A DNA stretch of 26,044 nucleotides from a virus. The stretch covers positions 1 to 26,044 of the IMG/VR virus record IMGVR_UViG_3300007963_000039; one strand, 5' to 3'. Positions 1 through 26,044 of this stretch are shown here, one piece after another (within the stretch, counting starts at the first letter, position 1; the number at the start of each line of letters is the position of its first letter). A model generated the notes under the pieces. It had not been told where the DNA came from. It was given only the letters and a program-made list of their open reading frames with translations, and did no database searches. The position numbers and the translations under genes are program-made.

Positions 1-495
1 AAAGTCTTCTTCATACTGATCCCCGTAAGAGCCACCCTCTTGATAGCGTGGGATAAGGCCACCACCAGCCATAGGCATTCCAGCGGCCATTGCTCCACCT
101 TGTGGCATACGAGGTATTCCAGGCATAGGTCCACCTGCTCCACCAGGAACTTGAGGAACACCAGGTGATGGCATAGGTTGACCCGGACCTTGTCCAGGCA
201 TACCAGGCATACCAGGCATCTGTCCACCAGGTTGTCCACCAGGTTGTCCAGCATTTTGTCCAGCACCTTGTGCTAAATAATCTGCAAGCTTTGTTGCTAT
301 ATCTTGACCTGGCTCAGGTATACCAGCGGCCTTTTCTAAGGCTTCAATGGCCGTATCATTCTGTTGCATCCTTTTAGCTCTATCTGCAAAAAGATATTGC
401 GCAATGATAGGATGCCCCTTTCGTAGACCATCTTCTACTTCCTTACGAGATAGAGACTCTACGTAGGCCTTTTGTTGTGATATGGAAGCACTCAT
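1..495 (-). CDS. Partial Gly/Pro-rich virion protein with GGLIP-type motif (C-terminus off the window)
   Basis: The reading frame opens with ATG at 495 and stays open for 165 codons to the left edge, so the C-terminus is missing. Residues 1-85 look helical and charged (starts M-S-A-S-I-S-Q-Q-K, then a stretch with KGHPIIAQYLFADRAKR). Residues 86-140 are collagen-like and low in complexity, rich in Gly, Pro, Gln and Met, with repeated G-Q-P-G and M-P-G. Near residue 144 comes G-G-G-L-I-P-R-Y-Q-E-G-G, the same motif as in the two genes upstream, followed by an acidic stretch. Its start overlaps the stop of the preceding gene as ATGA, so it is probably translationally coupled to it. I do not recognise a named family. 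By position, after the tail nozzle gene in a P22-like order, it may be an internal or ejected virion protein; this is inference. Confidence 0.8.
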   Translation of the reverse strand, partial: MSASISQQKAYVESLSRKEVEDGLRKGHPIIAQYLFADRAKRMQQNDTAIEALEKAAGIPEPGQDIATKLADYLAQGAGQNAGQPGGQPGGQMPGMPGMPGQGPGQPMPSPGVPQVPGGAGGPMPGIPRMPQGGAMAAGMPMAGGGLIPRYQEGGSYGDQYEEDF

Positions 496-2504
496 TGATA
501 GTGTATCCTTCCGCCTGCGTACAGGCCGTCTATAAGTTTTTGATGGTACGGTGCTAAAATTCCTAAGCCATTATTAGTGCTGGCCACATAACCTCCCCCT
601 GCACCCTGCACTTCTGGCTGCACTTCTGGGGTTGTTGGATCACCATCTGCATCAAATCCAAACTCATCACCTAGATCATCGGGAATCTCTGCATTTGGAT
701 CTGCTGTTTCTTGACCTGACTGCCAGTCTTTGTACGCACCGTATGCACCAGTTGCATCAGACATAAATCCAGGTTCTGCTTTATAATCACTGATGACCTG
801 AGTATTCTGATATGGTAACTGATTCATCATGCTCAGTGCAGTCTGTGTCTGTTGCTGTGGATAATCACGCTGTGCTTGGAAGTCTTGATAGCCAATATCT
901 AGGTCTCTTTGCTGTTCTTGCTGTGTCCTAGCACCAGCCTGTTCCATGGCCTGTAGCCTCTGCATTTGCATCTGCTGTTCTCTTTGAGCTTGTGTACCCA
1001 TACCACCAGCAATGTTAGCCATCTGGCCACCCATTTGAGCCACTTGACCGAGTGCCTTTCCTTGAGCATCAACAGCACCCTGCTGTCTTCCAAGCATCTC
1101 GCCCGAAGCTTTTAAGCCTTGTAGGCCAAGCTGTGTGCCACCCTGGGCAGCTTGGTATCCCTGCTGTTGAGCAGTAAGAGCTTGTTGCTGTCCTGTAGCC
1201 TGAGCCTGAGCAGCTTGTTGCTCTGCTGTTAGCTGTTGTCCTAGACCTTGCTGTTGTGCAGATCTATCTGCTTGGAATGCCTGCTGTGCAGACTCAAATG
1301 CTTTCTGTTGTTGGCCACCAATAATGTCTGCAGCCTGCTGTGATACATCTCTAGCCTGCTGTGCAGCCTGAACACCCTGTCTCATACTACCAAGGTTACC
1401 CGATGTAGCTGCCTGTGATGCGAGTTCCTGTCCTTGTATTTGTTGGAATTCTCTCAAAGCTTCTAGCTGTGGATCGGTAACTCCTTTGCCATACTGAGAC
1501 ATGTAGTCCTGTAGGTTGGCTTGCGTTTGCATCTTAGGAGCGCCCATTTGCTGTCCTACGCCACGCATAGCTGTAGCAGCTTGACCAGCCTGTTGTTGTG
1601 ACTCACGACCAGTGCCTCTCATTCCTGCACCAGCTAACTGACCTTGCAGTTCGGCTCGTTGTCCTAGTTGTTGTGCACCTGTAGCACCTTGAGAGAATTG
1701 CTGTGCTAATTGGCCATACTGTGGCTGTAGTCCTTGTATTCCTTGGGCTGCCCCACCAACCATACCTTGTGCCTGTGTATAAGCATCTGCGGCTTGTTGC
1801 GTACCTGCTGGGCCTGTACCACGACCATAGGCACCATAAGCAGACCTAGCTAACGCTTGGTCCTGTGTAGTACCTGCTAATCTTTGCCCACCGTATGCTT
1901 GATATGGCTGACTAGCAATATTTTGTATATTACCTGTCAACTGAGCAGATAGCTGTGCCTGTTCAGGAGATACAAAGGATTCAACCTTTCTTTGCTGTAC
2001 TGGTCCACCTGGAGCATAACCAGATATCATTCCACCAGAAGCCCTCCCTCTCCATCCCTGAGCTTTTTTTGCTAACATACTCATTATACGATCTTTATAT
2101 TCCCTATCACTAAGTGCGTCTGGCCCTGACGTAGGGTTGACTATAAGTCCTGTTGACCCCGGAATCATATCTACAACCGCATCTACACCTGCTAGTGTTG
2201 TTCCTGAAATACCAGCACCACCATACTTAAAGAGCTTCTTTAATAGGTCATCTTCCTCTTTGGCTGAATCAAACATGTTTTTAAGAAGGTCTATACGATA
2301 GCTATCCTCGCGTCTACGAGGAGTTCTAGCTTCCTGTGTCTCAAGTACACCACCTTCATCATAGCCAGGAATCATTCCACCAGATGCTCTACCCATCGTG
2401 GGTTGCGTAGCTCCAAGCATCCTACTTACAAGTCTACGTATATCGGAGGGAACTTCTCCTCCTGCTTGATACGGGGGGTATCGTCTATTCATATCTTTCA
2501 CCAT
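492..2504 (-). CDS. Gln/Ala-rich virion protein with two GGMIPGY-type motifs
   Basis: This 670-aa protein has three visible parts. Residues 1-170 carry two copies of a motif beginning R-A-S-G-G-M-I (near 39-52 and 154-167) and a partial one near 13-18. Between them is a Gly/hydrophobic stretch (about 94-122) that could associate with a membrane. Residues 180-560 are extremely rich in Gln, Ala and Gly and probably form long helices. The last 110 residues are acidic, then Gly-rich. ATG at 2504 overlaps the preceding gene by 20 bases; a second ATG at 2492 has GGTGA about 7 bases upstream and may be the true start. Shared motifs tie it to both neighbours. An ejected or internal virion protein, comparable in position to the P22 ejection proteins, is my best guess, but no homology to these is visible. 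Confidence 0.85.
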   Translation of the reverse strand: MVKDMNRRYPPYQAGGEVPSDIRRLVSRMLGATQPTMGRASGGMIPGYDEGGVLETQEARTPRRREDSYRIDLLKNMFDSAKEEDDLLKKLFKYGGAGISGTTLAGVDAVVDMIPGSTGLIVNPTSGPDALSDREYKDRIMSMLAKKAQGWRGRASGGMISGYAPGGPVQQRKVESFVSPEQAQLSAQLTGNIQNIASQPYQAYGGQRLAGTTQDQALARSAYGAYGRGTGPAGTQQAADAYTQAQGMVGGAAQGIQGLQPQYGQLAQQFSQGATGAQQLGQRAELQGQLAGAGMRGTGRESQQQAGQAATAMRGVGQQMGAPKMQTQANLQDYMSQYGKGVTDPQLEALREFQQIQGQELASQAATSGNLGSMRQGVQAAQQARDVSQQAADIIGGQQQKAFESAQQAFQADRSAQQQGLGQQLTAEQQAAQAQATGQQQALTAQQQGYQAAQGGTQLGLQGLKASGEMLGRQQGAVDAQGKALGQVAQMGGQMANIAGGMGTQAQREQQMQMQRLQAMEQAGARTQQEQQRDLDIGYQDFQAQRDYPQQQTQTALSMMNQLPYQNTQVISDYKAEPGFMSDATGAYGAYKDWQSGQETADPNAEIPDDLGDEFGFDADGDPTTPEVQPEVQGAGGGYVASTNNGLGILAPYHQKLIDGLYAGGRIHYQ

Positions 2505-5500
2505 AGCTAAGAGGCACTACCTCGCTTAAATCAATTGGGTCAGGCTGTATTGCTGTACCCGTTCTATCCATTCTAACATCCGTAACAAATTGATCCATTA
2601 CGTCTGCACCACGCTCTGTGTTGCCACTACCTAAGTGGCCTACAACATCACCTGGCACAATATATTCTCCAGCAGATACAGCTATAGTTTGTTTATCACC
2701 ATTGGCATTCATCGTTGCATTTACATAAATGTCATCAGCCATTGCGTCTCCGCCACCACCATTAATTAGACCACCTTCCTGCATAGGTTGTTGCTGTGTA
2801 GCGGCCATCTGTTGTGATAATGCTTGTATTAGCTGATTCAAATCTGCTGAAGTTAACTGATATTTTCTCATTACTCGTTCTACTGTTTCTCTTGAACCAG
2901 GAGAGTCTAGTTGCATTGATGCCTGTGCTAAGGCTTGCAAATCTTCAGGACTTACATTTTCTACTAAGCCACCTTCAGCCATCCCGAGTCTAGACAGAAG
3001 CCCTGCACCACCAGCATCACCTGTGGCTGCGAAGTCCTCAGCAGTTCTCGGAAGTTGATGTGGATCAAGTCCACTCATTTGCTTATCAACAGGAGCCTCT
3101 GCATTTGGGTCAAACCATTTCTTTTCACCGTAGAATCCTGATCCTGCACCTGAAGACGGATTAACTGGTCCAGTAGCCATGGTCTGGCCTGTCGCTTCTG
3201 AACCAGGCATTGTTCTTGTTGCTCCGGCTGAACCAGATAAGCCTTGGTCATAGCCATGTCCCATGTATGGACCTTGTGCTGCAATGTACTCTTCGTCTCG
3301 TGTTACCTCACCAGTATTAAGATCAAGTTTTCCTGAAGGTGCTACGGCTGCATCCTTCTTCATGTCTGCTGCTTTTTTATCGTCTATGGTATATAGATCC
3401 TGCTCATCCACCTCACCCATTTCTTCAACTTGTTCGCCTGCATCATCTGGATCAAGCTGGTTGGTTGCGGCAAGCTCTTTCTTCGCTTCAGTCTGTGCTT
3501 GCTCTACCTGTCTTTCCATTTCTTTTTCCATCTTGCCAGCACGTTTGTCGATCTCTTCTTGGGTCATTTCTCGCTTGCCTTCACGCACCTCTTCAGGAAT
3601 GTCCCCGTAAGGATTCATGTCATAAGTAGTTTCTATGCTACGTTCTGGTGCTTGTCCATACTCTCCTGGATCGGCAGTTGCAAACGGATCTAATTCACCT
3701 TCACCTTCGCCTTCTTCGCCAGGTTCTGGCATAAAGGCAGCTGTCTGTGGAACAACATCTCTAACCTGATCTACAACAGGTTGAGTAGGCGCCTCGTACT
3801 CATCTTCTCGAGGTGCTATTCTTGGTCGTGTAACACGAGACCTACGAGATCCAGTACCTCTACCTTGTGGCATAGTTCTTGGAAGATATGGTGCTACACC
3901 AAACTCATCGCCACCTTCTTCGTCACCATACATTCCACCATACTGGTAGCCTGGTATCAAGCCACCAGATGCTTGGGCATAATTTACTGCTGGTTGATTG
4001 CCATACGTTAGTTGTCCTGCAACACCTTGACGTTGAGGTTGTTGAGTAACTTGTCCAGGCATAACACGCCCCTGCGTACTCATTGGATTTACCATGCCTA
4101 CATTACCAAACCCACCTTCTCCTTGAGCGGCTTGTTCTGCGGCACCTCTTTGGCCAGCTGCCTCGGTTACGCCAAGTGATAGTAGATCTCCTGGGTCTAT
4201 ATCACCAGCTACATCAAGGACTTGTTTACCAATATCTTTATCAGTAAGGGCTGTCTTAATCCCACCCCATAGTCCCTTATCTTTTAGTCCTTCAATGTCA
4301 CCTAGCTTGTCGCCAAGGTTTCCAATCATACGAGCCCTATTAGCACCTTGTGCCAATCGACCCAAGTTAAAACCTTTACCCGATGTTACATCGCCAAGTG
4401 CTGTACCTAATCCACCTAATCCCATTCCGGCTAATGTGCCTACACCAGGAATCATACTTGCAAATGGTGCTGCTACTCCTGCTGCCTTCCCGAGTCCTTT
4501 ACCTAGAGACTTAATCCCCTTCATTAAGCCACCAAGGAAGTATCCTGGCACTTCTCCACCATGTGCATAATCTGGCACCATACCACCGTGTGCCAAACCA
4601 ATAATACCACCAGACGCTCTGCTAATTAGAGGAGGTGCGGTCGCTCCGGTTCCAAGAGGTCTCATAAAATCTTCATCATATACTGGTCTATCTAAATAAT
4701 TACCTAATAATCGCGACATCGCACCTGCTTCTTCCGATTCACGACTTGCTCTTCTCTCATTAAACAGTGCTTCTAACTGAGCATTCCTCTCTTCAGCCTC
4801 TGCTTTTTCAGCAATCATTCTATCAAATTTACTACTAAGGTCAGAATCTCTAGCCTCTAAAGTATTACCAAGTAATTGTGACATCGAATTTACTTCTTGC
4901 AATTCACGATCCGCCCTTCTTTCATTAAACAGTGCTTCTAACTGAGCATTTCTTTCTTGAGCCTCTACTCTTTTAGCTATATCATTTTCCATAAGCCATT
5001 CTGCCATAGGCTCTATGTCCAACTCACTACTAGAAGGACTCCTTGTTGCAACAGCCTTTTCTGGTATGCCCGACAAGAAACTATCCATAACACTATCTCG
5101 TATATAATCGTCTCTTGTCCCTATCTGATCCATAAGTAATTCTTGCATTTCAGCGTTTTCAAACAATTCACGGGGCGAAACATATGGTCCCCTTCCTAAT
5201 TCTGGATTCTCCCATTCACCGTCTGCGACATATCCTCGCTCACCAGGCTCGAGAGGAGCCGATGGAGAAGGTAGAGGTTTTAAGTTTTCTCTTCTTGCAG
5301 TATAGTCAGCTAAGTCTTTAGCCATAGATTCCCTAGCTTCACCTGCTGCTATAAGGGACTCGACTTCAGTCATTTGTGGCCCCAACCTACCAGGTGAAAA
5401 CATAGCAGGCTTGTGAGGTACTCCTTTAAACTTCGACTCCCAACTGTATGGACCTAATTTAAATGGATTATTCGCCCCAGGAGGGCCACCATTCTGATAA

Positions 5501-6072
5501 CCTGGAATTCTGCCACCCATACTCATCTCCACTGGTTCAATTTTTAATCTCCATTCTTGTTCTGCTAATCCACCGCCAGTGCCTTGTTCTGAAGGTGCTG
5601 GAGATAAAGGTTTGGCAAAGCCTGGTCCACTCATTGGTCTAGGTGGAGCCTGCTCTATCATCGGCCCCATCCTTGCTAAATCATATGGTGACGGCCTAGC
5701 AGCCCCAATCATTTGGCTAGGATCTTCTTGAGGCCGTAGAGGTGTACCATCATAGCTTGTAGCACCTGGTACTGGAGGTCTACCACCTAAACTTTGACCT
5801 CTCGACTCTATAGCAGCAGTAGTCTCTTCATCGGTAAGACCATAGCGAGCCTGAACATCAGCCCTATGTCCTGACATGTCTGGTGCAGACATCTGTTGAC
5901 CTACACCGATCATACGAGATGTAGGTGCATCAAGTGACATATTTTGAAATGGTTGGCCCATATCTTGACGACCCAACTGTTCGACCATACCAGGCTGTGG
6001 CTGATATGGATTACTAGACATCATCTTTCCACGTAATCCAGCTAGGCCACCATAGGGAGAAGCTAATTCCAT
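2485..6072 (-). CDS. Large (1195 aa) low-complexity virion protein, multiple GG-IPGY motifs
   Basis: This is the longest gene in the window. Residues 1-370 are Pro/Gly/Met-rich, with one motif (M-G-G-R-I-P-G-Y-Q-N-G-G, near 185-196). Residues 373-461 hold a charged 55-residue tandem repeat. Residues 485-515 contain several overlapping G-G-x-[IV]-P-x-Y units, followed by a Gly/Ala-rich amphipathic or hydrophobic stretch (515-570) that could interact with membrane. Another copy (A-S-G-G-L-I-P-G-Y) lies near 701-709. A very acidic region (about 715-900) precedes a C-terminal domain (about 1030-1195) with two degenerate motifs and the stretch SAGEYIVPGDVVGHLG. I recall similar C-terminal stretches in large virion proteins of marine phages. 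ATG directly follows the upstream TAA. Function is unknown; an ejected or tail-internal protein is inferred from position after the nozzle gene. Confidence 0.85.
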   Translation of the reverse strand: MELASPYGGLAGLRGKMMSSNPYQPQPGMVEQLGRQDMGQPFQNMSLDAPTSRMIGVGQQMSAPDMSGHRADVQARYGLTDEETTAAIESRGQSLGGRPPVPGATSYDGTPLRPQEDPSQMIGAARPSPYDLARMGPMIEQAPPRPMSGPGFAKPLSPAPSEQGTGGGLAEQEWRLKIEPVEMSMGGRIPGYQNGGPPGANNPFKLGPYSWESKFKGVPHKPAMFSPGRLGPQMTEVESLIAAGEARESMAKDLADYTARRENLKPLPSPSAPLEPGERGYVADGEWENPELGRGPYVSPRELFENAEMQELLMDQIGTRDDYIRDSVMDSFLSGIPEKAVATRSPSSSELDIEPMAEWLMENDIAKRVEAQERNAQLEALFNERRADRELQEVNSMSQLLGNTLEARDSDLSSKFDRMIAEKAEAEERNAQLEALFNERRASRESEEAGAMSRLLGNYLDRPVYDEDFMRPLGTGATAPPLISRASGGIIGLAHGGMVPDYAHGGEVPGYFLGGLMKGIKSLGKGLGKAAGVAAPFASMIPGVGTLAGMGLGGLGTALGDVTSGKGFNLGRLAQGANRARMIGNLGDKLGDIEGLKDKGLWGGIKTALTDKDIGKQVLDVAGDIDPGDLLSLGVTEAAGQRGAAEQAAQGEGGFGNVGMVNPMSTQGRVMPGQVTQQPQRQGVAGQLTYGNQPAVNYAQASGGLIPGYQYGGMYGDEEGGDEFGVAPYLPRTMPQGRGTGSRRSRVTRPRIAPREDEYEAPTQPVVDQVRDVVPQTAAFMPEPGEEGEGEGELDPFATADPGEYGQAPERSIETTYDMNPYGDIPEEVREGKREMTQEEIDKRAGKMEKEMERQVEQAQTEAKKELAATNQLDPDDAGEQVEEMGEVDEQDLYTIDDKKAADMKKDAAVAPSGKLDLNTGEVTRDEEYIAAQGPYMGHGYDQGLSGSAGATRTMPGSEATGQTMATGPVNPSSGAGSGFYGEKKWFDPNAEAPVDKQMSGLDPHQLPRTAEDFAATGDAGGAGLLSRLGMAEGGLVENVSPEDLQALAQASMQLDSPGSRETVERVMRKYQLTSADLNQLIQALSQQMAATQQQPMQEGGLINGGGGDAMADDIYVNATMNANGDKQTIAVSAGEYIVPGDVVGHLGSGNTERGADVMDQFVTDVRMDRTGTAIQPDPIDLSEVVPLSYGERYE
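4690..4956 (-). repeat. 55-residue (165-bp) tandem repeat inside the 1195-aa gene
   Basis: Two copies of a charged helical segment start with E-R-N-A-Q-L-E-A-L-F-N-E-R-R-A and end with a form of S-x-L-L-G-N, offset by exactly 165 bases. The second copy is incomplete at its C-terminal end. A 29-base stretch is identical at 4757-4785 and 4922-4950, which suggests recent duplication or selection on the DNA itself. Heptad-like spacing suggests a coiled coil. Confidence 0.85.
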
Positions 6073-6405
6073 TTAACTAGTCTCCACGCCAAATAGAGTA
6101 AAGGCTACTTCATCTGCCGCTGAAGATCTCACTGTCACCACATCTCCGTTCTGTAGGGTGATACCAATAATTATAAAAACAGAATCATTAGCTGCTAACG
6201 CTTTCCCGTAGTAGATGTAGTGTTCATTTGCTACGGTTGCACCCAGCGGACGCACAGCCACCCTAATGTTTGGCGTGTTCCCTGTGAGATTGCAGGCGAC
6301 AAGTGAGCTTACTGTAGTCATCGTGTCATCAGGCACGGTATACAGGTCTGCATTGTTCGTATCAGCAGGTGCCACTTGTCCCAGTACCTTTAATGTATCA
6401 GCCAT
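6073..6405 (-). CDS. Small beta-rich virion-type protein
   Basis: This 110-aa protein starts MADTLKVLGQVAPAD and continues with alternating short hydrophobic strands (LYTVP, VSSLVACNLTG, IRVAVRP, HYIYYGKALAANDSVF, LQNGDVVTVRS) and ends near ALTLFG-type residues (VAFTLFGVETS). It has no signal peptide or membrane segment. I recall similar short proteins in tail regions of marine phages, where they are annotated only as structural or hypothetical. It overlaps the upstream 67-aa gene by 8 bases and its stop abuts the next start, so it belongs to the same transcript. A small virion surface or tail-associated protein is the likeliest role. Confidence 0.8.
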   Translation of the reverse strand: MADTLKVLGQVAPADTNNADLYTVPDDTMTTVSSLVACNLTGNTPNIRVAVRPLGATVANEHYIYYGKALAANDSVFIIIGITLQNGDVVTVRSSAADEVAFTLFGVETS

Positions 6406-6601
6406 TACTGGCTCCTAGCAATAAGAATTGATATTTACGCAATGACAAAGAACTGTCTTTATCGTCTTGTGTTTTAACAGATTCTAAATCACTGCTAACA
6501 TCCTGAAAGTTTTGTTCAATAGTTCTACGAGATATGCTTTCGTTAATCTCATCGTATTCTGATGGTGCCACATTAAGTGGCCGGTATACTTTTAAGGTCA
6601 T
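6398..6601 (-). CDS. Small hypothetical protein downstream of the nozzle gene
   Basis: This is a 67-aa protein with a mostly polar, charged sequence (VAPSEYDEINESISRRTIEQ, then several Asp/Ser-rich turns) and a slightly hydrophobic C-terminus (YQFLLLGASNG). GAGAGG-type purines (GAGAGGATAGC) lie just upstream of the ATG, and the start overlaps the stop of the nozzle gene by 4 bases. The first half looks helical and may oligomerise. I do not recognise a characterised family. Because it is locked between the nozzle and other structural genes, a minor virion or assembly role is likely. Confidence 0.75.
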   Translation of the reverse strand: MTLKVYRPLNVAPSEYDEINESISRRTIEQNFQDVSSDLESVKTQDDKDSSLSLRKYQFLLLGASNG

Positions 6602-8979
6602 CGTCTGCTATCCTCTCTGCCATCAAGTCTTACAAATCCTACACGCCATCCATATCCTGCACCACTGCTTTGTACCTTCATGGATACCTGCCTAGCTCTC
6701 CCACGAACATGAGCCTGATCAGTACTCGAGGTAAAAGCTGCTGAGGCTATGGAACTTTGACTATCTGCTGGAAAGTTATGACCATTAAGACTAATAGTAA
6801 CTTCATCAGTAGATTCAGCATTCTTAAAATGAATGTCAGGTATTATCCTATGGATAGACCAAGTTTTATCTCCTTCTCCAAGGTCCATATCGCCTGTTTC
6901 TATATATGCTGTCATTGCAGACTGATCATCGTCATGTCCACTTTCATGGTTATATAATACGTTTTCGTATAAAATCTCTACAGTTCCACCGCCACCTGTG
7001 TCTGCTGTAGCAGTATCTGCTATCGTAATGGTGTAATTATCAACATCTGTGACCGAGACTACGGTATGTTGGTTGTTTAGCAGTAAGGCTTCTAGCCCTC
7101 CAGTTGCTGATGCACCCTTAATTATGATAGTGTCACCTACAGATAATCCATGATTTGTACTGCTAATAGAAACATTACTCGTAGAGGCAGTAGTTGTGGT
7201 CAGTGGATTGGTAGCCAATTCTTTTGTAAGTATGGAAGAAGCTATGGGGTATGTCTTAGTTACAGCCTGGTTCCATTGTCCACGGGCCAAGCTTCCTGCA
7301 TACCAAGCATTCTCTTCATAATTAAAAATTACATACTTATCATTACTGCCATCTCCTGATGCAGATGGATAGAACCATATAATTTCTGAGAAATCTGGAT
7401 TTGATCCTGCTACAACTTTAAATGTTTGATCTGTATCAAAATCATCAAACACTGTCGTTAGTATAGGACACGGTAGCTTTTGAACACTACCAGCATACCT
7501 ATAGAAAGCTCCACGATCCATAAAGTAAACTGTTCCGTTAGCGTTTACTGCAGCATTTGGAGAGATCATTGAAATACTTCTTGCTACTTCTGTAAATGAG
7601 AAATAAAAGGGACTGCCCACATATCTCATGCTGACCATACCTGCATCAGTCCAAATCAGTATTTCCTGTCGGGTTGCCATGCCTGCAATGATCTCAGAGC
7701 CTGATGACAGTTTCTGACCACCAGCGCTGTTTGTAGCCAATGCTTGCCATGTGCCTACAGTTTCAGAGCTAGACCACCTCACATTCAATGGATCTATTGT
7801 TGTAGAGTTTATATCTGTGGCTCCAAGACATACAACGTGTCTGGCTACATCTGACATTAAGACTTGAATAGCACCGACCGGGGGATAGTAAGTACCTGCC
7901 TTGTAAGAAGCTGTAACACTCGATCCACCAGCAGTTGCAGTACCAGAAGCATTGGCGCCACCGAGATCTGCCGTGAACTCCGCCTTATTCGTTACAGAAG
8001 CAACTGTCATTTCTACATTTAATCTTGCCGCACTAATGCCACCAGTTGCAGTAGCCCCTGCTATCGTCACTAAATCTCCGACGGCTGCACCATGCCCACC
8101 TTTATCTTTTACCGTAACAACCGTGCTACCACTTGCAGTTGTTATAGGATTCGATGTAAGAGTTAGAGACCTACGGACAACTTCTTCTAAAGGTATTGCT
8201 CTAGTCGAAGTTCCATTGCTTTCATCCCAGTAAAAGATTTTACCTTGGCGTACACATGCAAGCATGTCATCACCAAAGTTATCTATAGACCAGAGACGTA
8301 GCTGGTTCGCTTGTCCAATTCCTGTGGCCGATCCCCATGTGCTTGCACCCCAAGTGCCTGAGCCATAACCACCACCAGATACATAAGTATCCAGGCCTAC
8401 ATTAATTTGAAATGCAGCAGTTACACTTGACCCGCCTTCGGCTGTATCTGTAGATGTAGCCTGAGCATCGCATACGACACGAAACTTAGTAGTAGTGTCA
8501 GACCCATCTGGAGCACCTAATGCTGCAATACGATGCTCTTTATTCAGGCTACCAGTACCAATCCCACCTGATGCTGTCGCGCCAGCTATAGTCACATAGT
8601 CTCCTACCACTGCCCCATGAGCACCGGATGTAGTAATTGTGATCACAGCAGTCTCGTCTACAGTAGCTATTGGGTCTGTACCCAGGGTTACAGAACTGCG
8701 AATCGGAGTAACATCATAATATCCACCACCCAGGTTAACGTATAGCTTTAATGTCGTCCCGAGACCTAGATATTGTCCACCGTCGTCAGTCACCCAGTCA
8801 TGGAGACTTCTACATACGCCCAAAAAACGAGCAGTTATATACTTAGACCATCCACCGATCTTTTCTATAAAACCCTTACGAAACCGGACCTTATCAGCAT
8901 CATACCATGTTCCTTCAGCAGAATACCTGGTGCCGTCAGTAACCATACCCGCTTTCGGGGCAATCTTCATCAATGCCAT
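6598..8979 (-). CDS. P22 gp10-like tail nozzle / packaged-DNA stabilisation protein
   Basis: This 793-aa protein opens with a segment typical of gp10-like phage stabilisation proteins: GTWYDADKVRFRKGFIEKIGG near residues 23-43, then CRSLHDWV and YLGLGTTLKLYV. In P22, gp10 forms a hexameric beta-propeller ring below gp4 that plugs the tail and holds packaged DNA. The remaining core (about 193-270, 361-587 and 673-793) contains WxxGS/WSIDNFGDDMLAC-like blade strands and W-T-D-A-G-M and Y-F-M-D-R-G-A-F-Y segments. Three related domains of 85-96 residues are inserted near 97-192, 272-360 and 588-672. Removing them leaves about 520 residues, close to the 472 of P22 gp10. Its start lies 1 base from the stop of the small lipoprotein gene. 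Family assignment is by recalled motif, not alignment. Confidence 0.75.
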   Translation of the reverse strand: MALMKIAPKAGMVTDGTRYSAEGTWYDADKVRFRKGFIEKIGGWSKYITARFLGVCRSLHDWVTDDGGQYLGLGTTLKLYVNLGGGYYDVTPIRSSVTLGTDPIATVDETAVITITTSGAHGAVVGDYVTIAGATASGGIGTGSLNKEHRIAALGAPDGSDTTTKFRVVCDAQATSTDTAEGGSSVTAAFQINVGLDTYVSGGGYGSGTWGASTWGSATGIGQANQLRLWSIDNFGDDMLACVRQGKIFYWDESNGTSTRAIPLEEVVRRSLTLTSNPITTASGSTVVTVKDKGGHGAAVGDLVTIAGATATGGISAARLNVEMTVASVTNKAEFTADLGGANASGTATAGGSSVTASYKAGTYYPPVGAIQVLMSDVARHVVCLGATDINSTTIDPLNVRWSSSETVGTWQALATNSAGGQKLSSGSEIIAGMATRQEILIWTDAGMVSMRYVGSPFYFSFTEVARSISMISPNAAVNANGTVYFMDRGAFYRYAGSVQKLPCPILTTVFDDFDTDQTFKVVAGSNPDFSEIIWFYPSASGDGSNDKYVIFNYEENAWYAGSLARGQWNQAVTKTYPIASSILTKELATNPLTTTTASTSNVSISSTNHGLSVGDTIIIKGASATGGLEALLLNNQHTVVSVTDVDNYTITIADTATADTGGGGTVEILYENVLYNHESGHDDDQSAMTAYIETGDMDLGEGDKTWSIHRIIPDIHFKNAESTDEVTISLNGHNFPADSQSSIASAAFTSSTDQAHVRGRARQVSMKVQSSGAGYGWRVGFVRLDGREDSRR
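6964..8691 (-). repeat. Three repeated domains inserted in the nozzle protein
   Basis: Related segments lie at about 8404-8691, 7900-8166 and 6964-7218. Each contains T-x-P-[IL]-[AT]-T, then H-G-[AL]-x-V-G-D-x-[VI]-x-I-x-G-A-[TS]-A-[ST]-G-G, then a strand near H-R-I or T-V-x-S-V, and ends near S-S-V-T-A or G-G-T-V-E. The DNA has diverged more than the protein, so these are old domain duplications rather than recent copies. They are probably small beta domains that decorate the tail. Confidence 0.8.
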
Positions 8980-8980
8980 A

Positions 8981-9115
8981 TTATTGACCTACTATAAATA
9001 AAGAATTCGTACAACGTATATCGTTAGGGATATTATATGCACGACAATCACTCATAGTTTTTACACATCCTGTTATAGCAAAAAAACTTAATCCTATCAA
9101 AAATATCCTTACCAT
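8981..9115 (-). CDS. Tiny lipoprotein (44 aa), candidate outer-membrane spanin subunit
   Basis: ATG at 9115 overlaps the last codons of the upstream gene by 7 bases and opens 44 codons ending in TAA at 8981. The N-terminus is a textbook lipoprotein signal: M-V-R, a hydrophobic core IFLIGLSFFA, then the lipobox I-T-G-C with Cys near residue 17. The mature part would be only about 28 residues (CVKTMSDCRAYNIPND...), with three cysteines. There is no clear ribosome site, so it is probably translated by coupling. Being next to a small membrane/coiled-coil gene, it could be an Rz1-like o-spanin that helps disrupt the outer membrane at lysis. Against this, it lacks the proline-rich character of many Rz1 proteins and is short even for them. 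A superinfection-exclusion lipoprotein is the alternative. Confidence 0.65.
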   Translation of the reverse strand: MVRIFLIGLSFFAITGCVKTMSDCRAYNIPNDIRCTNSLFIVGQ

Positions 9116-9378
9116 TTAACTTTGTTAGCCCAATAAGCTGCACTCATCTTACCCTTCTTGATATTCTTAGCATGACGAGCTTTAAAGCTTTTTCGTCTAG
9201 CCTTACCTTTTTTTGTTTTAGGGTTTTTACCAGCACCACTAACACCTTGCTGGCCAAACCTTATAAGCTTGACCTTGCTTCCTTCCTTTGCCAAAACGGC
9301 ATGTGACTTTTTAGCTTTGGGTGTACGCTTAGGCTTGTTATATCCTGAAAATCTTTCACCACGATATGTTATAGCCAT
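9109..9378 (-). CDS. Small, very basic phage protein of unknown function
   Basis: This 89-aa protein has about one third Lys or Arg. It starts MAITYRGERFSGYNKPKRTP, continues with KKSHAVLAKEGSKVKLIRFG, and ends FKARHAKNIKKGKMSAAYWA followed by NKVKW. I recall near-identical proteins in many marine phage genomes, always next to structural genes and listed as a domain of unknown function. The Lys-rich C-terminus and the Tyr/Trp residues fit a DNA- or RNA-binding, or packaged, basic protein; this is inference. It is separated by 8 bases from the upstream 89-aa gene and its end overlaps the lipoprotein start. Confidence 0.8.
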   Translation of the reverse strand: MAITYRGERFSGYNKPKRTPKAKKSHAVLAKEGSKVKLIRFGQQGVSGAGKNPKTKKGKARRKSFKARHAKNIKKGKMSAAYWANKVKW

Positions 9379-9386
9379 TAATTATC

Positions 9387-9656
9387 TCACTGTTTTGTGA
9401 TTACAAAATGTGGATTTTCTCCATCTAAGTCTCCACCAATAATTACATTTTCAGCTAACCCAGCAGCACTTAATGCAAAATTAAGTTGAGCCTGTGCTTC
9501 ATTAGTTGCTTGAATCAATTGTTTAAATATACTCGCCTGCTCCATAGTCAAAAGTTTACGTCTTGTATTTGGAGAATCAGGTTTTTGTTGTGTTGTTTGC
9601 GACTCGTTCTTTAAGGTTTTCTGCTTGCGTTTCGACTGCTGCGATCCTTTCCCCAT
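9387..9656 (-). CDS. Hypothetical 89-aa protein overlapping the membrane/coiled-coil gene
   Basis: ATG at 9656 is preceded by AAGGTGG about 6 bases upstream, a good ribosome site, so the long form is preferred although it overlaps the previous gene by 80 bases in another frame. The N-terminal 37 residues are polar and basic (MGKGSQQSKRKQKTL...). The C-terminal part is better ordered: EQASIFKQLIQATNEAQAQL, then NFALSAAGLAENVIIGGDLDGENPHFVI. An internal ATG at 9545 would give a 52-aa protein holding only that conserved-looking part, but it has no visible ribosome site. I do not recognise a characterised family. The setting beside a membrane protein and a lipoprotein hints at lysis or virion exit, which is a guess. 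Confidence 0.65.
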   Translation of the reverse strand: MGKGSQQSKRKQKTLKNESQTTQQKPDSPNTRRKLLTMEQASIFKQLIQATNEAQAQLNFALSAAGLAENVIIGGDLDGENPHFVITKQ

Positions 9657-9813
9657 GGGTATCCACCTTTTGTCCTATACGTTCTACAGTGCGCTCTATC
9701 TGAGCGAGGGACTGTCTAGTCCCATTTAATCCAGCTTTAACTCCGCCATAAGCGGCCCCTGCTGCAGCTGGTATAGCGAGCAGAGATACTAAATTCATCA
9801 TTTCGCTTTCCAT
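9577..9813 (-). CDS. Membrane protein with coiled coil; holin-like or i-spanin-like candidate
   Basis: The likely start is ATG at 9813, one base after the stop of the tail fibre; the longer frame to 9891 would overlap the fibre for no reason. A second ATG at 9801 has GGAAAG upstream and is equally possible. The 78-aa product has one hydrophobic segment near residues 7-24 (LVSLLAIPAAAGAAYGG), followed by a heptad-rich helix (SLAQIERTVERIGQKVDTHG, then ERIAAVETQAENLKERV). One N-terminal membrane helix plus a coiled coil is the architecture of Rz-type inner-membrane spanins and also of some small phage membrane proteins called holins. It sits directly after the fibre gene, a usual place for lysis genes. 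Which role applies cannot be decided from sequence; no endolysin is visible in the window. Confidence 0.65.
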   Translation of the reverse strand: MESEMMNLVSLLAIPAAAGAAYGGVKAGLNGTRQSLAQIERTVERIGQKVDTHGERIAAVETQAENLKERVANNTTKT

Positions 9814-9814
9814 G

Positions 9815-11935
9815 CTATAGGTCTTCAACTTCCTCTGGTTTTTCACGTTCAAGGATTGGCCTTCCATCGCTATCCGTCCATTCCGTATCATACATATGTT
9901 GATCCTGACGTTCAGCTACAACAAGCCATGACACTGTATCAGTGCAATCGCTCTCTTGGCATTCAATAGTCAAAGTGCTTCCAGATACAGAACCCTTAAC
10001 CATATCCCAGCCTGTCTCGTTTGTAGTAAAACAGGTAGCATCTCTGCATAATAATTCCCAAGTTCCAGCAGTCATTCCAAACTCAGCGTTCATCTCTACT
10101 GTAGCTTGTCCATCTACAAGGTCTATCTGCCCACGATAAATCAAGTCGGCTCTTGGTCCCTCAATAAACGAATGATATAAATCATGCGTATCTTTCATTG
10201 AAGGCAATGGATGGTCGATCTTAAATGATCCAGAACCTTTTGATAATGCTCCACCAACAGCTACATCTTCTCCACTACACTGGATAGCATAATTGGTATG
10301 GATAGTGGCGTTAGAACTGATGTAGTACTTGTTATCTGCTCCCCTAACCCCTGCTTGGAAGTGAAGTACTTGGCCACTACCCCCATCGTTCTCATAGTAT
10401 TGAATAGCCCCTACACCAGTATTACCTGCCTGCAGTCTTATATATGGATTTCCGCCACTTGAAGCGAAAAGGAAAGAATCAATCCCTTCGGTAGTGAGGG
10501 TTACCACATCTCCCGCAGATTCTGATAGGTAGGTGTTGCCTGATGCCGATCCATCTAGCCGTAATTTGTCAGTGGCACCAATAATAATGTCAGCACCAGC
10601 CGATACATTACCTGTTAAGGTAGATGTTCCGCTAACATCCAGTGTACCATTTAGGTCTACTGCCGTGGCGTTTAATTCTATCTCGTCAGTAGCATTAATG
10701 TCTAATATTGCGTTTGATGGGGCGTTAATATACTGACTAGCATCGTTGAATTGGATAGCCATGGTGCTGTTTAGTAGCAACCCTGTGTCTGCAACATGAG
10801 TCAGAGTCACATCCGTATCTGCACCAAAACCTAAAACTGCCGCATCACTGACCAGCGTAAGATCGTCACCAACCGTTGCATCTCCTGACATTGTGACATT
10901 TCCCGTAAGTGTCGATGTGCCAGAAACATCTAGCGTTCCGTTAAGATCTACTGCGGTAGCGTTTAATTCGATTTCGTCTGTGGCATTGATGTCTAGAACC
11001 GTAGCTGAAGGAGCATTGATATATTGACTAGCATCGTTGAACTGCAAAGCCATAGTGCTATTCAGAAGTAATCCTGTATCTGCTACATGGGTTAGCGTAA
11101 CATCTGTATCCGCACCAAACCCCAGAACCGCAGCATCACTCACTAAGGTGAGATCATCTCCGACGGTTGCATCTCCTGACATTGTAACATTACCAGTAAG
11201 TGTTGATGTACCCGATACGTCCAATGTTCCATTTAAATCAACTGCTGTTGCATTAAGTTCAATTTCGTCTGTAGCATTAATGTCCAGTATCGCATTTGAA
11301 GGAGCATTTATATACTGACTGGCATCATTAAATTGAATTGCCATCGTAGAATTGAGAAGCAATCCTGTATCAGCCACATGAGTCAGATTCACATCTGAGT
11401 CAGCACCGAAGTTTAAGACAGCCGCATCACTTCCAAGTGTCAGATCATCTCCAACACTAGCGTCACCACTCATAGTGACTGCACCAGCTACAGTAAGTGT
11501 GCTACTTAGCTCTAGGTCAGCAAATGCATCTAGTACTGCTGCTCCAGATCCAGCACCATCTGTAAGCACTGCTGCTATCTTACCATTACCTATGGTGATG
11601 TTAGCACCAGAGCCTTGACTGATAATAATATTCTGTGAGCCGCTTGTAGCATTCTCAATGAACCAAACCTTATTAACAGTATTAGGTGCAATCGTAATCG
11701 TACAAGCAGAGTCTAAAGTACCTGTGTACTTAAGGAAGATCGCACGACCTTCGTCTGCTGCACCATCTGCTATGGTCGTAGTATGAGTATCAGCGTTAGT
11801 AGTAATGGCCTCTGTGCCAGAACCAAACGCATCAGCTATTAGCTCTAAGTTTGTGTTGGTCTTGGTTCCCCAGGTACCTGACTCATCACCCGTAGTGATT
11901 TCCAAAAGTCTCAGATTATTTACATATGTTCCCAT
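9815..11935 (-). CDS. Tail fibre with three 97-residue repeats
   Basis: This 706-aa protein starts with GTYVNNLRLLEITTGDESGT and W-G-T-K-T-N-T-N-L-E-L-I, an N-terminus I know from marine podovirus fibres and which probably anchors to the tail. Residues about 140-445 contain three repeats of 97 residues with strands such as VGDDLTL, LLLNSTMA and IELNATAVDLNG, as expected for a trimeric beta-structured shaft. The C-terminal part from about 560 begins FKIDHPLPSMKDTHDLYHSF and ends with conserved-looking ERQDQHMYDTEWTDSDGRP; it also has clustered cysteines (C-R-D-A-T-C and C-Q-E-S-D-C). This is the likely tip. AGGAA lies 9 bases before the ATG. Host binding is inferred from the architecture. The N-terminal and C-terminal matches are from memory, not a search. 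Confidence 0.85.
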   Translation of the reverse strand: MGTYVNNLRLLEITTGDESGTWGTKTNTNLELIADAFGSGTEAITTNADTHTTTIADGAADEGRAIFLKYTGTLDSACTITIAPNTVNKVWFIENATSGSQNIIISQGSGANITIGNGKIAAVLTDGAGSGAAVLDAFADLELSSTLTVAGAVTMSGDASVGDDLTLGSDAAVLNFGADSDVNLTHVADTGLLLNSTMAIQFNDASQYINAPSNAILDINATDEIELNATAVDLNGTLDVSGTSTLTGNVTMSGDATVGDDLTLVSDAAVLGFGADTDVTLTHVADTGLLLNSTMALQFNDASQYINAPSATVLDINATDEIELNATAVDLNGTLDVSGTSTLTGNVTMSGDATVGDDLTLVSDAAVLGFGADTDVTLTHVADTGLLLNSTMAIQFNDASQYINAPSNAILDINATDEIELNATAVDLNGTLDVSGTSTLTGNVSAGADIIIGATDKLRLDGSASGNTYLSESAGDVVTLTTEGIDSFLFASSGGNPYIRLQAGNTGVGAIQYYENDGGSGQVLHFQAGVRGADNKYYISSNATIHTNYAIQCSGEDVAVGGALSKGSGSFKIDHPLPSMKDTHDLYHSFIEGPRADLIYRGQIDLVDGQATVEMNAEFGMTAGTWELLCRDATCFTTNETGWDMVKGSVSGSTLTIECQESDCTDTVSWLVVAERQDQHMYDTEWTDSDGRPILEREKPEEVEDL
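10610..11482 (-). repeat. Three 291-bp direct repeats in the tail-fibre gene
   Basis: Copies start near 11482, 11191 and 10900 and are offset by exactly 291 bases, so the reading frame is kept. The second and third copies are nearly identical in protein, while their DNA differs at many third positions. Each includes the segment NATAVDLNGTLDVSGTS. Unequal exchange between copies could lengthen or shorten the fibre. Confidence 0.9.
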
Positions 11936-11950
11936 GCTTAATTCCTATTG

Positions 11951-12589
11951 TTATGTTGGGACTTCTTCCCAGTCTGGCGTTTGAGAATCACTAACTCCGG
12001 ACCAGCTTGGTGTTTGCGAATCACTGACATCAGACCAGCTTGGTGTTTGTGCATCATTTACACTAGACCAAGAAGGTGTTTGTGAGTCGCTAACTGCTGC
12101 CCAATCTGGTGTCTGTGAATCATCTATTATCGTCCATATCTGTACACTGCTTATTCCTGTCGTACCAACCACACCACTCGCACTTACTGTTACTCCAGTA
12201 CCACCAGTTGCTGTTACCGAGCCGACAGATCCTGTTGCCGTTTCACCTGTTACAGATAAATTGGCATCTCCAGTTACTGTAACCGAACCTACCGCACTTG
12301 TCCCAGCTAATCCTGTTAAGGTAACATTTGCTGTTCCCGTTACCGTAACACTTCCTACACTTCCTGTTGCACTTACACCCGTAGCAGTAAGATTTGCATC
12401 TGCTGTTACAGATACTGACCCTACTGAGCCAGTACCTGCTAACCCTGTTTCGGTAATAGTAACATCTATTACTACCGACTCATCACCTACTGCACTCGTT
12501 CCTGCTACACCTGTAACTTCTACAGGTATAGCTTCACCCCATGTGCCAGAACCCCATGTAGATCGGCCCCAGCCTGTTATATCAGCCAT
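11951..12589 (-). CDS. Repeat-rich virion protein with SDSQTPSW tail
   Basis: The 212-aa product starts MADITGWGRSTWGSGTWGEA. Residues about 25-150 are built from Gly/Ser/Thr/Val repeats of 22 residues containing G-S-V-G-S-V-x-V-T. Residues 156-210 hold five 11-residue units of the type S-D-S-Q-T-P-S-W-S-x-V. There is no signal peptide or membrane helix. The composition suggests a beta-structured, surface-exposed filament or fibre attachment, and similar W-G-x-S-T-W-G starts occur in marine phage tail regions as I remember them. It lies 15 bases upstream of the tail-fibre start, so a partner of the fibre is plausible. The function is unproved. Confidence 0.75.
   Translation of the reverse strand: MADITGWGRSTWGSGTWGEAIPVEVTGVAGTSAVGDESVVIDVTITETGLAGTGSVGSVSVTADANLTATGVSATGSVGSVTVTGTANVTLTGLAGTSAVGSVTVTGDANLSVTGETATGSVGSVTATGGTGVTVSASGVVGTTGISSVQIWTIIDDSQTPDWAAVSDSQTPSWSSVNDAQTPSWSDVSDSQTPSWSGVSDSQTPDWEEVPT
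11960..12124 (-). repeat. Five 33-bp tandem repeats coding SDSQTPSW units
   Basis: The units code D-D-S-Q-T-P-D-W-A-A-V and four variants of S-D-S-Q-T-P-S-W-S-x-V. Copies share Gln-Thr-Pro-x-Trp and a terminal Val, with changes mostly at the ends and at third codon positions. The invariant Trp every 11 residues suggests a stacked or solenoid-like structure. Confidence 0.9.
12125..12520 (-). repeat. 22-residue (66-bp) Gly/Ser/Thr/Val repeats
   Basis: About six degenerate copies, of which the best are TGVSATGSVGSVTVTG, TGLAGTSAVGSVTVTG and TGETATGSVGSVTATG. The period of 22 is exact among these three. The first copy is diverged (TGVAGTSAVGDESVVIDV). Confidence 0.8.
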
Positions 12590-12590
12590 T

Positions 12591-13022
12591 CTAGGCTATA
12601 CGAATTATCGCGTTACTCGCATCTGCCGCAGGGAAAGCAATCGTGAATGTACCAGCAGTAGCTGTCTTATCTGCACCGAAGGCCAACACAAGAACAGATG
12701 TATCACCAGTGGTATCTTCATTGAATATCAACGCACCATTAGCCGTAAATGTTGCAGTAGACCATGAGGTGTCTGCAAAATCGGTTAGAGCCGTTGTTCC
12801 ACTAGTCGAAGGATCGACCCTCGTTAGCGTATTTCCCTTGGCACTATAGTTTGTACCACTGATTTCATTAGTACTAGAATACGCAGTAGTACTGGCACCT
12901 AACGATGCACTGCTTGTATAGAGTGCAATCTTAAAAGTGTCACCACCAGAATTAAGAAAATTGTGCTTTCCTTCTAGCAACTCTTTCTTAAACGAGGTGC
13001 ACATCGCTTGAGATATAGCCAT
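12591..13022 (-). CDS. Beta-rich virion-type protein
   Basis: This 143-aa protein begins MAISQAMCTSFKKELLEGKH, then NFLNSGGDTFKIALYTSSAS and a Ser/Thr/Ala-rich region with the segments TFTANGALIFNEDTTGDTSV, LVLAFGADKTATAGTFTIAF and a short end AIIRIA. The strand-and-turn pattern and the sequence itself match small virion or tail proteins I remember from many marine phages, but I cannot give a characterised function. GGAG lies before the ATG, and its start overlaps the stop of the upstream gene by one base. It is the second gene before the fibre, so it may be part of the tail or its adaptor. Confidence 0.75.
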   Translation of the reverse strand: MAISQAMCTSFKKELLEGKHNFLNSGGDTFKIALYTSSASLGASTTAYSSTNEISGTNYSAKGNTLTRVDPSTSGTTALTDFADTSWSTATFTANGALIFNEDTTGDTSVLVLAFGADKTATAGTFTIAFPAADASNAIIRIA

Positions 13023-13306
13023 TATAATTTCTCCACTGAATTAGCCAAATCATTATGACCCGCTGATCTCAGCAGGGTAATGACCTTAGAGCGATCTTCT
13101 TTAATCGCTTCCCATATAGAATACTGTACCGCCTTATGAATATAAGCCTTAAACTCTTTTGCCTGTTCAGCAATAGTAGGATGAGCATTCTTTCCTACAG
13201 AAATAATCATATCTGAAGCCCTTTCTGCCCAATGGCTTGGACCAAGATTACCATTCTTGCTTGTGGTAACCGTTACGTTTCCTACTCCTGAGTCAATATC
13301 AAACAT
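13022..13306 (-). CDS. Small hypothetical protein between adaptor and tail genes
   Basis: The 94-aa product has a short beta N-terminus (GVGNVTVTTSKNGNLGP), then HWAERASDMIISVGKNAHPT and a helical part (EQAKEFKAYIHKAVQYSIWE, AIKEDRSKVITLLRSAGHND). I remember a widespread phage family with the layout H-W-A-E-R-x, P-x-x-x-x-Q-A and A-G-H-x-x-L-A next to head-completion genes; none has a known function to my knowledge. The start overlaps the previous stop as TAATG. A head-tail joining or assembly role is plausible. Confidence 0.75.
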   Translation of the reverse strand: MFDIDSGVGNVTVTTSKNGNLGPSHWAERASDMIISVGKNAHPTIAEQAKEFKAYIHKAVQYSIWEAIKEDRSKVITLLRSAGHNDLANSVEKL

Positions 13307-13944
13307 TACCTGGCAGCCACCTTTATCATGCCATCTCTATATTCATCTCCGGTCATTCTGCCTTCAGCCTGTACTTTAAGTAGTTCCAATGCTTCTTGAT
13401 ATCTTTGTTGATACAGTTGCATCATATCTGGCTCACCCTTCATATAAGTGTAGGCCTCTAATAGTGATCCGTATAATAATACTGTATCAGCGTTATTTCC
13501 AAGCCATGACGTACTGTCTGTAACAATCGAATTGGGCATATAGTAATAATGCAATTCAGTAACATAATCTGCATCGGGCGTAGGCCCGACAATAAATGTA
13601 GTTGAGTCAAAAACACCGTAATACTTCGGAGTACCTTCCGTGCTGGCATTCGGATAAGTCGATCTGATAAAGTTTGCATCTTTATTCAGTAAAAATATCT
13701 GATTGCTAGAACTTGTTATCGACAAGGACAGGGGAAACAGAAACGTAGGATCTGTCGGCATTGTCAGGTACGCATTACCATCTGTCAGTGTACCAGCTAC
13801 ATTTTTTCTGTTAACAGGTAAATTCACAGAACGGTATATTCTTTGCTCAGTTTGTTTAATAAACGTAGGTATTGCTGCCGTAAAGTCAGTGCCAGTGTTA
13901 TTTGTGTAATCCTTAATAGCCGCTGTCAATTCAGTATAGTTCAT
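13306..13944 (-). CDS. Head-tail adaptor-type protein
   Basis: The 212-aa protein starts MNYTELTAAIKDYTNN and continues FIKQTEQRIYRSVNLPVNRK, a combination I associate with phage adaptor proteins (the gp6-like connector group) that are encoded beside the gp4-like gene in marine podoviruses. A beta-rich middle (FLFPLSLSITSSSNQIFLLN, FIVGPTPDADYVTELHYYY) and a C-terminal helix (LEAYTYMKGEPDMMQLYQQR, YQEALELLKVQ) follow. The N- and C-terminal helices around a beta core fit a ring-forming connector. It overlaps the upstream gene as ATGA and the downstream gene as TAATG. Exact position in the tail is unknown. Confidence 0.7.
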   Translation of the reverse strand: MNYTELTAAIKDYTNNTGTDFTAAIPTFIKQTEQRIYRSVNLPVNRKNVAGTLTDGNAYLTMPTDPTFLFPLSLSITSSSNQIFLLNKDANFIRSTYPNASTEGTPKYYGVFDSTTFIVGPTPDADYVTELHYYYMPNSIVTDSTSWLGNNADTVLLYGSLLEAYTYMKGEPDMMQLYQQRYQEALELLKVQAEGRMTGDEYRDGMIKVAAR

Positions 13945-14276
13945 GTTGTCACCGTCACAGTTCCTACCTTTCCATGTGCTACAATATTTCCTGCACCACC
14001 ACCATTACCATTACCAACTGGATCAAATGCAAAAAGTTTTCTACTAGTATCCTGTGCTATATCTGGCCTGGGATCTCTGATAGCTTGTGGGTCTGTGTAG
14101 TCGCCAAGTCTGCCTAAGAAATTTTGAGGCTGGTCCTCGTCAAGCATATCGCGACCGACCATTAAGCCAGTCATACGGCCTGCTTTCACTTGAGGAACCA
14201 AGTCCTTTAACTTGTATCTAAAACCGGTGCGATCACAGAAACCAAAAGCATATTTCCCATTAGCAAAACTACCCAT
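13941..14276 (-). CDS. Conserved hypothetical connector-region protein
   Basis: This 111-aa protein starts MGSFANGKYAFGFCDRTGFR, then YKLKDLVPQVKAGRMTGLMV and GRDMLDEDQPQNFLG. The pattern G-x-x-x-x-F-x-x-C-D-R-T/S-G followed by D-P-Q-A-I-x-D-P-R-P-D is one I remember from structural clusters of marine phages, with no assigned function. The C-terminus is Gly/Asn-rich and ends in V-G-T-V-T-V-T-T, like the N-terminus of the 94-aa protein at 13022. No membrane segment is visible. Its start overlaps the stop of the gp4-like gene as TAATG. A head-completion or tail-joining role is inferred from position alone. Confidence 0.75.
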   Translation of the reverse strand: MGSFANGKYAFGFCDRTGFRYKLKDLVPQVKAGRMTGLMVGRDMLDEDQPQNFLGRLGDYTDPQAIRDPRPDIAQDTSRKLFAFDPVGNGNGGGAGNIVAHGKVGTVTVTT

Positions 14277-14950
14277 TAATAGCCCCCTGGTACAAAATGC
14301 ACCGAAGCACGATCACGATCTTCTTGCTGGGCTAAGTCCCATTGAAATTCATACTCAGCTTTAAGTTCACCAGAACGCATAAATGCTTCTGGATATTTTT
14401 GTGACAATCTAAATGCCAATCCTGCAACTAATGGTGGTAAGAATCTCGCTGGCACATCAGGGTTAGTAGATCCTACATTTCCAGTATCCTCTATGCGCCT
14501 AATTCTTTGATATGCCAATGTGTAAACCTTATCAGGAGTAGGCCATAAATATGCAACAGGAGCAGCCCTTTGCTTGTCAATATAAATATTAACTGGGCGA
14601 CCCTCAGAAAGCTTATTAGGTATAGTTGCATACTGAGAAACACTAAACCTAGATAGAGGTAAATCACTTTGTGATGTACCAGATCCATCACGAATCCAAT
14701 GCTCAATAAGGTCTATCGTATCTGCTGGCAATGTAACAGAAGGCGTACCAGCAACTGTACTAGCCGTTCCCTCTTCTACACACCAAAAATTTAATCCACG
14801 GTTTGCCCACTCGAGACTCAGCAAATTAAGCGAGCGACGAGCAGTGGACATATCATATCCCGTCTTTAATTGAATACCGCATCGTTCAAATGCCTCTTCA
14901 ACAACTTCCGAGATATCAAGATTAAATGTTGCAGTTCCTGATGTAGCCAC
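14276..14950 (-). CDS. P22 gp4-like head-tail adaptor
   Basis: This 224-aa protein starts at GTG (14950), preceded by AGGTAGGTAG; the stop of the upstream small gene and this start share one base (TAGTG). Residues 10-50 (ISEVVEEAFERCGIQLKTGY then ARRSLNLLSLEWANRGLNFW) match what I know of the N-terminal helices of gp4-like tail accessory factors, which form a dodecameric ring below the portal. A beta segment around residues 60-130 contains W-P-T-P-D, and a C-terminal helix (LPPLVAGLAFRLSQKYPEAF, then a charged region) would lie against the portal. With the gp10-like protein at 6598-8979 this indicates a P22-like tail. P22 gp4 is 166 aa, so this one is longer. Confidence 0.7.
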   Translation of the reverse strand: MATSGTATFNLDISEVVEEAFERCGIQLKTGYDMSTARRSLNLLSLEWANRGLNFWCVEEGTASTVAGTPSVTLPADTIDLIEHWIRDGSGTSQSDLPLSRFSVSQYATIPNKLSEGRPVNIYIDKQRAAPVAYLWPTPDKVYTLAYQRIRRIEDTGNVGSTNPDVPARFLPPLVAGLAFRLSQKYPEAFMRSGELKAEYEFQWDLAQQEDRDRASVHFVPGGY

Positions 14951-15108
14951 TACCTACCTACCTTTTTCATGGCTTTTTTATGAGCCGCCGTAAACGTCGA
15001 GCCCGACGCCATAGACTTACGCATAGCCGCCATATGCTTTTTCGTATGATGTTTAGAATGTTTCTTAAGCGCATCTGTTTGCCTCTTGGTTAATTTTTTT
15101 TTAGGCAT
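14950..15108 (-). CDS. 52-aa highly basic protein
   Basis: ATG at 15108 has AAGGA about 11 bases upstream and opens 52 codons ending in TAG at 14950, which shares its last base with the next start codon. The protein starts MPKKKLTKRQTDALKKHSKH and is almost all Lys, His, Ala, Met, Ser and Thr, with about 20 positively charged residues counting His, and one acidic residue. It contains H-S-K-H-H-T-K-K-H and A-A-M-R-K-S-M-A-S-G. I remember such small MPKK-type peptides near gp4-like genes in marine phages. A nucleic-acid-binding or packaged peptide is possible. It is not a terminator or chance ORF: start, ribosome site and overlap all fit. Confidence 0.8.
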   Translation of the reverse strand: MPKKKLTKRQTDALKKHSKHHTKKHMAAMRKSMASGSTFTAAHKKAMKKVGR

Positions 15109-15110
15109 AA

Positions 15111-15296
15111 TCAACTATCCTTAAATTTATCCAAGCATTGCTGGTTAAACTTTACAACTTTTCCAGGTGTCCTAGAACCTTCTTTTATTATACCACCGCT
15201 TCTCATTCTAGCATAATCCTGTAATGAACCATTTTTACTAAATGCATTTGTTACAGATTTTTTTATTATACCATTATTATCACTTTTAAAAGGCAT
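15111..15296 (-). CDS. 61-aa hypothetical basic protein
   Basis: The product starts MPFKSDNNGIIKKSVTNAFS and contains Y-A-R-M-R-S-G-G-I-I-K-E-G-S-R and a C-terminal F-N-Q-Q-C-L-D-K-F. It is basic and lacks a membrane helix or signal peptide. Its start overlaps the stop of the preceding gene as TAATG and it ends two bases before the next gene, so it is a normal member of the operon. I do not recognise it. The short form R-S-G-G-I-I is reminiscent of the R-A-S-G-G-I-I motif in the large proteins at the left end, which may be chance. Confidence 0.65.
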   Translation of the reverse strand: MPFKSDNNGIIKKSVTNAFSKNGSLQDYARMRSGGIIKEGSRTPGKVVKFNQQCLDKFKDS

Positions 15297-15694
15297 TATT
15301 CGTAGCTCTTGCCCATCTTCAGCATGATCGCATATCGATCACCACTTGCATGTCCTGTTGTGGTAAACATTATATCGCCAGTTGGACTGGACGCATTATT
15401 GATCAGAGGTCCAGCGGATCTAAAGTCAAAGTATCCATACCCACTAAGAGTCCAAGCAATGACATCTGTGGAAGCATCCCAGAGCAAGTCTACACTCATA
15501 CCATTGCATTCATACCAGACACACTGAATAGATACTCCAGTGCATGCTGCACCTGAACCTGATTGAGTTTGTAGTGCGGAAACGTCTACCTTCTTAACAG
15601 CAGCTTCGCCACTGCCGTCGGATATGTTGGTGAACTTCATCACGACAGATTTGTCGCCATCTTGCAAGGTTTGCGAAGTTACTGCATCAGCCAT
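15296..15694 (-). CDS. Beta-rich virion-type protein
   Basis: The 132-aa product begins MADAVTSQTLQDGDKSVVMK and then FTNISDGSGEAAVKKVDVSA, a start I remember from many marine phage and prophage structural clusters. It continues with ACTGVSIQCVWYECNGMSVD, LLWDASTDVIAWTLSGYGYF and ends near DIMFTTTGHASGDRYAIMLK. All the secondary structure seems to be beta, with three cysteines. The family has no characterised function that I know, but its consistent place beside head and tail genes points to a virion protein, perhaps a decoration or tail protein. It is set off from the upstream gene by a 100-base gap that holds two hairpins. Confidence 0.75.
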   Translation of the reverse strand: MADAVTSQTLQDGDKSVVMKFTNISDGSGEAAVKKVDVSALQTQSGSGAACTGVSIQCVWYECNGMSVDLLWDASTDVIAWTLSGYGYFDFRSAGPLINNASSPTGDIMFTTTGHASGDRYAIMLKMGKSYE

Positions 15695-15705
15695 CTAAAT
15701 CTCCT

Positions 15706-15775
15706 TATGGGTACGGGAGCTTTCGCTCTGCCCATAGCAGAAGATCTGGCCACCCACCCAAACAGGTGGATGGCC
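15706..15775 (-). terminator. Two consecutive strong hairpins, possible terminator or processing site
   Basis: The 100-base gap between genes holds two stem-loops. At 15706-15736 an outer stem TATGGG/CCCATA surrounds an inner GAGC-TTTC-GCTC. At 15748-15775 an 11-bp stem GGCCACCCACC/GGTGGATGGCC has one mismatch and a 6-base loop. Neither is followed by a long run of T on the minus strand (the sequence after the second is AGATCTTCT), so RNA processing or stability is as likely as termination. Confidence 0.5.
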
Positions 15776-15794
15776 CTATCTTGTTTAATTAATC

Positions 15795-16379
15795 TTAACT
15801 ATCCGTGAACGGAGTAGCCAGTGTTCCATCACCCATCAAGAATGCTTCAACCCACCATGTGGTTGTATTCACTCCTGTGAGCTTAATCCAACCACCCGTC
15901 AACCAGCCCTGCTCAATGGCACCCAAATCAATAACATCATTGGATGACGCTGGGTGGAAGTTGTCGGTTTCTCCGATCTCTCCTGTGTCAAACAAGAAAG
16001 CAGTTCCTAAGAACCCATCGGTTCCGTCGGTAGTAGCAGTCTTAATCTGCCCTGCTGAAGTGAAGGTCGTCTCCACGAGGAACGTATACTGAATTCCTGC
16101 TGCTGGAGTTGGAAGTGTAACTACAATACCATCTGCTTTATTAAAACCATAAACCGTACCAGAATCAGCCGATGTTAAGGTTTTCGTTGCAGTGGTAATA
16201 GACTCGTAGTCACTAAGCATGTTCGTAGCACCAGTCAGCTTAAGCGTACCAGTACCTGAAACATTACCGCTTGAGTCTACGTCAAAGTTAGTAGTGTATG
16301 CACCCGTAGTTGCATTCTTTGTTACCTGTTCAAGCCCACTTTCTGCCCGAACATTGCCCTGAAAAGTTGTGTTAGCCAT
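15795..16379 (-). CDS. Virion protein encoded just after the major capsid gene
   Basis: This 194-aa protein starts MANTTFQGNVRAESGLEQVT and has a first half like tail-fibre or decoration proteins (TTNFDVDSSGNVSGTGTLKL). The second half contains SADSGTVYGFNKADGIVVTL, TPAAGIQYTFLVETT, then W-L-T-G-G-W-I-K-L-T-G-V and TTWWVEAFLMGDG. It is fully beta-like, with no signal or membrane segment. AGGAG sits 7 bases before the ATG. I remember similar proteins next to capsid genes in marine phages, without an assigned role. Being encoded downstream of the capsid terminator, it probably depends on read-through or on an unseen promoter. A capsid surface protein is the best guess. Confidence 0.75.
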   Translation of the reverse strand: MANTTFQGNVRAESGLEQVTKNATTGAYTTNFDVDSSGNVSGTGTLKLTGATNMLSDYESITTATKTLTSADSGTVYGFNKADGIVVTLPTPAAGIQYTFLVETTFTSAGQIKTATTDGTDGFLGTAFLFDTGEIGETDNFHPASSNDVIDLGAIEQGWLTGGWIKLTGVNTTTWWVEAFLMGDGTLATPFTDS

Positions 16380-16424
16380 GTCTTTCTCCTGTAGTGGCTA
16401 GTTTCTATCGTTTCCGATAGTCAG

Positions 16425-16485
16425 AAAAAAAGGGGCAGGAGTCTCAGTAGTCAAAACTTTTGGGGTTAAATAGACTCCCACCCCC
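16425..16485 (-). terminator. Intrinsic terminator after the major capsid gene
   Basis: On the minus strand, 10 bases after the capsid stop, the sequence GGGG-TG-GGAGTCT pairs with AGACTCC-TG-CCCC. The 7-bp inner and 4-bp outer stems are joined by a 2-base internal mismatch around a 27-base loop, and TTTTTTT follows immediately. This is a classic rho-independent terminator layout. Just beyond it, 16405-16420, is a second small hairpin, CTATCG-GAAA-CGATAG, with a GNRA loop. Confidence 0.8.
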
Positions 16486-16494
16486 GTACTTATA

Positions 16495-17430
16495 CTACGC
16501 TCCGGGTGATCCCCAGACCCCTAGTGGGTCAGAGACACCAAAGCTGTAACGCTCGCGAGCTTTGTAACGTACATTTCCAGTGTCAAAGTCACCGTCCATG
16601 CTTGTTTCAAGTGCTACACGATTAAAGTGCTTCATTCCGTTAGGAACGTCTGTTAGCAAGAACCATGCATCCGTATCAGTTAGATAATGGTTTACAACAG
16701 TTCCGCCAGGTACAACACCCATTGAACGCACAGCGTTAATGTCGTTGTCAGCAGTTCCAGGACGAAGCTCAGATTTCATCACTCTTTGTGCCACGAACTG
16801 AAGATCGGGCGGAATGACAAGCGTCTGGGGACGAGCAGCGATCATTAGACCACGCTCATCTGTCCATTTGCCAATCTGAATAACAGCAGCCTCAAGAGAA
16901 GTCTCATTGAGGTCGACGGCTGTAGCTGGACGGTTAGAGTTCTTACCACCCGAAACGAGTGGGTGACCGTCACCACCAGTTACACCATCACCAGATGCTG
17001 TGAATAAGTTTACACCATCGCCACTCTGGTAGGCGGCAGTAAATCCATTGTTCAACGGAACAACAGCTTTAACCTGTTTGGTGTGAGCCATGGCGCGAGC
17101 CAAGGCTTTAGTATAACGAGCCGACAAGGAATCATAGAGATTGTCTTCCATTGCTTCCTCGGTAATAGCAAAGCCCATGGCGATGGTCTCATGGTTGTAG
17201 CGAGCCGTGAAGCTCTCCTGTCCAGCGTCGTATGAAATTGCTGACCCCTCGTCTTTAACGGGAGCAGCGTCGAAGCCCGAAAGCTTTACTTCTTCCTCAA
17301 AGGACCGATCTGAACTTTCAGTCTCATAGATTTCACTATGCTCGTCATCATACCGTGCATATTCCATCCCAAAGAGAGCATTAAGCCCAGGCAAAAGTTC
17401 TTTGAGTAATTGTGCGCGTGATATAGCCAT
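16495..17430 (-). CDS. Major capsid protein (HK97-fold type)
   Basis: This 311-aa protein forms the icosahedral shell. Recognisable segments include QLLKELLPGLNALFGMEYAR near the N-terminus, then SFEEEVKLSGFDAAPVKDEG (about 42-62), HETIAMGFAITEEAMEDNLY (about 79-98), SARYTKALARAMAHTKQ, GHPLVSGGKNSNRP, WTDERGLMIAARPQTLVIPP, LTDTDAWFLLTDVPNGMKHF and a C-terminal RYKARERYSFGVSDP. I know closely similar sequences as major capsid proteins of marine phages, related to the Mu gpT-type group. AGGAG lies about 10 bases before the ATG. It follows a decoration-like gene by 14 bases, and is closed by a strong terminator, which suits a protein needed in hundreds of copies. No N-terminal delta domain is visible, and scaffolding is probably supplied by the gene at 18570. 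Confidence 0.9.
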   Translation of the reverse strand: MAISRAQLLKELLPGLNALFGMEYARYDDEHSEIYETESSDRSFEEEVKLSGFDAAPVKDEGSAISYDAGQESFTARYNHETIAMGFAITEEAMEDNLYDSLSARYTKALARAMAHTKQVKAVVPLNNGFTAAYQSGDGVNLFTASGDGVTGGDGHPLVSGGKNSNRPATAVDLNETSLEAAVIQIGKWTDERGLMIAARPQTLVIPPDLQFVAQRVMKSELRPGTADNDINAVRSMGVVPGGTVVNHYLTDTDAWFLLTDVPNGMKHFNRVALETSMDGDFDTGNVRYKARERYSFGVSDPLGVWGSPGA

Positions 17431-17444
17431 TTGTCAGTCTCCTA

Positions 17445-18062
17445 TTATACGCCAGTGGCGTTTAAGTATGAATGATTAGAGGCTGACCCACTCGACGCAG
17501 CATTGAATTTCACAATGACGTCAGGGTAGGCATCACTCGCGGTCGTTCCCTTCGGAGGCAGACTGTTAGGCCCGTCAACGAAGTCAAGGATACGAAGAGG
17601 CAACGTATTAGTTGTAGCACAACTGTCACCATCAATCGCATTTTTAGATTTACCGATGGAAGTAGATCCAGCGGTTTGTATAACGTCACAGTTTAGACCA
17701 CGATCTGTGGTATTCACTGCTTCGTCAGCCTGCATTTGGAAAACGACAAAAGGATCATCTACCACATAAGCCATTGCATCGGTTGCTGCATTTGATGCTG
17801 GCCATTGTGTGCTATATGTCGGTTGTCCAGTCGTTGGGTCCGTATAAGAGCATCCCATAAAAATACCACAACTGGTTAAAGTAGCTGTACCGGTATCTTT
17901 TGCAATCGTACCGTCTGCTGCAACCTTAACGAAATCGCCATTAAAAATAGCAGTTCCATATGTGGTAATAATTGGTAAATGACGCACCTTGGCCGAATAC
18001 GACCCTGATGCGCTTAGTGTACCAATAGGTCTGGCTCCATACGGTGAAGCTGAAGTAGCCAT
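17445..18062 (-). CDS. Capsid decoration-like protein
   Basis: The 205-aa protein starts MATSASPYGARPIGTLSASG and is beta-rich: SAKVRHLPIITTYGTAIFNG, then GDFVKVAADGTIAKDTGTAT. Later it has AMAYVVDDPFVVFQMQADEA and ILDFVDGPNSLPPKG. A short protein directly before the major capsid gene, with this P-Y-G-x-R-P-I-G start and G-D-F/V-V-K-V strand, fits the decoration or cement proteins I recall from similar phages, though others annotate it only as structural. A ribosome site (AGGA) lies 14 bases before the ATG, a little far. It has four cysteines, unusual for a virion protein in this set. Confidence is high that it is a virion protein, moderate on the role. Confidence 0.75.
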   Translation of the reverse strand: MATSASPYGARPIGTLSASGSYSAKVRHLPIITTYGTAIFNGDFVKVAADGTIAKDTGTATLTSCGIFMGCSYTDPTTGQPTYSTQWPASNAATDAMAYVVDDPFVVFQMQADEAVNTTDRGLNCDVIQTAGSTSIGKSKNAIDGDSCATTNTLPLRILDFVDGPNSLPPKGTTASDAYPDVIVKFNAASSGSASNHSYLNATGV

Positions 18063-18099
18063 AATAATATTTTCCTATTTACTAATTAATTTAAAACAC

Positions 18100-18570
18100 C
18101 TAGCGGTTTCCACCACCAAATGCTACACGAGTTTTACGATCAGGCGCAAGAACTGGCATCCGAGGATCGTTCTCACGCATATAGTTGTTGTCAACTGCTT
18201 GCATCTGAGACTCAGCATGTTGTTTGTAATATGCCCGTCTTTGGTCCACAGTTTCTTGTGGTGCCTTGCAGAGCAAGAGTCCGCCAACTTCTATTCCACC
18301 CTTTGCACCCCATTCCGATTTATGATCACTCATAATCTGTAACTCTGGATGATCTTCGGCACGAACTGGTTCCCAGCCTTCACGAAAGCGTTTTGACACA
18401 TTCGTATTGTCAGCGTTGCCAACCATTGCTGTTCGTATCCATCTAAACACCCATCCGTCTTGGGGATCGGGGTCTGGTAAAATTGATGCAGGTTCCCACG
18501 ACTGTTCTCTTTTTTCGTTTTCACGATTCTCGAGAGTGCGTGGCTCCCGTGGTGCGCGTTCATCAGACAT
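18100..18570 (-). CDS. Conserved hypothetical head-region protein
   Basis: The 156-aa product starts MSDERAPREPRTLENRENEK and is strongly charged for 30 residues. It continues W-E-P-A-S-I-L-P-D-P-D-P-Q-D-G-W-V-F-R-W-I-R, a run with several Trp, then FREGWEPVRAEDHPELQIMS. The second half has a helix (QETVDQRRAYYKQHAESQMQ) and the end PDRKTRVAFGGGNR. I remember proteins with the same W-x-F-R-W, R-E-G-W-E-P-V and P-D-R-x-T-R-V-x-F-G pattern between scaffold and capsid genes in marine phages; the function is not known to me. AAGGAG precedes the ATG, which overlaps the scaffold stop as TAATG. An assembly or internal head role is the best inference. Confidence 0.75.
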   Translation of the reverse strand: MSDERAPREPRTLENRENEKREQSWEPASILPDPDPQDGWVFRWIRTAMVGNADNTNVSKRFREGWEPVRAEDHPELQIMSDHKSEWGAKGGIEVGGLLLCKAPQETVDQRRAYYKQHAESQMQAVDNNYMRENDPRMPVLAPDRKTRVAFGGGNR

Positions 18571-19595
18571 TATGCCATCTCCTTCATAAGCTGTTTTGCA
18601 TACTGCTCATTTGTGAGTCCCAAGCGTTTCGCGAGCCGAACTTGGGTTCCTGTTAATTTAACGGTGCGTGGTGCTGCCCCAGCATTTCTACTTGCTGGTG
18701 CGACCACCGGTTTAGCCCTTCTGGGCTGTGCAGTGTCTACAATAACCGCAGATTCTTGGGTGCGCTGGTTACTGCCACCGAGTTGCGTAGGAAAAACTTC
18801 TTTCATACGAGAGTCAATTAATTGATAATATTCTTCACTGCTTGGGTCAATACCTTCTCTATTAACTAGCCTTTCATGTACTCCATATGCAAAGCTAGTC
18901 ATTTCTTCATCTTGTCCAAACCACGGATTGTCTTCTTGCCACACAACTGCCTTTGCATCTGGCTGAATTGGCTGGGGTGTATACTGTTCTTGTTGCTGTG
19001 CAGCCTGCCTGCTCTCGGCCATCACCTGATTCTTCCAATTATCAATAATTTTCTGTGATACTGCAGGAGCGGCAGCTCTTCCTAGCTGTGCATCGGTCAA
19101 AGCCTTCTGTGCAGCTGCTATTTGTGCAGAATCACCCGATTCATGGGCGTTTTTGAAGTTTTCTTCCGCTATAACCATGTTTGCATCGGCCCTACTCTGA
19201 CTTTGTTGGGTCAATGCATTCTGTGAGTCCTGAACAAGCTTTAAAAGACGTTGATTTTCTGTTTGTAGCCCCTGAGTGTAGTTAACTGCCTCATTAGACA
19301 GGCGTTCTGCCGATTCTTTAGCCCTACGTTCCTCGTGGAACTCCCATTTTAGTTTTTTTATGCGTTTTTGTACCCGTTGACCAACTTCTTGTAGTTCCTG
19401 GTCGTTAGCCATGCCATCATCTTCGGCATTTTCATTGACTGGGCTTCTTTGGTCCTCCGATGGGCGGTCATCCACGACTTCAATTTGCAAATCATCGGTT
19501 TTTTCTGACTCAACAGCCTTTTCAGGTGGTTCTATAGTAGTTCTTACCCCTAAAAACTTATCTTCTTGTGTGGTTGCAGTATTTTCTTCAGCCAT
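18570..19595 (-). CDS. Scaffolding-like protein
   Basis: This 341-aa protein lies between the portal/chaperonin genes and the capsid genes, where scaffolds are found. It has an acidic, disordered N-terminus (residues 1-75) and a long charged helix (RVQKRIKKLKWEFHEERRAK, then ESAERLSNEAVNYTQGLQTE). A Gln/Ala-rich middle follows, then an ordered segment around EDNPWFGQDEEMTSFAYGVH, and a basic C-terminus from about residue 300: PRTVKLTGTQVRLAKRLGLT, N-E-Q-Y-A-K-Q-L. That end resembles a small helix-turn-helix that I have seen in scaffold-type proteins of similar phages and would contact the capsid protein. It is helical and highly charged, as expected. AAAGGG precedes the ATG. No protease domain or motif is visible. 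Confidence 0.7.
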   Translation of the reverse strand: MAEENTATTQEDKFLGVRTTIEPPEKAVESEKTDDLQIEVVDDRPSEDQRSPVNENAEDDGMANDQELQEVGQRVQKRIKKLKWEFHEERRAKESAERLSNEAVNYTQGLQTENQRLLKLVQDSQNALTQQSQSRADANMVIAEENFKNAHESGDSAQIAAAQKALTDAQLGRAAAPAVSQKIIDNWKNQVMAESRQAAQQQEQYTPQPIQPDAKAVVWQEDNPWFGQDEEMTSFAYGVHERLVNREGIDPSSEEYYQLIDSRMKEVFPTQLGGSNQRTQESAVIVDTAQPRRAKPVVAPASRNAGAAPRTVKLTGTQVRLAKRLGLTNEQYAKQLMKEMA

Positions 19596-19596
19596 T

Positions 19597-20016
19597 TTAT
19601 GCCCTTTCTACGCCTCTGGGGTCTTCTACGACCGCCTCTACAGTGTCATCGTTGATTAAGCGAAATTCTTTACCATGAATTTTTATTCTTGTACCACTAA
19701 AGGCACGAAATACCACCCAATCGCCCTCTTTACAGTAGGGACCACTGGGAAATCTCGAAAAATTGCCGTATGCATCAGGTCCAGCCTTCAAAACAAAGCC
19801 TACAACAGTAGAAATTGCCTCTTCATGCTGACTTTGTGCCGATTTTATGATGCCACCTTCGGTAGTTTCATCGATTTCTGGGAGTGCAATCAGCAACTTA
19901 TAGCCTTTTGGCTCTGGAAGTTGCGATGCGGTACGAGCAGAGTCGTCACCATCTTTGAATGTGATCTCTTCGACATCAATAACAGGATTTTCCACTTCTT
20001 TTGCGAGTGTCGCCAT
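19597..20016 (-). CDS. GroES-like co-chaperonin
   Basis: The 139-aa protein has an extra N-terminal 30 residues, then a Cpn10 domain. It begins PKGYKLLIALPEIDETTEGG (about 36-56), with the mobile-loop-like E-G-G-I-I-K-S that would bind host GroEL (compare GroES G-G-I-V-L-T). It continues VVGFVLKAGPDAYGN and CKEGDWVVFRAFSGTRIKIH, then GKEFRLINDDTVEAVVED, matching the order of GroES strands. The phage T4 gp31 precedent shows that such proteins can replace host GroES for capsid folding. Here it sits in the head operon between portal and scaffold genes, so a capsid-folding role is natural. The loop residues differ from bacterial GroES by having a Lys where GroES has Leu, which may affect affinity. 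Start has GAGAGG about 8 bases upstream. Confidence 0.85.
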   Translation of the reverse strand: MATLAKEVENPVIDVEEITFKDGDDSARTASQLPEPKGYKLLIALPEIDETTEGGIIKSAQSQHEEAISTVVGFVLKAGPDAYGNFSRFPSGPYCKEGDWVVFRAFSGTRIKIHGKEFRLINDDTVEAVVEDPRGVERA

Positions 20017-20068
20017 ACTTGCCTCTCGTTTTATTGTTGCGCCCCGTCTGGGCGTTGCGTCCTACGAA

Positions 20069-20257
20069 CTAAAGTGCCAGTAATTTCTCTTCTAGATCAA
20101 TCACTTCCCGTTCAGCCCAGGCCAATCCCTCTATAATGCCTGTGACCTTACGATATTCTTCCATGTCTTTTGCAGATCCTACGGCTAAATGATCTGCCAA
20201 GTCATTCATTTGTGTTCTAATTTTCTTTTTAAGTAACGATAAAACATCCTCACTCAT
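20069..20257 (-). CDS. Small helical protein after the portal gene
   Basis: This 62-aa protein starts MSEDVLSLLKKKIRTQMNDL and continues ADHLAVGSAKDMEEYRKVTG, I-I-E-G-L-A-W-A-E-R-E-V-I-D-L-E-E-K-L. It is nearly all helix with a short Gly-containing turn in the middle, so it may form a helical hairpin. The start overlaps the last bases of the portal gene by 8 bases, indicating coupling. I recall small proteins of this form directly after the portal in related phages. The role is unknown; a portal-assembly or packaging helper is possible. Confidence 0.75.
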   Translation of the reverse strand: MSEDVLSLLKKKIRTQMNDLADHLAVGSAKDMEEYRKVTGIIEGLAWAEREVIDLEEKLLAL

Positions 20258-22763
20258 CGTTATTCTCTCGTGCTATATCAATCCCAAGCTTCATGCCGTC
20301 AATTTCTTGCTGAGTCTCAATATTAGATTCTTCTAAACCTAGTTTTGCAACTTCTATTTCTTTTTCTGTTTCAAACTGCCCTTGTTCAACAGCAAGTTTT
20401 TCTCTTTCCAACTGATCTTTAGCCATATCTGCTTGTTGTTTAGCTGCAATCTTCTGTTGTTCCAATTGTTGTTTAGCTGCAATCTTCTGTTGTTCCGTCT
20501 GTGCCTTGGCTTGATCTGCTTGTGCCTTGCGCTGTACGTCCTGCTCACGAATCTGTAACTCTTTCTCACGCTGCTGCACGATAGGATCTTTCTGCATCTT
20601 CGCATCCTTATCGGCCTTGGCTTTTGCTTTTTTCTTACCGAGCATCTGTTCTGCAGCCTCTGCGACAAGAGCACTAAGTCTCTTCTCAATATCTTCTGGA
20701 AGAGGTTGGTTTGCAGGTGGAAGTTCATAACCAAGTTCTTCTTCAATCTGATCACGGAATACAAATGCCAGGTGTTCCCTGAGATGAGCATCGAGTGCTG
20801 CCCCCATGGGACCACCCATCTTATTATTTTGCATTTGCTCTTTAATCTGAGGATCATTTTTCAAAACCATATGAACTTTCATGTGAGCATCATGGTCCTG
20901 ATACTCAAATGCTTTCACAGGCTTCATGGTAAGCAAGTCTTCGTTTTCACTAACTGGATCTGTAGGAGGAATCTCATCTGGCATCGGCACAATCTTATCT
21001 GCATTCGGTATACCTATGAGTTCCATCATCTGCCTATGAAGTAACGGCATGTCATACAATCCTGGTGACTGCTGTGCCAACTGCATTGCAGCTTGATACT
21101 GCATAATACGTTGTGACATTGTAGAAGCATTTGGATCAGATACAGGAATTACGTCAACACGATCATCGAAGTCTTCTACTTTAATTTCCTGACCTTCTTC
21201 TGTTTCGTATGGATATGCAGGGGATGTATAGTCTCGTATAATTCCTGCTAGAATCTTATACTCTTGTTTTAGACTAGCATGTATCCTGGCTTGGATCGCA
21301 GACTGTACTTTCATTGCCCGCTCCATAATCGCAAGCGTAGTTCCGACTGGAGCATTCTGATTCATGTCGGCAACCTTCATATCTGCCATCGAAGCAAATC
21401 TTCTTCCTTCGTCTACGATGTTTCCTAGTAGTTGGTAAAGGACCGAAGAAGGTTCTTTATACGGAAGAAAAGTGATGTTATCACGGATGACACCACCTGG
21501 CACATCAACGTCCCTAAACTCCCCGGGCATGATTGGGGTGTCGTCTCCTTTGATTCTGAGTCCACGAGTCTTCAATCCTCCAGGTAGATTGGATAGTGTG
21601 CCTGCATCAACCAACTGTCTAAGTAAGCTAGTCGCAGATTTGGCTAATCCACCAATCATGTGAATCAAGCCAAGATTATAAAAACCAATTCCAGGAACAT
21701 AACCATAATGCACAAAGTGCTGCTTCTTGATTCTGTTGGGATCTTCTTCAGCCCAGTTGCGATAAATTGACAGAACTGTTGCACTAGACTTGTCTATGGT
21801 AACGACATATGGCAGTGCAACTCCGTCTGCATCTTCAAACCCTGGCAAATCTAATACACAATGTATTTCGAGTAATTGATGCCTTTCGTTGTCATCCCAA
21901 GAAGGGCTTACGCCACCAATTTCATTAAACTTTTCAGTGATTGGATTGTCTTCGACATGAGATGTTTCCAACTCTATGTCCCGATAAAATCCATTAACTT
22001 GAAGTTTTCTAACTTGGTTGCTGCTACGATTCATCACATGGGTATATCTTTCTGCCTGATCGAGATCGGACTCATGGTATGCTACGACAAAATCTTCTGC
22101 GGGTACAAACATTGATGTCGGCCTACCCAAAGAAGGATCAAAATAAATTTTGCGAAACGCACTACCAGCAAGTGGTAGGCTAAACAAAAGCTTTTCTGTT
22201 TCTGACCTATATTCAGTCATCACTTCAAGAAGCTGGTAGTTCATATATTCTTGAACACGGTGTGCTTGTTGGGTGCGTTCAGGAGTGGTAACTCCCCAGC
22301 ATTGAGTTCGTACTGGACCCTTAGCTGGCATTACCTCCTGAATAGTCTGACTCTGAAATCTGACAACAGCCTCAGAAAGCATCGGATGGAATACTCCACA
22401 GGCTCCTGCCCACGGTGTAGTCCGGTCTTCTATCTCGAGGCCAAGTTGATCTAGACCTTGTTTGTATGTTTGTTCCCAGTCAGAACGGCTTGTTTTATCT
22501 GACTCAAATTTTGATATACAATCATTAGCTAGTGTTGTAAGTTCATCATCGTCAATAAACTCAGCTAAATTAGAATCAAACTGATCCTCCTGCATACCTT
22601 CTTCTGCCATCGGATCAAAATCTACAAGCACTCCACCATCATCTAGCTCAGTAACTAATGACTCGCCAAGATCATCTTCTTCTTCGGAAACCAATAATCC
22701 TTCTGGACCCATTTGAAAATCATCTTGATCAAGGAGTCCACTTAAAGGTCTATCTATAGCCAT
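20250..22763 (-). CDS. Portal protein with long coiled-coil C-terminus
   Basis: This 837-aa protein forms the ring through which DNA enters the head. Residues 1-75 are acidic. The core contains DCISKFESDKTSRSDWEQTY, TPWAGACGVFHPMLSEAVVR, FQSQTIQEVMPAKGPVRTQC, LPLAGSAFRKIYFDPSLGRP and VPGIGFYNLGLIHMIGGLAK, followed by YQLLGNIVDEGRRFASMADM. I associate this set with portal proteins of marine podoviruses related in layout to the P22 portal (725 aa). Residues about 690-837 are a charged, Gln/Lys/Glu-rich helix with 11-residue periodicity; P22 also has a C-terminal helical barrel above its crown. AAAGAGA precedes the ATG. The gene lies 71 bases from the terminase stop and overlaps the next gene, in the usual terminase-portal order. 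Confidence 0.85.
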   Translation of the reverse strand: MAIDRPLSGLLDQDDFQMGPEGLLVSEEEDDLGESLVTELDDGGVLVDFDPMAEEGMQEDQFDSNLAEFIDDDELTTLANDCISKFESDKTSRSDWEQTYKQGLDQLGLEIEDRTTPWAGACGVFHPMLSEAVVRFQSQTIQEVMPAKGPVRTQCWGVTTPERTQQAHRVQEYMNYQLLEVMTEYRSETEKLLFSLPLAGSAFRKIYFDPSLGRPTSMFVPAEDFVVAYHESDLDQAERYTHVMNRSSNQVRKLQVNGFYRDIELETSHVEDNPITEKFNEIGGVSPSWDDNERHQLLEIHCVLDLPGFEDADGVALPYVVTIDKSSATVLSIYRNWAEEDPNRIKKQHFVHYGYVPGIGFYNLGLIHMIGGLAKSATSLLRQLVDAGTLSNLPGGLKTRGLRIKGDDTPIMPGEFRDVDVPGGVIRDNITFLPYKEPSSVLYQLLGNIVDEGRRFASMADMKVADMNQNAPVGTTLAIMERAMKVQSAIQARIHASLKQEYKILAGIIRDYTSPAYPYETEEGQEIKVEDFDDRVDVIPVSDPNASTMSQRIMQYQAAMQLAQQSPGLYDMPLLHRQMMELIGIPNADKIVPMPDEIPPTDPVSENEDLLTMKPVKAFEYQDHDAHMKVHMVLKNDPQIKEQMQNNKMGGPMGAALDAHLREHLAFVFRDQIEEELGYELPPANQPLPEDIEKRLSALVAEAAEQMLGKKKAKAKADKDAKMQKDPIVQQREKELQIREQDVQRKAQADQAKAQTEQQKIAAKQQLEQQKIAAKQQADMAKDQLEREKLAVEQGQFETEKEIEVAKLGLEESNIETQQEIDGMKLGIDIARENNDE
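20433..20496 (-). repeat. 33-bp tandem repeat in the portal coiled coil
   Basis: A 31-base sequence is exactly repeated at 20433-20463 and 20466-20496 (period 33), coding two copies of Q-Q-K-I-A-A-K-Q-Q. An 11-residue period is typical of right-handed or straight coiled coils, so the repeat would lengthen the helix by 3 turns without changing its register. Confidence 0.9.
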
Positions 22764-22834
22764 ACATAATCTCTTTGCAGGGTTCCTTCAGTAATAATAG
22801 CTCTAAGGAAGAATGACAGCAAATACATCATAAG

Positions 22835-24322
22835 TCAATAATAGTCTGCTTTACGCAAGTATGATAATTCGTCCATAGGAAAATCTGATTCCATTTGTAT
22901 AAAGCCTCCCTGCCTAAATCTCATTAAAGCTTGAGTAGCTGAGTCAACCAAGTCATCGTGGTCACCATGAGGGAATGAAGCAAACTGTTCAATCACTTCT
23001 TCTGCCCATCTAGTGCGTGGAGCATAGACATGCCCGCTAAAAAATAAATCAGATACTGAGTTTACTCTAGCAATCTTATCTTTACCCCTGCCTGGGCTGT
23101 ACTCCGACACGGGTATACCAATTCTTCTTAACTCAAAAATTAATGGTGTGCCAGCTGCTTTTGCTTCTACGACAAATGCATCAGGATCGTATTCTTTGTA
23201 CATCTCATAGGCACGAACCTTCAAGTCAGGAAACTCTAGACGTTCTTGCAGTGCATCCAATAAAATAATCCTAGCTTCTCCATCATCAGTATAAAATACA
23301 CCCCAAGTCGTACACGCACTGTAGTCAGCCGTTTCTTTTGCCAAGAATGCTGTGTCCCAAGATTGTATTACAAACTCGCAATCTGGTGGATCTTTCTCTG
23401 TCCACTCCTGCCACCATTCACGTTTGATGATCGCAGACTCTTCAGATGTAGGATCTTGCTGATACTGAGCACTCCACTTCGCAACAGGAAGCTCTGCTTT
23501 TAAAGATTCTAGCTGATCCAAAGGCCAGAACCCAGGCCACAATGGTTTACCACTCGGAAGTATGGCAGGCAGCTCGATCACTTCCCACTCATCACTACCA
23601 CCTCTTTCTACAGAAGCTTTGATGATATTGCCCGTCAAATCCTTTTTAGACCACCGGGTCATCACCAGGCAAATCGCTCCACCAGGCTGCAACCTCTGAC
23701 GAGGACCAGATGTGTACCACTCGTATGTCTTGTTATAAACCGCAGGATCATTAAGTGCAGCTTCTTGTTCGGAGTGCGGATCGTCTACAATGAGAATATC
23801 TGCACCTTTACCAGTTACAGCACCACCTACACCAATAGCAAAGTAATCCCCGTTCTTATTTGTGTTCCATCTTCCAGCTGCTTTAGAGTCGGTACTTAGC
23901 GAAACATCAGGAAATATGCTATGATAATCAGCAGAGCCTACAAGGTTACGGACTTTACGACCGAAGCCCACTGCAAGTTCTGCTGTGTGTGCAGTTTGAA
24001 TTACCTTACGATCAGGAAACTTACCGAGATACCAGGCAGGAAATAGATGAGATGCAAATTCTGACTTCGTATGACGAGGTGGCATGTTAATGATTAAACG
24101 CTTTAGATCACCACTCGCTATCCTATTGAAAGCATCTGCCATGACCCGATGGTGGTTCCCCTCAATAAAAGCAGGCCAGACAACTTTTACAAACTCCAGG
24201 AAGTCATCATGTGATGCAGCACGACCCTGTGCAGTCGATAGTTCGTCAAGTAACGCTAGTATCTCAACCTGCTCCTCTGGGGGCAGAGAGTCTAGTCGTT
24301 TAGTAACAGCAGCAATATCCAT
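22835..24322 (-). CDS. Terminase large subunit
   Basis: This 495-aa packaging motor cuts concatemeric DNA and pumps it into the head through the portal. The ATPase half has a Walker A-like P-P-R-H-T-K-S at residues 81-87, a Walker B I-L-I-V-D-D-P at 176-182 and T-R-W at 222-224 as likely coupling motif. The RNase H-like nuclease half has W-D-T (Asp 323), V-E-A-K (Glu 386) and H-D-D-L-V-D (Asp 456, 457, 460), the expected acidic triad. The Walker A lacks the first Gly of GxxxxGK[ST] but follows a common terminase variant. No clear ribosome site precedes the ATG: the 30 bases upstream are A/T-rich with GGTGAG too far away. No small terminase gene is recognisable nearby. The gene is first in the leftward block and its leader is structured. 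Confidence 0.93.
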   Translation of the reverse strand: MDIAAVTKRLDSLPPEEQVEILALLDELSTAQGRAASHDDFLEFVKVVWPAFIEGNHHRVMADAFNRIASGDLKRLIINMPPRHTKSEFASHLFPAWYLGKFPDRKVIQTAHTAELAVGFGRKVRNLVGSADYHSIFPDVSLSTDSKAAGRWNTNKNGDYFAIGVGGAVTGKGADILIVDDPHSEQEAALNDPAVYNKTYEWYTSGPRQRLQPGGAICLVMTRWSKKDLTGNIIKASVERGGSDEWEVIELPAILPSGKPLWPGFWPLDQLESLKAELPVAKWSAQYQQDPTSEESAIIKREWWQEWTEKDPPDCEFVIQSWDTAFLAKETADYSACTTWGVFYTDDGEARIILLDALQERLEFPDLKVRAYEMYKEYDPDAFVVEAKAAGTPLIFELRRIGIPVSEYSPGRGKDKIARVNSVSDLFFSGHVYAPRTRWAEEVIEQFASFPHGDHDDLVDSATQALMRFRQGGFIQMESDFPMDELSYLRKADYY

Positions 24323-24335
24323 TTTAAAAAATTAC

Positions 24336-24410
24336 AAAAAAAATCTCACCCTGGAAAGGTGGGGGGCTCTTTCTGAGAAATCAGGGGTACGGGGGCACCC
24401 CCCTAAAGAG
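24336..24410 (-). promoter_or_regulatory. Structured leader before the terminase gene
   Basis: In the minus-strand transcript, CTCTTT and AAAGAG (plus 24367-24372 and 24405-24410) can close a three-way junction. It encloses CTGA/TCAG (plus 24373-24384) and a G/C-run hairpin with GGGG/CCCC (24391-24402). A weak stem, CACC/GGTG at 24347-24361, follows, and then eight U residues (24336-24343). The order stem-then-U-run resembles a leaky terminator just before the start codon. The pairings are visible; the role is inferred. The plus strand could form the same outer stems. Confidence 0.45.
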
Positions 24411-24444
24411 ATCTGGGTATTAGATATTTTTCACCGACCTTTCT

Positions 24445-24473
24445 ATTATACTAGTCTAGTACTGTCTAGTCTA
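24445..24473 (-). promoter_or_regulatory. Candidate late promoter for the structural genes
   Basis: On the minus strand TAGACT (24468-24473) is separated by exactly 17 bases from a perfect TATAAT (24445-24450). The -35 element matches TTGACA at four of six positions. Transcription would begin near 24438 and run into the terminase gene about 115 bases later, through the structured leader. The -35 and spacer are covered by the nested palindromes. Confidence 0.5.
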
Positions 24474-24483
24474 GTACTAGACT
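24453..24483. promoter_or_regulatory. Nested palindromic operator-like repeats
   Basis: AGTCTAGTACT is directly repeated at 24453-24463 and 24468-24478, a 15-base offset, and the second copy belongs to a perfect 16-base palindrome, AGTCTAGTACTAGACT (24468-24483). Additional CTAG steps lie between. Such a structure over a promoter is typical of a repressor or activator binding site. The binding protein is not known. Confidence 0.55.
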
Positions 24484-24519
24484 TAAAACTATAGATAACT
24501 AAGAATAGATAGAATCTAG

Positions 24520-24882
24520 ATGTATCATAAAAACTTAGACGATACACACGATAATGTTTTTCCAAAGTTTAAAATAACTGAGGAAGAGAAAAGGGTTATT
24601 CGTAAAGCTGTAAAATCGTATAAAATTAATAAATTTAAAAATCAGGTCATCAGACAGGGAAAAGAAAGATGGTCTAGCAAACAATATTTAGAAAAATATC
24701 CAGACTACTTTGAACAACACGGGAAAAATAAGCTCAGGTCTAAGGGCAAGTCCCCAGGAGACATCCTAGATGATCACTTTGCAAAGATAGGCAAGCCTAC
24801 TGACTGTAAACGATGGTATAACTTAGCTAGATGTGTCATTGCAATAGGTGAATACGAGGAAGACTTGAAACCAGAGTCATAG
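24520..24882 (+). CDS. Basic hypothetical protein, first rightward gene
   Basis: This 120-aa protein opens the plus-strand genes. It starts MYHKNLDDTHDNVFPKFKIT and is rich in Lys: EEEKRVIRKAVKSYKINKFK, NQVIRQGKERWSSKQYLEKY and later KSPGDILDDHFAKIGKPTDC. Most of it looks helical, with no membrane segment. I do not recognise it. The upstream bases carry no clear ribosome site (AAGAATAGATAGAATCTAG). The gene is transcribed away from the terminase, with the palindromic element between them. A small basic helical protein beside the terminase could be a DNA-binding regulator or, less likely, a small terminase subunit; both are only guesses. Confidence 0.65.
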   Translation: MYHKNLDDTHDNVFPKFKITEEEKRVIRKAVKSYKINKFKNQVIRQGKERWSSKQYLEKYPDYFEQHGKNKLRSKGKSPGDILDDHFAKIGKPTDCKRWYNLARCVIAIGEYEEDLKPES

Positions 24883-24883
24883 G

Positions 24884-25048
24884 ATGAGCAAAACTGTATT
24901 TATTGTTTCGCCAGCTGCCGGTCGCGCCAATTACGGGGGGTGGGGGACGGGGTTCGGTTTCTGTTCGGTTTCGGTTTTTCTTCGGGGTACTCAATCGGCA
25001 GATTCCTGTCAAGACTTTCGGTTTTTCTTCGGGGTAGCCAGACATTAA
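24884..25048 (+). CDS. Doubtful 54-aa ORF over the repeat region
   Basis: ATG at 24884 follows the stop of the previous gene by one base, and the frame stays open for 54 codons (MSKTVFIVSPAAGRANYGGW, then many Gly, Phe and Arg). The only purine-rich sequence upstream (ATAGG) is too close to serve as a ribosome site. The reading frame overlies direct repeats in different frames, which is unlike a normal protein gene. Coupled translation cannot be excluded. I list it because the spacing is tight, but the repeats may be the real function here. Confidence 0.25.
   Translation: MSKTVFIVSPAAGRANYGGWGTGFGFCSVSVFLRGTQSADSCQDFRFFFGVARH
24951..25036 (+). repeat. TTCGGTTT-type direct repeats, including a 21-bp pair
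   Basis: A 21-base sequence is exactly repeated at 24969-24989 and 25016-25036 (47-base offset): TTTCGGTTTTTC-TTCGGGGTA. Shorter copies of TTCGGTTT begin near 24953 and 24964. Just upstream, at 24935-24952, are G-runs (GGGGGG, GGGGG, GGGG). Reiterated sites of this size resemble iterons or protein-binding arrays. Function unknown. Confidence 0.8.
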
Positions 25049-25329
25049 CTTTCTGTCAATAGCTAATAAGAATTTGCCCCAACACTTATCAGACAATAAG
25101 TCAAGGGCTAGGGTATCAATGTGATCTAAGATAGAAAAGAACGATTCTAAGAGCATTTATAGTCTGATTGGGGTAATGACATTGACCTGACCAACTTGGA
25201 TTAATAGGGACGATTTAGACCCCATTTGAGACCCTTTAAAAAGTGTAAAGTTCTAAGCTTTTGTATGGGTGCTATCATTCCTGACCCTACCTATAAACCC
25301 TTATTGTATAAGGCCTAACCTACTAGCCC

Positions 25330-25357
25330 TTGACCCTAAGCCTCTTTTCTATAGATT
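25330..25357 (+). promoter_or_regulatory. Candidate rightward promoter
   Basis: TTGACC (25330-25335, five of six to the consensus) is followed after 16 bases by TAGATT (25352-25357, four of six). It points toward the gene at 25544 and lies upstream of the terminator-like hairpins. Other weak TTGACC sites (25182) have poorer -10 partners. Confidence 0.3.
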
Positions 25358-25463
25358 TAGGGGCGTTATCGATGTAGGGTCATTCCTGATCTATGGCTTT
25401 TTTAGAGTCCTTCAGGGTAGACGATCCCACTTGCCTTAAAAGGGTATTGTAAGAGCATCAGCA

Positions 25464-25494
25464 CCCGACCCGTTGGGAATCGTGTTGTTTTTTA
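25464..25494 (+). terminator. Terminator-like hairpin in the leader of the 25544 gene
   Basis: CGACCC (25466-25471) pairs with GGG-AA-TCG (25475-25482) across a GTT loop and is followed by TGTTGTTTTTT. The layout is that of an intrinsic terminator. The right-hand strand can also pair with ACGATCCCA at 25421-25429, which would dissolve it. Confidence 0.5.
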
Positions 25495-25496
25495 TT

Positions 25497-25529
25497 GGTC
25501 ATGTTTGATTAAACATGGCCTCACTTTTT
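25497..25529 (+). terminator. Second stem-loop with T-run before the 25544 gene
   Basis: GGTCATGTTT (25497-25506) pairs with AAACATGGCC (25511-25520) over a GATT loop: ten pairs, one of them T-G. TCAC and then TTTTT follow. The T-run begins only 15 bases before the downstream ATG, so it may be an attenuator or an RNA-processing hairpin as well as a terminator. Confidence 0.55.
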
Positions 25530-25543
25530 CCAAGGAACTTATT

Positions 25544-26044
25544 ATGGCAAATTTTGCCACGATAGAAAAAGGTTCAAAGGTTCCCGCTCAAGACCTAGTA
25601 GATTCATTTAAGGGCATTGTTCAGGGCTCGTTTGGTATGGTTAAGGCTCAACAGTTGGCCTTGATCTCTTTTGTTTTAAAGGGTCTTAATGTTCAGACGG
25701 ATGCAGGTTCATCCACTAATAAATCGTATGGTCTCTTAGACCTATCTGAGGAAGCTAGAAAATCAGCTATCAAGGATATGGGTTTTCAAAAGATTTTCTC
25801 TAGTGTCCGTGTCCTGTGTTCTGAGGCTTTTCATGACTTGCAAGATAGCCAAGTGAAGATTGCTAAGAATCAATTTTCTCAAATGTTTGGGCCATGGCTT
25901 GCCATATCTCAAATAATCTACCTTGGTAGCAAGTCCCAAATTGCAGAGCTATCAAACGCCCTGCTTTATGGTCCTGAAGATAATTCAGGTAATGCTACTC
26001 CCGCCACGTTCTCAAACTTGGCTAGGGTAGCGAAGGCGATTCGG
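25544..26044 (+). CDS. Partial rightward gene of unknown function
   Basis: The frame opens at ATG 25544, with AAGGA about 8 bases upstream, and stays open for 167 codons to the right edge. The product starts MANFATIEKGSKVPAQDLVD and continues SFKGIVQGSFGMVKAQQLAL, ISFVLKGLNVQTDAG. A Cys-containing helix (KIFSSVRVLCSEAFHDLQDS) and a moderately hydrophobic part (MFGPWLAISQIIYLGSKSQI) follow. The C-terminus is missing. It is mostly helical and not obviously membrane-bound. I do not recognise the family. As the first gene after a long control region it is a candidate early gene, for example in host takeover or replication; nothing in the sequence proves this. Confidence 0.75.
   Translation, partial: MANFATIEKGSKVPAQDLVDSFKGIVQGSFGMVKAQQLALISFVLKGLNVQTDAGSSTNKSYGLLDLSEEARKSAIKDMGFQKIFSSVRVLCSEAFHDLQDSQVKIAKNQFSQMFGPWLAISQIIYLGSKSQIAELSNALLYGPEDNSGNATPATFSNLARVAKAIR

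Follow-up and report, generated by a model that had tools for sequence, protein, structure and literature searches.

A conserved glycine-rich motif in three consecutive predicted internal proteins of a short-tailed phage and in phage tape-measure proteins

Tape-measure proteins (TMPs) and the ejection proteins of podoviruses are established functional analogues, as presumed builders of a conduit for phage DNA, but are described as sharing little sequence (PMC10883804), and the ejection protein sets of P22 and T7 share little recognisable sequence similarity with each other (PMC10883804, PMC8954989). The C-terminus of the T5 TMP, pb2, has been seen to be anchored in the hub, where it adjoins a transmembrane stretch (PMC10038345), and residues 1022-1066 of JBD30 gp46 are predicted to be a hook anchoring the protein in the baseplate after tail-end release (PMC11445458); partial retention of the protein together with a trans-envelope conduit is published for T5 (PMC10038345) and proposed for JBD30 (PMC11445458). 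The motif reported here is not described in a review of podovirus ejection proteins (PMC8954989; the word 'glycine' does not occur in it, and 'motif' occurs once in an unrelated sense), nor was a description of any of its forms (GGIVGF, GGRVGF, GGIVGL, GGxIPGY) found in the literature searched, many subscription journals lying outside that literature.

The window analysed, a linear virus record of 26,044 bases from IMG/VR, is a contig of a short-tailed phage. Its late genes lie on the minus strand and include terminase, portal, a cpn10-like ORF, the major head protein, tail genes and a P22-gp10-like tail stabilization protein (phrog_3287; 6598-8979, minus strand); no tail-tube gene was recognised in the window, and an Rfam search of the window returned no match. 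Repeats were noted on the minus strand within a 706-aa tail gene (291-nt tandem repeat, about 2.9 copies, 10605-11455), at the C-terminus of a 212-aa tail protein (33-nt tandem repeat, 11975-12070, encoding QTPSWSxVSDS units) and in the 3' part of the portal gene (perfect 33-nt repeat, 20433-20496, encoding EQQKIAAKQQL units). Downstream of the stabilization protein, a candidate anchor partner, come a 110-aa protein (p110) and then three large proteins, consecutive as a sequence-only reading of this DNA had reported and all on the minus strand: slot A (2485-6072), a tape-measure-like internal protein of 1195 aa and predicted ejection protein; slot B (492-2504), an internal protein of 670 aa rich in glutamine and alanine; and slot C (1-495), the N-terminal 165 aa of an internal protein cut by the contig end, which is complete (680 aa) in a near-identical contig (L002:15254-17296). 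In L002 slot C is followed by a fourth large protein, slot D, which is partly known there and in its known part does not contain the motif; the slot D relatives in two other contigs (L017 and L008) yielded no family match.

Relatives whose stabilization protein is 64-82% identical carry these three genes in an unchanged order, despite strong divergence of the genes. In each relative the internal genes start with slot A, behind the gp10-like gene and p110, and the succession of A, B, C and a large D, which places several large internal-protein genes side by side next to the tail genes, is the same throughout. Slots A, B and C are three consecutive internal (ejection-type) slots downstream of the P22-gp10-like tail protein, and their products are predicted to be carried inside the particle and, probably, injected with the DNA. 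None of the three window proteins had a match in PHROGs (E <= 0.001) or Pfam (E <= 0.05), PDB sequence searches with slots A and C gave none, and no sequence homology to the named T7 and P22 ejection proteins was detected in these databases.

The sequence-only reading had attributed the motif GG[LIM]IPGYxxGG to all three proteins. The motif is genuine and occurs far more often than chance predicts, but that formula is too narrow: strict copies occur only in the 670-aa protein (residue 42) and the 1195-aa protein (residue 703), alongside six variants. Slot A carries GGRIPGYQNGG (residues 186-196; 5485-5517, minus strand), a triple tandem GGIIGLAH-GGMVPDYAH-GGEVPGYFL-GG (residues 488-515; 4528-4611, minus strand; GGIIGLAHGGMVPDYAHGGEVPGYFLGG) and GGLIPGYQYGG (residues 703-713; 3934-3966, minus strand); a helical, mildly hydrophobic segment (residues 516-649; 4126-4527, minus strand) comes after the triple copy and before this last one. 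Slot B carries GGMIPGYDEGG (residues 42-52; 2349-2381, minus strand) and, just before its conserved helical core (residues 180-561), GGMISGYAPGG (residues 157-167; 2004-2036, minus strand); slot C carries GGLIPRYQEGG (residues 145-155; 31-63, minus strand). The pattern GG.[IVL].GY..GG, observed two and three times in the two longer proteins, averaged 0 to 0.0005 copies in 2000 composition-preserving shuffles, and a looser form, observed once, twice and four times in the three proteins, averaged 0.0035, 0.002 and 0.0105 in as many shuffles; as a DNA pattern, GGxIPGYxxGG occurs three times in the window against an expectation of 0.00. Chance or composition is rejected as an explanation by these shuffles together with the permuted control motif described below. 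The observation that the motif often follows RAS or QAS holds for both copies of the 670-aa protein and for the copies at residues 488 and 703 of the 1195-aa protein, and the reported repetition of motif DNA was confirmed to within a few bases (ATCATTCCACCAGA at 2026 and 2371; CCACCAGATGCT at 2377 and 3962).

To score conservation, 13 orthologues of slot A and 12 of slot C were aligned with MAFFT and compared in stretches of 11 residues. In both proteins the motif copies rank highest among these stretches (97.6th to 99.9th percentile), MAFFT possibly anchoring on the motif and inflating the column scores, whereas the presence and spacing of the motif are independent of that. In slot A the first copy ranks at the 98.4th percentile, the triple copy at the 97.6th to 99.9th and the copy at residue 703 at the 99.2nd; the slot C copy ranks at the 99.85th and holds the only invariant columns of its alignment (G145, G146 and G154). 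Glycines are better conserved inside the motif than outside it (0.85 versus 0.39 in slot A; 0.98 versus 0.31 in slot C). Slot A orthologues follow a fixed plan of one copy, a tandem group and a further copy 186-223 residues on, the helical and mildly hydrophobic segment being enclosed by the last two; in the window protein the last tandem copy and the next copy start 198 residues apart (505 and 703). Slot B orthologues keep one of the two copies, that at residue 157 (88th percentile), and not that at residue 42. In the cultured relatives DSL-LC04, MinM2, HTVC027P and 023Pt slot B has no motif, and slots A and C of most of them contain partial motif units only. In relatives the motif is found again in the corresponding slots 3' of the gp10-like gene.

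A codon-level scan of IMG/VR for GGxIPGYxxGG found it in at least 120 virus contigs; among the matches listed, 138 of 138 are in the coding frame, and these matches represent 37 protein clusters unconnected by BLAST, whereas a permuted control motif (same residues, other order) was found in 6 contigs of the whole collection. The third codon positions of the motif are free to vary, and spread of a DNA element is rejected because these wobble positions differ. Cellular genomes (257 Gb) gave only 90 matches, 36 of them in a likely coding frame, of which about 15 read from their flanking sequence as prophage TMPs. More than 95% of the matches listed for the variants GGIVG[FL]xxGG and GGRVGFxxGG are in frame, the P-less variants also matching a few chance hydrophobic proteins, and all carriers of P and P-less forms together make up 91 clusters among the matches listed. 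Flanking residues outside the search pattern define the full unit as [MYFL]-A-x-G-G-x-[IV]-(P)-G-[YFL]-x-x-G-G-x-[VI], or in short (Φ)A-x-GG-x-[IV]-(P)-G-[YFL]-x-x-GG.

Thirty carrier representatives comprise about 12 from tape-measure families, one DNA-ejection protein (L134), two T7-gp16-like internal lysozymes (L346 and L366) and, for about half, proteins mostly with no family match; 72 representatives give a similar picture, with a few unrelated matches such as a holin. A random spread over unrelated proteins, which the sequence-only reading would have counted against a shared virion role, is not seen for the strict form, whose annotated carriers are tape-measure, DNA-ejection and internal-lysozyme proteins. 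Its proposal of a shared virion-protein tag is supported for internal ejection-type proteins, by the shared slots and the annotated carriers, but not as a general membrane-insertion tag or as a protease or transferase substrate. At loci with at least two motif genes, those with the P form are adjacent in 11 of 12 cases against 7.5 expected; adjacency of P-less forms is not above chance, and adjacency as a general rule is accordingly rejected. A related group of phages (L042, L055, L060 at 2699-2857 on the reverse strand, L069, L140 and L141) encodes basic proteins of 43-62 aa with the motif (MPGMNERKRHM...GGKIPGYxxGGGVG...KKKDRRP) directly upstream of a tail-adaptor-like gene; these do not look like ejected proteins and are an exception among the carriers.

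The C-terminus of slot A (residues 1095-1171; 2560-2790, minus strand; containing GGLINGGGGDAMADDI and SAGEYIVPGDVV) is, as judged by profile comparison, remotely homologous to the hook at the C-terminus of TMPs: it aligns with the siphovirus tape-measure C-terminal signature over 46 columns (hhalign Prob 94.3, E 9.6e-8) and contains the hook signature G.G..sDsI...lSnGEYVv. The slot A counterparts of DSL-LC04 (annotated as a tape measure) and 023Pt_psg01 match tape-measure PHROGs at their C-terminal end, and a hook-type C-terminus is also present in those of HTVC027P and MinM2. Several cultured short-tailed phages (L018, which is DSL-LC04; L020, which is HTVC027P; L022, L023 and L019) have proteins with a tape-measure-type hook at the slot A position, most of them annotated as hypothetical. 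The unit (Phi)AxGGx[IV] opens the hooks of JBD30 and Douge, and the JBD30 stretch that aligns with the slot A hook region (1016-1055) overlaps residues 1022-1066. In GGxIPGYxxGG a smaller unit, (Phi)A-x-GG-x-[IV]-x-G, is doubled; this smaller unit also stands at the start of the TMP hook. Although most motif copies are, in absolute numbers, not near a hook, 19 of the 136 distinct contexts of GGxIPGYxxGG have a hook/GPE signature no more than 60 aa away, where random positions give 6.2 +/- 2.2. A search with a composite synthetic peptide mainly matched the GPGTGTSDSI stretch of TMPs and is therefore kept as a pointer only.

We favour, tentatively and at a little short of an even chance, the explanation that GGxIPGYxxGG serves as a short linear docking motif and sits in the disordered linkers of proteins kept inside the virion until they are ejected along with the DNA. 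The unit would add as an extended strand to a partner, which might be the wall of the portal, nozzle or hub, or neighbouring copies of the motif; such docking could align, within the DNA channel, ejection proteins that are otherwise disordered, and could hold part of them back in the particle while the rest is pushed out as a trans-envelope conduit, the tape-measure hook then being the best-characterised instance. AlphaFold models of slots A and B have mean pLDDT values of 46 and 52, slot A being mostly disordered, and place the motif copies in linkers of pLDDT below 50 between helical parts (about 30 at the triple copy), as expected of a short docking motif. AlphaFold predicted no fold at the motif copies and no hairpin in the slot A hook region, and Foldseek searches returned nothing at E <= 0.001. 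Slot A also has, in its predicted coiled coil, a 125-nt direct repeat (81% identical; 4691-4815 and 4856-4980, minus strand).

Other explanations rank below docking. The same low-pLDDT linkers, together with the tandem repetition at slot A residues 488-515 and a composition rich in glycine plus one hydrophobic or aromatic residue, would also suit a cohesive 'sticker', in which glycine/aromatic segments, similar to FG-type stickers, would through weak multivalent interactions hold the disordered ejection proteins of the pre-ejection core together and involve no specific docking site. We consider this unlikely: the sequence is tighter than a sticker needs, with I/V at +3 and the glycine pairs near invariant and the spacing fixed, most carriers outside the window group have a single copy, and the position of the motif is conserved between orthologues.

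Less likely again is a membrane-insertion or fusion-peptide-like tag aiding the entry of ejected proteins into the host envelope. The triple copy of slot A does stand directly before the only hydrophobic stretch in most of the orthologues that show one, but the motif itself is not hydrophobic, and around 437 motif copies in all carriers hydrophobic segments are in no excess downstream (17 versus 16.1 at random) and in deficit upstream (6 versus 18.5). A general membrane tag, as the sequence-only reading had suggested, is rejected on this lack of association, the slot A placement aside.

Double glycines are common cleavage sites, and a phage or host protease might cut at the glycine pairs during maturation. 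The TMPs of T5 and lambda are cleaved (PMC10038345). T5, however, is cut after Arg1127 and not at a Gly-Gly pair (PMC10038345), a separate prohead protease was not recognisable among the window genes scanned, and a cut has no need of tandem copies with conserved I, P and Y. No evidence was found for a protease or transferase substrate role of the kind suggested earlier, and we regard a processing or modification site as improbable.

Still more improbable is a chaperonin-binding role, in which the motif would imitate GGIVL of the GroES mobile loop and recruit GroEL, the ejection proteins thereby staying unfolded. The forms GGIVGF and GGIIGL resemble that loop, a cpn10/GroES-like ORF with a mobile-loop-like TTEGGIIKSA lies in the head gene cluster (19597-20016, minus strand) and HTVC027P gp55 is annotated as GroES; the dominant form in the window, GGxIPGY, nevertheless breaks the hydrophobic triplet. 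A neutral artefact, in which glycine-rich linkers of mostly disordered Gly/Pro/Gln-rich proteins look alike by composition, is scarcely credible and is refuted by the shuffles, the permuted control, the in-frame occurrence of all the matches listed, the conservation percentiles and the variable wobble positions.

Beyond the docking motif lies a broader and more doubtful idea, that one motif in about 90 sequence-unrelated phage protein groups is a universal 'ejected-protein' code, which would mark proteins stored in the channel and delivered through it in short- and long-tailed phages alike and bind a common feature of that channel. If true, the code would be a sequence link between TMPs and podovirus ejection proteins. 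The presence of the motif in TMPs and ejection-type proteins suggests that it is a common component, not described until now, of the machinery by which phages deliver their DNA. It offers a way to pick out ejection proteins among the many phage genes that lack annotation and to test how such proteins are held in the virion.

Compared with T7 gp16-like internal lysozymes (phrog_342 and phrog_873), some members of which carry the P-less motif, this locus differs at slot D, the known part of which is without the motif in L002 and the relatives of which in L017 and L008 gave no family match. The window proteins have no sequence match in PHROGs, Pfam or PDB to the families of podovirus ejection proteins (T7 gp14, gp15 and gp16; P22 gp7, gp20 and gp16), yet resemble them in being encoded by adjacent, strongly divergent internal-protein genes after the tail genes and in their sizes, from hundreds to over 1000 aa (PMC8954989). 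From siphovirus TMPs the locus is set apart by showing only a P22-gp10-like short-tail gene, no tail-tube gene being recognised; by a slot A that is otherwise mostly disordered, unrelated to TMP N-domains and not a long helical rod setting tail length in a long-tailed phage; and by a motif that is repeated and spread over three proteins. Slot A nevertheless ends, like these TMPs, in a remotely homologous GGxI-x-G-x-G..DDI..SxGEY[IV] region, and TMPs are among the carriers of the full motif. Tape-measure proteins and podovirus ejection proteins are linked by this small conserved motif and by a C-terminal hook that they share remotely.
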